DNA of 64,000 nucleotides from an uncultured Bradyrhizobium sp. (GTDB lineage: Bacteria; Pseudomonadota; Alphaproteobacteria; Rhizobiales; Xanthobacteraceae), in the NCBI RefSeq assembly GCF_947648125.1, contig NZ_CANSMR010000008.1:62001-126000 (forward strand). The letters are read 5' to 3'. Shown piece after piece: positions 1-64,000 of this stretch. The translations under genes and the position numbers were made by a program. The first letter of the stretch is position 1. Each line of letters begins with the position of its first letter. A model generated the notes under the pieces. It searched no databases. It was not told the DNA's origin and was given only the letters and a program-made list of their open reading frames with translations.

Positions 1-116
1 CCGATGGTGCGCAGATCCTGGGTGCCGGCGAGCCTGGTAAGGATCATGCCGAACGGGATCGAGCCCAGCAGATAGCCGATCAGGAAGGCGGCCAGCAGCA
101 ACGCGTCAGCAGACAT
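1..116 (-). CDS. plsY: Glycerol-3-phosphate acyltransferase PlsY, N-terminal part (partial)
   Basis: Only the first 38 codons are in the window; the gene runs off the left edge. The start reads [20 protein letters not shown] and continues PFGMILTR, the first membrane segment and the [10 protein letters not shown] signature of PlsY. This inner-membrane enzyme transfers an acyl group from acyl-phosphate to glycerol-3-phosphate, the first step of phospholipid synthesis. It lies on the same strand as pyrC and pyrB, a common alphaproteobacterial arrangement, about 230 bases downstream of pyrC. The identification rests on a short segment, but that segment is characteristic. Confidence 0.85.
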
Positions 117-221
117 CGCGGTGGCTCCTCGGACGGTCGGTTCGGTCCATTTTGGACAATCCCGTCAATGAAATATTAACCATCAATCCGCACCATGGCC
201 TTGGAAATGAGGGACCTTATC

Positions 222-329
222 ATGGCTTCTGTTCGCAGGCGGCTGGAGCAGGTTTTCTTTGTCGTTTACGTCGCGGCCATCGTCGTCGGAACGACGATGG
301 AGGCAATGTCGCAACTCGCGGCGCGCTGA
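222..329 (+). CDS. Putative 35-residue membrane peptide
   Basis: A short reading frame encodes MASVRRRLEQVFFVVYVAAI, then VVGT and a short polar tail. It has an arginine-rich start followed by one hydrophobic segment (about residues 11-24), so a single-pass inner-membrane peptide is plausible. A GAGGGA sequence lies 7 bases before the ATG, a good ribosome-binding site. It fills the gap between the divergent-facing plsY start and the pyrC end, on the opposite strand from both. No family is recognised. The case rests on the ribosome-binding site and composition only, so it could be chance. Confidence 0.4.
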   Translation: MASVRRRLEQVFFVVYVAAIVVGTTMEAMSQLAAR

Positions 330-345
330 GTTCCACCCCAGTTTT

Positions 346-1647
346 TTAGACGTGTTCGTACACCGTCCGTCCGCCGACGATCGTCCGGGTCACACGGCCC
401 GAGAAGCGGGCGTCGTCGAACGGCGTATTCTTGCACAGCGATTTGAGGTCGTCGCGGTCGAGCACCCAAGGGGTGTCGGCGTCGATCACGATCACGTCGG
501 CGGGGGACCCGGCACGCAGCGTGCCGCCGGGCAGGCCGAGCAGTTCCGCTGGCCGCGTCGACATCGCCCGGATCAGCGTCTTGAATTCCATCTCGCCATT
601 GTGGATCAGCCGTAGCGCCGCCGGCAGCATGGTTTGCAGGCCGACCGCGCCGCTCGCCGCTTCCGCGAACGGCAGCCGCTTGACCTCGACGTCCTGCGGA
701 TTGTGATCGCTCATCACGACGTCGATCAGCCCGGAGGCGAGCGCCGCGACCAGCGCCTTGCGGTCTTCCTCGGTGCGCAACGGCGGCGCCAGCTTGAGGA
801 AGGTGCGGTACGGGCCGATGTCGTTCTCGTTCAGCGTCACGTGGTTGATCGAGACCGAGGCCGAGACATTGTGGCCGCTCTCGCGGGCACGCTTGAGGAT
901 TTCCAGTGACTCGATCGAGGTCAGCGACGCCGCGTGATAGCGGCCGCCGGTCAGCCCCGCGAGCCGCATGTCGCGCTCGAGCATGATCGACTCGGCGGCA
1001 GTCGGAATTCCGGCAAGCCCGAGCCGCGTGGCGAATTCGCCCTCGTTCATCACGCCTTCGCCGACCAGATGCGGGTCTTCGGTGTGATGCACGATCAGCG
1101 CGTCGAAATCGCGAGCGTAGGTCAGCGCGCGCCGCATCACCTGGGCGTTGGTGACGCTGCGGTCGCCATCGGTGAAGGCGACGGCGCCGGCGGCCTTCAA
1201 CAGGCCGATCTCGGTCATCTCCTGGCCCTGCATGCCCTTGGTCAGCGCCGCCATCGGGTAGATGTTGACGATCGCGGTGTCGCGGGCGCGGCGCAGCACG
1301 AAGTCGACGGTCGCCGAATTGTCGATGACCGGCGAGGTGTCGGGCTGGCAGATGATGGTGGTGATGCCGCCGGCGGCGGCGGCCTGGCTGGCGGACGCAA
1401 AGGTCTCGCGGTGGCTGGCACCGGGTTCACCGACGAAGGCGCGCATGTCGATCAGGCCGGGGGCCACAATCTTGCCGGCGCAATTGACGATGTCGGTGCC
1501 TTCGGGGACGCCGGCGGCGCCGATACCGCGCTTGGCGTCACGGATCACGCCTTCGGCGATCAGGACGTCGCCCGGACCGTCGAAGTCGCGGGACGGATCG
1601 ATGACGCGGGCGTTGGCGAGCAGGATGGGGCGGCGGTCTGTCAGCAT
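346..1647 (-). CDS. pyrC: Dihydroorotase-like protein PyrC, probably non-catalytic type
   Basis: The 433-residue protein is a class I dihydroorotase family member; the family closes carbamoyl-aspartate to dihydroorotate in pyrimidine synthesis. It starts four bases after the pyrB stop, so the two are co-transcribed. The ATG at 1647 is chosen because the longer frame runs back into pyrB. The segment after GLID reads MRAFVGEPG, where catalytic enzymes have a (D)xHxH motif followed by REPG, so both N-terminal metal-ligand histidines are missing. VHHTEDP and SDHNPQD are still present. Rhizobial pyrB-linked homologues share this state as I recall them. By analogy with the inactive pseudo-dihydroorotases that support aspartate transcarbamoylase in Pseudomonas, it may be a structural partner of PyrB. 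Confidence 0.88.
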   Translation of the reverse strand: MLTDRRPILLANARVIDPSRDFDGPGDVLIAEGVIRDAKRGIGAAGVPEGTDIVNCAGKIVAPGLIDMRAFVGEPGASHRETFASASQAAAAGGITTIICQPDTSPVIDNSATVDFVLRRARDTAIVNIYPMAALTKGMQGQEMTEIGLLKAAGAVAFTDGDRSVTNAQVMRRALTYARDFDALIVHHTEDPHLVGEGVMNEGEFATRLGLAGIPTAAESIMLERDMRLAGLTGGRYHAASLTSIESLEILKRARESGHNVSASVSINHVTLNENDIGPYRTFLKLAPPLRTEEDRKALVAALASGLIDVVMSDHNPQDVEVKRLPFAEAASGAVGLQTMLPAALRLIHNGEMEFKTLIRAMSTRPAELLGLPGGTLRAGSPADVIVIDADTPWVLDRDDLKSLCKNTPFDDARFSGRVTRTIVGGRTVYEHV

Positions 1648-1651
1648 GGCG

Positions 1652-2605
<954 letters not shown>

Positions 2606-2701
2606 TAAAGCGAGAGCTATAGGCGCGGATGGCCGGTGGGGCAAGCGCGAAGAGGGCCCGGAGGAGTTTTCCCCGAGTAAGATGGAGCTGGGTTTCTCCG
2701 C

Positions 2702-2822
2702 GGTCATGCCCGGGCTAAAGCGCGAAGCGCGTCTTCGCGCTAGATGTGGCCGGCTATCCACGCCTTGCCTTTGCGGGCTTTTCCGGAACAAGACGTGGGC
2801 GACCGGGCCCGGGCGGAGCATA
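2702..2822. repeat. Intergenic palindromic repeat, mosaic copy
   Basis: The stretch between pyrB and the dipeptidase gene starts with GTCATGCCCGGGC and later has ATCCACGCCTTGC, an AAGACGTGG-like piece and CCGGGCCCGGGC. These are parts of the same element seen in cleaner form at 5320-5410. An 8-bp perfect hairpin (GCGCGAAG-N5-CTTCGCGC) is embedded near 2720-2740. I recognise the family as a high-copy intergenic repeat of Bradyrhizobium; copy number cannot be judged here. Confidence 0.6.
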
Positions 2823-2875
2823 GGCGAGGCGGAGCCTTGAAAGGCCACGTAGGCAGGACAGCGGAGCAAGAACTC

Positions 2876-3637
2876 GTGAAAATTGCCGTGATCGCATTGC
2901 TGGCCGTCAAGTTGATCTCGGGGTCGATCTCGTCTGCCTTCGCGCAGGGCCTGCCCGGCGGCTTCGCGTTCCTGCGCGACATCGATCCGACCATCATCCA
3001 GGACATCCGCTACGCGACCTCCAACAATTTCATGGGGCGGCCGATCGCGGGCTATGGCGCGGCGGAATGCGTGGTGAAGCGGGAGGTGGGGCTGCGGCTC
3101 AAGGCGGTGCAGCAGGAACTGGCGCGGCAAAGCCTGTCGCTGAAAATGTTCGATTGCTACCGGCCGGCCCGCGCGGTTGCCGACATGGTGGCGTGGTCGC
3201 GGAACGGCAAGGAGACCGCCGCCGAGCGGCGCTACAATCCGGCGTTCTCGAAGGTGGACCTGTTCCGCCTCGGCTATATCGCCACCCATTCCGGTCATTC
3301 GACCGGTGCCGCGGTCGATCTCACGCTGGTCGATCTGACCGCGGACAATTCGCGCAAGTTCGACCCGGCCAGGGACTATGCCGACTGCACTGCGCCGGTT
3401 GCCGCGCGCGCCCCGGAGGGCAGCGTCGACATGGGCACCGGTTATGACTGCTCTGATGCGAAAGGCCACACCGCTTCCGGCTCGATCACGCCGACGCAGA
3501 AGCGGTGGCGGACGAGGCTGGTCGCCGCGATGGCCGGGCAGGGATTTGTGAACTATTCGAAGGAATGGTGGCACTTTTCGCTGCCGGGGGCGGGCGGACC
3601 GGCCTATGATTTCCCGATCGCGTCGCACCGCAATTGA
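2876..3637 (+). CDS. Secreted D-alanyl-D-alanine dipeptidase (VanX/DdpX family, peptidase M15D)
   Basis: The 253-residue protein begins with a typical signal peptide ([14 protein letters not shown].., Ala-Phe-Ala before Gln-Gly) and should act in the periplasm. The zinc-site motif [14 protein letters not shown] and the EWWHF motif identify a VanX-type dipeptidase that cleaves D-Ala-D-Ala. The GTG at 2876 is preferred: GGAG lies nine bases upstream and it places the signal peptide at the N-terminus, whereas a longer frame starting at 2744 runs through repeat sequence. In Gram-negative bacteria the role is peptidoglycan dipeptide scavenging more often than vancomycin resistance. It stands alone, followed 20 bases later by the acyl-CoA dehydrogenase gene. 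Confidence 0.88.
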
Positions 3638-3656
3638 TTTCTGACAGGTTCGAGAC

Positions 3657-5306
3657 ATGCCCATGACGCAGGCTCCGTTCGCCACCCACGATGTCTTCAA
3701 CCAGTCGCCGCCCTTTTGGGATGTCGACCTGTTCACGGCGGACGCGCCGCTCGTCGCGGCCGTCGCCGCCAATGGCGGGGCGGCGGCCACAGCAGAGCTG
3801 TCGGATTTCGGCAAGCACTGGGGATCGGCCGTCATGGCCGAGCGCGGCCGCATCGCCAACGAGAACACACCGAAACTGCGAACCTTCGATGCCAGGGGCA
3901 ATCGCCGCGACGAGGTCGAGTTTCATCCGGCCTATCACGAGCTGATGGCGCACTCGGCCCATGCCGGCGTGCACAACTCGACCTGGACCGCCGACGGCAA
4001 GCCGGCCGGCGGGGCGGCCGAGGTGGTGCGCGCGGCAAGGTTCTATATCGCGTCCCAGATCGAGACCGGTCATCTCTGCCCGATCACGATGACGCGCGCC
4101 TCGGTCGCGGCGCTGGCCTCGCAGCCGGACATTCTGGCGAAGACGATGCCGGTCATCGCCACGCGCGCCTACGACCCGAGCTTTGCGCCATGGTGGACCA
4201 AGCGCGGCATGACGCTCGGCATGGGCATGACGGAGAAGCAGGGCGGCACCGATGTGCGCGCCAACATGACGCGCGCCGAGCGCGACGGCGACGCCTGGCG
4301 CATCACCGGGCACAAATGGTTCATGTCGGCGCCGATGTGCGACGCCTTCCTGGTGCTGGCGCAGGCCGAGCAGGGGCTGAGCTGCTTCTTCATGCCGCGC
4401 TTTGCGCCCGACGGCACGGTCAATGCGATCCACTTCCAGCGCCTGAAGGACAAGCTCGGCAACCGCTCCAACGCGTCGTCGGAGGTCGAATTCCACGGCG
4501 CCCATGCCGAGCTGATCGGGGAAGAGGGCAAGGGCATCCGCACTATCATCCAGATGGTGCAGCTGACGCGGCAGGATTGCGCGATCGCGTCCGCCGGGCT
4601 GATGCGCTCGGGGTTGGCGCACGCGCTCAATCACGCGCGGCATCGCAGCGTGTTCCAGAAGCATCTTGCCGACCAGCCGCTGATGCAGGCGGTGCTGTCG
4701 GACATGGCGCTGCATGTCGAGGCGTCGATCGCGCTGGTGATGCGGCTCTGCCGCGCCTTCGATCGCGCGCCTGCCGATACGGGCGAGGCCGCCTATATGC
4801 GGCTGCTGACGCCGGCGATCAAATACTGGACCTGCAAGAGCGCGCCGGGCTTCCTCTACGAGGCGATGGAGTGCCTCGGCGGCAATGGCTATGTCGAGGA
4901 GGGCATTCTGGCGCGGCACTACCGGGAGTCGCCGGTCAACGCGATCTGGGAAGGCTCCGGCAACGTGATGTGCCTCGACGTGCTCCGCGCGCTCGGCCGC
5001 GAGGCCGACGCTGCGCTCGCCGTGCTGCGTGGGCTCGCCGACGAGACCAGGGGCCTGCCGGGCGCCGCTGAGGCGGTGACGTCGATCGGGCAATCCTTCC
5101 GGCGGCCGGACAGCGAGCGCATCGCACGGCTTGCGGTCGAGAAGCTGGCGCTCTTGGCCGCAACCGCGGCGCTCAACCAGGTCTCGCCCAGGAACGCAGA
5201 ATTATTCGCGGCGACCCGGCTTGCCGAACGCCACGCGGGCATGTACGGCGCGGTGGACCTCTCCGATGCCGATCAGCGCGCGCTGCTGGCGCGGGCGCTG
5301 CCATGA
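3657..5306 (+). CDS. AidB-type acyl-CoA dehydrogenase family protein
   Basis: The 549-residue protein matches the AidB branch of acyl-CoA dehydrogenases in length and sequence. The N-terminus ([11 protein letters not shown]), the FHPAYHELM segment and SLCPITM-like [13 protein letters not shown] are shared with E. coli AidB as I recall it. The central [12 protein letters not shown] and C-terminal GGNGYVEEG motifs bind FAD and substrate in the family. AidB binds DNA and flavin and is part of the adaptive response to alkylation; its real substrate is uncertain. Two in-frame ATGs are close (3657 and 3663) and neither has a strong ribosome-binding site. The preceding dipeptidase gene ends 19 bases before it, so co-transcription is possible. 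Confidence 0.88.
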
Positions 5307-5319
5307 CCACATTCACCAC

Positions 5320-5410
5320 CGTCATGCCCGGCCTTGTGCCGGGCATCCATGTCTTTGCTTCGGCGGAGCAAGAAAAGACGTGGATGGCCGGGACAAGCCC
5401 GGCCATGACG
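5320..5410. repeat. 91-bp palindromic intergenic repeat (CGTCATGCCCGG...CATGACG)
   Basis: An almost perfect large palindrome: CGTCATGCCCGGCCTTGT at the left pairs with ACAAGCCCGGCCATGACG at the right, and a second inner pair is CATCCATGTCTT with AAGACGTGGATG. RNA from either strand would form a long two-part stem-loop. It sits between the AidB-like gene and the CPBP protease gene. The same motifs recur at 2702-2822. I recognise the family from Bradyrhizobium intergenic regions. Confidence 0.85.
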
Positions 5411-5434
5411 AATTGATAGAGCCGAGGTTCGCTG

Positions 5435-6205
5435 ATGGATTCTCTCACGCCGCACGACGCGACTGCCACTATCGAACCGCCGCCACGCCCGCCGCGGGCC
5501 TGGAAGTTCTGGGGCACCGCGCTGTGGGGCCTTGTGATCTTCGTGGCCATGTTTCTCGGCCAGGTTGCGGTCATCGTCTACCGCATCATCGCACAGGGCG
5601 GCGCGCTGTCGGCGGCCGGCATCACCCATGTGGTCGCCGACGGTTTGACGATCTCGCTCTCGGTCCTCGCCGGCCTGCCGATGGTGCTGCTGGCGCTGTG
5701 GTTCGCGATCCGCCGCACCGGGATCCCGTTTGCCGATTATCTCGGGTTGCGCGGAACGTCGTGGAAGAACGTGATCATCGGCGTCGTCGCGCTCGTCGTG
5801 CTGGTCGGCGCCTGGGACATGGTGTCCCGCGCCGCCGGCCGCGAGGTGACGCCGGGCTTCATGGGCGACGTGCTGAAATCGGCACAAGAGCACAGCGCGC
5901 TGTGGCTTCTGGTGATCGCCTTCGCCGTGGCCGCGCCGCTCTGGGAAGAACTGTTCGCGCGCGGCTGGCTCTATCGCGGCTGGTCGGAATCCAGGCTCGG
6001 CCCCTATGGCGCGATCCTGTTGTCGTCGATCGTCTGGACCTTCATGCACCTGCAGTACGACTGGTTCTTCCTCTGTGAGGTGCTGTCGATCGGGTTCCTG
6101 TTCGGCTATTTGCGCTTCCGCACCGGCTCGACCTGGCTGACCATTCTGCTGCACGGGCTGAACAATTTTGCGGCGACACTCCAGACATGGTGGCTGGCGA
6201 GCTGA
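5435..6205 (+). CDS. CPBP family intramembrane metalloprotease (CAAX protease / Abi)
   Basis: A 256-residue membrane protein with about six to seven hydrophobic segments. The conserved CPBP motifs are present: EELFAR (EExxxR) near residue 171, FMHLQYD with the second-motif histidine, and LLHGLNN with the HxxxN motif. These form the di-metal active site of prenyl-protein-type intramembrane proteases (PF02517). Bacterial members have mostly unknown substrates. It follows the palindromic repeat at 5320-5410 and is followed by a short GC hairpin (GCGGCC-N4-GGCCGC near 6208), so it appears to be a single-gene unit. Confidence 0.9.
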   Translation: MDSLTPHDATATIEPPPRPPRAWKFWGTALWGLVIFVAMFLGQVAVIVYRIIAQGGALSAAGITHVVADGLTISLSVLAGLPMVLLALWFAIRRTGIPFADYLGLRGTSWKNVIIGVVALVVLVGAWDMVSRAAGREVTPGFMGDVLKSAQEHSALWLLVIAFAVAAPLWEELFARGWLYRGWSESRLGPYGAILLSSIVWTFMHLQYDWFFLCEVLSIGFLFGYLRFRTGSTWLTILLHGLNNFAATLQTWWLAS

Positions 6206-6282
6206 GGCGGCCTGTAGGCCGCTGAATTATGTGAGAGAGGCTTTGACAAGCCTGGCTCAAGGCTCGACATGTGTCTAACGGT

Positions 6283-7149
6283 TCAGGCGCGAACGAGCCG
6301 GAAGCCGAGATTGAGTGGAGGCTTGCCGACAGCGCAACCGCCGGTCCGCGGGTCACGTATGAAGTCGGACATGTACGTCCGGTGGCGCCCCTCGACGACG
6401 CGGACGCCGCAATTGGCAATCGCAGTCTCCGCGCCAGTCGCACGAGATGCGTGGTGAACGTAGCAGGTGTCGGTCCACTCCCAAACGTTTCCGGCGAAAT
6501 CGAATATGCCATTCTCGTTGGCCCCGAAGCCGCCAATCGCTCGCGGAGCAGCGTCAAATGGGGCGCCACGATCGATCTCGAACTCGTATAGTTGCAGCAT
6601 GCGCCGGCCAGGATCGACCGCACCATCGGGAAATTCGTCGACGCTAAATCGGCTGCCGGCAGCGAAGGCCCACTCCTCGTCGGTGGGCAGGCGATAGGCC
6701 GCACCGAGTTGCCGCGATAGCCAGGCCGCATAGGCAGTGGCGTCCTGCCAATTGACCTTGACGACCGGCTGGTCGGACGAGTCGTGCGGTATGCGCAGGC
6801 AACCGCGATCACGCACGCAACGTTCGTAGTCGGCCACCGTCACTTGATGGATCATGATCGTGAGTGTTCGGTCCAACTGGGCGATGCGCAAGGGTGCGCT
6901 CAGCGGCCTGCCGTCACGGGTGAATTCACCGGCAAGTCGGTAAGAGAATGGACGGGGTTGCAACGCCACCACGGCCGGCGCTTCGATCACGGCGCCCAGC
7001 TGGCTGGCGAGTGGCGGCGCAAGCGTGGAGGCCAACACGATTGCAACCGCCGCGAAGTACCGTGGCTCGAAACTCAGCCGCGCGACATGGCAGGCGTCAA
7101 AAGCATCGCCCGACACTTGCCGGCGGCACACCGCTTCGTCAGTGGTCAT
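6283..7149 (-). CDS. nirV: NirV, formylglycine-generating-enzyme-like protein linked to nitrite reductase
   Basis: The 288-residue protein has an N-terminal hydrophobic segment (about residues 33-50) and a SUMF1/FGE-sulfatase domain: the [26 protein letters not shown] and [10 protein letters not shown] blocks are diagnostic. The copper-binding cysteine pair of true formylglycine-generating enzymes is not conserved ([17 protein letters not shown] in that region), as expected for NirV. Its start overlaps the nirK stop by 11 bases, so the two are translationally coupled. NirV is a frequent companion of nirK in denitrifiers; a role in maturation or activity of the reductase is assumed but not proven. 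Confidence 0.88.
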
Positions 7150-8302
7150 ATTGCGCCGTCGTCCTTGGCACGGCGCGCACCTGCGTGCCGATCGCTTCCG
7201 GCGGTTCCACCTGCGTCATCAGATCATCGTTCCATGGACCCTCGACCTTGAATTGGGCGGTGGCGCCGAGTTCGACGGCCTCGATCAGATTATGAGTGAG
7301 GTAGGCATAAATCCCGGGCTGTCGGAAAGTGTAGAGCGCCGCACCGGCCGATCCGCCGCGGATAAACCAGGTCTCCAGGTCGGTTTCCGGAGGATTGGAG
7401 AATTTGCCGGTTTCCCAAACATAGTCGCCATGGCCGCCGATCATGTGTGGACGGGAATCCCGATTGGCCTCGGAATGTACGATCAGCACCGTCTCGCCAA
7501 CCCTGGCCGTCAGCGCGTTCTTGCCGGTGAGTGCTCCGACCCTGCCGTTGAACACGACGTGGGTAGGAACGAGTTTGCGCATGACCTCCATGGTGTCCGC
7601 GTATCCGTCGGCGGCCGACGCGTACGACTTGAACTTGCCCTTTTCGTCACGAGGAACGTAGAAGTCGTTCTCTCCGACATAGTAGACGCGGTCGTAGTGC
7701 AGCGGATTGCCGTTGCGATCGGTAAGGCCCTTGCGCGGCAGTACCATGACCACGCCGCTCATGCCTGACACGACGTGCCACGGGATCATGTCGCCACCGG
7801 GCGCGCAATGGTAGATGAAGACGCCAGTGCGCGTGGCCTTGAAGCGCAATACTGTCTGCTCGCCGGGATTGACGAGCGTCAGCGCGCCGCCGCCGAGCGC
7901 GCCGGTTGCCGCATGGAAGTCGACGTTGTGCGCGAAGGAATTCGTGCCGGGATTGATCAGCGTGACTTCGACATAGTCACCTTCGTGCACGACCATCATC
8001 GGACCGGGGACCGAGCCGTTGAAAGTCATTGCGTGTATGGAAGTCCCCTGGTCGTCAAGCGTCAGCCGCTTCTCCTCGACCGTGAGTGAGAACTCCACGA
8101 TCTTCGGGCCCTTACTGGTCGACTGTTCGTGCGGATGCACGAAGGGCGGGGCCATCGGCGCAATCCGTTCGCGAGGCAGATCAAGTTCGTCCGCCATGGC
8201 GGCTGCACTAGAACAAAGCGTTGGGAGGAGGGCGCCGAGAAGCACGACTGATCGTCGGCTCATGGACCCGTTTTCAGTGAACGCCGATTTTTCGGTGATC
8301 AT
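7139..8302 (-). CDS. nirK: Copper-containing nitrite reductase NirK
   Basis: Periplasmic enzyme reducing nitrite to nitric oxide. With the ATG at 8302 (AAGGA eight bases upstream) the protein has 387 residues and a twin-arginine signal ([12 protein letters not shown]). All copper ligands are visible: type 1 site His125, Cys166, His176, Met181; type 2 site His130, His165, His337. The catalytic Asp128 and the His of [11 protein letters not shown] are present. It resembles class I enzymes such as that of Alcaligenes faecalis. nirV follows with an overlap. No nor, nos or nap genes are in the window. The longer frame begins inside the operators at 8384-8420 and is rejected. Confidence 0.97.
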
Positions 8303-8383
8303 TTCGTCTGTCCTTGACACTCTGCGGCCGCGGCGAAGCCAATGGCTGGTTGAATCGCGTGGATGGGATAAACCGAAGAGAAA

Positions 8384-8420
8384 TATGTTCAAGAACATAC
8401 GGGATATGTTGAGCAACATC
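8384..8420. promoter_or_regulatory. Two phased palindromic operator sites upstream of nirK
   Basis: Two similar 14-bp palindromes, ATGTTCAAGAACAT at 8385-8398 and ATGTTGAGCAACAT at 8406-8419, both fit ATGTTS-N2-SAACAT. They are 21 bp apart start to start, about two helical turns, and lie 83-117 bp upstream of the nirK start codon. This is the layout of a dimeric regulator binding cooperatively on one face of the DNA. It does not match the TTGAT-N4-ATCAA box of FNR/NnrR-type proteins. Which regulator binds is unknown. Confidence 0.7.
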
Positions 8421-8570
8421 GCGTGATGGTCTGAGGAACTCTGTTTCGCGTCGAAACCCTGCTTGGTGATCGAGACGATATCGGGTTGAATTCACTGCAA
8501 TCGCGCCAAATCAGCTTTGGTCATCCGATGTCTCGCGCGGATCAATGGACATGGGGATAGTTGGCAGCGC

Positions 8571-8664
8571 CGGAGCATGATCCGGAAATGGCTGTTTTTC
8601 CGAAAAGGTCGTGCTCGGTCAAAGACCTGAAGCGCGATCACTCAATTCAATCATCGCGCTTTGA
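8571..8664. repeat. Degenerate high-copy intergenic repeat (GGAGCATGATCCGGAAA...CGCGCTTTGA)
   Basis: The sequence between tetR and nirK contains CGGAGCATGATCCGGAAA, a TTTTTCCGAAAAGGTCGTGCTC inverted counterpart and an AAGCGCGATCACTCAATTCA tail. I recognise this as a degenerate copy of an abundant repeat of Bradyrhizobium and Rhodopseudomonas intergenic regions. The two GATCCGGAAA/TTTCCGAAAAGGTC halves can form a stem-loop. Confidence 0.65.
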
Positions 8665-8682
8665 CGGCCGGTGTCGCGCCGG

Positions 8683-9300
8683 TCAGGCATTGCCTCGGAC
8701 CTCATCAGACGTCGACCGCGGCCACTGCCCAAGGGAGAGTGCGATGCCCGTTGCTGCGTCGCGTAGTTCGTTCGCGAGCACGCGATCCTCGATCGAGCGC
8801 GCCAACACCATTCCGCCGACGCACAGCGTGGCGATGGCGTGAGCCCGATATCGAGCCATCTGGCCATCGCGCCCCAACGCTTGTTCGAAAACGTCGATCA
8901 TCACCTTGAGCACCGTTTCGAATGCTTGTCGGACGCGTTCGTCCTTGCGCAGGAAATCGGTCGGAAACGCAATGAGGGGACAAGCCCCGTCAATGTCCTC
9001 AAAATGCTCGAGCGAAAGATAATCACGGATAAACTGCGCGGCGTTATCGACGGCACGCGGATGGACGCTGACTCCATCGCTGTCCAGCAATTGCTTTTCG
9101 TTCAGGATATCGATGACCGCTTCCGCGTACAGATCGCCCTTGCTCTTGAAATAGCTATAAAAGCTTCCGCGCGTGAGCCCGGCACCGCCCATCACGTCGT
9201 CGATCGACACCGCGTCAAAGCCGCGGCGATTGAAAAGCCTTCGAGCGCTCCGAACGATCTTCTCTTTGGTCAGATGACGATGATCAGCGGGATATGACAT
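8683..9300 (-). CDS. TetR/AcrR family transcriptional regulator
   Basis: The 205-residue protein starts with a TetR DNA-binding domain: KEKIVRSARRLFNRRGFDAV, then DDVMGGAGLTRGSFYSYFKSK as the helix-turn-helix. The C-terminal part (about residues 80-200) is the variable ligand-binding domain and carries a cysteine in DIDGACPLIAF. AAGGA lies seven bases before the ATG. It is transcribed toward nirK and ends about 380 bp upstream of it, with a repeat element between. A palindrome at 9353-9380 upstream of its own start suggests autoregulation. A link with nirK is possible but unproven. Confidence 0.9.
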   Translation of the reverse strand: MSYPADHRHLTKEKIVRSARRLFNRRGFDAVSIDDVMGGAGLTRGSFYSYFKSKGDLYAEAVIDILNEKQLLDSDGVSVHPRAVDNAAQFIRDYLSLEHFEDIDGACPLIAFPTDFLRKDERVRQAFETVLKVMIDVFEQALGRDGQMARYRAHAIATLCVGGMVLARSIEDRVLANELRDAATGIALSLGQWPRSTSDEVRGNA

Positions 9301-9352
9301 GAAGGGGTCCTTGAGCTGACTACATGCCGCACCTCAATCATATCCGAGCAAC

Positions 9353-9380
9353 CTGTCAGGAAAACTGACTTTTCTGACAG
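9353..9380. promoter_or_regulatory. Palindromic operator upstream of tetR
   Basis: The region reads CTGTCAG-N5-CTGAC-N4-CTGACAG. The outer CTGTCAG/CTGACAG arms are inverted repeats flanked internally by A and T runs, with a third half-site in the centre. It lies 53-80 bp upstream of the TetR-family gene start, typical of an autoregulatory TetR operator. Binding is inferred from position and symmetry. Confidence 0.6.
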
Positions 9381-9530
9381 AAATTAAACCGGGCCTGGAA
9401 TCCTCGCGTGAATAACGTCCTTGTCATTTTTGTCGAAGCGCCGGAGGTCTTGCGTCGAAGCCGACATGCATCCACAGCGGCTTCGACATTGCTCCTTAAG
9501 GGCAACGCCGGCAATTTTGAGGACATGTGC

Positions 9531-9640
9531 CTAAGGTCCAATCGCGGCAATCACGACGGCATTGTGACGCGGCCAGGTTCGTTTGCAGCGCAATGATCTC
9601 GGCGAGCAGCGGTACGTCACCATCCATTGGAAGGTCGACG
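9531..9640 (-). pseudogene. Remnant of the C-terminus of an AEC-family transporter
   Basis: The minus strand encodes DGDVPLLAEIIALQTNLAA, which closely matches GGDAPLLAQIITLQTILAA near the C-terminus of the intact carrier at 11007-11933. A frameshift follows; another frame then gives VVIAAIGP and a stop, against LIAAVGP and a stop in the intact gene. The match is also clear at base level. No homologous upstream sequence is visible, so only the last 35 or so codons survive. It lies on the far side of the binding-protein gene from the intact copy, consistent with a past duplication of this locus followed by deletion. Confidence 0.8.
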
Positions 9641-9732
9641 AAGGGGATGCCAGCGCCCCGTCCGAGTGCTATGATCCAGATCAATGAACGAGCGCGGGGC
9701 TGGACCGAAACCAGGCAGCGGCGGCTGCCGTC

Positions 9733-10959
9733 GTGCGAGCTTTTCTCATGGCTCCGTTGATCCGAACGCTGCTGGCCAGCGTCATCGCGCTGGCGTCTCT
9801 CGGCGCCATCACGCAGCAGGTCCGCGACGAGGGCGTTACCGACACTGAAATCCGCATCGGCAATCTCATGCCGTATAGCGGCGCGCTGGAGATTTTCGGC
9901 CAGATCGGCAAGGCGGAAGCCGCCTATTTCGAGATGATCAACGAACGCGGCGGAATCAATGGCCGCAAGATCCGCTTCATGTCCTACGACGATCTGTCGG
10001 ATGCGTCCAACGCCATGGACCTCACGCGCATTCTGGTCGAGACCGACAATGTGCTCTTGATGTTCGGTTCGTTCGGCGCGCCGGAAAATCTCGCCGTGCG
10101 AAAGTATCTCAACGAACGGCAGGTCCCCCAGCTGTTTGTCGCCTCCGGCGATCAGGATCTCAGCGAACCGTCGCTCTATCCGTGGACCATGGGCTGGCAG
10201 CCCTCGTACCGCGAGGAGGGGCGGATCTACGCCAATTACATCCAGGCTTTCTATCCCGGAAAGAAAATCGTGGCGCTTTGGGAGAATGACCAGTTCGGCC
10301 GCGAATTGTTCAAGGGATTGGTGCAAGGGCTGGGTGACGTCGCCCACAACATCAGGGTCGACATCGCCTATGATGCCGACGATCAGCATCTGGACGGCCA
10401 CATATCGATTCTGAAGCAATCGGGGGCTGAGGTCTTTGTGTTTGCCGGGGTGCCGGAAAATGCCTCGAAGGTGATCCGCGCTGCGGCCGAACACGGCTGG
10501 CGACCGGTGTTCATCGTGAACCAGATGGCGTCATCGATCGAGACGGTGCTCAAGCCGGCCGGCACGGAGAATGCGACCGGGGTCGTCACCGCCGCCTTCC
10601 TGAAGGATGCGAGCGATCCAGCCTGGAGGGATGAGCAGGGCGCCTGGCGCAGCTTCCTGGACAAATACACGAAGGCCGGCGGCAAGGATGACGCTGCCGC
10701 AGTCTATGGCTATGCCGCCGCCGAAACGATGGTGCAGGTGCTGAAGCAATGCGGCAACGATCTGTCGCGCGAAAACGTCATGAAGCAGGCCGCGGCGCTG
10801 AGGGACTATCAGGCGTCCGCCTTGCTCCCGGGCATCAAGATCAACACCACGCAGTTCCGGCCGGTCGAGCAATTGCGGTTGCTTCAGTTTGATGGCCGCA
10901 GCTGGCAGCCGATCGGCGACGTGCTCGATACCGCGTTCACCGGTTCCAGCGGGAAATAG
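9733..10959 (+). CDS. ABC transporter substrate-binding protein, branched-chain amino acid type
   Basis: The 408-residue protein is a type I periplasmic binding protein of the leucine/isoleucine/valine-binding family. A signal peptide (LIRTLLASVIALASLGAI) precedes TEIRIGNLMPYSGALEIFGQIGKAEAAYFEMINERGG, the usual entrance to the first lobe. GRKIRFMSYDDLSDASNAMDLTRILVE and GWQPSYREEGRIYA are typical later blocks. The start is uncertain: GTG at 9733 or ATG at 9748. No permease or ATPase genes are adjacent, so it is an orphan whose ligand cannot be told. It faces the AEC carrier gene and is flanked upstream by a remnant of a second AEC gene. Confidence 0.85.
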   Translation: MRAFLMAPLIRTLLASVIALASLGAITQQVRDEGVTDTEIRIGNLMPYSGALEIFGQIGKAEAAYFEMINERGGINGRKIRFMSYDDLSDASNAMDLTRILVETDNVLLMFGSFGAPENLAVRKYLNERQVPQLFVASGDQDLSEPSLYPWTMGWQPSYREEGRIYANYIQAFYPGKKIVALWENDQFGRELFKGLVQGLGDVAHNIRVDIAYDADDQHLDGHISILKQSGAEVFVFAGVPENASKVIRAAAEHGWRPVFIVNQMASSIETVLKPAGTENATGVVTAAFLKDASDPAWRDEQGAWRSFLDKYTKAGGKDDAAAVYGYAAAETMVQVLKQCGNDLSRENVMKQAAALRDYQASALLPGIKINTTQFRPVEQLRLLQFDGRSWQPIGDVLDTAFTGSSGK

Positions 10960-11006
10960 CGACGATCAGCGTTGCGAGCCGGGCCCGCGCAAGCGCAGGC
11001 CGCATG

Positions 11007-11933
11007 CTACGGTCCCACCGCGGCGATCAGGATCGGCATCGTGATCGCGGCCAAAATCGTCTGCAGCGTGATGATCTGGGCGAGCAGGGGGGCATCGCCG
11101 CCCATCTGGCGCGCCAGCACATAGGCCGACGGCGACGTCGGCACCGCGGCGCAGGCCGCGACGATGGCGAGATTGGCGCCGGTGACGCCGAACCACACCG
11201 CGAGCGCGACGGTCAGGACGGGCATTGCGACCAGCTTCAGGACCAACGCGACGCTGGCGGCGAGGCTGGGACGGAAGATGCCTTCCAGATGCAGTCCGGC
11301 GCCGGTCACCAGCAGGCCGATCGCCAGCGACGAGCCGCCGAGCGCGTCGGCGACGTCGTGCCAGATCTTCGGCAGCGGGACATGCATGACGTTGATGGCG
11401 AGCCCGATAACGCAGGCCCAGATCAGCGGGTTCTTCACGACCGTCATCACGATGGCGCCCGCGGACCGCTTTCCGGATGAGGCATATTTTGCCAGCACGG
11501 CGACGCTGAAGACGTTGACCAGCGGAATGATCGCGACCATCGCGACCGAGGCCAGCGCAAGTCCGACCTTGCCATAGAGATTGCCCGACACCGACAGCGC
11601 GACGTAGGTCTGCCAGCGGGTGGCGCCCTGGAAGATCGAGGAGAATGCGGGTCCGTCGACCCCGGCGCGGGCGAGCGGGCCGCGCAGCGCAAGGCACAAC
11701 AGGCACATCACGAGCGCCGCGAGCAGTAGCGCGCCGCCGACGCCCGCGACCGGCACCTTGGTCAGATCGGCCTTGACCAGCGTCTGCACCAAGAGCACCG
11801 GGAACAGCACGTAGTAAGTGAGCTGCTCCAGCCCATGCCATTGGGTGTCCAGCCGCATCAGCGTGCGTCTCAGGATGAAGCCGAGCACGATCAGCAAAAA
11901 CACCGGCAGCAGCGCCGCGATCACCACGGCCAT
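11007..11933 (-). CDS. AEC (auxin efflux carrier) family transporter
   Basis: The 308-residue membrane protein has about ten hydrophobic segments and the family features: MAVVIAALLPVFLLIVLGFI at the start, the repeat motif LGGSSLAIGLLVTGAGL and PTSPSAYVLARQMGGDAPL. Members export or import carboxylates, malonate or auxin-like acids; the substrate here is unknown. The ATG at 11933 is chosen because the longer frame is the ruvX gene read out of phase. It begins two bases after the ruvX stop, implying co-transcription. A decayed copy of its C-terminus is at 9531-9640. Confidence 0.9.
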   Translation of the reverse strand: MAVVIAALLPVFLLIVLGFILRRTLMRLDTQWHGLEQLTYYVLFPVLLVQTLVKADLTKVPVAGVGGALLLAALVMCLLCLALRGPLARAGVDGPAFSSIFQGATRWQTYVALSVSGNLYGKVGLALASVAMVAIIPLVNVFSVAVLAKYASSGKRSAGAIVMTVVKNPLIWACVIGLAINVMHVPLPKIWHDVADALGGSSLAIGLLVTGAGLHLEGIFRPSLAASVALVLKLVAMPVLTVALAVWFGVTGANLAIVAACAAVPTSPSAYVLARQMGGDAPLLAQIITLQTILAAITMPILIAAVGP

Positions 11934-11935
11934 CG

Positions 11936-12418
11936 TCAGCGGTCCCCGCGCAGCTTCGCGAGCCGGTCGAGGGCGCCCTGCAGGATGAAGATCGCGGCGT
12001 GCTCGTCGATCACCTCGGCGCGGCGGGCGCGGCTGACGTCCATGCCGATCAACTCGCGCTCGACCGCTGCGGTCGACAGCCGCTCGTCCCACAGCCCGAT
12101 CGCAAGCGCGGTAAGGTTGGCGAAGTTGCGGGCGAAGGCCCGGGTCGATTGCGCGCGCGGGCCTTCGCTGCCGTCCATGTTGATCGGCAGGCCCAGCACG
12201 AAGCCTGCGGCATTACGCTCGGCCGCGATCGCGAGCAGCCGCGCCGCGTCGGCCTTGAACTGCTTGCGGTGGATGGTCTCGACGCCGGTCGCGAGCCGCC
12301 GGTCCGGATCGGAGACGGCAACGCCGATGGTCTTGGTGCCGAGGTCGAGGCCGACCAGCGCGCCGCGCTCATGCCAGTGCGGCGCGGCTTCGATCAGGGG
12401 AAGGATGGGGGCGGGCAT
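11936..12418 (-). CDS. ruvX: RuvX/YqgF, putative pre-16S rRNA nuclease (Holliday-junction-resolvase-like)
   Basis: The 160-residue protein has the YqgF RNase H-like fold: [16 protein letters not shown] with the first catalytic Asp, [15 protein letters not shown], and [13 protein letters not shown] followed by a late Asp in [12 protein letters not shown]. It is implicated in maturation of the 16S rRNA 5' end and was earlier proposed as a junction resolvase. It is the first gene of a two-gene unit with the AEC carrier. In Bradyrhizobium-type genomes ruvX often lies not far from the gat genes, as here. Confidence 0.95.
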
Positions 12419-12493
12419 GGCCTTGCGCTTAGCACGCGGCCGCGCACCGAGGCAAAGCCCGGCGGCGGGCTGGCGTCCATGCGAAAACGCCGA

Positions 12494-13381
12494 TCAGGCA
12501 GCCACCCGATCGTCGCCGCCAAGGCATGCGGCAAGTCCCTGCAACGCGCTGTACTGGTGCGCAGTGCGGCGCTGGATGAACAGCGTCTCGACATGCGCGT
12601 GCCGTGGATTGAGCTTGTGGATATGGATGTCGCGCTGGACGTGATCGCGTTCGACCACCGCGCGCGGCAGAAGCGTCACGCCCATGTCGGCGGCGACGCA
12701 GCCGACCATGCCGTCGAGCGTGCCGAGCTCGAAGCGGGCGGCGGACGGCCAGCCGAACTCGGCGAACACCTGTTCGAGGCGTTGCCGGTAGGTGCAGCCG
12801 GTGCGGAACACCAGCGCAGTGGGACCCGACTCCGGCGTGCCGGCTCGCAAGGCCGCAAGCGATTTCCAGCGCGGCGCGGTGACGAGCACCAGTTCCTCTG
12901 TGAAGGCTGATGTTGCACTCAGTTCGGCGTGCTCGATCGGACCCGCGACAAAGGCGCCATCGAGCGAGCCGTCGAGCACGGCCGCCACGAGATCGGCGGT
13001 CGGCGCGGTGCGCAAGGTCAGGCGCACCGCTGGATAGCGGCGATGAAACTCGGCAAGCAGCGTCGGCAGCCGCACCGCGGCGGTGGTCTCCATCGAGCCG
13101 ATCGATAGCGGGCCTTTCGGCTCGCCATCGTCGCGCGCGGCGAGCACCGCTTCGCGCGACAGCGCCGCCATGCGCTGCGCATACGGCAACAGGCGGCGGC
13201 CGGCGCCGGTCAGCGACATGCCGCGGCTGTGACGCTCGAACAGCGCGGTGCCGATCTCGGCCTCCAGCGCCTTGATGCGCTGGGTGACGTTGGACTGCAC
13301 GGTGTTCAGCTCGTCGGCAGCCCGGGTGATGCCGCCGAGCCGGGCGACCGTGGAAAAGGTGAGCAGGTCGGTCAATTCCAT
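12494..13381 (-). CDS. LysR family transcriptional regulator
   Basis: The 295-residue protein has an N-terminal winged helix-turn-helix (FSTVARLGGITRAADELNTVQSNVTQRIKALE) and a two-lobed effector domain starting near residue 90 (GPLSIGSMETTAAVRLP). It is divergent from the nitronate monooxygenase gene at 13497, with a 115-bp shared promoter region holding a 6-bp inverted repeat. Activation of that gene, and of its paralogue downstream, is the natural inference. Its ligand is unknown. The start is fixed by the HTH position and lack of sensible upstream codons. Confidence 0.93.
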   Translation of the reverse strand: MELTDLLTFSTVARLGGITRAADELNTVQSNVTQRIKALEAEIGTALFERHSRGMSLTGAGRRLLPYAQRMAALSREAVLAARDDGEPKGPLSIGSMETTAAVRLPTLLAEFHRRYPAVRLTLRTAPTADLVAAVLDGSLDGAFVAGPIEHAELSATSAFTEELVLVTAPRWKSLAALRAGTPESGPTALVFRTGCTYRQRLEQVFAEFGWPSAARFELGTLDGMVGCVAADMGVTLLPRAVVERDHVQRDIHIHKLNPRHAHVETLFIQRRTAHQYSALQGLAACLGGDDRVAA

Positions 13382-13401
13382 CTGGGATCACCGTTTCATT
13401 T

Positions 13402-13422
13402 TAGAGATGGTAGCGTTCTCTA
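13402..13422. promoter_or_regulatory. LysR-type operator candidate
   Basis: TAGAGA and TCTCTA form a perfect 6-bp inverted repeat separated by nine bases, within the divergent promoter region between the LysR gene and the nitronate monooxygenase gene. Length and dyad shape fit a LysR recognition site. It lies about 75 bp before the monooxygenase start codon. Confidence 0.55.
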
Positions 13423-13496
13423 GTATTCATTTTCCGAGAATGTTAGGCCCGCTTAGGCTGCGAGTCCAGAACAGCAAGCAGATCAGGGAGCAACGC

Positions 13497-14513
13497 ATGC
13501 CGATCGGCACCGAATTGACGGCACGTCTGGGCATCACGCATCCGATCCTGGCGGCGCCGATGGCGATGATCACGGCAAGCCGGCTCGTGATGGCGGTGAG
13601 CGACGCGGGCGGCTTCGGCATTCTGGGTGGCGGCTATGGAGATAAAGCCTGGCTTGAGGCGGAGACGGCGGTGCTCAGGCGATATCACCGCCCGTTCGGG
13701 ATCGGCTTCATCACCTGGAGCCTTGCCAGGCAGCCGGAGCTGATCGAGATCGCATTGGAGGCGCGGCCGCGCGCGGTGATGCTGTCATTCGGTGATCCCG
13801 CACCGTTCGCGCCCAGGATCAAGGCCGCAGGTGCGCTTCTGATCTGCCAGGTGCAAAGCGAGGAGATGGCGCAACAAGCGCTCGATTGCGGCGCCGACAT
13901 CCTGATCGCGCAGGGCACGGAGGCGGGCGGTCACGGCGCCTCGCGCACCACGCTCGATATCGTCCCTGCGATCATCGATTTCGCGGCAGGGCGCGTCCCC
14001 GTCGTCGCGGCCGGTGGCATCGCGGACGGGCGTGGCCTCGCGGCGATGATGATGCTCGGCGCATCCGGCGTGCTGATGGGAACGCGCTTCTATGCCAGCG
14101 TCGAGGCCGATGCGCCCGAGAAGGCGAAGCAGCTGATCTGCGCGGCGAAGAGCGGCGAGACGGTGCGTGGCGTTGTGATGGACTGGTCGCGCAAATTGCA
14201 GTGGCCGGCGCCATTCACCGCGCGTTCGCTTGCCAACGATCATCTGCGACGCTGGTCTGGCCACGAGATCGAACTGATGCAGCGCGCGGACGAGATCGCG
14301 GTGGAATACGCCGCCGCGAGGGCCGCGGGCAATTTCGACATTGCCGCGGTGTTCGCCGGCGAGTCCGTCGGGCTGATCCATGATATCGTTCCTGCGGCCG
14401 AGATCGTCGGCCGTATCGTCGCCGAGGCCGAGCAGTCGTTGCAGGGCCGGCGCAACTTTTTCCCTTCTCCCCTTGTGGGAGAAGGCGGTGCGGACAAAGT
14501 CCGCGCCGGATGA
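13497..14513 (+). CDS. Nitronate monooxygenase family protein (2-nitropropane dioxygenase-like), copy 1
   Basis: An FMN-dependent TIM-barrel protein that oxidises nitronates or related compounds. The N-terminus has THPILAAPMAMITASRLV; DILIAQGTEAGGHGASRTTL carries the catalytic-type histidine, and PVVAAGGIADGRG and LGASGVLMGTRFYAS bind the FMN phosphate. GGAG lies six bases before the ATG at 13497, which excludes a longer frame that overlaps the LysR promoter. The last ~19 residues (after GRR) are read from the repeat element at 14463-14598, so the protein's native C-terminus was replaced by repeat insertion. A paralogue follows at 14629. Confidence 0.88.
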   Translation: MPIGTELTARLGITHPILAAPMAMITASRLVMAVSDAGGFGILGGGYGDKAWLEAETAVLRRYHRPFGIGFITWSLARQPELIEIALEARPRAVMLSFGDPAPFAPRIKAAGALLICQVQSEEMAQQALDCGADILIAQGTEAGGHGASRTTLDIVPAIIDFAAGRVPVVAAGGIADGRGLAAMMMLGASGVLMGTRFYASVEADAPEKAKQLICAAKSGETVRGVVMDWSRKLQWPAPFTARSLANDHLRRWSGHEIELMQRADEIAVEYAAARAAGNFDIAAVFAGESVGLIHDIVPAAEIVGRIVAEAEQSLQGRRNFFPSPLVGEGGADKVRAG

Positions 14514-14598
14514 GGGGTCGGTGTCCGCGGAGACAAACCCCTCACCCGACTTCGATGCTTCCGCATCGAAGTCACCCTCTCCCACAAGGGGAGAGGGT
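14463..14598. repeat. 136-bp palindromic repeat (CTCCCCTTGTGGGAG ... CTCCCACAAGGGGAG)
   Basis: The ends are inverted copies of TCTCCCCTTGTGGGAGA; between them are GGACAAAGTCCG and a perfect 11-bp hairpin (ACTTCGATGC-N4-GCATCGAAGT region near 14550-14572), with GATGAGGG and CCCCTCA boxes. I recognise this as a high-copy Bradyrhizobium intergenic repeat. Here it supplies the last codons and stop of the first nitronate monooxygenase gene and nearly reaches the ribosome-binding site of the second. Confidence 0.8.
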
Positions 14599-14628
14599 CT
14601 TCTGAGCAAGCCAGGAAAGAGACACACC

Positions 14629-15708
14629 ATGTGGCCGGACCGTCGATTGATCGATCGTTTCAAGACCGAATTCCCGATCGTGCTGGCGCCGATGGCCGGC
14701 GTGATGGATGCGGAGCTCGTGATCGCGGTGGCGCAGGGCGGCGGGCTCGGCTCGCTGCCATGTGCGATGCTCTCGGCCGAGAAGGCGCGTGAGCAGGTCA
14801 ACATCATCCGCCAGCGCGTCTGTGCGCCGGTCAACCTCAACTTCTTCTGCCACAAGGCGGTCGACGCCGATCCGGCACGCGAGGCGGCATGGCGGCAGCG
14901 GCTGGGGCCTTACTATCGCGAACATGGCCTCGATCCGGATGCGCCGATCAACGCCGCGAACCGCGCGCCGTTCGACGCGGCATTCTGCGCAGTGGTCGAG
15001 GAGCTGAAGCCCGAGGTCGTCAGCTTCCATTTCGGCCTGCCGGAGCCAAAGCTGTTGCAGCGGGTGAAGGCAGCGGGCGCAATCGTGATGTCGTCGGCGA
15101 CGACAGTGAAGGAGGCGATCTGGCTCGAGGAGAACGGTGCCGACGTCGTCATCGCACAAGGCGCCGACGCCGGCGGCCATCGCGCCATGTTCCTGACCAA
15201 TGATATCGCCGAGCAGCCCGGCACGTTCTCGCTGCTGCCGCAGGTGGTGGATGCGGTGAAGGTGCCGGTCGTCGCGGCCGGCGGCATCGCCGACGGACGC
15301 GGGATCGCCGCGGCCTTTGCGCTCGGAGCATCGGGCGTGCAGATCGGCACCGCGTTCCTGCGCTGTCCGGAATCCAAGGTGTCCGCGCAGGGCCGCGTCG
15401 CGCTGGCACAGGCCAGCGATGAATCGACTGTGATCACTAATGTGATGACCGGCCGTCCGGCGCGGGGTGTCGCCAACCGCGTGATGCGCGAGGTCGGCCC
15501 GATCTCACCAGACGCGCCGGCGTTCCCGCATGCGGCGACCGCCCTCGGGCCGCTGAAGGCGGCTGCCGAAAAACTCGGCAAGGTCGATTTCACCAATCTC
15601 TGGGCCGGGCAGGCGGTGCGGATGGGCAAGGAAATGCCTGCCGCCGAGCTGACCCGCGTACTGGCGGGCGGTGCACTGGCACGGATGGGAGCTCTGTCTC
15701 AGGCCTGA
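14629..15708 (+). CDS. Nitronate monooxygenase family protein, copy 2
   Basis: A 359-residue FMN TIM-barrel protein of the same family as the preceding gene. It has FPIVLAPMAGVMDAELV, the histidine-containing ADVVIAQGADAGGHRAMF and the phosphate-binding PVVAAGGIADGRGIAAAFALGASGVQIGTAFL. AGGAAAGAGA lies ahead of the ATG at 14629. It is closer in length to canonical nitronate monooxygenases (about 350) than copy 1. The two differ substantially, so they are old paralogues rather than a recent duplication, and may act on different substrates. Its end overlaps a small gene on the other strand by ten bases. Confidence 0.92.
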   Translation: MWPDRRLIDRFKTEFPIVLAPMAGVMDAELVIAVAQGGGLGSLPCAMLSAEKAREQVNIIRQRVCAPVNLNFFCHKAVDADPAREAAWRQRLGPYYREHGLDPDAPINAANRAPFDAAFCAVVEELKPEVVSFHFGLPEPKLLQRVKAAGAIVMSSATTVKEAIWLEENGADVVIAQGADAGGHRAMFLTNDIAEQPGTFSLLPQVVDAVKVPVVAAGGIADGRGIAAAFALGASGVQIGTAFLRCPESKVSAQGRVALAQASDESTVITNVMTGRPARGVANRVMREVGPISPDAPAFPHAATALGPLKAAAEKLGKVDFTNLWAGQAVRMGKEMPAAELTRVLAGGALARMGALSQA

Positions 15709-15875
15709 CGCGCCGGCTCGCTCCGGTTGATCACCAGATGCTCGGTCGCGAGCCTGCGATAATGCGCGGCCATTTCCTTGTAATGTTGCCGGGAGATCGG
15801 ATCCGCGGCGCTCTCGGCGCGGCGCTCGAACATCTCGGCCTTTTCCTGCAGAGCTTTCGCCCGGGACTTGGCCAT
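15699..15875 (-). CDS. Small conserved-looking protein, 58 residues, helical
   Basis: The frame gives a highly charged helical protein (MAKSRAKALQEKAEMFERRA, then ADPISRQHYKEMAAHYRRLA) with no membrane segment. A GAGG ribosome-binding site precedes the ATG. It starts 12 bases after a 35-residue membrane ORF on the same strand, and its stop overlaps the end of the nitronate monooxygenase gene. Short proteins of the form 'QHYKEMAAHYRxLAxEH' are common in Bradyrhizobium as hypotheticals, in my recollection. Function unknown. Confidence 0.7.
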   Translation of the reverse strand: MAKSRAKALQEKAEMFERRAESAADPISRQHYKEMAAHYRRLATEHLVINRSEPARQA

Positions 15876-15887
15876 CGTTCGCCTCGC

Positions 15888-15995
15888 TCAGACCAGACAG
15901 GCCACGTAGAGGATCGCGATCCCCAGCACCGTGCCGATCGACCACAGGGCGGGATCCCAGCCCTCCGACCGGGGGCGGCTTTCCAGCGTTTGCAT
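15888..15995 (-). CDS. Putative 35-residue single-pass membrane peptide
   Basis: The frame encodes a polar N-terminus with a tryptophan pair (GWDPALW) followed by one hydrophobic helix (SIGTVLGIAILYVACLV) ending at the stop. GGAG lies six bases before the ATG. It is 12 bases upstream of the 58-residue gene on the same strand, so the two probably form a small operon. No family is recognised; a tail-anchored topology with the N-terminus in the cytoplasm is likely. Confidence 0.55.
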   Translation of the reverse strand: MQTLESRPRSEGWDPALWSIGTVLGIAILYVACLV

Positions 15996-16237
15996 GACGC
16001 ACTCCGAACTTTTTCTATTTGGAGGGAGTAGGCGCCCTGAATGTTTCGGCACCACTTCGTGGCAGCCGCAAAGTGGTTTCGTCGCAGGCTTTTGCGTCCC
16101 GAATGCGCGCCGGAATGTCTCGCCCGGGGCGCCCGGCGGGGTGCCGAAGCCCCGGGCTGAGGGATTCGCGCGGTTGCGGCGCAAAACCGGCCTCTGCTAT
16201 ACGGCGGGCTGACCTTTGAGCCCCGAGGCCCTATATA

Positions 16238-16525
16238 ATGTCCGTAGACGCCACAACCGTCCGCCGCATCGCGCATCTGGCGCGGATCGCGGTCAGCGAC
16301 GCCGAAGTTCCCCATCTCCAGGGCGAGCTGAACGCGATGCTGGCCTTTGTCGAGCAGTTGTCGGAGGTGAACATCGACGGCGTCGAGCCGATGACCTCGG
16401 TGACGCCAATGGAGATGAAGAAGCGCGCCGACGTGGTCAACGACGGCGAGATCGCCGACGACATCGTCCGCAATGCGCCTGATGCGATGAACCACTTCTT
16501 CCTGGTGCCGAAGGTGGTCGAGTAA
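16238..16525 (+). CDS. gatC: Aspartyl/glutamyl-tRNA amidotransferase subunit C
   Basis: The 95-residue protein matches GatC ([37 protein letters not shown]), the small stabilising subunit of the GatCAB complex that converts Glu-tRNA(Gln) and Asp-tRNA(Asn) to the amidated forms in the cytoplasm. gatA follows after one small gene, and gatB lies 3.4 kb on, so the three subunits are on one strand but not contiguous. Length and position are normal. Confidence 0.96.
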
Positions 16526-16545
16526 CGTCCTGATTGGAAAGTCCG

Positions 16546-16788
16546 ATGTGTCTGCTCTGCGACGATGAGAAGGCCTACAAGGCCTACATGGACTTCCTCG
16601 ATGCGATGGAGCGCAAGGGGAAGGTCGCCGACCCCAATGCGGCGATGGACGCCGTGCTCGACCATCTCGAGGCGCTCGATGCCGCCCGTGCCAAGGAAAA
16701 TGCCCAGAGAAATATGAGCCCCCGGCAAGACGACCCCGCCAACGACAAGACCCTGTCTCCGTTCTTCTGCAGCCCGATCAATAAATGA
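16546..16788 (+). CDS. Conserved small CxxC protein between gatC and gatA
   Basis: An 80-residue protein starting [20 protein letters not shown]. It has an N-terminal CxxC pair, a helical charged middle ([34 protein letters not shown]) and a C-terminal part with another Cys (PFFCSP). The ATG at 16546 is preferred over a TTG four codons earlier. Its TGA overlaps the gatA ATG (ATGA), so the two are translationally coupled. I do not know a function; the cysteines could bind metal. The coupling suggests it is co-regulated with the tRNA amidotransferase. Confidence 0.8.
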
Positions 16789-18260
16789 CCGATTTGACAT
16801 CGCTGACGATCGCCGAGGCCCGCGAGGGCCTGGCGAGCAAGTCTTTCACCGCCGTTGAGCTGACCGATGCGCATCTCGCTGCCATCGAAGCCGCGCGCGT
16901 GCTCAATGCCTATGTGCTCGAGACGCCGGACCGGGCGCGCGAAATGGCCAGGGCCGCCGACGAGAAAATTGCAAAGGGCGAGGGCGGACCGCTGGCGGGC
17001 ATCCCGCTCGGCATCAAGGACCTGTTCGCGACCCGCGATATCAGGACCACGGCGTGCTCGAAGATCCTCGGCAACTTCATTCCGCCCTACGAATCCACAG
17101 TGACCTCGCAGCTCTGGCGCGACGGCGCGGTGCTGCTCGGCAAGCTCAACAACGACGAGTTCGCGATGGGCTCGTCGAACGAGACCTCGTGCTTCGGCCC
17201 GGTCACCAACCCCTGGCGGCGCGAGGGCTCCAACACCACGCTGGTGCCCGGCGGCTCGTCCGGCGGCTCGGCTTCGGCCGTGGCGGCGCTGCTGTGCATG
17301 GGCGCAACCGCGACCGACACCGGCGGCTCGATCCGCCAGCCCGCCGCGTTCACCGCGACCGTCGGCATCAAGCCGACCTACGGCCGCTGCTCGCGCTGGG
17401 GCATCGTCGCCTTCGCATCCTCGCTCGACCAGGCCGGCCCGATCGCGCGCACGACGCGTGACGCCGCGATCCTGATGCGCTCGATGGCCGGTCACGATCC
17501 CAAGGACACCACGTCGGTCGACATCGCGGTACCGGACTATGAGGCCGCGATCGGCAAGTCCGTGAAGGGCATGAAGATCGGCATCCCTAGGGAGTATCGG
17601 CTCGACGGCATGCCGGCCGAGATCGAAAAACTCTGGAGCGAGGGCGCGCAGTGGCTGAAGGCCGCCGGCGCCGAACTCGTCGAGGTGTCGCTGCCGCACA
17701 CCAAATACGCGCTGCCGGCCTATTACATCGTGGCGCCGGCGGAGGCCTCGTCGAACCTCGCGCGCTATGACGGCGTCCGCTATGGGCTGCGCGAGCCGGC
17801 CAAGAACATCATCGAGATGTACGAGAACTCTCGTGCCGACGGCTTTGGCGACGAGGTGCGCCGCCGCGTGCTGATCGGCACCTATGTGCTCTCGGCGGGC
17901 TACTACGATGCCTATTATCTGCGTGCGCAGAAGGTGCGGACGCTGATCAAGAAGGATTTTGAGGACTGCTTCGCCAAGGGCGTCAATGCGATCCTGACGC
18001 CGGCGACGCCGTCGGCGGCGTTCGGCATCGGCGAGAAGGGCGGCGCCGATCCGGTCGAGATGTATCTCAACGACATCTTCACGGTGACCGTGAACATGGC
18101 GGGCCTGCCGGGCATCGCGGTGCCCGCGGGCAAGGACACGCAGGGCTTGCCGCTCGGCCTGCAACTGATTGGCCGTCCGTTCGACGAGGAGACGCTGTTC
18201 TCGCTCGGCGAGGTGATCGAGCAGGCGGCCGGCCGGTTCGCGGCGCCCAAATGGTGGTGA
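16785..18260 (+). CDS. gatA: Aspartyl/glutamyl-tRNA amidotransferase subunit A
   Basis: A 491-residue amidase-signature protein, the glutaminase subunit of GatCAB. The Ser-cisSer-Lys triad is visible: Lys78 in PLGIKDLF, cis-Ser near 158 in [10 protein letters not shown], and nucleophile Ser182 in [10 protein letters not shown]. It releases ammonia from glutamine and channels it to GatB. The start overlaps the preceding small gene by four bases, and a hypothetical gene follows three bases after its stop, so it sits in the middle of an operon. Confidence 0.97.
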
Positions 18261-18263
18261 ACG

Positions 18264-18545
18264 ATGGCGGATTTCCGCGCCAGTCTCGCTGACGCTGCGC
18301 CTGATGCGGCGCTGTCGCCGCCGCTTGCCGCGTTGTGGTGGGCGAGGAAGGGCGATTGGGATCAGGCGCACCGCATCGTGCAGGACGAGAGCGACGCCAA
18401 TTCGGCCTGGGTGCATGCCTATCTGCATCGCGTCGAGGGCGATCTCGGCAATGCAGGCTACTGGTATCGCCGGGCCGGCCAGCCGGTCGCAAAGGACACA
18501 GTTGAGGCCGAGTGGGAGCGGATCGTCTCCGCACTTTTGGTCTGA
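18264..18545 (+). CDS. Conserved hypothetical protein, 93 residues, helical-repeat-like
   Basis: The gene begins three bases after gatA and is probably co-transcribed. The protein has PPLAALWWARKGDWDQAHRIVQDE and WVHAYLHRVEGDLGNAGYWYRRAGQP, two helix pairs reminiscent of a TPR/SEL1-like repeat. It has no signal peptide or membrane segment. Similar short proteins with an 'AHRIVQDE..WVHAYLHRVEGD' core occur in many proteobacteria as hypotheticals, as I recall. Role unknown. Confidence 0.8.
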   Translation: MADFRASLADAAPDAALSPPLAALWWARKGDWDQAHRIVQDESDANSAWVHAYLHRVEGDLGNAGYWYRRAGQPVAKDTVEAEWERIVSALLV

Positions 18546-18672
18546 AGGACCGGTGCCAAGTGCGGTGTCTTGGCGCCGCGAGCATTAACCCTGTTTCGGC
18601 CGCCATGCCGCCGCCCAGATTGGCCGTGATAGGCTGGTGGAACGGGCGGGGCTAGCGGCAAAGAGAGTATTC

Positions 18673-20070
18673 GTGCGTGGGTCGGGCATAGGGGGATGGC
18701 TGTCAGCGTTGCTGGTGGCTGCGGTGGCGGTGGGCCTTGCCGGCTGTGCAACCGTCTACAATCTCCCGGGCAACGTACCGCTCGGCGCCGCGGCTGCCGA
18801 CACCAGCGGTGTCAGCGATATTCCAAGCTATGAAGACGATCTGCTGCTCGCGCTGTCGTTCTCCGGCGGCGGCACGCGCGCCGCGGCGTTTTCGTTCGGC
18901 GTGCTCGAAGAACTCGACCGGGTGCGCTCCAGCGCTGCCGGCACCAAGACGCTGCTCGACCGCGTCGACTTCGTCTCCGGCGTCTCCGGCGGATCGGTCA
19001 CCGCGGCCTATTTCGGATTGAAGCGGCGCGCGGCGCTCGACGATTTCCGCGAGCGCTTCCTGCTGCGCAACGCCGAGGAGGGGCTGAAGACCAGGATCTC
19101 GCTCGGCAATATCGGGCGCGCGCTGGGCGGCGGCGTCAACGACAGCCAGTTCACCGACTGGCTCGATCAAAACCTGTTCGACGGCGCGCGGTTCGAGGCA
19201 TTGCCGGACGACCGCCGGCCGCGGGTCTGGATCAACGCGTCAGATATCTACAACCGCACGCCGTTCGTGTTCGGCAAGACGTCGTTCGATGCGCTGTGCA
19301 GCGACATCCGCTCCTATCGTGTCGCCGAAGCTGTGGCGGCATCCGCCGCGGTGCCGCTGGCATTCGCCCCGATCGTGCTGCAAACCTATCCCGGCGGCTG
19401 CGCCGCGCCGCTGCCGCCCTGGCTGGATCGGGTGCGCAACGATCCGAATGCGCAGCCGCTGCTGCGCTCCTATGCCGAGGCCCAGGCGCGCTACCGCGAC
19501 GGCTCGATGCGCTACGTCAAGCTGCTCGATGGCGGCCTCGTCGACAATTACGGCCTGTCGGGGCTGAGTATCGGCCTGCTCGCCGCGCAACGGCCCTATG
19601 AGCCGCTGAGCGAACGGCAGGCGGCCAAGCTCAGGCGTATCCTGTTCCTGGTGGTCGATGCCGGCCGCGGCATCTCCGGCGACTTCGTGCAGACGCTCGA
19701 AGGGCCGAGTGGTGTCGAGCTGGTGTCGGCGGCTGCCGACACCGCGATCGATGCCAGCGTGCGCTCCAGCTACGCCGCCTTCACGTCGCTCGCCAACGAC
19801 TGGTCCGGCAAGCTGAAGCGCTGGCGCTGCGGCCTGTCGGCGGCGGATCGCTCCAGGCTCGGCGTCGGCGCCGGCTGGAAATGCGGTGACGTCGCGATCT
19901 ATGTCGAGCGGCTCGGCTTCGACCGGCTCGGACCGGAGCGTGCCGGCATCTTGAACGCCATCCCGACGCGGCTTTCGCTGCCGCCCGAGCAGGTCGACCA
20001 GCTGATCACGGGCGGCGCGGACGCGCTGCGCTCGAGCAAGGCCTATCAGCAGTTCCGCCGCGGCCTCTGA
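18673..20070 (+). CDS. Patatin-like phospholipase lipoprotein
   Basis: With the GTG at 18673, preceded by AAAGAGAG, the 465-residue product has a lipoprotein signal ending in the lipobox VGLAGCA. The patatin motifs are clear: oxyanion loop SGGGTRA near residue 65, nucleophile elbow GVSGGS, and the catalytic-dyad Asp in [11 protein letters not shown]. It should be a membrane-anchored serine lipase or acylhydrolase in the cell envelope. An alternative GTG at 18637 would put twelve residues before the signal peptide. It sits between the gatA operon and gatB, a location with no obvious functional link. Confidence 0.9.
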
Positions 20071-20176
20071 TCCGTGCCGGATGCGCCGGTGCGGGCCGCA
20101 AGGCGGCTTGACTGACGCGATCGGTTGCGCGAAGCCCAATCCATCCCAGATATCACTTGTCCGGAAACCGAGATCC

Positions 20177-21664
20177 ATGACCGCATCTGCCGCCCCTCAC
20201 AAACTGATCAAGAGCGCCACCGGCGATTGGGAGGTCGTGATCGGCATGGAGGTCCATGCCCAGGTCACCTCGAACGCGAAGCTGTTCTCCGGCGCGTCCA
20301 CCGAGTTCGGTGGCGAACCCAATTCCCATGTCTCGCTGGTCGATGCCGCGATGCCGGGCATGCTGCCCGTGATCAACGAGGAGTGCATCCGCCAGGCGGT
20401 GCGCACCGGTCTCGGGCTGAATGCGCAGGTCAACCTGCGCTCGGTGTTCGACCGCAAGAACTATTTCTATCCGGACTCTCCGCAGGGCTACCAGATCAGC
20501 CAGTACAAGTCGCCGATCGTCGGCGAGGGCGAGGTGGTGCTCGAGCTCGATGGCGGCCGCAGCGTCACGATCGGGATCGAGCGGCTGCATCTGGAGCAGG
20601 ACGCTGGCAAGTTGCTGCACGATCAGTCGCCGACGATGTCCTTTGTCGACCTCAATCGCTGCGGCGTCGCGCTGATGGAGATCGTCTCCAAGCCCGATAT
20701 CCGCGATGCCGAGCAGGCCAAGGCCTATGTGACCAAGCTGCGCTCGATCCTGCGCTACCTCGGCACCTGCGACGGCGACATGGAGAAGGGCAGCCTGCGC
20801 GCCGACGTCAACGTCTCGGTGCGCCGTTACGGCGAGACCGCGTACGGCACCCGCTGCGAAATCAAGAACATGAACTCGATCAACTTCATCGGCCAGGCGA
20901 TCGAATACGAGGCGCGGCGTCAGATCGAGATCATCGAGGACGGCGGCTCGATCGACCAGGAAACCCGGCTGTTCGACCCCAACAAGGGCGAGACGCGCTC
21001 GATGCGCTCCAAGGAAGAGGCGCACGACTACCGTTACTTCCCCGATCCCGATCTGCTGCCGCTCGAATTCAGCCAGGCCTTCGTCGACGAACTCAAGGCG
21101 CAGCTGCCGGAACTGCCGGACGAGAAGAAGTCCCGTTTTATTACGGGCTTCGGCCTGTCGTCCTATGATGCGAGCGTGCTGGTCGCCGAGCGCGAGAGCG
21201 CGGAGTTCTACGAGACCGTGCTCGCGCGTCTCGCCGACAAGGCGCGCGACGGCAAGCTTGCCGCCAACTGGGTGATCAACGAGCTGTTCGGCCGTCTCAA
21301 CAAGGAAGGCGTGGCGATCGCAGCCTCGCCGGTGTCGGCGGAGCAACTCGCCGCGATCGTCGACCTGATCGGCGAGGGAGCGATTTCCGGCAAGATCGCC
21401 AAGGACTTGTTTGAGATCGTCTGGCAGGAGGGCGGCGATCCGCGCGCGCTCGTCGAGGCGCGCGGCATGAAGCAGGTCACCGACCTCGGCGCGATCGAGA
21501 AGGTGGTCGACGACATCATCGCGGCCAATCCCGACAAGGTCGAGCAGGCGAAGGCGAAGCCCGCGGCCCTTCAATGGTTCGTCGGTCAGGTGATGAAGTC
21601 GTCGGGCGGCAAGGCGAACCCGAAGGCGGTGAACGAGCTCTTGAAGTCCAAGCTCGGCGTCTGA
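20177..21664 (+). CDS. gatB: Aspartyl/glutamyl-tRNA amidotransferase subunit B
   Basis: The 495-residue protein is GatB, the kinase and amidotransferase subunit that phosphorylates the misacylated tRNA and amidates it. [23 protein letters not shown], the [25 protein letters not shown] block, [13 protein letters not shown] and the C-terminal YqeY-like tail ([27 protein letters not shown]) are typical. The ATG at 20177 gives the usual N-terminus; a longer frame extends into intergenic sequence. It lies 106 bp after the patatin gene, with room for its own promoter. Confidence 0.97.
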
Positions 21665-22259
21665 ACGAACAGGACAATGATGTTGTCCTTGGCGCATGAT
21701 CCAGTCGGATCATGCTCTCGCGACATCACCATCGGCGTCGTCGCGCGCGCGTGAACGCGGCGTGATCCTGCCTCACACCCTCCCGCGACGGTCGCACTGA
21801 CGCCTTCCGCGCCGAATCGCCGAAGCTGCGATTCGTTCGCGAATTCGGTCCGGGCGACCTCAAACGAGGCAAAAGTCGTCTTACCCACGAAAATTTTTTC
21901 GTTGCCAAAAATTACGACTCGGCGTCCGCGACGCGGCGCTTTTCGTCGCGGCTTGCGACTCAACGCAATGACGATCGCGCGTCGATTGCTCGAATGCGAA
22001 TTCAAGAAGTGCCTGCAATACGGGCGTTTCCTGCAACGTTGACAAATGCCGATGTCGGCCGTTGCTGCATTTCTTGCATCGTCGCGTGAACGCAATGCCG
22101 ATTTGATCGGTGACGCGCGCTGTGCGCACTGCCACCGCTGCGTCAACACTTCCTTAAGCGGGACACTGTTTTTTTCGGTCTGTTGGTGTATTCGGGAAGT
22201 AGTGCATATCGATTCCCGAGTGCACGCAGCGAGAGCCATCTCACATACTGGAGGGCAAC
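21665..22259. other. Intergenic region upstream of the Lys/Ala-rich small gene
   Basis: About 595 bp with no convincing gene. A minus-strand open frame crosses it, but its composition is unlike the neighbouring proteins and it has no ribosome-binding site that I can see. The stretch is less GC-rich than its surroundings, with an A/T-rich tract (AAAATTTTTTCG near 21890) and a TTGACA hexamer near 22039. The length and composition suggest a promoter and long 5' leader for the gene at 22260. Confidence 0.5.
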
Positions 22260-22358
22260 ATGGCTAAGAAGGCAAAGAAGGCGAAGAAGGCGAAGAAGGC
22301 GAAGAGCGCAGTGAAGAAGACTGCGAAGAAGACCCGCAAGGTCGCCAAGAAGAAGTAA
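22260..22358 (+). CDS. Small Lys/Ala-rich basic protein, 32 residues (histone H1-like)
   Basis: The frame encodes MAKKAKKAKKAKKAKSAVKK followed by TAKKTRKVAKKK: about half lysine, most of the rest alanine. GGAGGG lies five bases before the ATG, an excellent ribosome-binding site. The composition resembles the C-terminal tail of histone H1 and of bacterial AlgP- or HC1-type proteins, so binding to DNA or RNA through charge is likely. The gene stands alone, with a long A/T-richer leader upstream and stem-loops just after the stop (CTCTC-N5-GAGAG, then GCCGGC-N8-GCCGGC). It is easily missed by gene finders because of its size. Function is inferred from composition only. Confidence 0.75.
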   Translation: MAKKAKKAKKAKKAKSAVKKTAKKTRKVAKKK

Positions 22359-23180
22359 GCCTCTCGCCTTGAGAGGATTGCCGGCGGCTTGATGCCGGCA
22401 CGTCGCGAGAGCCAGCGGACGGACTGCTGAGAGGCACATCCCACCCCCAAGGCTCTGGCTGACGAAAGAGGGTGTCGGCGAGACATCAGGTCAAACGGCT
22501 GGATCGAATTTCGGAGAGGGCAACCTTCCCAAAAGCGGTCCGGCAGAAGAAACAGAGATTTCTTCGTTCGGTGCGGGGCCGGCTCGGTTCCGCAATTTCA
22601 CCGGCGAGAATGCCGAGCTGAAATCTGGTCCTGACGTGTTCGCCGACCCCCTCGTTCCGGCGGCCCGCGCAGTCCGCGCCCGGCAGCCACTTTCCACATC
22701 CCATTGTCTGGATCGACGTCGGGCCTGATGGCCTCGCGTTCTTTGTGCGCGCGCCCGTACCGCGGCTTCGTACACCGTCCGCCGGACGTGCCGGCCCGCC
22801 GTCAACTCATCGATTGATCACCTGCGTCGGCGGCCGGGACCGGCCGGCGCCCGCGGCCATTGTCCGCAATGGTTATCGATGTCCGAAGCACCAGGGTAAA
22901 CCGGCATTCACGAATGCACGGAAATGCCTGCGGCACAGGCACTTCTGCGATTCCGGGGAATGCGCCCGGCGGGCCCGATTTACATCCCGTTCATCGCGAT
23001 ACTTAAACCGCTCTTCAAATTTGATGGGCCATGATCATCCCAACAAGCCGGCAAACGGCGAGCGCATGATCCCAGGATCGGCGCGGCGCATGATCCCAGG
23101 ATCAGCGCGGGGATAACAAGGCGTTTCAACAGTGGACGGGGGCCGCGCTCGGGGGAGGGCGGCCAACAACAAAAAGGGGA
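22359..23180. other. Long intergenic region with stem-loops and a 24-bp tandem repeat
   Basis: About 820 bp without a supportable gene on either strand. It opens with two stem-loops that could terminate the Lys/Ala-rich gene (22360-22400). Near its right end two 24-bp copies of a unit beginning GCGCATGATCCCAGGATC lie head to tail (23062-23109). Several short open frames cross the region but none has both a ribosome-binding site and protein-like composition. Confidence 0.5.
23062..23109. repeat. Two tandem 24-bp repeats
   Basis: The units at 23062-23085 and 23086-23109 differ at one base (CGGCGCG against CAGCGCG at the end). Each contains the palindromic core GATCCCAGGATC. They lie about 70-120 bp upstream of the SEL1-like gene and could be paired binding sites or a replication-slippage product. 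Confidence 0.75.
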
Positions 23181-23456
23181 ATGACGACAATGTTTCAGGG
23201 GGTCATCGATCAGGAAAGCGCTGTCCCGGTTGCTGCGACTGCAATCCAGGATGTGCTGTTCGAGCGTGGCATGTATTGGGCGAGCGGCCGCTCCGGCGTG
23301 GTCAACCTCGTCGCGGCGCACAAATGGTTCAACCTGGCGGCGCTCAAGGGACGTACCGACGCAATCGCGCACCGCCGCGAAGTCGCCGAGCAGATGTCCG
23401 ACGTCGAGATCGCTGCCGCCCAGCGCGAAGCGCGCGCCTGGATGACGACGCACTAA
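23181..23456 (+). CDS. Small SEL1-like repeat protein
   Basis: A 91-residue protein whose core, FERGMYWASGRSGVVNLVAAHKWFNLAALKG, fits a single SEL1-like (TPR-related) repeat; such repeats mediate protein contacts. No signal peptide is apparent. Two starts are possible: ATG at 23181 or ATG at 23190, the latter with GGGGA nine bases upstream and therefore slightly favoured by spacing. It is preceded by a long intergenic region and followed by a palindromic repeat. Short proteins of this kind are widespread in Rhizobiales; function unknown. Confidence 0.8.
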   Translation: MTTMFQGVIDQESAVPVAATAIQDVLFERGMYWASGRSGVVNLVAAHKWFNLAALKGRTDAIAHRREVAEQMSDVEIAAAQREARAWMTTH

Positions 23457-23463
23457 GCATTCG

Positions 23464-23517
23464 TTTTGACGCGTTTTGTTCACGCGAACCGGTAGTCCCC
23501 TTCGCTCGAAAACGCAC
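23464..23517. repeat. Intergenic repeat (TTTTGACGCGTTTT...TCGAAAACGC)
   Basis: TTGACGCGTTTTGTTCACGC, GAACCGGTAGTCCCCTTCGC and TCGAAAACGC form a nearly complete copy of a repeat that I recognise from Bradyrhizobium. The ends GCGTTTT and AAAACGC are inverted. A second, partial copy in the opposite orientation is at 37970-38010. Confidence 0.7.
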
Positions 23518-23552
23518 AGCTCGAGCTGGGAGCCTCGGCTCCCTCGCTCCAT

Positions 23553-24317
23553 CTAGAACCAGTATCGCGCGGCGTAGATCACGGTCATCAGCGCTCCGGC
23601 GGCGATGACGAACTGCCGGACGATGTGAGCCGGCAGGATCCGGATCAGGTGGCCTCCGGTATAGCCGCCGATCATGGCGCCGAGCAGCATCACAGAGGTC
23701 TCCGGCCACCGTACCGCTCCTTGCGCGATGAAGATCAATGTGGCGGCGAGCGACACGCAGGTCGCCAGCAGGTTCTTCAATGCCTTGATCGCCCTGATGT
23801 CGTTGGGTTCCGTGATCGACAGCACCGCGGTCAGGATGACGCCGAGCCCGGCACCGAAGAACCCTCCATACACGCACGCCAGTCCGAGCACCGCACTGCT
23901 TGCGCCGGTCGAGGGCAGAGCTGCGGCTTTCTGATGTCCGGTAGTCAACGCCTGGATCTGTGGCGCGAAGGCAAACAGCAGCGTTGCGAATGCAATCAGG
24001 GCCGGCACCGGCAGCACGAACAGCCGCTCGGGAAGCAACAAGAGGACGCCGGCACCGGCTGCGCCGCCAACGGTCGAGACGGCGACGAAGCTGATCGTGC
24101 GCCGCGTCGGCGACGGCAGCTTGCCGCGATCGGCAAGGGCTGCGATCAAATGCCCCGGCGAGATCGCTACCGCATTCGACGCATTGGCGATGACCGCCGG
24201 CAGGCCTGCGGCGAGCATCGCTGGAAACGTGATGAGCGTCGCGCCACCCGCCAATGCGTTGATGACGCCTCCCGCGCCACCGGCCGCGAGCAGCAGAACA
24301 TTTGTCTGGGTATCCAT
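23553..24317 (-). CDS. TSUP family transporter (sulfite exporter TauE/SafE-like)
   Basis: A 254-residue polytopic membrane protein with about eight hydrophobic segments. GGAGGVINALAGGATLITFPAML at the N-terminus and LACVYGGFFGAGLGVILTA in the second half are the two internal repeats of PF01925. Members export sulfite, sulfoacetate, taurine-derived or organic anions; the substrate is not predictable. The AraC-type regulator gene immediately upstream on the same strand (74 bp away) may control it. Confidence 0.9.
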   Translation of the reverse strand: MDTQTNVLLLAAGGAGGVINALAGGATLITFPAMLAAGLPAVIANASNAVAISPGHLIAALADRGKLPSPTRRTISFVAVSTVGGAAGAGVLLLLPERLFVLPVPALIAFATLLFAFAPQIQALTTGHQKAAALPSTGASSAVLGLACVYGGFFGAGLGVILTAVLSITEPNDIRAIKALKNLLATCVSLAATLIFIAQGAVRWPETSVMLLGAMIGGYTGGHLIRILPAHIVRQFVIAAGALMTVIYAARYWF

Positions 24318-24390
24318 CCTTCACCCCTTTGCAGGGTGAGCAGGGTAGTGGCCGGAGCAGTGGCCGGTCTGGAACGTCTGTGACGCTGCT

Positions 24391-25095
24391 TCAATCGCGC
24401 CAGTAGACGCCCGGTGTCGTGCCGAAGGTGCGGCGGAACAGGCGGGTGAGGTGGCTTTGGTCGGAAAAGCCGGCATCCGCCGCAACGGCTGCGATCGGCT
24501 CGCCGGCGCGCAGCAGCCGCCGGGCAAGATTGAGCCGGGCGAGCAGGCGGAAGGCGTGCGGCGCGACGCCGAGCTCGCGCCTCACCATGCGGCTGAATCC
24601 TTCGCGGCTTCGCCCGAAGCTCGCGGCAATCTCACCAATCGGCTCGGGGCTCTCCGTCAAGGCAGTGCTGAGCTTGGCTCTGCCGGTGTGCCCGGCTGAG
24701 CGGGACGGCACGCGCGACAGCGTGTCGTCGGCGATCTCGCTGATGTGCGCGGGCGATATCTCGTCGATGCTCCGCCAGCGGTTTTCGACACTGATGATCC
24801 GGAGCGACGAGCAGGCGCGGTTCGCCGGAACATAGGCATTCAGGCAAACCGTCTCCGCGCCCGGTGTCGCCATCGGTGCATGCAGCATTCCCGCCGGGAT
24901 GAGCGCGGCATGGCCCGCAGGCACGGTGACGGTCGCGCCGTCGATGCGAAAGGCGCGCGACCCCGACAGCACCAGCACGATCTGGCTCTCGTCATGGAAG
25001 TGCGGTCGGAGGCCGAGCGAGCCGGCACCGCGCCACGACGCCAGCTCGACGATGTCGTCACTGTCGGCGCGCCGGTAGGTCCAGGCTTTGGTCAT
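24391..25095 (-). CDS. AraC family transcriptional regulator with N-terminal cupin
   Basis: Taking the ATG at 25095, the 234-residue protein has an N-terminal cupin-type ligand domain (HFHDESQIVLVLSGSRAFRIDGATVTVPAGHAALIPAGMLH) and a C-terminal pair of helix-turn-helix motifs (EIAASFGRSREGFSRMVRRELGVAPHAF; IAAVAADAGFSDQSHLTRLFRRTFGTTPG). The second HTH carries the family signature. It is on the same strand as the TSUP transporter gene and probably controls it. An upstream in-frame ATG would add 23 residues of poor quality. Confidence 0.9.
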   Translation of the reverse strand: MTKAWTYRRADSDDIVELASWRGAGSLGLRPHFHDESQIVLVLSGSRAFRIDGATVTVPAGHAALIPAGMLHAPMATPGAETVCLNAYVPANRACSSLRIISVENRWRSIDEISPAHISEIADDTLSRVPSRSAGHTGRAKLSTALTESPEPIGEIAASFGRSREGFSRMVRRELGVAPHAFRLLARLNLARRLLRAGEPIAAVAADAGFSDQSHLTRLFRRTFGTTPGVYWRD

Positions 25096-25180
25096 GGCGA
25101 ACCGGGGGATCACAGAGGCTCGAACCGAGGGGTGGGTGATCCCTGAGCGTAGCACGGGGGTCACCGACCGTCATGGGACG

Positions 25181-26443
25181 TCACCGCCGCGCGACTGAAG
25201 CCATCGGCGAGGCCGTTCGTATCGTCGCGACAGCGATGAGGGCGGCCACGAGGTTGGCGGCTGCGCTGATCGCCACCGGGATGAAGTAGCTGTGGCTGAC
25301 GTCGAACGCGAAGCCGGCAGCGCTCGGACCCAGCAGTGTGCCGAAGGCGACGCTGGTGTAGAGGATGCCGATGATGCCGCCGACATTGCGGCCGCCGAAA
25401 TGGTCGGTGACCACGGCTGGCAGGATCGCCACCCAGCCGCCATAGAACACGCCGAACAGCAGCGCGAAGACCGTGAGCGACCAGAAGGTGTCGGCGATGG
25501 CCCAGATCGCCAGCGAGACGGCCATGCCGAGATACATCGCAACCAGGAACGCATCGCGGCCGACCCGGTCGGCGATGCCGCCGAGGAAGAAGCGGCCGGC
25601 GGTGCTGCCGACACCGATCATCCCGAGCAGCAGCACGGCGAGCGTCGGCGCCACCTGATGGTCGACGGCAAACGGCACCAGGTGCACGAAGGGCACGAAC
25701 ACCCCGAACGCGCTGATCAGGCAGGCCGCATAGAGCCCGGCGAACCGGCCAGTTCGCACCGCACCGCGGATCGAGACGCCCTGGCGGAGCGGCGCGCCCG
25801 AAACCGCTTCAAGCGGATCGCCATCCGGTCCGGTGCCATAGCGGCGCGGATCGTCGGCGATCAGGAGCGATGCGCCGATCCCGGCGACGGCGGCGACGAC
25901 GCCCAGCACGACATAGGCATCGCGCCAGCCGAGGCTCGTGATCAGCCAGGTTGCGAGCGGCGGCATCACCAGTGTCCCGACTCCGATCCCGCTGACGGCG
26001 AGGCCCGACGCAAACCCGCGCCGCCTGACGAACCAGCGCTGCACGGCGCCCAAGGTCGGAACGTAGGCGCAACCGACGCCCGCGCCGATGCCGATGCTGT
26101 AGGCGGCGTAGACCTGGAGGATGGTCTGCGCCTGTCCTGCCAGCACCATGCCGAGACCGACCAGCGCCATTCCAAGGACCGCGAGCCTGCGTGCGCCCCA
26201 GCGATCGGCAAGCGGGCCGGAGACGATGCCGAGACCGAAATACAGGAAGCCCGCGAACGAGAACACCAGCGAGACCGAACCTCGCGAGGCGCCGAACTCC
26301 CGCTGCAGCGACTCGACAAAGGACGAGAACGTGTAGGCGCTGCCGAAGCCGACGAACGTCACGACGAACGCTGCTGCGACGACATACCAGCCATAGAACG
26401 GCTTTGCTCTCTGATAACCGGCGTGCATGACGGCGTTCCTCAT
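25181..26443 (-). CDS. MFS transporter (oxalate/formate antiporter-like or monocarboxylate type)
   Basis: A 420-residue protein with twelve hydrophobic segments. FYGWYVVAAAFVVTFVGFGSAYTFSSFVESLQREFGAS is typical of the MFS branch that includes monocarboxylate and oxalate/formate carriers, and GPLADRWGARRLAVLG is the loop 2-3 motif. The ATG overlaps the thioesterase stop (ATGA), with GGGAGAACGATC ahead of it, so the two are coupled. Taken with the adjacent thioesterase and the divergent LysR gene, it probably moves an organic acid whose CoA ester is processed by the thioesterase. Confidence 0.9.
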   Translation of the reverse strand: MRNAVMHAGYQRAKPFYGWYVVAAAFVVTFVGFGSAYTFSSFVESLQREFGASRGSVSLVFSFAGFLYFGLGIVSGPLADRWGARRLAVLGMALVGLGMVLAGQAQTILQVYAAYSIGIGAGVGCAYVPTLGAVQRWFVRRRGFASGLAVSGIGVGTLVMPPLATWLITSLGWRDAYVVLGVVAAVAGIGASLLIADDPRRYGTGPDGDPLEAVSGAPLRQGVSIRGAVRTGRFAGLYAACLISAFGVFVPFVHLVPFAVDHQVAPTLAVLLLGMIGVGSTAGRFFLGGIADRVGRDAFLVAMYLGMAVSLAIWAIADTFWSLTVFALLFGVFYGGWVAILPAVVTDHFGGRNVGGIIGILYTSVAFGTLLGPSAAGFAFDVSHSYFIPVAISAAANLVAALIAVATIRTASPMASVARR

Positions 26444-26964
26444 GATCGTTCTCCCTGTGATGCGCCGCCGCCCGCCTTGGCCGGCGGATAGAGCAGCATC
26501 TGCGTGCAGCGAAACAGCGCGATGGCCTTGCCCGTCGCCTCGCTGCGGATCTCGGCATCCCACACCTGGGTCGTGCGTCCGGCATGAACGAGGCGCGCTT
26601 CGCAACTGACGCCGCCTTCGCGTGCGATGCCGATGAAGTTCGTCTTCAACTCTCCGGTCGCAAAGCCGATCGCGTCGTCCGGCAAGGAGGCGAGGCAGCC
26701 GAAGCCGCACGCGGTATCCGCCAGCGCGACGATGCCTGCGCCGTGCAAGAGCCCGTGCGGCGAGAAGTGCTTTGCGGCAATCTCGAAGCGGCCGCGGATG
26801 AGGCCGCGTTCGGCTTCGAGCCATTGAAAGTCCAGCAGGCCGGGCAGGCTGCCGGGTTGCGATGCGTTGATGCGGTCGACGCGTTGGCGGGTATCGCTGC
26901 CCGCACCGATCTCGTGCAGGGCGAGTGTGTATGGGACCTCGGTCATGTCCTGTTCCGGCTCCAT
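26440..26964 (-). CDS. PaaI-type hotdog thioesterase
   Basis: A 174-residue single hotdog-domain protein. FEIAAKHFSPHGLLHGAGIVALADTACGFGCLAS is the PaaI/YdiI-type core with the catalytic-region HG..ADTA pattern, and ELKTNFIG follows. It hydrolyses acyl- or aroyl-CoA esters in the cytoplasm. It is the first gene of a two-gene operon with the MFS transporter (4-base overlap). It is divergent from a LysR-type gene, and a copy of the shared operator lies 38 bp upstream of its start. An ATG six codons later is an alternative start. Confidence 0.88.
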   Translation of the reverse strand: MEPEQDMTEVPYTLALHEIGAGSDTRQRVDRINASQPGSLPGLLDFQWLEAERGLIRGRFEIAAKHFSPHGLLHGAGIVALADTACGFGCLASLPDDAIGFATGELKTNFIGIAREGGVSCEARLVHAGRTTQVWDAEIRSEATGKAIALFRCTQMLLYPPAKAGGGASQGERS

Positions 26965-27001
26965 TAGGGAACCGAGAGCCGCCGTCGCGAGCCATGATAA
27001 A

Positions 27002-27015
27002 GATTAGAAAATCTA
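27002..27015. promoter_or_regulatory. Palindromic operator, thioesterase side
   Basis: GATTAGAAAATCTA is identical to the 14 bp at 27124-27137 at the other end of the same divergent promoter region. The core TAGA-N3-TCTA is a dyad. It lies 38 bp upstream of the thioesterase start. Confidence 0.7.
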
Positions 27016-27123
27016 TCCTAATTGGCCCGAATCTCTCTGAGTTGACGCAGCTCTCGGCGTTACGGTAGGCTGATTGAGCGCCGGCAAGGCCCCGTTGGCA
27101 AACCAGATTTGCTGCGCGATTGA

Positions 27124-27138
27124 GATTAGAAAATCTAA
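27124..27138. promoter_or_regulatory. Palindromic operator, LysR side
   Basis: GATTAGAAAATCTAA contains the perfect dyad TTAGA-N3-TCTAA and ends four bases before the ATG of the LysR gene. With the identical core at 27002-27015 it forms a pair 122 bp apart flanking the divergent promoters, suggesting autorepression and control of the thioesterase-MFS operon by DNA looping or by separate binding. Confidence 0.7.
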
Positions 27139-27141
27139 ATC

Positions 27142-28044
27142 ATGGAGAGCAGGCTTCCACCCCTGAACGCGCTCAAGGCGTTCGAATCCGCCGCCCGCCA
27201 TCTTTCGGTGAAGCTCGCGGCCGAGGAGCTGTATGTGACGCCGGGCGCGGTCAGCCAGATGCTCAAGACGCTCGAAGCCCATCTCGGCGTCAAGCTGTTC
27301 GAGCGCGTCCCGCGCGGCATCTATCTCACCGACGCCGGGCGCGACTATCTGCCGTCGATCCGCAATGCGTTTCGCCAGATCGCGGAGGCATCGCGTCGCG
27401 TCGCTGCATCGACCGACGTCGGCACGCTGACGGTGAGCGTCACACCGTTCTTTGCGTCGGCCTGGCTGGTGCCGCGCATGGCGTCGTTTCAGGGGGCGCA
27501 TCCCGAGATCGATCTGCAGATCGTCACCAGCAACACGCTGGTCGACTTCTCGCGCAACGGCATCGACGTCGCGGTGCGCCACGGCCTCGGCCGCTATCCG
27601 GGGCTGCGCAGCGACCGCGTCGTCACGGTCGAGATGGTCGCGGTCGCATCGCCGTCGCTGGTTGCACGTCTCGGGCGGCCGACGTCTCCCGGCGAGCTTC
27701 CGGGCTGGCCGCAGGTGCATGATGCCGATCGCAAGGGGTGGAGCCTGTGGTTTCAGGCCAACGGCATCACGGAGGTACGCACGGCGCGCGGTCCCTCGTT
27801 CGACGACAGCGGTCTGCTGCTGAAGGCCGTGCTGACCGGGCAGGGCGCGGGGCTTTTGCCGGCGGCGATGGTTGCAAATGAGATCGAGAGCGGCGAGCTG
27901 ATCCAGCTGCTGGAGACCGCGCATCTGGAGGAGTTCGCGTACTATCTCGTCTGCCCCGACAACCGGCAGGGGCTTCCGAAGATCGCGGCGTTCAGGGAAT
28001 GGATACTGGGACCGGCGGCACAGTCAGCACTTGGGGAGCGCTAG
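27142..28044 (+). CDS. LysR family regulator, GcvA-like
   Basis: A 300-residue protein with PPLNALKAFESAARHLSVKLAAEELYVTPGAVSQMLKTLEAHLG as the N-terminal HTH, typical of the GcvA branch of LysR regulators, and a periplasmic-binding-like effector domain from about residue 92 (GTLTVSVTPFFASAWLVPRMASF). It is divergent from the thioesterase-MFS operon. The perfect palindrome just before its start codon, repeated near the other promoter, makes it the likely regulator of that operon and of itself. Confidence 0.93.
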   Translation: MESRLPPLNALKAFESAARHLSVKLAAEELYVTPGAVSQMLKTLEAHLGVKLFERVPRGIYLTDAGRDYLPSIRNAFRQIAEASRRVAASTDVGTLTVSVTPFFASAWLVPRMASFQGAHPEIDLQIVTSNTLVDFSRNGIDVAVRHGLGRYPGLRSDRVVTVEMVAVASPSLVARLGRPTSPGELPGWPQVHDADRKGWSLWFQANGITEVRTARGPSFDDSGLLLKAVLTGQGAGLLPAAMVANEIESGELIQLLETAHLEEFAYYLVCPDNRQGLPKIAAFREWILGPAAQSALGER

Positions 28045-28062
28045 CTATCTCGCCGCGACGGC

Positions 28063-28851
28063 CTACCGATAGAACGCGTTCGGCGGCACGCCAAAATGCT
28101 TGCGGAACATTGCGGTGAAGGCGCTCTGGCTGGCATAGCCGGCATCGAGCGCGACGTCGACCACCCGCGCGCCGCGCGCGAGGCGTTCGAGCGCAAACAG
28201 CAGGCGGGCCTGCTGACGCCACTCGCCGAACGTCATGCCGGTTTCCCTGGCGAACAGACGATGGATCGTCTTCGACGTCAGCTTCAGCCGGCGCGCCCAC
28301 TGCTCGGCGGTCGAGGCGTCATCCGGACGGGCCACCAGCGCCGCGCAGATCCGCGCCAGCCTTTCGTCGCGCGGCATCGGCAGATCCAGCGGCAGCACAT
28401 CGATTTCGCGCAGCTGGTCGAGCAGCACGCGCATCAGGCGCTCGTCGGACGTCGCGGGCGCATAGTCCAGCGGGACGCGCATCGCGGCGACGAACAGTTC
28501 GCGCAGCAGCGGCGAGACCGTGAACACGCAGCTGGTCTGCGGCAGGTTGGGGACCGCGTCGGCATCGACGAACACGGTGCGGATCTTGACCGCGCCGCAC
28601 ATCCGGACCTCGTGCGCGAGACCGGCCACCAGCCACACTGCGCGATTGGGCGGCACCACCCAGGTGCCCTCGGCGCAGCGCACGATCATCACGCCTTCGA
28701 TCGCATAGAGCAGCTGGCCGCGCGGATGCGCATGCCGGCCGGTCGATGTGCCGCTCGGGTAGTCGATCTCCATCGCCGCCATCGGTCGCGCCGTGGCGTG
28801 ATAATCGAGGTGCCGTGTGATCAGCTCGTCCAACACGTCTTCATCTCGCAT
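28063..28851 (-). CDS. AraC family transcriptional regulator
   Basis: The 262-residue protein has an N-terminal cupin sensor (HAHPRGQLLYAIEGVMIVRCAEGTWVVPPNRAVWLVAGLAHEV) and a C-terminal double HTH (WARRLKLTSKTIHRLFARETGMTFGEWRQQ; VVDVALDAGYASQSAFTAMFRKHFGVPPN). It resembles the group of AraC proteins that are divergent from drug/metabolite exporters. Here it is divergent from the EamA transporter gene, about 97 bp away, which is its likely target. Confidence 0.92.
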   Translation of the reverse strand: MRDEDVLDELITRHLDYHATARPMAAMEIDYPSGTSTGRHAHPRGQLLYAIEGVMIVRCAEGTWVVPPNRAVWLVAGLAHEVRMCGAVKIRTVFVDADAVPNLPQTSCVFTVSPLLRELFVAAMRVPLDYAPATSDERLMRVLLDQLREIDVLPLDLPMPRDERLARICAALVARPDDASTAEQWARRLKLTSKTIHRLFARETGMTFGEWRQQARLLFALERLARGARVVDVALDAGYASQSAFTAMFRKHFGVPPNAFYR

Positions 28852-28947
28852 GTCCCAATCTCGCTAGGTGCGGTCATTCTAGCGTGAGACGGACTTTGGC
28901 GCGACAGGTAGTTGCTGGTGTGTCCTTCACCAATGCGCTGCCGGGTC

Positions 28948-29856
28948 ATGCTCAAGAAGAATGCTGCACTTCTCTATCCCTTCGCTGCCATCGTGCTGTG
29001 GGCCGGCAACGTCATCGTCTCGCGTCTCTCGGCCCACACGATCGGTCCGCAGGCGATCACCTTCTATCGCCTGCTGGTCGCGGTGCTGCTGATGTCCCCG
29101 TTCGTAGCGCGCGCTGCCTGGCGCAATCGCCGCGCGATCTGGCCGCATCTCGGGCCGCTCGCGATCCTCGGCTTCCTCGCAATGTGCCTGTTCCAGAGCC
29201 TGTCGTATCTGGCGGCCGAGACCACGACTGCGACCAACATGGCCGTGTTCACCGCGCTGACGCCACTACTCACGGTCGCGCTCAGCGCCGCGGTGCTCGG
29301 CGAGCAGCCGACGCTTGGGATGGTCTGCGGCGCGCCGCTGTCGTTCGCAGGCCTCGTCTATCTCGTCAGCGGCGGCGAATTGTTGTCGCTGTTGCAGAAT
29401 GGTGTGCATGCGGGTGACGCACTGATGCTGCTTGCCGCGATCGTCTACGCGCTGTACGGCGTGCTCCTGAAGCGCTGGAATTTGCCGATCACCGGATGGC
29501 AATCCACCTACATGCAGGCACTGTGCGCGCTGGCCGTGATGTTTCCCGCGTTCCTCGCGACGCCGGCGCCGCTGCGGCAGGTCAACGCCGAAACGCTGCC
29601 GCTGATCGTCTACGCCGGCGCGCTGGCCTCGGTGGTGCTGCCGTTCCTGTGGATCCGTGGGGTTGCGCAGCTTGGCCCGAACCGCTGCGCGATCTTCGTG
29701 AACCTGTTGCCGGTGCTGACGGCTGCGGCCGCAATCATGATGCTGAGTGAGCCGGTCAGGTCCTTCCACGTCATCGGCGGCGGCCTCGCGCTGCTCGGCG
29801 TCGCCTGCGCGCAGGCGTTTCCGCGGCCGCTGAAGGCCGCACACGATCCGCGATGA
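28948..29856 (+). CDS. EamA/DMT family transporter
   Basis: A protein of about 302 residues with ten hydrophobic segments in two EamA repeats (LLYPFAAIVLWAGNVIVSRLSAHTIGPQAITFYRLLVA; HAGDALMLLAAIVYALYGVLLKRW). Members export metabolites or amino acids. The start is uncertain: ATG at 28948 (MLKKNAALLYPF) gives the most natural N-terminus, with in-frame starts at 28933 and 28912 as alternatives. The divergent AraC gene probably regulates it. A long opposite-strand frame in this region is a shadow. Confidence 0.88.
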   Translation: MLKKNAALLYPFAAIVLWAGNVIVSRLSAHTIGPQAITFYRLLVAVLLMSPFVARAAWRNRRAIWPHLGPLAILGFLAMCLFQSLSYLAAETTTATNMAVFTALTPLLTVALSAAVLGEQPTLGMVCGAPLSFAGLVYLVSGGELLSLLQNGVHAGDALMLLAAIVYALYGVLLKRWNLPITGWQSTYMQALCALAVMFPAFLATPAPLRQVNAETLPLIVYAGALASVVLPFLWIRGVAQLGPNRCAIFVNLLPVLTAAAAIMMLSEPVRSFHVIGGGLALLGVACAQAFPRPLKAAHDPR

Positions 29857-29967
29857 CGTGCGAGTGACGGATTGGCGATCTCGCGGTTTTGATCACATGT
29901 GAAAGGCCGGGCCAGAATAGAGCGCCGCGGTCGGCGGTCACTTGTTCGGTGAAACGGAGTGATCGCG

Positions 29968-30183
29968 ATGCGTGTTGCCCTGGTCTTGACGTTGCCTCTT
30001 GTGATCCTGTGGAGTGCGGTTGCCGACGCGGCCACTGCGCATCACCGGCGCGTGCGACAACACCTCATCATCCGTCCGAGCGAAGAGGTGGTCGTGCCTG
30101 GCGGGTACAGATATCCCGGCTTCGGGCCAATCCCGCCGGGCGAGAACCGCAATCTCGATCCATCCACGCGTGGTAGCGGCTGA
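29968..30183 (+). CDS. Small secreted protein, 71 residues
   Basis: The ATG at 29968 has GGAG eight bases upstream and begins a clear signal peptide (MRVALVLTLPLVILWSAVADAA) cut near Ala-Asp-Ala-Ala. The mature part is about 49 residues and rich in Arg, Pro and Gly (RQHLIIRPSEEVVVPGGYRY, then PGFGPIPPGENRNLDPS). No cysteines are present. It looks like a short periplasmic protein of the kind common in Bradyrhizobium; function unknown. It appears monocistronic. Confidence 0.75.
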   Translation: MRVALVLTLPLVILWSAVADAATAHHRRVRQHLIIRPSEEVVVPGGYRYPGFGPIPPGENRNLDPSTRGSG

Positions 30184-30358
30184 CCTGGGTCAGCGCCGCG
30201 CCTCCATCACTCGATCACGCTGCCTGCCCGAACGACGGCAAGCGGCAGTGCTTCGGAGTGCAGTGAGGAGGCAGGGGCCTGCTTCTCGCGGGCCCTTTGC
30301 CTGGCGGGGACGGAGGGGTGGCTCTTCCATCGCACAGGAGGTTGGTCGAAGGATCGAG

Positions 30359-30640
30359 CTATGCCGCGTCGGTGACCAACTTGTGCTGAGGTCGCTCAGT
30401 GACACGCTTTTCGAGCGTGGCGATGGTTTCCTTGAGATTGCCGTAACGCTCAATGAGCGACCTTGCCAAAATTGGATACCTTGGGTTCGATCGGTCATGA
30501 ATTCCCGCGCGCGCTTCTTCGGTCGCGATGTCGGCTTCGATCTGCTGGCAGGCCAGGACGAGATCGGACAGCATCTTCCTGATCGTCGGCTCTGGTCCGG
30601 TGCTTGCGCGAGCTGTCTCAAAACGATGATGCATGTTCAT
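30359..30640 (-). CDS. Hypothetical 93-residue helical protein
   Basis: From the ATG at 30640 (GGAG seven bases upstream) the product has PTIRKMLSDLVLACQQIEADIATEEARAGIHDR and YPILARSLIERYGNLKETIATLEKRVTERP, two amphipathic helices that could form a coiled-coil hairpin. No signal or membrane segment is present. I do not recognise a family. Codon use is like neighbouring real genes and the ribosome-binding site is good. A small hydrophilic cytoplasmic protein is the most that can be said. Confidence 0.65.
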   Translation of the reverse strand: MNMHHRFETARASTGPEPTIRKMLSDLVLACQQIEADIATEEARAGIHDRSNPRYPILARSLIERYGNLKETIATLEKRVTERPQHKLVTDAA

Positions 30641-30806
30641 GTGCGTGCTCCGAATGTCCGAGTTCGGTACACCGACAACAGCTGGCGCCGAACTATTCAC
30701 GGACGCATCGCAAGTTGCCTGCCAGTTGCGGGTCCGTAAGAATACGGCCGGGACGGGTCGGACGCGTGAATGTCACCGGTAGCGACAGTCTGATTGGTCT
30801 TGCAGG

Positions 30807-31487
30807 CTATTCTGGGCGCCAAGCCGGAACGCAAGCGCTTAGCGTGACGCGCTTGTAGTCTCGAGCGGCATTCTGATCTCCAGCTTCTTCCGCAAACCTG
30901 ACCGCCGCTTCCATGTCCTGAGAGGCAGACGCGCTATCGCAGAACAGGCTGCGAATTTCAGCCCGGTATCGATACGCCCTGTAGTTCATCGGGTTGTATT
31001 GAAGCGCCAGGGTGTAGTTGCCTTGCTCCTCCGTGGCGCCTCGGCGCGCGTCGTCCGACTGACTGGTGAAGTTGGTTTGGCGATTGAGCGCCTGGAGCGT
31101 TCCGAGCTCGGTGTAACGTTGAGACATCGCGCCGAAACTTGCAGGAAGTGCTTCGGCCGAAGAAGCAGGTTGCTTCGCCGCGGTGTATGCGCGTTCAATT
31201 TCGATCTTCTTGTATTTGATGGCGTTGTCGTAGTCCCGCAGGCTTTGGAACGTGCTCGATATTTCGCTGTTGATCGGCGCAATATAGGCGGTCGAGAGCC
31301 GTCGATCGCTCAGCAGGTTGAGGCATGCCTGTATCTTTGCCTGCGCAGGCAAGACGTCGCGACATTCCTTGTCGATCACACGCCGCTGGTTCCGCGGATG
31401 CACTGTTGGCGGCGTCTGAGCAGCAGGCAGCACAATAGCCAGTGCGAAGTAGATCGCTAACCTGAGACCGCGACTTGGGCCATTCAT
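30807..31487 (-). CDS. Hypothetical secreted TPR-like protein
   Basis: The 226-residue protein has an N-terminal hydrophobic signal (GLRLAIYFALAIVLPAAQ) and a helical body with TPR-like pairing (ALQYNPMNYRAYRYRAEIRSLF; SQDMEAAVRFAEEAGDQNAARDYKRV). Three or four cysteines (KECRDVLPAQAKIQACLNLL, LFCDSAS, LSACVP) suggest disulfide bonds in the periplasm. The ATG is one base after the stop of a tiny RHH-like remnant frame. No named family is recognised. Confidence 0.65.
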   Translation of the reverse strand: MNGPSRGLRLAIYFALAIVLPAAQTPPTVHPRNQRRVIDKECRDVLPAQAKIQACLNLLSDRRLSTAYIAPINSEISSTFQSLRDYDNAIKYKKIEIERAYTAAKQPASSAEALPASFGAMSQRYTELGTLQALNRQTNFTSQSDDARRGATEEQGNYTLALQYNPMNYRAYRYRAEIRSLFCDSASASQDMEAAVRFAEEAGDQNAARDYKRVTLSACVPAWRPE

Positions 31488-31488
31488 C

Positions 31489-31548
31489 TTATTTCTTCGC
31501 CCTCAGCCCGATCTCGACCAGCCGGCGGATACCTCGTGCGGGCTTCAT
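31489..31548 (-). pseudogene. Possible remnant of a ribbon-helix-helix protein C-terminus
   Basis: A 19-codon frame ends with IRRLVEIGLRAKK and a stop. The pattern 'EAIRRLVExGLxAKK' is the usual C-terminus of small ribbon-helix-helix proteins in Rhizobiales as I recall it. No homologous upstream part is seen: the sequence becomes a perfect palindrome directly before the ATG. It is either a gene remnant or a chance match; it ends one base before the start of the downstream hypothetical gene. Confidence 0.35.
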
Positions 31549-31864
31549 TGATTATTTGATGCCAAATAATCAAGCCGAGGGGAAGCTGCGACTTCCACCT
31601 CGGCTCTAATCCTCATCCGGCTCCGTGGCCACGCCAGCCGCAACAATCGCCTCAAGCCTTCAAGGCTCGTTGATCGATCGCGCGGCCGCTGACGCATTTC
31701 ATTGATGGACTCAAAAGTGAGGCCGTTCGTGACTGGGATAGACCGAACGGCCTCAGCCAGCCCGAGGTACCAAAATGGAAGAATGGGCCGGCTGCCGAGC
31801 TACGGCGTCGCCGGCCAAATGGTTTCGCCAGCCGATTGACGTCGCGACCATTCGAGGCCGGCTG
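31549..31864. repeat. Intergenic region with three strong inverted repeats
   Basis: No gene is supportable here. Three hairpins are found in about 200 bp: TTGATTATTTG-N4-CAAATAATCAA at 31548-31573 (11-bp perfect arms); a stem starting GCCGAGG and closing CCTCGGC at 31574-31604 with GGAAG/CTTCC inside; and TGAGGCCGTTCG-N14-CGAACGGCCTCA at 31718-31755 (12-bp perfect arms). The first two are directly adjacent. They could be terminators, mobile-element ends or recombination scars. Confidence 0.7.
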
Positions 31865-32146
31865 CTATGAGTGCGCAGGATCGGTCTGACGACAGGTCGT
31901 CAAAATGAACGCTGCCCTGCTGCATTGCCAATCGCTGCCAAGCGCAGCGCTCGAGACCGGCCGTGGGCCGGCAACGATCGCCAGCAGCACAACCATGCAA
32001 GCCAGCGAAGTTGCGATGACGAGCCTGCCGGCCTTGGATGAGAAGCGCTGCCTGAACCAGGGAGCCAAATCGGCGGATCGGCGAAGCTGGGCGTTACGCA
32101 AAACCTGGTCGATATCCTGGAATTGAATGCCACTGTCCTGCTGCAT
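31865..32146 (-). CDS. Small single-pass membrane protein, 93 residues
   Basis: The protein has a polar N-terminus (QFQDIDQVLRNAQLRRSADLAPWFRQRF), one membrane segment (LVIATSLACMVVLLAIVAG, about residues 42-60) and a short C-terminal part with two cysteines. GGAG lies seven bases before the ATG. 'IDQVLRNAQLRRSAxLAxWFRQRF' looks like a conserved rhizobial hypothetical. It is probably anchored in the inner membrane with the N-terminus in the cytoplasm; function unknown. Confidence 0.65.
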   Translation of the reverse strand: MQQDSGIQFQDIDQVLRNAQLRRSADLAPWFRQRFSSKAGRLVIATSLACMVVLLAIVAGPRPVSSAALGSDWQCSRAAFILTTCRQTDPAHS

Positions 32147-32344
32147 GGCTTTACTCCGGAAATATTCAGGTGATGAAAAACTCAGGGGATGCTGCGCGCG
32201 GTTTGTTTCGCGCTCGCTTCAACGCACCGGAAATGGTGTTTCGTTCACGCGGAGGTGACGACCGGTTCGAGCCAAAGGCGGCTTGTGCAGCCGCTCGTGC
32301 GCTGAACAGCGATTTTCCAGAAATTTCAATGATGTCAATGAGAC

Positions 32345-32438
32345 TGGCGGAGACGGAGGGATTCGAACCCTCGATAGGCCTTTACAAGCCTATAACGGTT
32401 TAGCAAACCGCCGCCTTCAGCCACTCGGCCACGTCTCC
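32345..32438 (-). tRNA. tRNA-Ser (anticodon GCT)
   Basis: The minus strand starts GGAGACGTGGCCGAGTGGC and ends CGTCTCCGCCA, giving a seven-base acceptor stem and an encoded CCA. The anticodon loop reads TTGCTAA on a CGGTT/AACCG-type stem, so the anticodon is GCT (AGC/AGT serine codons). A long variable arm (TTATAGGCTTGTAAAGGCCTAT) confirms a serine tRNA, and GGTTCGAATCC is the T loop. It is 94 bases long including CCA. Confidence 0.97.
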
Positions 32439-32688
32439 AATGGCGCCGATATGCCCGAGAGGGCGCTGAGCCGCAAGCGGCAGATTCAGTTTGCGGCAAG
32501 GTGATTTAGTGGCAGCTCCGCCGCAGGGGGCCCCGGAGCGGGCGCTGAGCCTTTATATTGCGCCCCGATTTGGACGCGGCGGCTCGGGTCGATGCAAGAA
32601 ATACTAAGTATAACAATTGGTTAGGTCGAATTTTAGGCAAGGCCGGCAGCCGCCCCTCGCGAGATTGTTGAAAACCGGCTGCGCCGGC

Positions 32689-35163
32689 TCATTCCACGCT
32701 GGCGCCGCGGCGCAGGTCGGCGTCGATCTGCAATCTGGTGCCCCCGCCGAAGCGGGCTCGGTAGACCTGTAGGTTCTCCATGATCCGCTGGACGTAGTTC
32801 CGCGTCTCCGAGAACGGAATCAGCTCGACCCAGTCGACCGCATCGACCTTGGGGTCGCGCGGGTCGCCGTAGCGCTCGATCCACTTCTTCACGCTGCCGC
32901 GGCCGGCATTGTAGGCGGCGAAGGTCAGGATGTAGGAGCCGCGATAGTCCTCGAGCAGGCCGCCGAGCTCGGCGGCACCGAGCATCGCGTTGTAGACCGG
33001 GTCGGTCTTCATCCGGTTGAGATCGAAGCCGATGCCGGCGCGCTTGCAGACATAGCGTCCGGCGTCCGGCGTCACCTGCATCAGGCCGTAGGCCTGGGCC
33101 GGCGACACCACCGCCGGGTTGAACGCGCTCTCCTGGCGCGCAATCGCGTAGACGACGCTCTGCTCGACTTCCGGTCCGACCTGGCGGAACGATGGAATGC
33201 CGTTCACCGGGTAGGCGTAGTGATCGAACGGCAGTCCGCGATTGAGCGCGGCCTTGCCCATCAGCAGCATGCCGCGGGCATCGCCGTGGCGGGCGGTGAG
33301 TTCGCCGAGGCCGGCCAGCGCTTCCGGATCGCCATTGTCGCCCATGTCGCCGAAGATCGGGATCGCGAGCTCGCGCGCGTCGATTTCGTAGAGCAGCCCG
33401 ACGGCGCGCACCATTTCCAGCCGGTCGGCGCCACGTCCGCGCGGCGCGCTGTTCAATTCGATCTGCGGCAGGCCGAGCTTGGCGCGCGCGAGCTGGCCGT
33501 AATAGCTGGTCGACTGCTCGGCTGCGCGTGCGTAGGCGGCGCGCGCCTCCTGGCCGCGGCCGGCGGCTTCCGCCGCGCGGCCCTGCCAATAGCCGGCACG
33601 CGCCAGCGCGGTCGGGTTGGCGCTGCCGACGCCGATCCGCGCGAAATGCTGGGCGGCGAGGGAGGGGTCGTTGAGAAATCGCAGCGCGATCCAGCCCGAG
33701 GTGAATTCCTGCTCGGTCTTGTAGATGTCGCGGGCGGGCAGCGCCGCGTCGCGCGCGATCAGATAGGCGGTGCGAAACTCGTTGACGTCGATCATCTTGC
33801 GCGCCAGCAGGCGGCGCTCGACCCACCATTCGTCGACGTTGTAGAGCCGCGCGGCGTCCTTCGGCGCGCTCAGCATCAGCCGCGCGGCTTCAGCGAATTT
33901 CTCTTCGCGGCGGAGCAACTGGATTTTTGCGAACAGGTAACCGGCGTCGCCGGAGAGTTCGCTCGGCACTGCCTCGAGCAGCGCGCGCAGGTTCGAGCCC
34001 TTGCGGTTGGCTGCGATGCGCGCCTTGGCGAGCGCCAGATAGCCGGAGCCGAGCCGTTTGGCCTCGCGAATGCCGGCAGCCTCGTTATCGGTGCCGTAGA
34101 GCATCGTGTCCATGCGCGCTTTATGGTCGGCGGCGGTCAGGAACGAGCCGAACATTTCGAGTGCGGCGCTTTCGGTGTCCTCGCTCATCCCGTCATTGCG
34201 CCAGGCCTCGCGCACCAGCCGCTCGGCATTGCCGCGGTCGCCGCGTCCGATCATCACCTTGGCGAGCGCGAGCCGGCCCTTGGCCGAGACCGGCGATTCA
34301 TTCTGGAACCAGGCCCAGACCGCAGAATCGTCGCGATGGTCGTCCCATAGCGATGCCTCGATGCGGCGGCGCAGGAAGGTCTGCGAGGGCCAGCTCGGAT
34401 TGGCGTCGAGGAAGGCGCGGTAGCGCTCGACCGAGGCGCCATTGTCCTCGCTGCGCAGGATCAGCCATTCAGCAAGCTTGCGCGCGACCGGATCGGAAAT
34501 CGAGGCCTCGGCTTCGGTTGCGTCCGCCGGCCTGCGCTTGCGCAACAGCTCGACGACGCTTGCAAGCGCCTCCTTGTCCGACTGCGACGTCGACGACGTC
34601 GCGGCCACGGCCGCAGGCAGTACCGGCTTGCGCGCGACCGGCGCGGCATGCTGGCGGGTCGCCGGAACCAGCGCGGGGGCGGCGGCGCGGACGGGTGCCG
34701 GCTTGTTCGGAAGACTTCCGGTTGCAGCCGGAGAGGCGGGCTTCGACGCAGTGGTCTTCGCAGCAGTGGACTTGGACGTGGTGCGATTTGACGCAGCGTT
34801 CTTCGAAGCGTCGGTTTTGGGAGGCGCGGCCTTGGCGCTGTCGGTCTTGGCCGCGCCGGACTTTGAAGAGGTCGTCTTGGCTGCGTCCGTCTTGGCAGCG
34901 CTGGTCTTGGTTTCGCTGTTCTTGGTCGCGGTTGGCTTTGAAGCATGCGGCTTCGAAGTACCGGCCTTCGACGCTTCGGTCTTGGAAGCAGCGTTCTTCG
35001 AGGCAGCCGTCTTGGAAGCGGTGTCGTGGGCAGCCGACTTTGCGGCTGGAGCATCCTCGGCGGCCCATGCATCGGCCGTGATGGCGGCCAAGCCGACGAC
35101 GAGCGCGAGGCTCGTCGCCAGCGCCGTCGATCGCAATGTGCCTGCGCGGGCGGAACGGATCAC
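32689..35163 (-). CDS. slt: Soluble lytic murein transglycosylase (Slt70-like) with low-complexity N-terminal segment
   Basis: From a GTG at 35163 with GAGGA upstream, the 824-residue protein has a signal peptide (to about residue 33), then a ~115-residue segment of Lys, Ala, Ser and Thr built from ASK/AAKT-like units, then a long superhelical domain and a C-terminal SLT lysozyme-like domain. The catalytic Glu is in ARQESAFNP near residue 678, followed by YGLMQVTP and YNAGRGSV. It cleaves peptidoglycan with formation of anhydro-muramic ends in the periplasm. The basic low-complexity linker is unusual for Slt70 and may bind the wall or DNA. dapA is divergent, 300 bp away. Confidence 0.92.
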   Translation of the reverse strand: MIRSARAGTLRSTALATSLALVVGLAAITADAWAAEDAPAAKSAAHDTASKTAASKNAASKTEASKAGTSKPHASKPTATKNSETKTSAAKTDAAKTTSSKSGAAKTDSAKAAPPKTDASKNAASNRTTSKSTAAKTTASKPASPAATGSLPNKPAPVRAAAPALVPATRQHAAPVARKPVLPAAVAATSSTSQSDKEALASVVELLRKRRPADATEAEASISDPVARKLAEWLILRSEDNGASVERYRAFLDANPSWPSQTFLRRRIEASLWDDHRDDSAVWAWFQNESPVSAKGRLALAKVMIGRGDRGNAERLVREAWRNDGMSEDTESAALEMFGSFLTAADHKARMDTMLYGTDNEAAGIREAKRLGSGYLALAKARIAANRKGSNLRALLEAVPSELSGDAGYLFAKIQLLRREEKFAEAARLMLSAPKDAARLYNVDEWWVERRLLARKMIDVNEFRTAYLIARDAALPARDIYKTEQEFTSGWIALRFLNDPSLAAQHFARIGVGSANPTALARAGYWQGRAAEAAGRGQEARAAYARAAEQSTSYYGQLARAKLGLPQIELNSAPRGRGADRLEMVRAVGLLYEIDARELAIPIFGDMGDNGDPEALAGLGELTARHGDARGMLLMGKAALNRGLPFDHYAYPVNGIPSFRQVGPEVEQSVVYAIARQESAFNPAVVSPAQAYGLMQVTPDAGRYVCKRAGIGFDLNRMKTDPVYNAMLGAAELGGLLEDYRGSYILTFAAYNAGRGSVKKWIERYGDPRDPKVDAVDWVELIPFSETRNYVQRIMENLQVYRARFGGGTRLQIDADLRRGASVE

Positions 35164-35469
35164 AGAAGTCCTCTGCGGCCCCGAATCATCTGGTCGTTTG
35201 GGCCATGGGTTCTTATTTGATTGAAAACGTAGACAAAATACTAAGAAGCCTGCCGGTGCGGCTGTTTGCGCCAGCACAACGGCGAAATCGCGGCTGGAAC
35301 CGGCTGGGAATAGGTTCGGTACGGCCCTTTCGCCTGTCGGTCAGACCCGATATGAATTGCCTTTCATGGCGTTTCGCATCAACCGGATGCCGGTTGCACG
35401 GACGTGAAGCACGACAATAACAAGGGTCCGTCGACCTAGCCTTTAGCCTGAAGCGTTTGGAGGAAGTCC

Positions 35470-36360
35470 ATGGCAGCCAAGACAAAATTCCGGGGATCAT
35501 TCACTGCCTTGGTGACGCCCTTCAAAAACGGCGCAGTGGATGAGGCGGCGTTCCGCGGCCTCGTGAACTGGCAGATCGCCGAGGGTACGCACGGCTTGGT
35601 GCCGGTCGGCACCACAGGCGAGAGCCCGACGCTGAGCCATGACGAGCACAAGCGCGTGGTCGAGTGGTGCATCGAGGAGGCCAAGGGCCGGGTGCCCGTG
35701 ATCGCCGGCGCCGGCTCGAATTCGACCAAGGAGGCGATCGAGCTCGCCGAGCACGCGGAAAAGGCCGGAGCCAACGCGGTGCTGGTCGTGACGCCGTACT
35801 ACAACAAGCCGACCCAGGAAGGCATGTACCAGCACTTCAAGGCGATCAACGATGCGATCGGGATTCCGATCATCATCTACAACATCCCGCCGCGCTCGGT
35901 GATCGACATGTCGGTCGACACCATGACGCGGCTGTTCGAGCTGAAGAACATCGCCGGCGTCAAGGACGCGACCGCGAGCATGGTGCGGGTGTCGCAGCAG
36001 CGCGCTGCGATGGGCGAGGACTTCAATCAGCTGTCGGGCGAGGACGCGACCATCATCGGCTACATGGCGCATGGCGGCCATGGCTGCATCTCGGTGACCT
36101 CGAACGTCGCGCCGCGGCTGTGCTCGGAGTTCCAGATCGCCTGGCAGAAGGGCGACGTCACCACGGCGCTGAAGATCCACGACAAGCTGATGCCGCTGCA
36201 CACCAATCTGTTCATCGAGAGCAATCCGGCGCCGGTGAAGTATGCGATGTCGCTGCTCGGCAAGCTGGACGAGAAGCTGCGCCTGCCGATGGTGCCGGTC
36301 TCTGAATCGACCCGCCAGGCTGTCCGCAGCGCCATGGTGCATGCAGGCCTGATCAACTGA
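35470..36360 (+). CDS. dapA: 4-hydroxy-tetrahydrodipicolinate synthase
   Basis: The 296-residue TIM-barrel protein condenses pyruvate and aspartate semialdehyde at the start of lysine and diaminopimelate synthesis. GTTGESPTL near residue 47, Tyr137 in [10 protein letters not shown] and Schiff-base Lys165 in AGVKDAT are in place. GGAGGAAG precedes the ATG. It leads a cluster with mscL and smpB on the same strand, a gene order seen in rhizobia. Confidence 0.97.
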
Positions 36361-36419
36361 GCCAGGCCGGTACCGCCGTGAACAATACCGTGCGCAATGT
36401 CGAAGAGAAGGGGATGGGC

Positions 36420-36836
36420 ATGCTGAAGGAATTCCGCGAGTTCGCCATGAAGGGCAATGTCGTCGACCTCGCCGTCGCCGTCATCATCGGTGCAGCCTTC
36501 GGCGCGATCGTCACCTCGCTGGTCGGCGACATCATCATGCCGATCATCGGCGCGATCACGGGCGGACTCGATTTCTCCAACTATTTCACCGGGCTTTCCA
36601 AGGCCGTCACGGCGACCAACCTGGCCGACGCGAAGAAGCAGGGCGCCGTGCTGGCCTGGGGCAACTTCCTGACGCTGACGCTGAACTTCCTGATCGTCGC
36701 CTTCGTGCTGTTCATGGTCATTCGCGTCATGAGCCAGTTCAAGCGCAAGGATGAGGCCAAGCCCGCCGAGCCGCCGAAGCCGTCCGACGAGGTCGTGCTG
36801 CTGACGGAAATCCGCGACCTCCTCAAGAAGGGCTAA
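36420..36836 (+). CDS. mscL: Large-conductance mechanosensitive channel
   Basis: A 138-residue two-helix channel protein: [20 protein letters not shown] at the start, TM1 ([25 protein letters not shown]), a periplasmic loop and TM2 ([19 protein letters not shown]), then a charged helix with the ending [11 protein letters not shown]. It opens under membrane tension to release solutes on osmotic downshock. The ATG at 36420 has AGGGG six bases upstream and gives the standard N-terminus; two earlier in-frame starts exist (36378 and 36414). Confidence 0.95.
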
Positions 36837-36837
36837 C

Positions 36838-37311
36838 GTGGCCGACAAGAACGAACGTCCGATCAAGGTTGTCGCTGAAAACCGAAAGGCCCGCTTCAAC
36901 TACGCCATCGAGGATACGGTCGAGGCCGGCATTTCGCTGACCGGCACCGAGGTGAAGTCGATCCGCAGCGGCAAGAGCACGATTGCGGAATCCTATGCGG
37001 ATTCCAAGGACGGCGAGATCTGGCTGATCAACGCCAATATCCCGGAATATCTCCAGGCCAACCGCTTCAACCACGAGCCGAAGCGGCCGCGCAAACTCCT
37101 GCTGCATCGCAAACAGATCAACAAGCTGCTTGGCGCCGTCGACCGCGAGGGCATGACGCTCATTCCGCTGAAGCTGTACTTCAACGAGCGCGGCCGTGCC
37201 AAACTGCTGCTCGCGGTCGCCAAGGGCAAGAAGCTGCACGACAAGCGCGAGTCCGAGAAGAAGCGTGACTGGGGCCGCGAAAAGGGCCGCCTGATGCGAG
37301 CGCGGGGCTAA
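36838..37311 (+). CDS. smpB: SsrA-binding protein SmpB
   Basis: The 157-residue protein binds tmRNA and brings it to stalled ribosomes. [37 protein letters not shown] and the basic C-terminal tail ([21 protein letters not shown]) that enters the empty mRNA channel are characteristic. It starts with GTG, one base after the mscL stop, so translation is probably coupled. Confidence 0.97.
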
Positions 37312-37387
37312 GGCGCGTAGCGAATGGCGAGTGGCGCATAGGGCAGGATATTCGCCACGCACCATTCGCTGGTTCTCGGAGCAAGAC

Positions 37388-37969
37388 ATGACTCAACCGA
37401 GCCTTACTGACGTCGACTGGAGCAAGATCCCGGCACCCACGGACGATGGTGGTGCCGCGCATCTGACCGGCATGACGATCCCGCCGGTCAGGCTGCGCGC
37501 CACCGACGACACCTCGGTGGCGCTGTCGGCGCTCGAGGGCCGCACCGTGGTGTTCGCCTATCCGCGAACCGGCGAGCCCGGCAAGATCGGGCTGGTCGAC
37601 GATTGGGACATGATCCCGGGGGCCCGCGGCTGTACGCCGCAGACCTGCGCCTTCCGCGACCTGTTCGCCGACCTGAAGGCGGCTGGTGCCGCCCAGGTGT
37701 TCGGGCTGTCGACGCAGAGCAATGCGTACCAGACCGAGATGGCGTCGCGCCTGCATCTGCCGTTCCCGGTGCTGTCGGACGAAGCGCTGGAACTGACGCA
37801 CACGCTGAGATTGCCGACGATGTCGGTGGCGGGCCTGACGCTGATCAAGCGGCTTGCGCTCATCATCGACGATGCGCGCATCACGCACGTGTTCTATCCG
37901 GTGTTCCCGCCCGACCGGAACGCCGGCGACGTGCTGGAATGGCTGAAGGACAATCCGCCGAAGGGTTAA
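37388..37969 (+). CDS. Peroxiredoxin, PrxQ/BCP-like with insertion
   Basis: A 193-residue thioredoxin-fold protein. The peroxidatic Cys82 and a second Cys87 in GCTPQTCAFRD have the five-residue spacing of PrxQ/BCP proteins. Compared with those, about 16 residues (GKIGLVDDWDMIPGAR) are inserted between the FAYPRTGEPG strand and the active-site helix. It should reduce hydrogen peroxide or organic hydroperoxides in the cytoplasm. GGAGCAAGAC precedes the ATG. It follows smpB by 76 bp and may be separately transcribed. Confidence 0.85.
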   Translation: MTQPSLTDVDWSKIPAPTDDGGAAHLTGMTIPPVRLRATDDTSVALSALEGRTVVFAYPRTGEPGKIGLVDDWDMIPGARGCTPQTCAFRDLFADLKAAGAAQVFGLSTQSNAYQTEMASRLHLPFPVLSDEALELTHTLRLPTMSVAGLTLIKRLALIIDDARITHVFYPVFPPDRNAGDVLEWLKDNPPKG

Positions 37970-38010
37970 GACGCTTTCGCGCGAAGTGGATACCGGTTCG
38001 CGAAGTGGAT
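37970..38010. repeat. Partial intergenic repeat, inverted relative to 23464-23517
   Basis: GACGCTTTCGCGCGAAGTGG, then ATACCGGTTCGCG, read on the other strand, matches the right half of the element at 23464-23517. A short internal duplication (GCGAAGTGGATA twice) is present. It lies in the convergent gap between the peroxiredoxin and uracil-DNA glycosylase genes. Confidence 0.6.
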
Positions 38011-38024
38011 AGCGGGAGAAGGCG

Positions 38025-38684
38025 CTAGCCGAGCTCCTTCCGCACGGTCGCGAAGACCTTGCGGAACATGTCGGTCGTCAGCACGCCTGTGTTGGTGTTG
38101 TAGCGCGAGCAGTGGTAGCTGTCGTAGAGCTTGAATGGGCCCGCGCTATGCACGGCGCCGTGCACGAAGGGCGCGGCAGCCAGACGAATATCCAGCGCCT
38201 TCAACGTTGATTCATGGGCGATTCGCCCGAGCAGCACGATCGCGCGCAGCTTCGGCATCGTGGCGATGGTGGCGCGGAGGAATTGCCGGCAGGTGTTGAT
38301 CTCGGCCGGCAGCGGCTTGTTTTGCGGCGGCACGCAGCGCACCGCGTTGCTGATCCGGCAGTCCACCAGCTTCAAGCCGTCGTCCGGGCGCGCCTGATAG
38401 ACGCCGCTGGCGAAGCCATATTCGAGCAAGGTCGCGTAGAGCAGGTCGCCGGCGTAATCGCCGGTGAACGGACGGCCGGTGCGGTTGGCGCCTTGCATGC
38501 CCGGCGCGAGCCCGACGATCAACAGCCGCGCATTCGGATCGCCAAACGATTCCACCGGCGAGTTGAACCAGTCCGGGTGGAGCGCGCGGGCCTGCGCGCG
38601 GAAGTCGGCCAGCCTGACACAGAGCTGACAGTTGCTGTCGGGGCGCGTAGGTGCGGCGACGAGATTACTCGTCGAAATCGTCAT
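38025..38684 (-). CDS. Uracil-DNA glycosylase, family 5 (UdgB-type)
   Basis: A 219-residue DNA repair enzyme removing uracil and some deaminated purines. GLAPGMQGANRTGRPFTGDYAGDLLY is the family 5 active-site motif, and cysteines in NCQLCVRL, VRCVPPQ and NTCRQF fit the iron-sulfur cluster of this family. HSAGPFKLYDSYHCSRYNTNTG is the second motif. GGGGAG precedes the ATG. Its start overlaps the end of the NYN-domain gene by 20 bases, so the two are an operon. Confidence 0.9.
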   Translation of the reverse strand: MTISTSNLVAAPTRPDSNCQLCVRLADFRAQARALHPDWFNSPVESFGDPNARLLIVGLAPGMQGANRTGRPFTGDYAGDLLYATLLEYGFASGVYQARPDDGLKLVDCRISNAVRCVPPQNKPLPAEINTCRQFLRATIATMPKLRAIVLLGRIAHESTLKALDIRLAAAPFVHGAVHSAGPFKLYDSYHCSRYNTNTGVLTTDMFRKVFATVRKELG

Positions 38685-39297
38685 CGGCTCCCCGAGGGGC
38701 CATGGTGGTCGCACGCTGCAGGAATTGCGGGGAGTGGTGACGCGGTTCGCGCGGGGCCGGACGTTCTGACGGATCGCGGCCAAGCTTGGATTGCAGCTCG
38801 ACGAGGTCGGTGAAGACGTCGGCCTGGCGGCGCAGCTCGTCGGCGATCATCGGCGGCTGGCTCGCAATGGTGGAGATCACGGTGACCCGAACGCCGCGGC
38901 GCTGCACGGCTTCGACCAGCGAGCGGAAGTCGCCGTCGCCGGAAAACAGAATCATCTGGTCGATGTGCTCGGCCAGCTCCATGGCATCGACGGCGAGCTC
39001 GATGTCCATATTGCCCTTCACCTTGCGGCGGCCGCTGGCGTCGATGAATTCCTTGGTCGCTTTGGTGACCACGGTGTAGCCGTTGTAGTCGAGCCAATCG
39101 ATCAGCGGACGGATCGACGAATATTCCTGATCCTCGATGATCGCCGTGTAGTAGAACGCGCGAAGCAGCGTGCCGCGACTCTGGAATTCCTTGAGGAGGC
39201 GCTTGTAGTCGATGTCGAAGCCCAGCGTCTTTGCGGTTGCGTAAAGATTGGCTCCGTCGATGAAGAGCGCGATCTTGTTGGAAACAGGTGACGACAT
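38665..39297 (-). CDS. NYN domain protein (LabA/DUF88-like, putative RNase)
   Basis: A 210-residue protein with a PIN-like NYN fold: KIALFIDGANLYATAKTLGFDIDYKRLLKEF at the N-terminus, KGNMDIELAVDAME and LFSGDGDFRSLVEAVQRRGVRVTVIS carrying the conserved acidic residues of a metal-dependent nuclease. The C-terminal 40 residues are polar and disordered-looking. It is well conserved in alphaproteobacteria near smpB/rpoZ. An RNA-processing or degradation role is expected by family; the target is unknown. The ATG at 39297 follows a TTG in frame. Confidence 0.88.
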   Translation of the reverse strand: MSSPVSNKIALFIDGANLYATAKTLGFDIDYKRLLKEFQSRGTLLRAFYYTAIIEDQEYSSIRPLIDWLDYNGYTVVTKATKEFIDASGRRKVKGNMDIELAVDAMELAEHIDQMILFSGDGDFRSLVEAVQRRGVRVTVISTIASQPPMIADELRRQADVFTDLVELQSKLGRDPSERPAPREPRHHSPQFLQRATTMAPRGADDDFDE

Positions 39298-39657
39298 CAA
39301 AGTGTTCTCGCGTGGTTGTTAGTGTTCTTAGCGCGGCGGTGATCAACCGCGCGTAAATTCCGGCGTTGCTGCCTAAAGTTCTGTGAATCTTTCCCCACGA
39401 CAGTCACCACCGCAATTATGGTGAGGCGAGGGCAAAAAGCCTAGACCTTTGACATTGCAATGAAGAGATTTACTTGCCTGGGACAGCAACCTAGCCATGT
39501 CGTCAGACGCTCCGGCCCTTCTGGCCCCGGCAGAGGGGGTTATCAGAGCCTGTTGGGAAGGCAAATCACAAATTTTACCTTGCGAAACGGGGGCTAGCCC
39601 TATAACTAACCCTCATAACCTACATGTTCGGTCCCTTTTACCACGGAGCGCCTCGAG
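39298..39657. promoter_or_regulatory. Divergent promoter region of the NYN gene and rpoZ
   Basis: The 360-bp gap holds no gene that I trust. A likely rpoZ promoter is CTTGCG (39579-39584) and TATAAC (39601-39606) with 16 bases between. A TTGACATTGCAATGAA motif lies near 39448; an almost identical sequence is found upstream of lepB near 43889. The region is A/T-richer than its neighbours. Confidence 0.5.
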
Positions 39658-40050
39658 ATGGCTCGCGTCACCGTCGAAGATTGCATTGATAAGGTCGACA
39701 ATCGTTTCGACCTCGTCCTGTTGGCTGCGCATCGTGCCCGGATGATCTCGTCGGGATCGCAACTCACGGTTGATCGCGACAACGATAAGAACCCGGTCGT
39801 TTCGCTGCGCGAGATCGCCGATTCGACGATCTCGCCGGAGGACCTGAAAGAGGAACTCGTGCACTCGCTGCAGAAGTTCGTCGAGGTCGACGAGCCCGAG
39901 CCGGACACGGTGCCGCTGATCGGTTCCGCCGGTGCCAGCGTCGACGCCGACGACACCGAGGTCGCGGTCGAGCGCATGACCGAGGAAGAGCTGCTGAAGG
40001 GCCTCGAGGGCCTGGCGCCCCCGGAAGAGCAGCCCGAGGAAGACGAGTAG
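39658..40050 (+). CDS. rpoZ: DNA-directed RNA polymerase omega subunit
   Basis: The 130-residue protein begins [20 protein letters not shown], the omega signature, with [11 protein letters not shown] and the [10 protein letters not shown] block following. The C-terminal half is acidic (PDTVPLIGS... [11 protein letters not shown] ... EEDE), as in other alphaproteobacteria. Omega aids assembly of RNA polymerase and forms part of a ppGpp site, which fits its position before the ppGpp synthetase gene. A strong terminator follows. Confidence 0.97.
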
Positions 40051-40085
40051 GCTCGTCGTTCGGCTCCGCATCTCGGATCAATTTG

Positions 40086-40124
40086 CCAAAGGCCCGGATA
40101 TTGCTCCGGGCCTTTGCTTTTGTT
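40086..40124 (+). terminator. Rho-independent terminator after rpoZ
   Basis: A 10-bp perfect stem (AAAGGCCCGG/CCGGGCCTTT) with an eight-base loop is followed by GCTTTTGTT. It lies 36 bp after the rpoZ stop and separates rpoZ from rsh transcription. A TTGACA hexamer just after it (40123-40128) may be the -35 of the rsh promoter. Confidence 0.9.
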
Positions 40125-40268
40125 GACAATTTCGCTGTTACGGTGCGTCCTATGCGGGCGCGGGAAATTGAATGGTTCCAGGGCCCGCGCGGGGTGCAGC
40201 TTCGTTCGAAAGCGCACTAGATTGAGGAAGAAGGGACGTTCCGGTCCCGCGCAAGAGGCAGCGAGTTC

Positions 40269-42560
40269 ATGGCGTATCGACGCCGCAGTTCCATCCAGAT
40301 GCAGGCTGCAACCGAAACGGTCGCGGTGGCGCCGGCGTCGTCCGCGGCGGAGAGGCCGGCCAAGCCGCGGACCCGCATGATGCGACAATATGACCTCGTC
40401 GAGCGCGTCCGGTCCTATAACCCCGACACCAACGAGGACCTGCTCAACCGCGCCTACGTCTACGCCATGAAGGCGCACGGCACGCAGACGCGCGCCTCCG
40501 GCGATCCCTATTTCTCGCATCCGCTCGAGGTTGCCGCGATCCTCACCAACCTCAAGCTCGACGACGCCACGATCGTGGCGGCGCTGTTGCACGACACGAT
40601 CGAGGACACCGAGGCGACGCGGGCCGAGATCGATAACGTGTTCGGCCACGAGATCGGCGCGCTGGTCGAGGGCCTGACCAAGCTGAAGCGGCTGGAGCTG
40701 GTGTCGCGCGAGGCCAAGCAGGCCGAGAATTTGCGCAAGCTGCTGCTTGCCATCGCCGACGACGTCCGCGTGCTGCTGATCAAGCTCGCCGACCGCCTGC
40801 ACAACATGCGCACGCTGGAATTCGTGCCGCCGGCCTCGCGCCGCCGCATCGCCGAGGAAACGCTGGATATCTATGCGCCGCTGGCCGGCCGCATGGGTAT
40901 GCAGGAGATGCGCGGGGAGCTGGAGGACCTGTCGTTCTTCGTACTCGATCCCGAGGCCTATGCGGTGGTCAAGCAGCGGCTCGATTCACTGGCCGAGCGC
41001 AACCGCAACCTGATCGGCGAGATCGAAACCCAGCTCTCCAAGAACCTGCAGAAGAACGGCATCACAGCGCGGGTGTTCGGCCGCCGCAAGCAGCCGTTTT
41101 CGATCTGGACCAAGATGGAGCGCAAGTCGGTCGGCTTCGAGCAGCTGTCCGACATCTACGGCTTCCGCGTCATCCTCGACGATGTCGGCGCCTGCTACCG
41201 CGCGCTCGGCATTGTCCACACCACCTGGCCGGTCGTGCCGGGCCGCTTCAAGGACTACATCTCGACCCCGAAGCAGAACGACTACCGGTCGATCCACACC
41301 ACCGTGATCGGACCGGGCAAGCAGCGAGTCGAGTTGCAGATCCGCACCGAGGAGATGAACCAGATCGCCGAGTTCGGCATCGCCGCGCATGCCTTCTACA
41401 AGGAGGGGGCGGGCTCGCCGCATGAGCGGCTGAAGCACGAGTCCAACGCCTTCGCCTGGCTGCGCCACACCATCGGCATCCTCTCGGAGAGCTCCAATCC
41501 CGAAGAATTCCTTGAGCACACCAAGCTCGAGCTGTTCCACGACCAGGTGTTCTGCTTCACGCCGAAGGGCAAGCTGATCGCGCTGCCGCGCAACGCCAAC
41601 GTGATCGACTTCGCCTATGCCGTGCACACCGGTGTCGGCAACAGCGCGGTCGGCTGCAAGATCAACGGCAAGTTCGCGCCGCTGTCCTCCGAGCTGCAGA
41701 ACGGCGACGAGGTCGAGGTGCTGACGTCGAAGGCGCAGTCGGCGCCGCCGTCGGCCTGGGAAGCGCTCGCCCGCACCGGCAAGGCGCGCGCCGCGATCCG
41801 GCGTGCCACCCGTGATGCGGTACGCGACCAGTATGCCGGCCTCGGCCGCCGCATCGTCGACCGCCTGTTTGCCCGCGCCAAGATCGAATATGCCGACGAC
41901 AAGCTGAAGGGCGCCTTGCCGCGGCTCGCGCGCACCTCGATCGAGGACGTGATGGCCTCCGTCGGACGTGGCGAGATCAAGGCCTCAGACGTCGCGCGCG
42001 CGATGTATCCCGACTACAAGGAAGAGCGGCTGGTGCGCTATGGCGCCAAGAAGGGGCTCGCCGCCAAGCTGAAGACGCAGACCCCGCCGCATCCGGCGCG
42101 CGCCACGTCGGTGATCCCGGTGCGTGGCATCAATTCCGACCTGCCGGTGAAGTTCGCGCCGAACGGCGGCGCCGTGCCGGGCGATCGGATCGTCGGCATC
42201 GTCACGGCGGGCGAGGGGATCACGATTTATCCGATCCAGTCACCGGCGCTGAAGGATTTCGAGGAGGAGCCGGAGCGCTGGCTCGACGTGCGCTGGGACA
42301 TCGACGAGACCATGCCGCAGCGCTTCCCCGCGCGCATCCTGGTCCACAATGTCAACGAGCCGGGCAGCCTCGCCCAGATCGCGACCGTGATCGCCGAGCA
42401 CGACGGCAATATCGACAATATCCACATGTCGCGCCAATCGCCTGATTTCACGGAGCTGACCATCGATCTTGAGGTCTATGACCTCAAGCATCTCAGCGCT
42501 ATCATCGCGCAGTTGCGCGCCAAGGCCGTCGTTGCACGGGTCGAACGCGTCAACGGGTAA
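40269..42560 (+). CDS. rsh: Bifunctional (p)ppGpp synthetase/hydrolase Rsh (RelA/SpoT)
   Basis: A 763-residue protein with the full long-RSH architecture. The HD hydrolase domain has YFSHPLEVAAIL and ALLHDTIEDT (His84, His108-Asp109). The synthetase domain has RFKDYISTPKQNDYRSIHT; RFKD rather than EFDD points to a bifunctional, magnesium-type enzyme. TGS (HDQVFCFTPKGKLIALPRNANVIDFAYAVHT) and C-terminal ACT domains follow. About 37 extra residues precede the usual N-terminus (MMRQYDLVERV), so a start at Met37 or Met38 is possible. It controls the stringent response. It is the sole long RSH gene here. Confidence 0.96.
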   Translation: MAYRRRSSIQMQAATETVAVAPASSAAERPAKPRTRMMRQYDLVERVRSYNPDTNEDLLNRAYVYAMKAHGTQTRASGDPYFSHPLEVAAILTNLKLDDATIVAALLHDTIEDTEATRAEIDNVFGHEIGALVEGLTKLKRLELVSREAKQAENLRKLLLAIADDVRVLLIKLADRLHNMRTLEFVPPASRRRIAEETLDIYAPLAGRMGMQEMRGELEDLSFFVLDPEAYAVVKQRLDSLAERNRNLIGEIETQLSKNLQKNGITARVFGRRKQPFSIWTKMERKSVGFEQLSDIYGFRVILDDVGACYRALGIVHTTWPVVPGRFKDYISTPKQNDYRSIHTTVIGPGKQRVELQIRTEEMNQIAEFGIAAHAFYKEGAGSPHERLKHESNAFAWLRHTIGILSESSNPEEFLEHTKLELFHDQVFCFTPKGKLIALPRNANVIDFAYAVHTGVGNSAVGCKINGKFAPLSSELQNGDEVEVLTSKAQSAPPSAWEALARTGKARAAIRRATRDAVRDQYAGLGRRIVDRLFARAKIEYADDKLKGALPRLARTSIEDVMASVGRGEIKASDVARAMYPDYKEERLVRYGAKKGLAAKLKTQTPPHPARATSVIPVRGINSDLPVKFAPNGGAVPGDRIVGIVTAGEGITIYPIQSPALKDFEEEPERWLDVRWDIDETMPQRFPARILVHNVNEPGSLAQIATVIAEHDGNIDNIHMSRQSPDFTELTIDLEVYDLKHLSAIIAQLRAKAVVARVERVNG

Positions 42561-42653
42561 AGATGCATGCGCGGGGCATAGGCGAGCGGAAGCGACGCCG
42601 TTCTTCGGACGCCTATGGCTGCGCATGGCAGGCTAGAATTGCAGGTTAGAGAA

Positions 42654-43427
42654 ATGTCAAAGGCTGCTCCGCTCCGTCTCGGTATCAATGTCGATCACGT
42701 CGCGACGCTTCGTAATGCGCGGGGCGGGGCGCGGCCCGATCCGGTGCGGCTGGCGCTTGCCGCGATCGCGGCCGGCGCCGACGGCATCACCGCGCATTTG
42801 CGCGAGGATCGCCGTCACATCCGCGACGAGGACATGGCGCGGCTCAAGGCCGAGATATCCAAGCCGCTGAATTTCGAGATGGCGGCGACCGACGACATGC
42901 TGCGGATTTCGCTCGCCACCAAGCCGCACGCCGTTTGTCTGGTGCCGGAGCGGCGCCAGGAACTCACCACCGAAGGCGGCCTCGACGTGGTCGGTCAGCA
43001 CAATGCGCTGGCGCCGTTCATCGCGCGGCTCAATGATGCCGGCATCCGGGTCTCGCTGTTCATCGCCGCCGATCCCAGGCAGATCGAGATGGCCGCGCAG
43101 CTGAAGGCGCCGGTGATCGAGATCCACACCGGCGGCTGGTGCGACGCTGTGGTCGACGGTCACAAGGACAAGGCTGAGGCCGAATGGAAGCGCATGGTCG
43201 CCGGCGCCAAGCTCGCGCAGGCGGCCGGGCTCGAGGTCCATGCCGGCCACGGGCTCGACTATGAGACCGCGGAGACGATCTCCGCGCTGCCCGAAATCCG
43301 CGAGCTCAACATCGGCTATTTCATGATGGGCGAGGCGCTGTTCGTCGGCATCGCCGCCACGGTGCGCGAGATGCGTGCGGCAATGGACCGCGGCCGTGCC
43401 AGGGCGCAAGGTGCGGTCAGCGCATGA
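42654..43427 (+). CDS. pdxJ: Pyridoxine 5'-phosphate synthase
   Basis: The 257-residue TIM-barrel enzyme makes pyridoxine phosphate from deoxyxylulose phosphate and aminoacetone phosphate derivatives. [18 protein letters not shown], the HLREDRRHI motif, [11 protein letters not shown], and [10 protein letters not shown] near the C-terminus are typical. The ATG at 42654 with AGGTTAGAG upstream gives the standard start. Its TGA overlaps the acpS ATG, a conserved pdxJ-acpS coupling. Confidence 0.97.
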
Positions 43428-43840
43428 TCATCGGCATCGGCTCCGACCTGATCGACATCACCCGGATTGCGAAGGTGATCGAGCGCCACGGCGAGCGATT
43501 CCTCGATCGCATCTTCACCGACGCCGAGCGCGCCAAGGCGATGCGCCGTGCCAACAGCGAAAAGATGGTGGTCGCAACCTACGCCAAGCGGTTCGCCGCG
43601 AAGGAAGCTTGCTCCAAGGCACTCGGCACCGGTATCCGGCGCGGGGTGTGGTGGAAGGACATGGGGGTGGTGAACCTGCCGGGAGGGCGGCCGTCGATGC
43701 GGCTGACCGGCGGGGCGCTGGCCCGGCTCCAGGAGCTGACACCCGAGGGCATGCAGGCGCAGATCGACCTTTCGATCACGGACGATTGGCCGCTGGCGCA
43801 GGCCTTCGTCATAATTTCGGCGGTTGCTCCCGCCAGATGA
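43424..43840 (+). CDS. acpS: Holo-[acyl-carrier-protein] synthase
   Basis: A 138-residue phosphopantetheinyl transferase that activates acyl carrier protein. [14 protein letters not shown] holds the metal-binding Asp and [21 protein letters not shown] the second motif with Glu and Lys. It is translationally coupled to pdxJ through an ATGA overlap. The 283-bp gap that follows, before lepB, includes the TTGACATTTCAATGAA motif near 43889. Confidence 0.96.
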
Positions 43841-44123
43841 GCGGGTGGCGCCGGAATTTGCCAGAAAACTTCAGCAAACTAAAAAATCATTGACATTTCA
43901 ATGAATTGCGAAGTTTTGAGGCGGCGATTGATTGCGCCCCTGCGAACAACCGTCTAAAACGCCGCAGGGTATCGAGCGAGACGCGAATTCCAGGTTCAGG
44001 CCGGAATTTGCCCTCAAGATCAGAATCAAGGCCATTTTCCTCACGCGGGGGTCGAACGCTTCGCGTGGAGAGAACGTTCTGCCACCGCGTGGGCATCAGG
44101 GGCCTGCGGGAATTGGGAAAGCA

Positions 44124-44885
44124 ATGAGCGCGACCACCGGGACCAAATCTGAGAGCGGCTTGGGCGAGACCATCCGCGTCGTCATCCATGCCCTTCTGAT
44201 CGCGCTCGTCATCCGCACCTTCCTGTTCCAGCCGTTCAACATCCCCTCGGGTTCGATGAAGGCGACACTGCTGGTCGGCGACTACCTGTTCGTCTCGAAA
44301 TATTCCTATGGCTACAGCCACTATTCGATCCCGTTCTCGCCGAACATTTTCTCAGGGCGCATCTTCGGCTCGGAGCCGAACCGCGGCGACATCGTCGTGT
44401 TCCGCCTGCCGCGGGACGACTCCACCGACTACATCAAGCGCGTCATCGGTCTGCCGGGCGACCGCATCGAGGTTCGGAACGGGCTGCTCTACATCAACGA
44501 TGAGCCGATCAAGCGCGAGCGGCTGAGCGATTTCGTCGGCGAGGATCCCTGCGGCTCGGCGGACGCGACCGCCCGGGTCAAGCGCTGGAAGGAAACGCTG
44601 CCGAACGGCGTCAGCTATGAGTCGCTCGACTGCACCGACAACAGCTACATGGACAACACCATCGTCTACACCGTTCCGCCCGGGCATTTCTTCATGATGG
44701 GCGACAACCGCGACAACTCCACCGACAGCCGCTTCCTGTCGCAGGTCGGCTACGTGCCGTTCGAGAACATCATCGGGCGGGCCCAGATGATCTTCTTCTC
44801 GATCGCCGAGGGCGAGCAGGCCTGGATGATCTGGCGCTGGCCGTTCGCCGTGCGGTGGAATCGCCTATTCACCATCGTGCGATGA
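44124..44885 (+). CDS. lepB: Signal peptidase I
   Basis: The 253-residue protein has one N-terminal membrane anchor (VVIHALLIALVIRTFLF) and a periplasmic catalytic domain with the Ser-Lys dyad: Ser44 in PSGSMKATLL and Lys105 in YIKRVIGLPGD. MGDNRDNSTDSR is the third signature. It removes signal peptides from exported proteins. The ATG at 44124 follows GGGAAAGCA; the longer upstream frame lies in leader sequence. Its stop overlaps the rnc start (ATGA), the common lepB-rnc-era arrangement. Confidence 0.97.
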   Translation: MSATTGTKSESGLGETIRVVIHALLIALVIRTFLFQPFNIPSGSMKATLLVGDYLFVSKYSYGYSHYSIPFSPNIFSGRIFGSEPNRGDIVVFRLPRDDSTDYIKRVIGLPGDRIEVRNGLLYINDEPIKRERLSDFVGEDPCGSADATARVKRWKETLPNGVSYESLDCTDNSYMDNTIVYTVPPGHFFMMGDNRDNSTDSRFLSQVGYVPFENIIGRAQMIFFSIAEGEQAWMIWRWPFAVRWNRLFTIVR

Positions 44886-45703
44886 ACGACGATACCGCAG
44901 CCATCAACGATCAAGCGCCGACCGGCGAGCCGAGCCAAACGCCTGCCGCCGAAAGCACGGCCGCGCCGAAGAAGCGCCGCAGCAAGGCTGCCAAGGCGGC
45001 TGAAGAGAAGGCCGCGATCGCCGGCACCGAGGCGCGTATCGGGTATACGTTCTCGGATGCCGCGCTGCTGACCACCGCGTTCACCCACGTCTCTGCGCTG
45101 AAGCCCGCCACCCGCAACCGCGCCGACAGCTACCAGCGGCTGGAATTCCTCGGCGACCACGTGCTCGGGCTGATTGTGTCCGACATGCTGTTCCGGGCGT
45201 TCCCGAAGGCCGATGAGGGCGAATTGTCGAAGCGGCTCGCCGATCTCGTGCGCAAGGAAAGCTGCGCCGATGTCGCCAAGTCGCTCGGGTTGCTCGAGGA
45301 CATCAAGCTCGGCATGGTGAAGGCGGTCGAGGGCGCACGGCTTCGCAAGTCCGTGCTCGGCGATATCTGCGAAGCGGTGATCGGGGCGATCTTTCTCGAC
45401 GGCGGCTACGAGGCCGCGCGCCAGTTCGTCGAGCGCAACTGGACCGAGCGGATGCACAAACTGCGCCGGCCGCTGCGCGATCCCAAGACCGTTTTGCAGG
45501 AATGGGCGCAAGGCAAGGGATTGCCGACGCCGGTCTATCGCGAGGTCGAACGCACCGGCCCGCACCACGATCCACAATTCCGCGTTGCGGTTGACCTGCC
45601 GGGCCTGGCCTCCGCCGAGGGCCTCGGGGGCAACAAGCGCGCGGCCGAGAAAGCAGCAGCATCCGCGATGATCGAGCGTGAAGGCGTCGGCACCAATGAC
45701 TGA
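44882..45703 (+). CDS. rnc: Ribonuclease III
   Basis: The 273-residue double-strand-specific RNase processes rRNA and structured mRNAs. The signature RLEFLGDHVL is at residues 86-95 and a dsRNA-binding domain ends the protein (DPKTVLQEWAQGKGLPTPVYREVERTGPHHDPQFRVAV). Compared with E. coli (226 residues) it carries a ~48-residue Lys/Ala-rich extension at the N-terminus (AAPKKRRSKAAKAAEEKAA), seen in other Bradyrhizobium-like proteins. It overlaps lepB by four and era by eight bases. Confidence 0.96.
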   Translation: MNDDTAAINDQAPTGEPSQTPAAESTAAPKKRRSKAAKAAEEKAAIAGTEARIGYTFSDAALLTTAFTHVSALKPATRNRADSYQRLEFLGDHVLGLIVSDMLFRAFPKADEGELSKRLADLVRKESCADVAKSLGLLEDIKLGMVKAVEGARLRKSVLGDICEAVIGAIFLDGGYEAARQFVERNWTERMHKLRRPLRDPKTVLQEWAQGKGLPTPVYREVERTGPHHDPQFRVAVDLPGLASAEGLGGNKRAAEKAAASAMIEREGVGTND

Positions 45704-46619
45704 CGAAGCCAAAGGGCAGGGAGACGCGACGCGCTGCGGCTTCGTCGCGCTGATCGGTGCGCCCAATGTCGGCAAGTCGACGCTGGTCAACGCGCTGGTG
45801 GGCTCCAAGGTCACCATCGTTTCGCGCAAGGTTCAGACCACGCGCGCGCTGATCCGCGGCATCGTGATCGAGGGTAACGCGCAGATCATCCTGGTCGACA
45901 CGCCCGGGATCTTCGCGCCGCGGCGTCGGCTCGACCGCGCCATGGTGTCGACTGCCTGGAGCGGCGCCCACGACGCCGATCTCGTCTGTGTGCTGCTCGA
46001 TGCGAAGTCGGGCATCGACGAGGAGGCCAATGCGATCCTGGCCAAGCTCGAGACCGTTGCGCATCCGAAGATCCTGGTGCTGAACAAGGTCGACCTCGTG
46101 CAGCGCGAGAAGCTGCTGGCGCTGGCGCAGGCCGCCAACGAGCGGATGCGCTTCGAGCACACATTCATGATCTCGGCGCTGTCGGGCGATGGCGTTGACG
46201 ACCTGCGCGGGGCGCTGGCCAAGCTGGTGCCCGCGGGACCGTTCCTCTATCCCGAGGACCAGATGTCGGATGCGCCGATGCGGCATCTGGCGGCCGAGAT
46301 CACCCGCGAGAAGATCTACAGCCATCTGCATCAGGAATTGCCGTATCAGTCGACAGTCGAGACCGACAGCTGGACCGACCGCAAGGACAAGTCGATCCGC
46401 ATCGAGCAGACGATCTTTGTCGAGCGCGAGAGCCAGCGCAAGATCGTGCTCGGCAAGGGCGGCGCCACCATCAAGTCGATCGGCGCGCAGGCGCGTGCCG
46501 AGATCGCCGAGATCATGGGCGTGCCCGTGCACCTGTTCCTGTTCGTCAAGGTACGCGAGAACTGGGGCGACGATCCCGACCGTTACAAGGAAATGGGACT
46601 GGATTTCCCCAAGGAATAG
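45696..46619 (+). CDS. era: GTPase Era
   Basis: The 307-residue protein couples 16S rRNA maturation to the cell cycle. GTPase motifs are present: G1 GAPNVGKS (residues 21-28), G3 DTPG (68-71), G4 NKVD near 135. The C-terminal KH domain includes ERESQRKIVLGKGGATIKSIG. The ATG at 45696 overlaps the rnc stop by eight bases; a GTG at 45678 is an alternative. It completes the lepB-rnc-era operon. Confidence 0.97.
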   Translation: MTDEAKGQGDATRCGFVALIGAPNVGKSTLVNALVGSKVTIVSRKVQTTRALIRGIVIEGNAQIILVDTPGIFAPRRRLDRAMVSTAWSGAHDADLVCVLLDAKSGIDEEANAILAKLETVAHPKILVLNKVDLVQREKLLALAQAANERMRFEHTFMISALSGDGVDDLRGALAKLVPAGPFLYPEDQMSDAPMRHLAAEITREKIYSHLHQELPYQSTVETDSWTDRKDKSIRIEQTIFVERESQRKIVLGKGGATIKSIGAQARAEIAEIMGVPVHLFLFVKVRENWGDDPDRYKEMGLDFPKE

Positions 46620-46646
46620 AGCCGGCGCTTGAACGTGCCCAGAGCA

Positions 46647-47045
46647 ATGAGCGTGCCCAAAGCAATGAACGTGCCCAGGAATGTGCTGTGGTTTGAGGTG
46701 CTGCTCTATCTGTCGCTGACGCTCGACGCGTTGTCGGTGGCGTTCCAGGACCGCACGTCGACCGACGTGAGGACCGATCAGATGATCACCGGCGAGACGC
46801 TGACCGCCGGCTGCATGATCCTGCTGCTGGTGTATTTCGTCCGGCTGGCCGCGCAGCACCGCAAGAACTGGCCGCGCTGGGCGCTGGCCGCGATGCTGGT
46901 GCTGTCGGTGATCTCGCTGGTGCAGGTGATCGGCGAAAAAGGCCTGGAGCTCGACAGCGCCATCGAGGTGGTGTCCTGCATCCTGACCGCGGCCGGGCTG
47001 TATTACTCCTTCACCGGCGACGCGCAGGGCTGGTTCAACGCGTAG
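46647..47045 (+). CDS. Hypothetical membrane protein with repeated N-terminus
   Basis: A polytopic protein of about 132 residues with three to four hydrophobic segments (VLWFEVLLYLSLTLDALSVAF; CMILLLVYFVRLAA; WALAAMLVLSVISLVQVIG; a last one near the C-terminus). The start is ambiguous because an 18-bp unit coding (M)NVPRA/(M)SVPKA/(M)NVPRN is repeated three times at 46629-46682, offering TTG at 46629 and ATG at 46647 and 46665. No family is recognised. It lies between era and recO and may be the last gene of the operon. Confidence 0.7.
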   Translation: MSVPKAMNVPRNVLWFEVLLYLSLTLDALSVAFQDRTSTDVRTDQMITGETLTAGCMILLLVYFVRLAAQHRKNWPRWALAAMLVLSVISLVQVIGEKGLELDSAIEVVSCILTAAGLYYSFTGDAQGWFNA

Positions 47046-47053
47046 GATTTGTC

Positions 47054-47118
47054 GGGTGGGTTAGCCCAACGGGTCCGCGCCAGCGCGGCCCGATGACAGG
47101 CTCCGGCGTAACCCACCG
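47054..47118. repeat. Palindromic repeat GGGTGGGTTAG...TAACCCACC
   Basis: GGTGGGTTA and TAACCCACC are inverted ends of a 65-bp element with a GC-rich middle containing GCGCCAGCGC-like sequence. It is of the same type as the compact copy at 50273-50301. It follows the membrane protein gene by nine bases and may help end its transcript. Confidence 0.75.
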
Positions 47119-47139
47119 CTGTAACTTCCTGGCGATATC

Positions 47140-47165
47140 GGCGGATTACGCTACGCTAATCCGCC
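47140..47165. repeat. Palindromic repeat GGCGGATTA-N8-TAATCCGCC
   Basis: Nine-bp perfect arms with an eight-base loop lie 22 bp before the recO start. I recognise it as a common intergenic unit in Bradyrhizobium. Being on the leader side of recO, it could form a hairpin near the recO ribosome-binding region. Confidence 0.75.
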
Positions 47166-47186
47166 CTACATGATACTTTTGCAACC

Positions 47187-47936
47187 ATGGAATGGACCGA
47201 CGAAGGCATCGTGCTGGGCGTGCGGCGGCATGGCGAATCCTCCGCCATTGTCGAGCTCTTGACGCGCGAGCATGGCCGTCATCTCGGCCTGGTGCGCGGC
47301 GGCGCCAGTTCGCGGATGCGGCCGCTGCTGCAGCCCGGCAACAGCGTCACTGCGGTGTGGCGGGCGCGGCTCGACGAGCATCTCGGCATGTACGCGCTGG
47401 AAGGCACGCGGCTGCGGGCGGCGACGCTGCTCGCCGCGTCGCACGCGGTCTATGGCGTGACGCATCTGGCGGCGCTGGCGCGGCTATTGCCGGAGCGCGA
47501 TCCGCATCAAGACATCTACGAGATGCTGCAGGGAACGCTCGACGATTTCGAGGACAGGGGCGTTGCCGCGGTGCACGTGATCCGGTTTGAGCTCGCCATG
47601 CTGACCGAGCTCGGCTTCGGGCTCGACCTCGACAACTGCGCGGCCAGCGGAGAGACCACCGACCTGATCTACGTGTCGCCGAAATCCGGCGGTGCCGTGT
47701 CCCGCGCCGCCGGCGAGCCGTGGCGCGACCGCCTGTTGCCGCTGCCGGCGTTCCTGCGCGAAGGCGAGAGCGGCGCCAACAGCTGGTCGGAGCAGGACCT
47801 GCGCGACGGTTTCCAGATCACCGGCCTGTTCCTGCTCCGCCACGTGCTGGAGCCCCGTGGCCAGGGCCATTCCGACGCCCGCGACGGGTTTATCAACGCC
47901 GTGACCAGGCCGCGGAGCCGAACAGCGGTTCCGTAA
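47187..47936 (+). CDS. recO: DNA repair protein RecO
   Basis: The 249-residue protein helps load RecA on SSB-coated single-stranded DNA in the RecFOR pathway. The N-terminal OB fold ([20 protein letters not shown], then [18 protein letters not shown]) and helical middle ([15 protein letters not shown]... [25 protein letters not shown]) are typical. The zinc-ribbon cysteines of some RecO proteins are not seen beyond NCAASG. It lies in the usual position after era. Confidence 0.95.
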
Positions 47937-48008
47937 GGCCGATTCGGGCCCTAAATTCCCGGTGATTCGCGGCTTGCCCGATTCACTGCCAAGGTTTAAC
48001 GCCTCCCC

Positions 48009-50264
48009 ATGGGAAAACGACAGACCCCGCCGGAAAAGCCGGCCGAAATTCACGAGGTGCCGCTGCGTGATGCGCTCGAGGAGCGCTATCTCGCCTACGC
48101 GCTCTCGACCATCATGCATCGTGCGCTGCCGGATGCCCGCGACGGGCTGAAGCCGGTGCACCGCCGCATCCTCTACGGCATGGATTTGCTTGGGCTCGAC
48201 CCGCGCGCGGCATTCAAGAAGTCCGCCAAGATCGTCGGCGACGTGATGGGCTCGTTCCATCCGCACGGCGACCAGGCGATCTATGACGCCATGGTGCGCC
48301 TCGCGCAGGATTTCTCCTCGCGCTACCCGCTGGTCGACGGCCAGGGCAACTTCGGCAATATCGACGGCGATAACGCGGCCGCCTACCGCTACACCGAAGC
48401 GCGCATGACCGAAGTCGCGCGGCTCCTGCTCGACGGCATCGACGAGGACGGCGTCGAGTTCCGCCTCAATTACGACGGCCAGTCGAAGGAGCCGGTGGTG
48501 CTGCCGGGCGGGTTCCCGAACCTGCTCGCCAACGGCGCGCAAGGCATCGCAGTCGGCATGGCGACGTCGATCCCGCCGCACAACGCCGCCGAACTCTGCG
48601 ATGCCGCGCTGCATCTGATCGAGAAGCCCGACGCCAAGTCGAAGGCGTTGCTGAAGTGGGTCAAGGGCCCGGATTTCCCAACCGGCGGCATTGTCGTCGA
48701 TTCCAAGGAAGCGATCATCGAGGCCTACACCACGGGGCGCGGCTCGTTCCGCACCCGCGCGCGCTGGACCCAGGAGGAGGGCGCACGGGGCACCTGGGTG
48801 ATCGTCGTCACCGAGATTCCGTGGCTGGTGCAGAAGTCGCGGATCGTCGAGAAGATCGCCGAACTCATCAACGAGAAGAAGCTGCCGCTGGTTGCCGACG
48901 TCCGCGACGAGTCGGCCGAGGACGTTCGCCTCGTGATCGAGCCGAAGTCCCGCACCGTCGATCCGGCGCTGATGATGGAATCGCTGTTCCGGCTGACCGA
49001 GCTGGAAAGCAAGATCTCGCTGAACCTGAACGTGCTGATCAAGGGCCGCATCCCGAAGGTAGTCGGCCTTGCCGAGTGCCTGCGCGAATGGCTCGACCAT
49101 CTGCGCGACGTGCTGGTCCGCCGTTCCAACTTCCGCAAGACGCAGATCGAGCACCGCCTGGAAGTGCTGGGCGGTCACCTCGTCGCCTATCTGAACCTCG
49201 ACAAGGTGATCAAGATCATCCGCACCGAGGACGAGCCGAAGCCGGTCTTGATGAAGACCTTCAACCTCACCGACGTCCAGGCCGATGCCATCCTCAACAT
49301 GCGCCTGCGCAATTTGCGCCGCCTGGAGGAGATGGAGATCCGCACCGAGGACAAGGATCTGCGCAAGGAGCTGAAGGGCATCGAGGGCCTGCTCGGCTCC
49401 GAGACCGAGCAATGGGCCAAGGTCAGTGATCAGGTCCGCAAGGTCCGCGATATCTTCGGGCCGAAGACGCCGCTCGGCAAGCGCCGCACCACCTTCGCCG
49501 ATGCGCCCGAGCATGACCTCGCCGCGATCGAGGAAGCGCTGGTCGAGCGCGAGCCCTGCACCGTCGTGATCTCCGAGAAGGGCTGGGTGCGGACGCTGAA
49601 GGGCCACGTCGAGGATCTCTCGGGGCTTGCCTTCAAGACCGACGACAAGCTCGAGCACTCGTTCTTTGCCGAGACCACCTCGAAGCTGTTGCTGTTCGCC
49701 ACCAACGGCAAGTTCTACTCGCTCGACGTCGCCAAGCTGCCGGGCGGCCGCGGCCATGGCGAGCCGATCCGCATGTTCATCGACCTCGAGCAGGACGCTG
49801 CGATCATCTCGCTGTTCGTCAACAAGGGCGAGCGCAAGTTCCTGATCGCGAGCAGCGAGGGACAAGGCTTCGTCGTCAAGGAAGAGGACTGCGTCGGCAA
49901 CACCCGCAAGGGCAAGCAGGTGCTCAACGTCGAGATGCCGAACGAGGCCCGTGCCATCACGACCGTGAACGGCGACACCGTTGCGGTGATCGGCACCAAC
50001 CACAAGATGGTGCTGTTCGGTCTCGACCAGGTGCCGGAGATGGCGCGCGGCCGCGGCGTTCGGCTGCAGAAATACAGCAGCTCGGAGCTGTCCGATGTTG
50101 CGGTGTTCGACTCCAAGGCCGGCCTGACCTGGAAGGATTCCGCCGGCCGTGAGCACAGCATGACCTTGAAGGAACTGGCCGACTGGCGCGGCAACCGCGC
50201 CGATGCCGGCCGGCTCGCCCATGGCCTGCCGAAGTCGAACAAGTTCAATCGCGGCGTGGAGTAG
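48009..50264 (+). CDS. parC: DNA topoisomerase IV subunit A
   Basis: A 751-residue type IIA topoisomerase subunit that decatenates daughter chromosomes with ParE. Catalytic Tyr128 is in [11 protein letters not shown]; the quinolone-interaction helix is [15 protein letters not shown] (residues 81-95) with Ser82. The C-terminal pinwheel has [23 protein letters not shown] and later blades. The order recO-parC is typical of this group. A 949-codon frame on the opposite strand is a GC-driven shadow. Confidence 0.96.
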
Positions 50265-50272
50265 TTGCGCAG

Positions 50273-50301
50273 GGCGGGTTAGGCGCAAGCCGTAACCCGC
50301 C
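50273..50301. repeat. Palindrome GGCGGGTTA-N11-TAACCCGCC after parC
   Basis: A 29-bp perfect inverted repeat eight bases after the parC stop, of the same family as 47054-47118. Both are placed directly downstream of genes, so they may serve as transcript ends even without a T tract. Confidence 0.75.
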
Positions 50302-50379
50302 GTTCGACAGCCGCGGTGTGATAGTATCCACATTTCACCGCGCTATAACCGTCGCCGACGATATCGGGCGACGGTTGCC

Positions 50380-51357
50380 ATGGCGCACAATCACGACCAC
50401 GACCATGACCACAGCGGTCATTCTCACGGACATTCCCATGCCGGGCACGCGCACGCCGGGCATTCCCATGCCGGGCACAGCCACGCGCCCGACAGTTTCG
50501 GCACGGCGTTTGCGGTCGGCGCCTCGCTGAACACCGCCTTCGTCATCGCCGAGCTGATCTTCGGCTACTCCGCCAACTCGCTGGCGCTGGTCTCCGACGC
50601 CGTTCACAATCTCTCCGATGTCATCGCGCTGCTGCTAGCCTGGGGCGGGGCGTGGCTCGCCGGCAGGCGCCCGACCGACACCCACACCTATGGCTACCGC
50701 CGTGCCTCGATCCTGGCGGCGCTGTTCAATGCCGGGCTGCTGTTGATCGCGGTCGGCGGCATCGCGGTCGAGGCGATCAACCGCTTCCGCGAGCCGGCCG
50801 AGGTCGCAAGCTGGACCGTGGTCTGGGTCGCGGCGCTCGGCATCCTGATCAATGGCGGCACGGCGCTGCTGTTCATGCGCGGCCGCGACAGCGACCTCAA
50901 TGTGCGCGGCGCCTATCTGCACATGGCGGCGGACGCCGGCGTCTCGTTCGGCGTCGTGATCGCCGCGCTGCTGATCATGGCGACCGGTTGGCACTGGCTC
51001 GATCCGGCAATCAGCCTCGTCATTGCCGTGGTGGTGCTGCTGAGCGGCTGGGAGCTTGCTCGCGACAGCGTCAACCTCGCGCTCGACGCGGTGCCGAGGG
51101 GGATCGACCTCAAGCAGGTGAGGGATTATCTCGGCGCGCTCGAGGGCGTTACCGAGGTGCACGACCTGCACATCTGGGCGATGAGCACCAGCGAGACGGC
51201 GTTGACCGCGCATCTGGTGCGGCCCGGCGGACATGACGATGTCTTCCTGCATCGCGTCTGCGCCGAGCTGTCGGAGCGGTTCAGCATCCACCACGCGACC
51301 CTGCAGGTCGAGATCAGCAGCGAGACCTGCCGGCTGGCGCCGGCGGAAATGGTTTAG
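50380..51357 (+). CDS. Cation diffusion facilitator (zinc/cobalt exporter, CzcD-like)
   Basis: A 325-residue protein with six membrane helices and the CDF metal site (SLALVSDAVHNLSDVIALLLAWGG; HMAADAGVSFGVV). The first ~36 residues are a His-rich sequence of HDHDHDHSGHSHGHS type repeated as GHSHAGH units, a metal-binding tail. The C-terminal cytoplasmic domain (VTEVHDLHIWAMSTSETALTAHL) is also typical. It exports zinc or related divalent metal. DNA coding the His tail is itself internally repetitive. Confidence 0.94.
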   Translation: MAHNHDHDHDHSGHSHGHSHAGHAHAGHSHAGHSHAPDSFGTAFAVGASLNTAFVIAELIFGYSANSLALVSDAVHNLSDVIALLLAWGGAWLAGRRPTDTHTYGYRRASILAALFNAGLLLIAVGGIAVEAINRFREPAEVASWTVVWVAALGILINGGTALLFMRGRDSDLNVRGAYLHMAADAGVSFGVVIAALLIMATGWHWLDPAISLVIAVVVLLSGWELARDSVNLALDAVPRGIDLKQVRDYLGALEGVTEVHDLHIWAMSTSETALTAHLVRPGGHDDVFLHRVCAELSERFSIHHATLQVEISSETCRLAPAEMV

Positions 51358-51484
51358 CCGTCGGCGGCGAGATTCACTCGCGTTCAATTGATCGACCGAC
51401 CGATGTCCGTGTCTTCCACGGCCGCCAATGAGACGGCACATTGCGGCCGCGCGCGTCGAGCGGGCGCGATCAATGGAGGGCAAC

Positions 51485-52312
51485 GTGAAGAAGGCTATCG
51501 GTCTTGCAATGTTGCTCTGGGTCGTGGGCGCGACACCGTACGCAGACGCCCAGCCAGCGAAATCAGGCGTCGAGCGGCTCTACATCCTCAACTGTGGCGA
51601 AGGCGTCGCGGGCGACATTTCGCGCTGGTCGCCCGGCGTCAATGAAGGCAAGTCGATGGACTTTGTCGACAATTGCTACCTGATCAAGCATGCGCAGGGC
51701 TGGTTCCTGTGGGACACCGGCATTCCCGACGCGGTGGCGGCGATGCCGAACGGCCTTGCGCCTGCCGATCCCAAGGCCATCACCTGGCGGCGGCCGAAGA
51801 CCTTGGCCGCGCAGCTCGACCAGCTCGGAGTGAAGCCGTCGGACATCAAGGCGATCGCCGTCTCGCATACCCATCCCGATCACATCGGCAATGTCGAGCT
51901 GTTCCCGGCCGCGATGCTGTATGTGCAAAAGGCCGAGTATGACTGGCCTGGCACCAACAACGCGCCGCGCTTCAAGGCGGAGCATCCGGTGACAAAACTC
52001 GAGGGTGATCGCGACGTGTTCGGCGACGGCAGCGTCACCATCCTGTCGACGCCGGGCCACACGCCCGGCCACCAGTCGCTGCTGGTGAAGTTGCCGAAGA
52101 CCGGCGCGGTCGTGCTGACCGGCGATGCCGTCCACTTCAGGGACAATTGGGACAATCGGCGCGTGCCGAGCCTGAACGCCAGCAAGGAGCAGACGCTGGC
52201 CTCGATGCAGAGGATCGCCGACATGCTGACCAGGGAGAAGGCGCAGCTCTGGATCAACCACGACAAGGCCCAGCGCGACGGGCTGAAGCTGTCACCGGAC
52301 TTCTATGACTGA
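51485..52312 (+). CDS. Secreted metallo-beta-lactamase fold hydrolase (AHL-lactonase-like)
   Basis: The GTG at 51485, with GGAGGG six bases upstream, gives a 275-residue protein with a signal peptide (MKKAIGLAMLLWVVGATPYADA). The metal motif HTHPDHIGN, then STPGHTPGHQSL and TGDAVHF, place it in the MBL superfamily near N-acyl-homoserine lactone lactonases. Export to the periplasm is unusual for quorum-quenching lactonases, so another ester or lactone substrate is possible. Its end overlaps the convergent XRE gene by ten bases. Confidence 0.88.
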   Translation: MKKAIGLAMLLWVVGATPYADAQPAKSGVERLYILNCGEGVAGDISRWSPGVNEGKSMDFVDNCYLIKHAQGWFLWDTGIPDAVAAMPNGLAPADPKAITWRRPKTLAAQLDQLGVKPSDIKAIAVSHTHPDHIGNVELFPAAMLYVQKAEYDWPGTNNAPRFKAEHPVTKLEGDRDVFGDGSVTILSTPGHTPGHQSLLVKLPKTGAVVLTGDAVHFRDNWDNRRVPSLNASKEQTLASMQRIADMLTREKAQLWINHDKAQRDGLKLSPDFYD

Positions 52313-53124
52313 ACCGCTTCGCGACCGCGCGTTTTCGACCAGTCTCGAAAAATCTGCGCCGTCGCATCGTCCATTGGAAAGAAGCTCTCGATGCGCAGCT
52401 CCTGCAAGGTGACGTCCTGCGGCGTTCCCAGTGTCGCGATGGTGGTGAACAGCTGCAGGCCGACGTCGCCCTTGCGAAACAGCATCGGCAGCACCGGTCC
52501 GGACGCGGGCCCCGCAGGCGGCGCGGCCAACGCAGCCTCGACGCCGTCATAGGCCAAGAGGCGCTTGAGCAAGTCGGCCGTCGCGCTGGTGCCGTCCGCT
52601 GCGGCATCGGCCTCGACGCTGCGGATGAAGTAGCCTGCAACCTCGGTCCAGTTGGTGAGATAGGGCCGCAGCACGCCGGGCGCGACCAGCGCGTCGGCGA
52701 GATTGACCGCGGTACCGGGCGCCAGCGGCCCGACCAGAAATTCCACCAGCTGCCCGGCGCCTGTATTGGCAAGCAGCAGATTCCAGTGTCGGTCGACCAC
52801 GACCGCAGGGAAGGGCTCCTGCTGCGCCAATATGAAATCGAGCGCGTGACGGATCTGCGCGAGTTCAGGCGCGGCAAGATCGGTTTGCCGCCACACCGGC
52901 GCGAAGCCGGCCGCGACCAGCAGCGCGTTCTGCTGGCGCAACGGCACGTCGAGCGCCGCAGCGAGCCGGATCACCATGTCGCGGCTCGGTGCGGCGCGGC
53001 CGAGCTCGAGGAAGCTCAGATGGCGCTGCGAGATATCCGCGCGCCCGGCGAGCTCAAGTTGCGAATGGCCCTTGCGTTGCCGCCACCAGCGCAGGCTGGC
53101 TGCAAAATCGCGCTGCTGCGACAT
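52303..53124 (-). CDS. XRE family regulator with MmyB-like ligand domain
   Basis: A 273-residue protein: an N-terminal lambda-repressor-type HTH (FAASLRWWRQRKGHSQLELAGRADISQRHLSFLELGRAAPS) and a C-terminal PAS-like MmyB domain (VVVDRHWNLLLANTGAGQLVEFLVG). Proteins of this family in proteobacteria and actinobacteria bind fatty-acid-like ligands in the one case I know structurally. It is divergent from an EamA transporter gene; a CTACC-N-GGTAG palindrome just upstream of its ATG is a likely autoregulatory site. Confidence 0.9.
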   Translation of the reverse strand: MSQQRDFAASLRWWRQRKGHSQLELAGRADISQRHLSFLELGRAAPSRDMVIRLAAALDVPLRQQNALLVAAGFAPVWRQTDLAAPELAQIRHALDFILAQQEPFPAVVVDRHWNLLLANTGAGQLVEFLVGPLAPGTAVNLADALVAPGVLRPYLTNWTEVAGYFIRSVEADAAADGTSATADLLKRLLAYDGVEAALAAPPAGPASGPVLPMLFRKGDVGLQLFTTIATLGTPQDVTLQELRIESFFPMDDATAQIFRDWSKTRGREAVQS

Positions 53125-53130
53125 GAATAC

Positions 53131-53141
53131 CTACCAGGTAG
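53131..53141. promoter_or_regulatory. Palindrome in the XRE-EamA divergent promoter
   Basis: CTACCAGGTAG is a perfect dyad with one central base, seven bases before the XRE start codon and overlapping its ribosome-binding region. Binding there would block both transcription and translation initiation of the regulator. It also lies about 60-75 bp upstream of the transporter start. Confidence 0.55.
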
Positions 53142-53203
53142 TTGCCGGAATGATCTGGCCGGGCAAGATGCCACAAGCGAGCACGAAACGCATGGGGACC
53201 GGG

Positions 53204-54082
53204 ATGGGCGAGTGGATCGGCGTTGCGATTGCACTGGTCTCGAGCTGCCTCGGCGGCACGGCGGCGGCGATCACGCGTTACCTGGCAGGCAATGCCGACC
53301 CGATCACGCTTGCGATCCTGCGCTGGGCGATCGGCTTTCTCTGCGTGCTTCCCGCCGCGGTCCTGCTTCGCGCGAAGTGGCCGCGGCGCGAGGATTTGCT
53401 TGCGGTCGCGGGGCTCGGGATCGCCTTCTTCGGCGTGTTCTTCGTGCTCTACAACATCGCGATGTCGTACACGACGGCAGCGCGCGCCAGCCTTGCGCTG
53501 GCGACGTTGCCGCTCTCCACCATGGTGGTCGGTGCCTTGCTCGGCATCGAACCGCTGACGATGCGCAAATCGGCCGGGGTTTCGATTGCGGTGCTCGGCG
53601 TGGCCGCCGCGCTCGCATCCGGGCTGTCGGCGGCGCCGGCGGGTGCCTGGCGCGGCGAATTGATCATGGCCGCCGCGGTGCTCTGCATGGCGTTCTACAA
53701 CGTGCTGTCGCGACCGTTCATCCGCCGCTCCAGTGCGCTCGGTTTCCTCACCGTGGGCATGGGCGCGGGCGCGGCGGCGCTCGTGGCGGTCGGGATGTTC
53801 ACCGGCAGCCTGGCGACGCTGCGCGAATTCGGCCCATCGCAGTGGATCGCGGGGCTCTATCTCGGGATGGCCGGCGGCGCGATGGCCTTCATCCTGTGGG
53901 TGCTGGCGCTCGAGCGCGCCTCGCCGACCCGCGTCGCCAACACCATGACGGTCAATCCGATCGCCGCCGGGCTGCTGGCGAAGCAGCTGGTCGGCGAGCC
54001 GATCACGGCCAATCTGGTGGTCGGTCTGATCGCGGTCTTCGCCGGAATCTGGATCGCGACGTCGGAGACCAAGCCGGCCTGA
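53204..54082 (+). CDS. EamA/DMT family transporter
   Basis: A protein of about 292 residues with ten hydrophobic segments and two EamA repeats (WIGVAIALVSSCLGGTAAAITRYLAG; GELIMAAAVLCMAFYNVLSRPFI). The ATG at 53204 has GGGGACCGGG upstream; ATG at 53192 or 53123 are alternatives but add non-membrane residues. It is divergent from the XRE regulator gene, which probably controls it. Substrate unknown. Confidence 0.87.
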   Translation: MGEWIGVAIALVSSCLGGTAAAITRYLAGNADPITLAILRWAIGFLCVLPAAVLLRAKWPRREDLLAVAGLGIAFFGVFFVLYNIAMSYTTAARASLALATLPLSTMVVGALLGIEPLTMRKSAGVSIAVLGVAAALASGLSAAPAGAWRGELIMAAAVLCMAFYNVLSRPFIRRSSALGFLTVGMGAGAAALVAVGMFTGSLATLREFGPSQWIAGLYLGMAGGAMAFILWVLALERASPTRVANTMTVNPIAAGLLAKQLVGEPITANLVVGLIAVFAGIWIATSETKPA

Positions 54083-54274
54083 TCAACTATGCGGGGCGGA
54101 CGGCGCGGCGACAGGCGGGGCCGGCGTGTGCTTCGGCTTCATTGTGCCGGCGTAGAACGACAGGGCGTAGACCAGGATGATGCCGGCCAGATAGACCCCA
54201 TAGGATTGCGGCGGGGTGATCGCCCATCGCATGAGGCGTCGGATCGGGCTCGGCTGGCCGTCATCGTTGTCCAT
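54083..54274 (-). CDS. Small membrane protein, 63 residues
   Basis: The frame starts MDNDDGQPSPIRRLMRWAIT, has one membrane helix (YGVYLAGIILVYALSFYAG) and a Pro/Ala-rich C-terminus. It abuts the EamA gene end to end in convergent orientation. Its start is 175 bp from the cyclase start on the other strand. The ribosome-binding site is weak (AAGAG). The N-terminal 'PSPIRRLMRWAITPPQSYGVYLAGI' pattern looks conserved-type rather than random, but I cannot name a family. Confidence 0.6.
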   Translation of the reverse strand: MDNDDGQPSPIRRLMRWAITPPQSYGVYLAGIILVYALSFYAGTMKPKHTPAPPVAAPSAPHS

Positions 54275-54449
54275 GCGCTCTTGTGCGCGAAGGCTGGGGC
54301 AAAGGGAAGCGGAATCGCCGCCATTCGGCGGCGTCGTTCCGCCCGAAAATGATGCGGCGGGACGGCTTGCAATGCCGGACGAGCGTCCGCATCTGTCACG
54401 CGACGACCAGCCCTTCCTCCCGCACCAATTGCCCGGCATAATCCCACGT

Positions 54450-55703
54450 ATGGAACTGACGCCCCGTTTGCGCCTCATGAGTTGGCTGGTCCGCCAGGGT
54501 CTGACTGGCCTGCCGGAAAACGACCTGCTTCGCGGCTTCTGCGAGCGCTGCCGGGCCGCCGGCATGCCGCTGTCGCGGGCGATCGTTTTCATCGACACCC
54601 TGCACCCGATCTTCGAGGGCCGCGGCTTCCGCTGGAACGACGGCGAGAGCAACGAGGCCGACATCTTCGAATATGGCTCGACCAGCAGCGGCGAGGCCAG
54701 CCAGAACTGGCGGCGGTCGGCGTTCCATCACATGCTCGAAAACGGCCATGACGAGATGGTGATCGATCTCACCGGCTCGCACGATTTTTCGATGATCGGC
54801 GACCTCGCCGAGAAGGGCCACAAGCATTTCGCCGCCTTCGTGCACCGCTTCGGCGAGGCCGGCACGATCGGCGAGATGGATTGCTTCTACTCCTACTACA
54901 CCACCCGCCGTTCGGACGGCTTCGACGAGAACCATATGTCGGCGCTGCGCGACCTCGTGCCGGTGCTCGGGCTCGCGATCAAATCGGCCGCCCAGGTCGA
55001 GATCGCCCGCACGCTCGGGCGGGTCTATCTCGGCCGCGAGACGGCGGAGCAGGTGCTGCGCGGGCGCATGCAGCGCGGCATCACCGAGAAGATCAAGGCC
55101 GTGCTGTGGTACTCCGACGTGCGCGGCTCGACCGCGATCAGCGAGCGCATCGGCCCGGACGAGATCATTCCGTTCCTCAACGACTACGCGCAGGCCTCGA
55201 TCGACGCGATCCATGATGCCGGCGGTGAAGTATTGAAACTGATCGGCGACGGCGTGCTGGCGATGTTCACCGGTGAGAACATGGCAAACTCCAGGCGCGC
55301 GGCGCTGCGCGCCGAGCACAGATTCCGCCATAACATGCGCGTGCTGAACGATCGCCGCGAGAACGAGAACCGGCCGACCACCACGGCCTATGTCGGCCTC
55401 CATGTCGGTGAGGTCTTCTACGGCAATATCGGCAGCGAGGACCGACTGGATTTCACCGTGGTCGGGCCCGCCGTCAACGAAGTCAGCCGGATCGCCTCGA
55501 TGTGCGCCTCGGTCGACCGCGAATTGCTGACCTCGACCGATTTCCGCACCGGGCTCGACGCCGCCGGCCGCAACTATCTGGTCTCCACCGGCCGCTTTGT
55601 CCTGCGCGGCATCAGCCATGCTCAGGATCTCTACACGCTGGATCCAGCCGTTACCGCCGACGAGGTCATCGGCGGCAAGTACGAGCGGTACCTGGCGGGC
55701 TGA
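54450..55703 (+). CDS. Class III adenylate/guanylate cyclase
   Basis: A 417-residue protein with an N-terminal sensor-like region (about 1-200) and a C-terminal class III cyclase domain: LWYSDVRGSTAISERIG with the first metal Asp, KLIGDGVLAMF with the second, and FTVVGPAVNEVSRI with the transition-state Asn/Arg. No membrane segment is seen, so it is soluble. It makes cAMP (or cGMP). Bradyrhizobium genomes hold many such cyclases. ATG at 54450 begins the conserved-looking MELTPRLRLMSWLVRQG; an ATG at 54372 would add 26 residues of atypical codon use. Confidence 0.88.
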   Translation: MELTPRLRLMSWLVRQGLTGLPENDLLRGFCERCRAAGMPLSRAIVFIDTLHPIFEGRGFRWNDGESNEADIFEYGSTSSGEASQNWRRSAFHHMLENGHDEMVIDLTGSHDFSMIGDLAEKGHKHFAAFVHRFGEAGTIGEMDCFYSYYTTRRSDGFDENHMSALRDLVPVLGLAIKSAAQVEIARTLGRVYLGRETAEQVLRGRMQRGITEKIKAVLWYSDVRGSTAISERIGPDEIIPFLNDYAQASIDAIHDAGGEVLKLIGDGVLAMFTGENMANSRRAALRAEHRFRHNMRVLNDRRENENRPTTTAYVGLHVGEVFYGNIGSEDRLDFTVVGPAVNEVSRIASMCASVDRELLTSTDFRTGLDAAGRNYLVSTGRFVLRGISHAQDLYTLDPAVTADEVIGGKYERYLAG

Positions 55704-55713
55704 CCTCTCTCAC

Positions 55714-55798
55714 CGTCGTTGCGAGGAGCACAGTGACGAAGCAATCCATGTCCCCACAAGCGAGGGGAATGGATTGCTTCGCTTCGCTCGCAATGACG
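55714..55798. repeat. Palindromic repeat CGTCGTTGCGAG...CTCGCAATGACG
   Basis: Ends CGTCGTTGCGAG and CTCGCAATGACG are inverted, and the inner GAAGCAATCCAT/ATGGATTGCTTC forms a perfect 12-bp pair. I recognise it as a very common intergenic repeat in Bradyrhizobium. It lies between the convergent cyclase and MFS genes, where it could act as a two-way transcript end. Confidence 0.85.
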
Positions 55799-55811
55799 TT
55801 GAGGGGCGAGG

Positions 55812-57053
55812 TTAGCAGCGCGCCGGTTCGCCGACCATCTCGGGCTGCCGCCTGAGCGACACGGCCGGCGACATCAGTATCACCAGCGCCTGGGCGGCGA
55901 AGATCGCGGCTGCCAGGTAGAGGCAGGCTTCGGCGCCGTAGAGGCCACCGACGACGGCGCCGAGTGCGGAGCCGAGCGGGCGGGCGCCGTAGCTCATGAT
56001 GTTGATCGCGGAGACGCGGCCGAGCAGCGAGGGCGGCGTCACCGACTGCCGCAGCGTGGTGGTCGAGATCACCCACAGGATCGGACCGACGCCGAGCAGG
56101 AAGAAGCCGAGGCCCGCGAGCAGCGGCGTCGCAATCCAGGTCGTCAGTGCCATCACGAGCGAGGCGACGAGGCCGGTGACCGGGCCGAGCCCGATCACGG
56201 TGCCGAACGCCAGCCGCTTCATCACGCGGGTTGCGAACAGCGCGCCGACCACCATGCCGACGCCGTACATCGCGAGCGTCGTACCGACACCGGTGGCGCT
56301 GAGCCCGAGATGGCGCACCGCATAGGGCACGAACACGGCGAGCAGCAGGAAGGACGCGGTGTTAAAGATGAACTGGGTGACGAACACCGGCCGCAGCAAG
56401 GCGTGATGCATCACGAAGGCTGCGCCTTCCTTGATGTCCTGCAACGGATGACGCCGCGGGGCGGGCTGGCGCGCCGGCTCGTAGATGCCGGCGAGCAGCA
56501 CAACCGCGATCGCCGACAGCGCCGCGGCAAACCCGAATGCGGGCGCGGCACCGACCCAGCCGACCAGCACGCCGCCGAGCGCGGGGCCGCTGGCGAAAGC
56601 GACCGTGCGGGCAAGTTCGATGCGGGCATTCGCGGCCGGCAATTGCTGCGAGGTCACCAGCGAGGGGACCAGCGCAGGAGCTGCGACGCTATAGGCAACC
56701 GTGCCGCAGACCGCGATGAAGCCGAGCAAGGCGAGCAGCGGCAAGGTCATCGCGCCGAACCACAGCAACAGCAGGATCGCGGCAAGGGCCGCCGCGCGCA
56801 GCGCCTCGGAGCCCGCCATCACCCAGCGCCGCGACACGCGGTCGGCCAGCAAGCCGGCGGGAATCGCAAACAGGATGAAGGGCAGCGTCAGCGCGGTCTG
56901 CAACAGGCCGGTCTGGCCTTCGCCGACGCCGAGCACCAGCACGGCAACGATAGGCGCGGCAGCAAGCGCAATCTGCTCGGCCGATTGCGCGGCGAGGTTG
57001 GACCAGGCCAGGCGATTGAAGGTGGCGGGCAGGCGCGGCGTATCGGCGGACAT
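55812..57053 (-). CDS. MFS transporter (enterobactin exporter/drug-efflux-like)
   Basis: A 413-residue protein with twelve hydrophobic segments. FNRLAWSNLAAQSAEQIALAAAPIVAVLVLG opens it and GLLADRVSRRWVMAG is the loop 2-3 motif; the pattern fits the EntS/MFS_3 group of exporters. AAGGATTCTGCC precedes the ATG at 57053, which excludes a longer frame. It lies downstream of the flotillin operon on the same strand but is separated from it by a good terminator. Confidence 0.9.
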   Translation of the reverse strand: MSADTPRLPATFNRLAWSNLAAQSAEQIALAAAPIVAVLVLGVGEGQTGLLQTALTLPFILFAIPAGLLADRVSRRWVMAGSEALRAAALAAILLLLWFGAMTLPLLALLGFIAVCGTVAYSVAAPALVPSLVTSQQLPAANARIELARTVAFASGPALGGVLVGWVGAAPAFGFAAALSAIAVVLLAGIYEPARQPAPRRHPLQDIKEGAAFVMHHALLRPVFVTQFIFNTASFLLLAVFVPYAVRHLGLSATGVGTTLAMYGVGMVVGALFATRVMKRLAFGTVIGLGPVTGLVASLVMALTTWIATPLLAGLGFFLLGVGPILWVISTTTLRQSVTPPSLLGRVSAINIMSYGARPLGSALGAVVGGLYGAEACLYLAAAIFAAQALVILMSPAVSLRRQPEMVGEPARC

Positions 57054-57143
57054 GGCAGAATCCTTCAGGGATATTCGATCTGGCCATAGTGTGTGGTTGG
57101 AAGACGCCCGATCCCACCCGTTTCCCGACAACGCCAAAAACAA

Positions 57144-57167
57144 AGCCCGCCGTGAGAGGCGGGCCTT
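57144..57167 (-). terminator. Rho-independent terminator of the PspA-YqiJ-flotillin operon
   Basis: Read on the minus strand, GCCCGCC-N6-GGCGGGC is followed by TTTGTTTTTGG. It begins about 30 bases after the flotillin stop codon, so it ends that operon and isolates the MFS gene. Confidence 0.85.
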
Positions 57168-57196
57168 GTCACTGATCGCGGAGCGCGGTCACACCA

Positions 57197-58948
57197 TCAC
57201 GGTGTGGGTCCCGTAGCGAGCTGGCCGGTGATGGTGCCGACCAATGTGGCCGGTCGGTTGTCGTCGCCGGTTGCAGGCGCCGCGGAGACCTCCGTCTTGC
57301 GCTGCGCCAGCGCGCTGGTCAGGCTGGTGAGCGCGTCGGGGCCGGCCGGGAAGCCTGCCTCCGAAAGGATCTTGTCGATCATCGGCTTGAACGCCGAGAC
57401 CGACAGCAACTGCGCGGCGAGGCCGTCGCCGAGCCCAAGACCGCCATTGCCGTTAGCGTGGCCGTTGGCGCCGCCGCGGCCGAGCATGCTGCCGGTGTCG
57501 AAGATCCGGATGTCGGAGATCTTCTCGATCGGCTTCACCGCCTCGGCGAGCGCGCTCGGGATCACGTTGATCCGCGCGAGGTTGAGATCGTAGGCGATCA
57601 TGTCGGCGCTCAGCTTGTTGCGCGCCTCCGCCTTCAACGTCGCGACTTCCGCTTCGGCCTGGCCGAGCGCCTTGACGCCGGCGGCGCGGGTGGTGGCTGC
57701 GTTGGCGTCGGCTTTCGCCAGCACGTTGGTGGCCTCGGCCTTGTTGGCCGCAGCCTGCTTCTCGGCCTCCGCCATCACGGTGATCGGCATCGCATTGGTC
57801 TCGGCAACCTTGCGTGCCGCGATCACATTGATGATCTTGTCGCGCTCGGCGACCTCCGTGGCGCGGGCGGTGGTGACCTTTTCCTCCGCTGCGATCGCGA
57901 GTGCGCGTGCGGTCTCGGCGATGGTCTGGGCTTCCGACTGCTCCTTGCTCTTGGTCGCAACCGCGATCGCAGCCTCCTGCGCCACGATCTGCAGCTCGCG
58001 GTCGGTTTCAGTGGTGCGGCGCTTCACGGCGAGATCGGCCTCGATCTTGCGGGTGTCGCGGGCCTGGTTGGCCTCGGTCTGCTTGTTGGCGACCGCAAGC
58101 TCCTGCTGGATGCGATACTCGGCCTCGTTCTGCAACGCGGTCTGTTCGACCTGCGCGGTCTGCGCGCGCATCGCGGCGGTCTTGTTGGCGATGTCGCGCT
58201 GCTGTGCCAGCTCGGCCTCGCGCTTGGTGCTTTCGATCGTCAGCGTGGTCTGCCGCGCCACCAGATCCTGCTGGGCGATATTGACCTCGGTGGTGCGGAC
58301 GATCTGGTTGCGCTCCTGTTCGCGCTCCTTGGTGATCTTGGTCAGCGTGGTGAGGCCGTGCGCGTCGAAGAAGTTGCTCGGGTTGAAGTGCTTGATGTCG
58401 CTCTGGTCGAGCCGGGTCAGCGACACTGATTCAAGCTCGAGGCCGTTGTTCTGGATGTCGGCGCCGACCGCGTCCTGCACCGCCTTGACGAAGGTCGCGC
58501 GCTGCTCCTGCAACTCCTCGAGGTTCATGGTCGCGGCGACCGAGCGCAGGCCGTCGACGAACTTGGCCTCGACCAGCTCGCGGAGCTCGGCGGCGTCATT
58601 GGTGCGGTTGCCGAGCGTCTGCGCCGCCAGCGCAATCGACGAAGAGTCGGGTTTGACGCGCAGATAGAACTCGGCGCCGATGTCGACGCGCATGCGGTCC
58701 TTGGTGATCAGCGAGTCGGGGCCGCCGCGCGCGACCTCGAGCCGCAGCGTCTTCAGGTTCACCGCGGCGGTGGAGTGGAAGATCGGCAGCACGAGCGAGC
58801 CGCCGTCGAGCACCACCTTCTGGCCGCCGAGGCCGGTGCGGACATAGGCCTCGTCGCGCGTCGAGCGCTTGTAGAGTTTTGCGAAAAGCAGGCCAATGAC
58901 GAGGATAGCGAGGACGCCAATGGCGACCGGTATAGCAAGTTCCCACAT
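57197..58948 (-). CDS. Flotillin family protein (YqiK-like)
   Basis: The 583-residue protein has an N-terminal membrane anchor (LAIPVAIGVLAILVIGLLFAKLY), a band-7/SPFH domain (about 30-200) and a long alanine- and glutamate-rich coiled coil (about 210-470) with repeated KAEA/AEAE patterns. A Gly/Asn-rich linker (GRGGANGHANGNGGLGLGDG) near residue 500 precedes a short C-terminal domain. Flotillins form ring-like scaffolds at membrane microdomains. It is the third gene after the PspA fusion and the YqiJ-like gene (three-base gap), and the operon is closed by a terminator. The arrangement resembles yqiJ-yqiK of E. coli. Confidence 0.94.
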   Translation of the reverse strand: MWELAIPVAIGVLAILVIGLLFAKLYKRSTRDEAYVRTGLGGQKVVLDGGSLVLPIFHSTAAVNLKTLRLEVARGGPDSLITKDRMRVDIGAEFYLRVKPDSSSIALAAQTLGNRTNDAAELRELVEAKFVDGLRSVAATMNLEELQEQRATFVKAVQDAVGADIQNNGLELESVSLTRLDQSDIKHFNPSNFFDAHGLTTLTKITKEREQERNQIVRTTEVNIAQQDLVARQTTLTIESTKREAELAQQRDIANKTAAMRAQTAQVEQTALQNEAEYRIQQELAVANKQTEANQARDTRKIEADLAVKRRTTETDRELQIVAQEAAIAVATKSKEQSEAQTIAETARALAIAAEEKVTTARATEVAERDKIINVIAARKVAETNAMPITVMAEAEKQAAANKAEATNVLAKADANAATTRAAGVKALGQAEAEVATLKAEARNKLSADMIAYDLNLARINVIPSALAEAVKPIEKISDIRIFDTGSMLGRGGANGHANGNGGLGLGDGLAAQLLSVSAFKPMIDKILSEAGFPAGPDALTSLTSALAQRKTEVSAAPATGDDNRPATLVGTITGQLATGPTP

Positions 58949-58951
58949 ATG

Positions 58952-59614
58952 TTATGCCCTGTTGGAAGACTGTTGCTGTTCAATGAGGTCGGCGGGAGCG
59001 GCGATCGCGATGAAGCTCTTGGCGTCGCGGTCGACCAGCAACACGCTGGCGCCGACCGGCAACGCCTCGGACTCCGCGCTGGCACGCGCCGACACGGTGT
59101 GCCAGTTGCCGAAGACATCCTTGAGACGGACCCTGCCGGGCAGGCCCTGATCGAGCGGGCCGACCGACACGGTTGCGACCTTGCCGACAAAGTCACTGTC
59201 GTCGACCGCATAGCTCTCGTCGCGGGGAATGATGCGGGCGAGGCCGCGGCTCGCATTTCTGATCACGGGGACGCTGCCGGCGGCAGCAACCACCGCGGCA
59301 ATCGAGACCGGAATGGCGGTGCCTGCGGCATGCGCCAGTCCTTGAAGCAGGAAGCCTCCGATCGAGAATATGCCAAGTCTCAGGATGATCAGGATCAGGA
59401 GGGGAAGCCGCCCGGCGTTGATCCAGAGAAACAGGCCACTGAGAGCATTGTGGCTCTCGGCCTCGACCGCGAAATCCTTGCCGACGAGTTCGCTGATCGA
59501 AAGTCCGACCATGGTGGTCAGCAGCTCGATACCGCCAAGTGCCACCATGATCGCAGCCGCGACCGCGAAGGGCCGCACGTCCGGGGCGAGCAGAATGTCG
59601 CCAACTGCACTCAT
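58952..59614 (-). CDS. YqiJ-like membrane protein with OB-fold (NfeD-type)
   Basis: The 220-residue protein has three or so membrane segments (AVAAAIMVALGGIELLTTMVGL; LPLLILIILRLGIFSIGGFLL; IPVSIAAVVAAAGSV) and a C-terminal beta-rich OB-type domain (DSDFVGKVATVSVGPLDQGLPGRVRLKDVFGNWHTVSARAS). This matches the YqiJ/NfeD partners of flotillins. Its ATG overlaps the stop of the PspA fusion gene (ATGA), so the two are translationally coupled. It is expected to work with the flotillin in the inner membrane. Confidence 0.9.
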   Translation of the reverse strand: MSAVGDILLAPDVRPFAVAAAIMVALGGIELLTTMVGLSISELVGKDFAVEAESHNALSGLFLWINAGRLPLLILIILRLGIFSIGGFLLQGLAHAAGTAIPVSIAAVVAAAGSVPVIRNASRGLARIIPRDESYAVDDSDFVGKVATVSVGPLDQGLPGRVRLKDVFGNWHTVSARASAESEALPVGASVLLVDRDAKSFIAIAAPADLIEQQQSSNRA

Positions 59615-60741
59615 TTTTCTGACTTGATCCTTTCAAGCCGCGCCGCGATTTCCTTTTCACGGTGCAGGCGATCGAGTTCGTCAAGCTCCTTGTCGCCGAG
59701 CACGCTTGCAGCGGGAACACCGGTGACCCGGGCGATCGCCGCCATGGCGCGTTCGGCACTCAATGTATTGGTCGTCGATGGGGCCCGGCTGGTTTCGTCC
59801 TTGGCCTCGCGGATCAGACTTTGTTCGAGATCGGCCAATCGCGTCTCCGCTTCGCGGCGCGCGCCGAGCATGGCTTGCAGCGCCTTGGTCTGCTCGTCGA
59901 TTTCGAGCTCGATGAAATCCATCGCGCGTTCCAGCGCGATCACCTGCGACTCCAGGTCAATTTGCCGTGCGACACCGGCGCGCGCGAGATCCTCGCGATT
60001 TTCCGCAAGTGCGAGACGGATCTTCTCGTTCAGAGCAGTCGTCTCGGTATCCAGTTCTTCGCGCCGCCTCTTCAAGCGGAATTCCTCGGCGCGAGACTTG
60101 CCGAGCGCATAGCGCGCTTCGTCGGCGCCGGCGTCGATCTCGCGGATCGCCTGCTTGACCAGCGCGACCTTGTTGTTGCTCTCGACGTTGTCGATGGTCT
60201 GGCTCGCGATGGCGGCAAGAAGCCGGCCCATGCGCGCAAGGATGCCTTCGTGAAGCATGGTCTTCTCCTCCGGTTGTGCTGATTTCGATTTGACGGCGAT
60301 GTGGATTTCGTAGCCGCGTCCATCCGAGATCAAATGTGCCGGGAAGGGGCTTTCCCAGCCCGAGACATATCCCGGCACGTCGAACGGCACCAAGACGCGT
60401 CCGCCGACAGTGCTAATGGTCAGTGAAGTTGGACCCTTGATCGCAAACAACTTGTCGTCGAGCGGTATCCGGCGGACGGCGGCGCCTGCGATGTAGTTGG
60501 CGCGGTCGCGCAGGCCGAGCGTCACCAGCCGCGCGGGCAGGCCGGTCTCCTTGCGGATCTTCTCGTAAGCCTGGGCATGCAGCGAGACGAGGTTGGCGCC
60601 GACGGGGGCGACCTCGGCGAGGATCGCCATCATCCGGTCATAGGCCGCAAAGGTCGCCTCGATCGCCTCGATGCCCGACGGGTCGGGGGCGAGGGCGTAG
60701 CGCAGCGTTGCGGTTGGCGTCTCGACGGGCAGCTTGATCAT
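59611..60741 (-). CDS. PspA/IM30 protein with an N-terminal TnpB-like domain
   Basis: A 376-residue protein. Residues 163-310 are a PspA/IM30 coiled coil (MGRLLAAIASQTIDN; KVALVKQAIREIDAG; the AENREDLARAGVARQIDLE motif matches the 'RKDKDDLARAAL' segment of PspA). PspA forms membrane-repair assemblies under envelope stress. Residues 1-152 are foreign to that family: YEKIRKETGLPARL, LRDRANYIAGA, DDKLFAIKG, SLTISTVGGRVLVPF, and HLISDGRGYEIHIAV follow the order seen before the RuvC domain of IS605-type TnpB proteins. No RuvC or zinc finger is present. GGAGGAG lies ahead of an internal ATG (Met162, base 60258), at the exact domain border, so a free 215-residue PspA may also be made. The first start is weak: ATG 60741 has only GAGG one base away. 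It is the first gene of the flotillin operon. Confidence 0.82.
   Translation of the reverse strand: MIKLPVETPTATLRYALAPDPSGIEAIEATFAAYDRMMAILAEVAPVGANLVSLHAQAYEKIRKETGLPARLVTLGLRDRANYIAGAAVRRIPLDDKLFAIKGPTSLTISTVGGRVLVPFDVPGYVSGWESPFPAHLISDGRGYEIHIAVKSKSAQPEEKTMLHEGILARMGRLLAAIASQTIDNVESNNKVALVKQAIREIDAGADEARYALGKSRAEEFRLKRRREELDTETTALNEKIRLALAENREDLARAGVARQIDLESQVIALERAMDFIELEIDEQTKALQAMLGARREAETRLADLEQSLIREAKDETSRAPSTTNTLSAERAMAAIARVTGVPAASVLGDKELDELDRLHREKEIAARLERIKSEK
60258..60271 (-). promoter_or_regulatory. Internal ribosome-binding site and start for a short PspA form
   Basis: The minus strand reads GGAGGAGAAGACC then ATG at 60258-60256, a near-consensus Shine-Dalgarno seven bases before Met162 of the fusion. 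It is much better than the site before the first ATG. Translation from here gives a normal-length PspA (215 residues) starting MLHEGILARMGRLL. Confidence 0.7.
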
Positions 60742-60750
60742 GCCTCTAAC

Positions 60751-60775
60751 GTAAAGCACTTCCTCAGTACTTTAC
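60751..60775. promoter_or_regulatory. 25-bp near-palindrome upstream of the PspA fusion operon
   Basis: GTAAAGCACT-N5-AGTACTTTAC is an inverted repeat with nine of ten bases matched per arm, nine bases before the ATG at 60741. It probably overlaps the promoter or transcription start, the position of a repressor operator. No regulator gene is adjacent. Confidence 0.65.
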
Positions 60776-60816
60776 AAGGTGGGTGGCCGGTATCATTTTC
60801 GTGAACCTAGATGCAG

Positions 60817-60833
60817 TTGCAAATGAGTTGCAA
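60817..60833. promoter_or_regulatory. Mur/Fur-like operator upstream of mntH
   Basis: TTGCAAATGAGTTGCAA is a 17-bp palindrome made of two TTGCAA units, 29 bp before the mntH start. Manganese-responsive Mur (Fur) sites before mntH and sit genes of rhizobia are, as I recall, palindromes of TTGCAA/TGCAAATT type. Repression of mntH under high manganese is the natural inference. Confidence 0.65.
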
Positions 60834-60862
60834 TAACGGGAGAGATCGGCCATCCTTCGGGG

Positions 60863-62236
60863 ATGGACGCTCGTACCCCTGAAATGTCTCCCGTTTCCGT
60901 TGCCGACACCGTGCCAGGTGGCTGGCGGGGCGATGCCGGCCATACGCGCAGCCTGCCCGAGGTGAACGCGACTGTTGCGGTGCCGAGCGCAGGCGTGTGG
61001 TGGCGGCGCCTGCTGGCCTTCGCCGGGCCGGGCTACCTAGTCTCGGTCGGCTATATGGACCCCGGCAATTGGGCGACCGATCTCGCGGGTGGATCGAAGT
61101 TTGGCTACACGCTGCTGTCGGTCATCCTGCTCTCCAACCTGATGGCGATCCTGCTGCAGGCGCTTTCGGCCCGGCTTGGCATCGCGACCGACCGCGACCT
61201 GGCGCAGGCCTGCCGCGCGATCTATTCGCGGCCGGTGAATTTGCTGTTGTGGCTCGCCTGCGAGGCCGCGATCATCGCCTGCGACCTCGCCGAAGTGATC
61301 GGCACCGCGATCGCGCTGAAGCTGCTGTTCGGCATTCCCTTGATCGGCGGCGCGCTGCTGGCGGCGCTCGATGCGTTCCTGCTGCTGCTCCTGATGAACC
61401 GCGGCTTCCGCTTCCTCGAGGCCTTCGTGATTGCGCTGCTGATCGTCATCGCGGTCTGCTTTGTGGTCCAGATCACCGCCGCCGCGCCGCCGATTGCCGG
61501 CGTGATCGGCGGCTTCATGCCCTCGCGCGAGATCGTCACCAATCCGGAGATGCTCTACATCGCGATCGGCATCATCGGCGCCACCGTGATGCCGCATAAC
61601 CTCTATCTGCACTCATCGATCGTGCAGACCCGCGCCTATCCGCGCACCGAGGAAGGGCGGCGCGATGCGATCAAATGGGCGACCACCGACTCCACTATCG
61701 CGCTGATGCTGGCGCTGTTCGTCAACGCCGCGATCCTGGTGCTGGCGGCTGCGACCTTCCACAAGAGCGGCCACTCTGATGTCGCCGAGATCGACCAGGC
61801 CTTCGAGCTGCTGTCGCCGCTGCTCGGCCTTGGCATCGCCTCGACGCTGTTTGCCGTGGCGCTGCTGGCGTCCGGCCTCAACTCGACGGTGACGGCGACG
61901 CTGGCCGGCCAGATCGTGATGCAGGGCTTTCTCGACCTCAAGCTACCCGACTGGCTGCAGCGGCTGGTAACCCGCGGCATCGCGATCGTTCCGGTCATCG
62001 TGGTGGCGGCGCTCTATGGCGAGAGCGGCACCGCGCAGCTGCTCGTGTTCAGCCAGGTCGTGCTGTCGATGCAGCTGCCGTTCGCGGTGATCCCGCTGGT
62101 GCGCTTCGTGTCCGACAAGCGCAAGATGGGCGCGTTCGCGATCTCGCGCCCCGTTGCGATAGCGGCGTGGATCGTGGCCGGCCTGATCGTGATCCTGAAC
62201 GTGAAGCTGCTGATCGATACGATCTTCGGTACCTAA
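60863..62236 (+). CDS. mntH: Manganese transporter of the NRAMP family
   Basis: The 457-residue protein has eleven hydrophobic segments and the NRAMP metal motifs DPGNWATD in helix 1 and [15 protein letters not shown] in helix 6. It imports Mn(II) (and Fe(II)) with protons. The ~45-residue N-terminal tail before the first helix is longer than usual; ATG at 60884 is an alternative start. A palindrome of Mur/Fur type lies in the promoter. Its stop overlaps the convergent bpt gene by three bases. Confidence 0.95.
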
Positions 62237-63009
62237 TCCTGCGGCTCGGCCAGCGCCTCACCTGACGCGTCGACGCGCAGCCAGCCCGATGGCGCGAGCC
62301 GCTGCTGCGGCAGGAAGCGGCCCTTGTAGTCCATCTTCTTGGAGCCCTCGATCCAATAGCCGAGATAGACGTAGGGCAGGCCCTGTCGGCGGGCGCGGGC
62401 GATATGATCGAGGATCATGAAGGTGCCGAGCGAGCGGGCCTCAAGCCCCGGCTCGAAGAAGGAATAGACCATCGACAGCCCGTCGCTGAGCACGTCGGTC
62501 AGCGCCACCGCCATCAGCTCGTCGCCGCGGCCGGTGATGGCGCTGTCGGCATTGCGCTTGCGGTACTCGATGATCCGGGTCTCGACATGGCTGTCCTCGA
62601 CCATCATCGCATAGTCGAGCACGGTCATGTCGGCCATGCCGCCGTTGCGGTGGCGGCGGTCGAGATAGGCGCGGAAGACCGAGTATTGCTCGGAGGTCGG
62701 CACCGCCGTGCGCTGCTCGCCGATGATGTCGGCGTTGCGGGCCAGCACCTTGCGGAAATTGCGGGAGGGGCGGAATTCGTTGGCGACCACCCGGACCGAG
62801 ACGCAGGCCCGGCAGGCGTCGCAGGCCGGGCGGTAGGCTATCGACTGGCTGCGGCGGAAGCCGCCATGGGTCAGCAAGTCGTTGAGATCGCCCGCTTTGT
62901 CGCCGACCAGGTGCGTGAAAACCTTCCGCTCATGCCGGCCCGGCAGATACGGGCAGGGGGAGGGCGCCGTCAGATAGAACTGGGGGGTATCACGCGAGTG
63001 TTGGGTCAC
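62233..63009 (-). CDS. bpt: Aspartate/glutamate leucyltransferase (bacterial N-end rule)
   Basis: The 258-residue protein is of the ATE1-like Bpt family: [17 protein letters not shown], then [25 protein letters not shown] with the conserved cysteines, and [26 protein letters not shown] near the end. Bpt adds leucine to proteins with N-terminal Asp or Glu, marking them for ClpS-ClpAP. It is convergent with mntH and shares its strand with the RDD gene 86 bp upstream. Confidence 0.94.
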
Positions 63010-63095
63010 GTCTGATCGTCGGGCTCCACATACAATACAGGCAGCCGAGTTAGCATCGCCCCCCGGAGGCTAACGGTCAATTGGTTTAGGCGGGC

Positions 63096-63653
63096 CTAAT
63101 AAGAGGCCCGCACGGCCGGGGTGACCTGGGTCCGGACCGAGCTGTTGATCATGACGGTTCCGAGGATGATGTCGTGCAGCAGCCGGCGGCGGCCGTTGAG
63201 CAGCCCGACCAGGAGTACCAGCGGCGACAGGAACGAGATCGTCACCCAGAACAGCACCGCGTGGGTGGCGCCGAGCACGAAATAGCCGCGTGCGCCGTAC
63301 CAGGTGCGCAGTTCCAGATCCATCATGCGCATGCCAATGGTGGCCGAATGCTGCCCGCCGATCGAGGCGCCGTAGTAGACGATGGCCCAGACGATCGAAG
63401 CCGGCGACACCAGCCAGAACAATGCCCAGCCGAGGCCGAGCGTGACGATGCCGAAGATCGCGATGAAGATCACCGCCAGGATCACCGGCACCGACAGCAC
63501 GAAGAGGTCGATCAGGAACGCAAAGACACGCCGCGTTAGCACGCCGCGGAACAGTTCCGGCTGCATCAGCGGATCGAACGCATGCGGGGGAACGCCGCCG
63601 TCGTTGCGCCTGGCCTCATTGCGCCAGGTGCCGCCGTCATTGCCGTAGGACAT
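63096..63653 (-). CDS. RDD family membrane protein
   Basis: A 185-residue protein with a polar N-terminus and three membrane segments. RRVFAFLIDLFVLSVPVILAVIFIAIFGI contains the R..D pattern of the RDD domain, and HSATIGMRMMDLELRT and RRLLHDIILGTVMI are the later conserved blocks. GGAGG precedes the ATG at 63653, excluding a longer frame. Members are linked with ion or antiporter activity in some bacteria; the role here is unknown. RDD genes commonly neighbour bpt and hemB in this group. Confidence 0.9.
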   Translation of the reverse strand: MSYGNDGGTWRNEARRNDGGVPPHAFDPLMQPELFRGVLTRRVFAFLIDLFVLSVPVILAVIFIAIFGIVTLGLGWALFWLVSPASIVWAIVYYGASIGGQHSATIGMRMMDLELRTWYGARGYFVLGATHAVLFWVTISFLSPLVLLVGLLNGRRRLLHDIILGTVMINSSVRTQVTPAVRASY

Positions 63654-63810
63654 GACCAACCTCCGATGAAACTCCCGCGCAGGACATGGGAGCACGAGGC
63701 TCGCCTGCCAAGTCCGCGCGAACATTAACTAGCCGAAATATTCCGGCGATTCGGCGGCCATCGGCGGTCGCGGAACGTGTATGTTGCGTCCGGCAAGCCG
63801 AGAGGAACCC

Positions 63811-64000
63811 ATGAGCACACGGATCGGGCTGCGCTGCAGGTGCGGAGAGGTCTTCGGTGTCGTCTCGAACCCGTCACCCAAATCGGCCAATCGTGTGACC
63901 TGTTATTGCGATGATTGCCAAGCGTTTCTCCATCAACTCGGCCGCGCCGATCTGCTCGATGCACACGGCGGCACCGATATCGTCCAGGTCGCGCCGTCGT
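63811..64000 (+). CDS. GFA/CENP-V-like zinc protein (DUF6151-type), partial
   Basis: The first 63 codons are present; the gene continues past the window. The start (MSTRIGLRCRCGEVFGVVSN) and CYCDDCQAFLHQLGRAD have the CxCG and CxCxxCQ pattern of the glutathione-dependent formaldehyde-activating (GFA) zinc fold. GAGAGGAACCC precedes the ATG. An enzymatic role cannot be inferred from the fragment. It is divergent from the RDD gene. Confidence 0.8.
   Translation, partial: MSTRIGLRCRCGEVFGVVSNPSPKSANRVTCYCDDCQAFLHQLGRADLLDAHGGTDIVQVAPS

Follow-up and report, generated by a model that had tools for sequence, protein, structure and literature searches.

What would a transposon-type protein that has lost its nuclease be doing at the head of a membrane-stress operon? 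A locus in an uncultured Bradyrhizobium sp. raises this question. Within the window, by which we mean the whole stretch of 64,000 nt that was analyzed, a minus-strand gene (59611..60741; ATG at 60741, stop ending at 59611) encodes 376 amino acids, in which the open reading frame, Pfam, profile searches and predicted fold distinguish a TnpB-type WED-REC-WED half followed by a PspA/IM30 half. Downstream on the same strand lie yqiJ (58952..59614; YqiJ_N and YqiJ_OB both above cut-off), whose start overlaps the fusion stop in an ATGA, and, adjacent to it, a flotillin gene (57197..58948; Band_7 and Flot both above the Pfam cut-off). Profile and fold matches, Pfam and gene order bear out the preliminary description, which from the letters alone had proposed a nuclease-less TnpB-like half joined to PspA in the first gene of an operon with yqiJ and flotillin. 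We propose, at a probability of roughly 60%, that the TnpB half reads an operator without a guide and so places the PspA-YqiJ-flotillin operon under autoregulation, and that the gene gives rise to both the fusion and a free PspA.

The two halves differ in how readily they are recognized. PspA_IM30 (PF04012) covers residues 166 to 293 of the fusion (E=1.2e-10; score 41.9 bits, cut-off 33.9), a score that places the coiled coil in the PspA/IM30 family, and the full-length model, which is of moderate confidence (pLDDT 73.6, pTM 0.41), contains two long helices at 188 to 246 and 250 to 315. The one PADLOC match, LeoA (E=0.0054), falls on the coiled coil, and a reading of the gene as a defense system was rejected. 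Residues 1 to 157 (60271..60741, minus strand) consist of a strand (11 to 17), three REC-like helices (21 to 44, 51 to 66 and 70 to 82) and six WED-like strands between 90 and 151. Searched alone, residues 1 to 156 had no Pfam match at E<=10 and only sub-threshold NCBIfam matches, the best at E=0.0037 and 16.5 bits against a cut-off of 400.

The preliminary description had likened this first part to the region ahead of RuvC in TnpB and had suggested that residues 1 to about 155 be compared with TnpB WED/REC domains by profile and by fold; matches were found by both routes. When a divergent family member served as tblastn query, TnpBs came up with E-values of 4e-5 and 9e-3, and a free-standing N-terminal half of a TnpB with one of 2e-3. 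A profile of 15 family members gave scores of 58, 47 and 21 bits for three TnpBs and of 62 bits for the free-standing half, and all of these matches except that of the 21-bit TnpB span most of the pre-RuvC region. In a single hhalign comparison, 13 fusions matched nine halves of TnpBs of the kind found by sequence, which we take to be IS1341-like, at E=7.1e-21 over 148 columns. The AlphaFold model of the TnpB half (pLDDT 86) aligned by VIA-align with TnpB, Cas12, Fanzor or TranC in 50 of 50 rows, and the first 20 Foldseek matches to the PDB were all TnpB, Cas12, Fanzor2 or TranC, one of them at E<=0.001. The WED-REC-WED fold that precedes RuvC in TnpB is thus found in the N-terminal half by profile, AlphaFold, Foldseek and VIA-align. 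Neither the window sequence by itself nor a 15-row profile of the N-terminal half found a TnpB among PDB sequences, and direct hhalign of the family against ISDra2-like TnpBs gave no match; because these direct searches saw no TnpB, the link in sequence passes via IS1341-like TnpBs and the link to ISDra2 via the fold, and detecting the relationship at all takes divergent members, IS1341-like TnpBs or structure. A CesT/Tir reading of this half, prompted by PMC11237479, found no CesT/Tir entry among the fold matches listed. Alignments and predicted structures together show the N-terminal half to be a captured TnpB WED-REC module.

With the TnpB of IS200/IS605-type elements, the fusion thus shares the whole pre-RuvC half (beta1, REC helices and WED barrel), in sequence and in fold. 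It differs in being trimmed after the last REC helix, joined to PspA and fixed in one operon. A TnpB proper carries RuvC with its D-E-D site and a TNB zinc ribbon; both domains (PF01385 and PF07282) are absent from the fusion in a Pfam scan in which two full TnpBs, P0002 and P0006, match both, and the chain runs on into PspA instead. The net charge of the TnpB half is about neutral in the family (median +2; 0 in the window), compared with +4 to +16 in five of six TnpB halves and -14 in the sixth, which is haloarchaeal; this counts against the proposed operator reading.

The gene belongs to a family, collected here as 128 genes encoding 120 distinct proteins, whose association with the operon is strict. 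The survey of the link to yqiJ that the preliminary description had called for found yqiJ after the gene in all 128 loci, and flotillin is present in each of the 85 that have at least 1,500 bases downstream. Family members occur in 17 of 41 close relatives (the genome of the window included), at class level in 6 of 385 genomes, at phylum level in 9 of 398 and at order level in 15 of 297, in 2 of 96, 9 of 101 and 6 of 110 genomes around three other members, and in 8 of 75 and 4 of 17 genomes of two taxonomic families, these genome sets overlapping. A scan of named genomes gave 117 candidate stretches that code for a relative. All of the 80 retained are intact frames (373 to 400 amino acids), and 77 come from records titled Bradyrhizobium. 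Shinella, Bosea, Rhizobium and Agrobacterium carry members on plasmids. Five such loci were inspected; in each, yqiJ-like and flotillin genes lie downstream, and the fusion, yqiJ and flotillin are the only genes common to all five. One member (L198) has lost its PspA half and retains the TnpB half, with Arg at position 71; a perfect AAAGCACC..GGTGCTTT lies ahead of it, and yqiJ and then a flotillin-like frame lie directly behind. This gene order indicates that the TnpB half belongs with the operon and the upstream site even without PspA.

That upstream site is a dyad. In the window it spans 21 bp (60753..60773), reads AAAGTACT-gagga-AGTGCTTT on the minus strand, and lies 11 bp ahead of the start codon as the putative operator. 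Across the family, AAAGCAC-N7-GTGCTTT or a variant stands 10 to 12 bases before the start codon in 126 of 127 genes and at a distance of 2 in the remaining one (L194). These counts leave out L103 (in genome G376), a Gln71 member with no dyad at the usual place although fusion and yqiJ are retained, and its regulation may differ. The palindrome is close to private to this promoter: of the 17 gene-bearing genomes among the 41 relatives, 16 carry a perfect copy, always directly upstream of the gene, and the genome of the window has one with a single mismatch (AAAGTAC in one arm). Imperfect matches away from the gene occur at 7 places in the 41 genomes, no more often than matches to a reversed control pattern. 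A perfect copy was also found in 1 of the 24 gene-less genomes (G031; L152), beside unrelated genes; having no family gene next to it, it was taken as a chance occurrence.

Over the 127 genes, no change is seen at arm positions 1, 2 and 6, and position 4 is G:C in 125, although conservation of the outer positions is somewhat inflated because the dyad finder favors AAAG/CTTT ends. Position 5 varies, with C:G in 98 genes, T:G in 13, G:C in 7, T:A in 5 and C:A in 4. Promoter-like hexamers can be placed at both dyad arms, and a -10-like hexamer ending 6 to 8 nt before the start codon can be placed in 117 of 126 genes, a spacing that is partly built in because the scan was limited to right-arm hexamers, with no shuffled control. 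A consensus promoter scan of the window found no promoter, and a TTG precedes the left arm in just 76 of 127 genes.

The variation at position 5 follows one residue of the TnpB half. In three MAFFT modes, residue 71, an Arg in the window (codon 60529..60531, minus strand) and the second residue of the last REC-like helix, falls on F77 of ISDra2 TnpB, next to K76. In that protein, WED and REC bind the TAM duplex and K76, F77 and Q80 are among the TAM contacts (PMC10097598). Arg71 is found in 108 of the 120 distinct proteins, and ahead of their genes position 5 is C:G in both arms in 91 cases, in one arm in 16 and in neither in 1 (L043, the odd case, with T:A in both arms). Not one of the 12 Gln71 proteins goes with C:G; seven have G:C, four T:A, and the last is L103, which lacks a proper dyad. 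When operators were classed by C:G in at least one arm and L103 was left out, residue 71 came first among the 1,766 column-letter splits of the full-length protein (phi 0.94 in 37 representatives), ahead of K102/R102 (phi 0.88, two changes).

On a tree built without the residue-71 helix, parts of which are unsure because several branches are long, Arg/Gln changes three times and the operator class four times, the extra change being L043. L179, beside an Arg clade, has Gln with G:C, and L194 and L198, among Gln rows, have Arg with C:G. On the starred branches the operator class changes in the same direction as the residue in 2 of 2 independent pairs, a sample in which a sign test (p 0.5) cannot reach 0.05 since there are too few Arg/Gln switches; a third pair, in the full tree, is read as going the same way. 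At the corresponding position, the 14 TnpB halves compared have Gln (8), Asn (4), His (1) or Phe (1); Gln being common there, Gln71 may be the ancestral state. From the palindrome and this covariation we infer that the TnpB half binds the palindrome.

The fusion gene also appears to hold a second start. A Met at the usual PspA start is present in all 127 collected genes that have a PspA half, identified as the Met closest ahead of the LxRxG core and set by hand in L194. In the window it is Met162, the proposed internal start of a free PspA of 215 amino acids (59611..60258, minus strand), and it is preceded by the Shine-Dalgarno sequence GGAGGAG (60265..60271). GGAGGAG, AAGGAGG or a similar sequence recurs at this place in the family despite differing encoded residues (PEEKT, EEENA, KEKT, EGEHT, KKEAS). 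Pairing with the 16S tail at the internal Met reaches a duplex energy of -6 kcal/mol or lower in 118 of 119 distinct genes, with a weaker value of -5.6 in L178; at the first start it does so in none of the 119. In 12 diverse genes the internal signal takes a rank between 2nd and 21st among some 370 positions, and synonymous shuffles of 12 genes show it to be unexceptional given the amino acids (P 0.2 to 0.79), so that it is written in the amino acids themselves; the case for it is its persistence over differing residues together with the conserved Met. These start signals and the tentative promoter spacing suggest that the first start is leaderless and that free PspA is started internally, and we propose that the gene makes both proteins. 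Leaderless translation occurs in alphaproteobacteria, and a precedent for the internal start is Cas11, a small effector subunit made in this way.

Taken together, these features suggest the following model. Loss of the RuvC/TNB nuclease half would have removed much of the surface that contacts guide RNA, leaving the fold that in TnpB forms the cleft reading the TAM in double-stranded DNA and that may bind DNA here as well. Two TnpB halves, acting as a pair, would read the two half-sites of the palindrome upstream of their own gene and would thereby cover or block the promoter, making the fusion an autoregulator, most likely a repressor, of the PspA-YqiJ-flotillin membrane-stress operon. Translation of a single mRNA probably begins at two places: at the first AUG, which has no ribosome-binding site and may be leaderless, to give the fusion, and at the internal Shine-Dalgarno start, to give free PspA. 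More speculatively, membrane damage might draw the PspA part into membrane-bound polymers, thereby releasing the fusion from the operator and turning the operon on.

The same palindrome could be explained as an RNA hairpin in the mRNA leader that the TnpB half binds, so regulating translation from the first start codon. Symmetric arm changes do keep pairing, T:G arms, which form a wobble pair in RNA, outnumber C:A arms (13 against 4 of 127), and this half of TnpB touches guide RNA as well. However, pairing alone would permit compensated change at positions that are in fact fixed (1, 2 and 6) or almost so (4), and the finder anchor, which favors positions 1 to 4, does not favor the invariant position 6. 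The -10-like hexamer 6 to 8 nt before the start in 117 of 126 genes, its spacing partly built in, would moreover leave the dyad untranscribed, and the base-specific TAM reading of TnpB is of duplex DNA (PMC10097598). Because letters, and not pairing, are kept, we consider the hairpin unlikely. To a similar degree we doubt that an unlinked transcription factor acts on the palindrome and that the TnpB half serves in protein interaction or assembly, like the CesT/Tir-like chaperones of other PspA-band-7-YqiJ operons. CesT/Tir-PspA operons with band-7/flotillin and YqiJ genes are indeed described (PMC11237479), and the near-neutral charge of the TnpB half would suit such a role, yet an unlinked factor would hardly account for a palindrome that is practically unique to this promoter in 41 genomes and tracks the gene across families, for five plasmid loci sharing only fusion, yqiJ and flotillin, for a TnpB half that outlives PspA in L198, or for residue 71 of that half being the best-covarying column; the near-uniqueness of the site and residue 71 weigh most against it.

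The preliminary description had itself suggested that the domain still holds guide RNA, or senses phage or other foreign nucleic acid, and signals to PspA at the membrane. The WED of ISDra2 TnpB does bind omegaRNA stem 4, and the RuvC half contacts stems 1, 2 and 3a; the pseudoknot is bound by both (PMC10097598). That RuvC half is gone from the fusion, Rfam over 57000-62300 gave two sub-threshold matches and none above the gathering score (a suitable Rfam family may not exist), no defense-system model was convincing, and covariation with the gene's own upstream DNA requires no foreign ligand. The suggestion is therefore not supported, and of the rival explanations it has the least support and strikes us as very improbable. 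The palindrome, its covariation with a residue that aligns with a TAM contact of TnpB, and the PspA start inside the gene favor autoregulation through the operator over guide RNA.

TnpB and Cas12 are known as RNA-guided proteins, and the protein itself reads just the short TAM. Domesticated TnpBs that regulate transcription are exemplified by the TldRs, TnpB-like nuclease-dead repressors which have an inactivated RuvC and repress by guide RNA (PMC13418256). Regulation is demonstrated there and would be a shared property of the fusion, but TldRs retain a RuvC fold that is catalytically dead, with guide RNA and DNA binding, whereas the fusion has no RuvC and its specificity apparently lies in the protein, at residue 71; the covariation argues that it is read by the protein rather than by a guide RNA. 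The CesT/Tir-PspA operons of PMC11237479 resemble the present one in combining PspA, a flotillin-type band-7 protein and YqiJ, but the partner there is a separate CesT/Tir-like chaperone gene; the word transposase is absent from the main text of that paper, which is not among the papers mentioning both TnpB and PspA. Among the open-licence PMC papers that the searches listed, judged by title and the start of the abstract, none describes a TnpB-PspA fusion or a RuvC-less TnpB regulator.

In the enterobacterial psp operon, PspA inhibits a separate activator, PspF. The engagement of PspA is tied to control of its own operon in both cases, with the difference that the PspA of the fusion would carry its own DNA reader. 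We think it somewhat likelier than an even chance that the family represents a guide-free transcription-factor lineage within the TnpB/Cas12 superfamily, in which the TAM-reading WED-REC cleft became the operator reader of a two-isoform PspA switch with R71/Q71 as its specificity code, and of which free-standing halves may be members. If the WED-REC half alone reads DNA, the TAM-binding module would be a portable DNA-binding domain with readable specificity residues, and its domestication would have followed a route distinct from those of TldR and CRISPR-Cas12. If the model is true, it would also describe a Psp-type membrane response whose ESCRT-III-like effector doubles as its own transcription factor, and its code could be tested by paired exchanges of R71 and the operator.

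Several further observations concern the neighborhood and relatives of the gene. The dyad lies inside a 121-bp gap (60742-60862) between the fusion gene and a divergent gene (60863-62236), presumably encoding an Nramp-like transporter, so that in the genome of the window it could control that gene as well; the five plasmid loci inspected have no such divergent neighbor. The same genome carries a second, ordinary unfused PspA-family gene of about 239 amino acids (L210; C12:110437-111114) and has no TnpB match to TIGR01766, a model matched in 11 of 142 genomes of the class. Outside Alphaproteobacteria, where other phyla were covered by a pattern scan of named genomes and by plasmid and phage records, no members were found except in one record named Frankia sp. 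RB7 (L083; JAUEPE010000003.1), whose locus is typical of Bradyrhizobium and which is probably misnamed or a mixed assembly; the phage records gave seven matches, the best at E=0.6. On Allomeiothermus silvanus plasmid pMESIL01, a frame annotated as a hypothetical protein (H38; L142:2486-3010) is a TnpB frame ending at the first RuvC residues and looks like a broken TnpB gene. Two free-standing RuvC-less TnpB halves, on plasmids of Thermobacillus composti (L133:2498-3025) and Paenibacillus rhizovicinus (L141:3489-4028), are 176 and 180 amino acids long, share 53% identity, are annotated as hypothetical and lie among plasmid genes, and they represent a possible second domestication.
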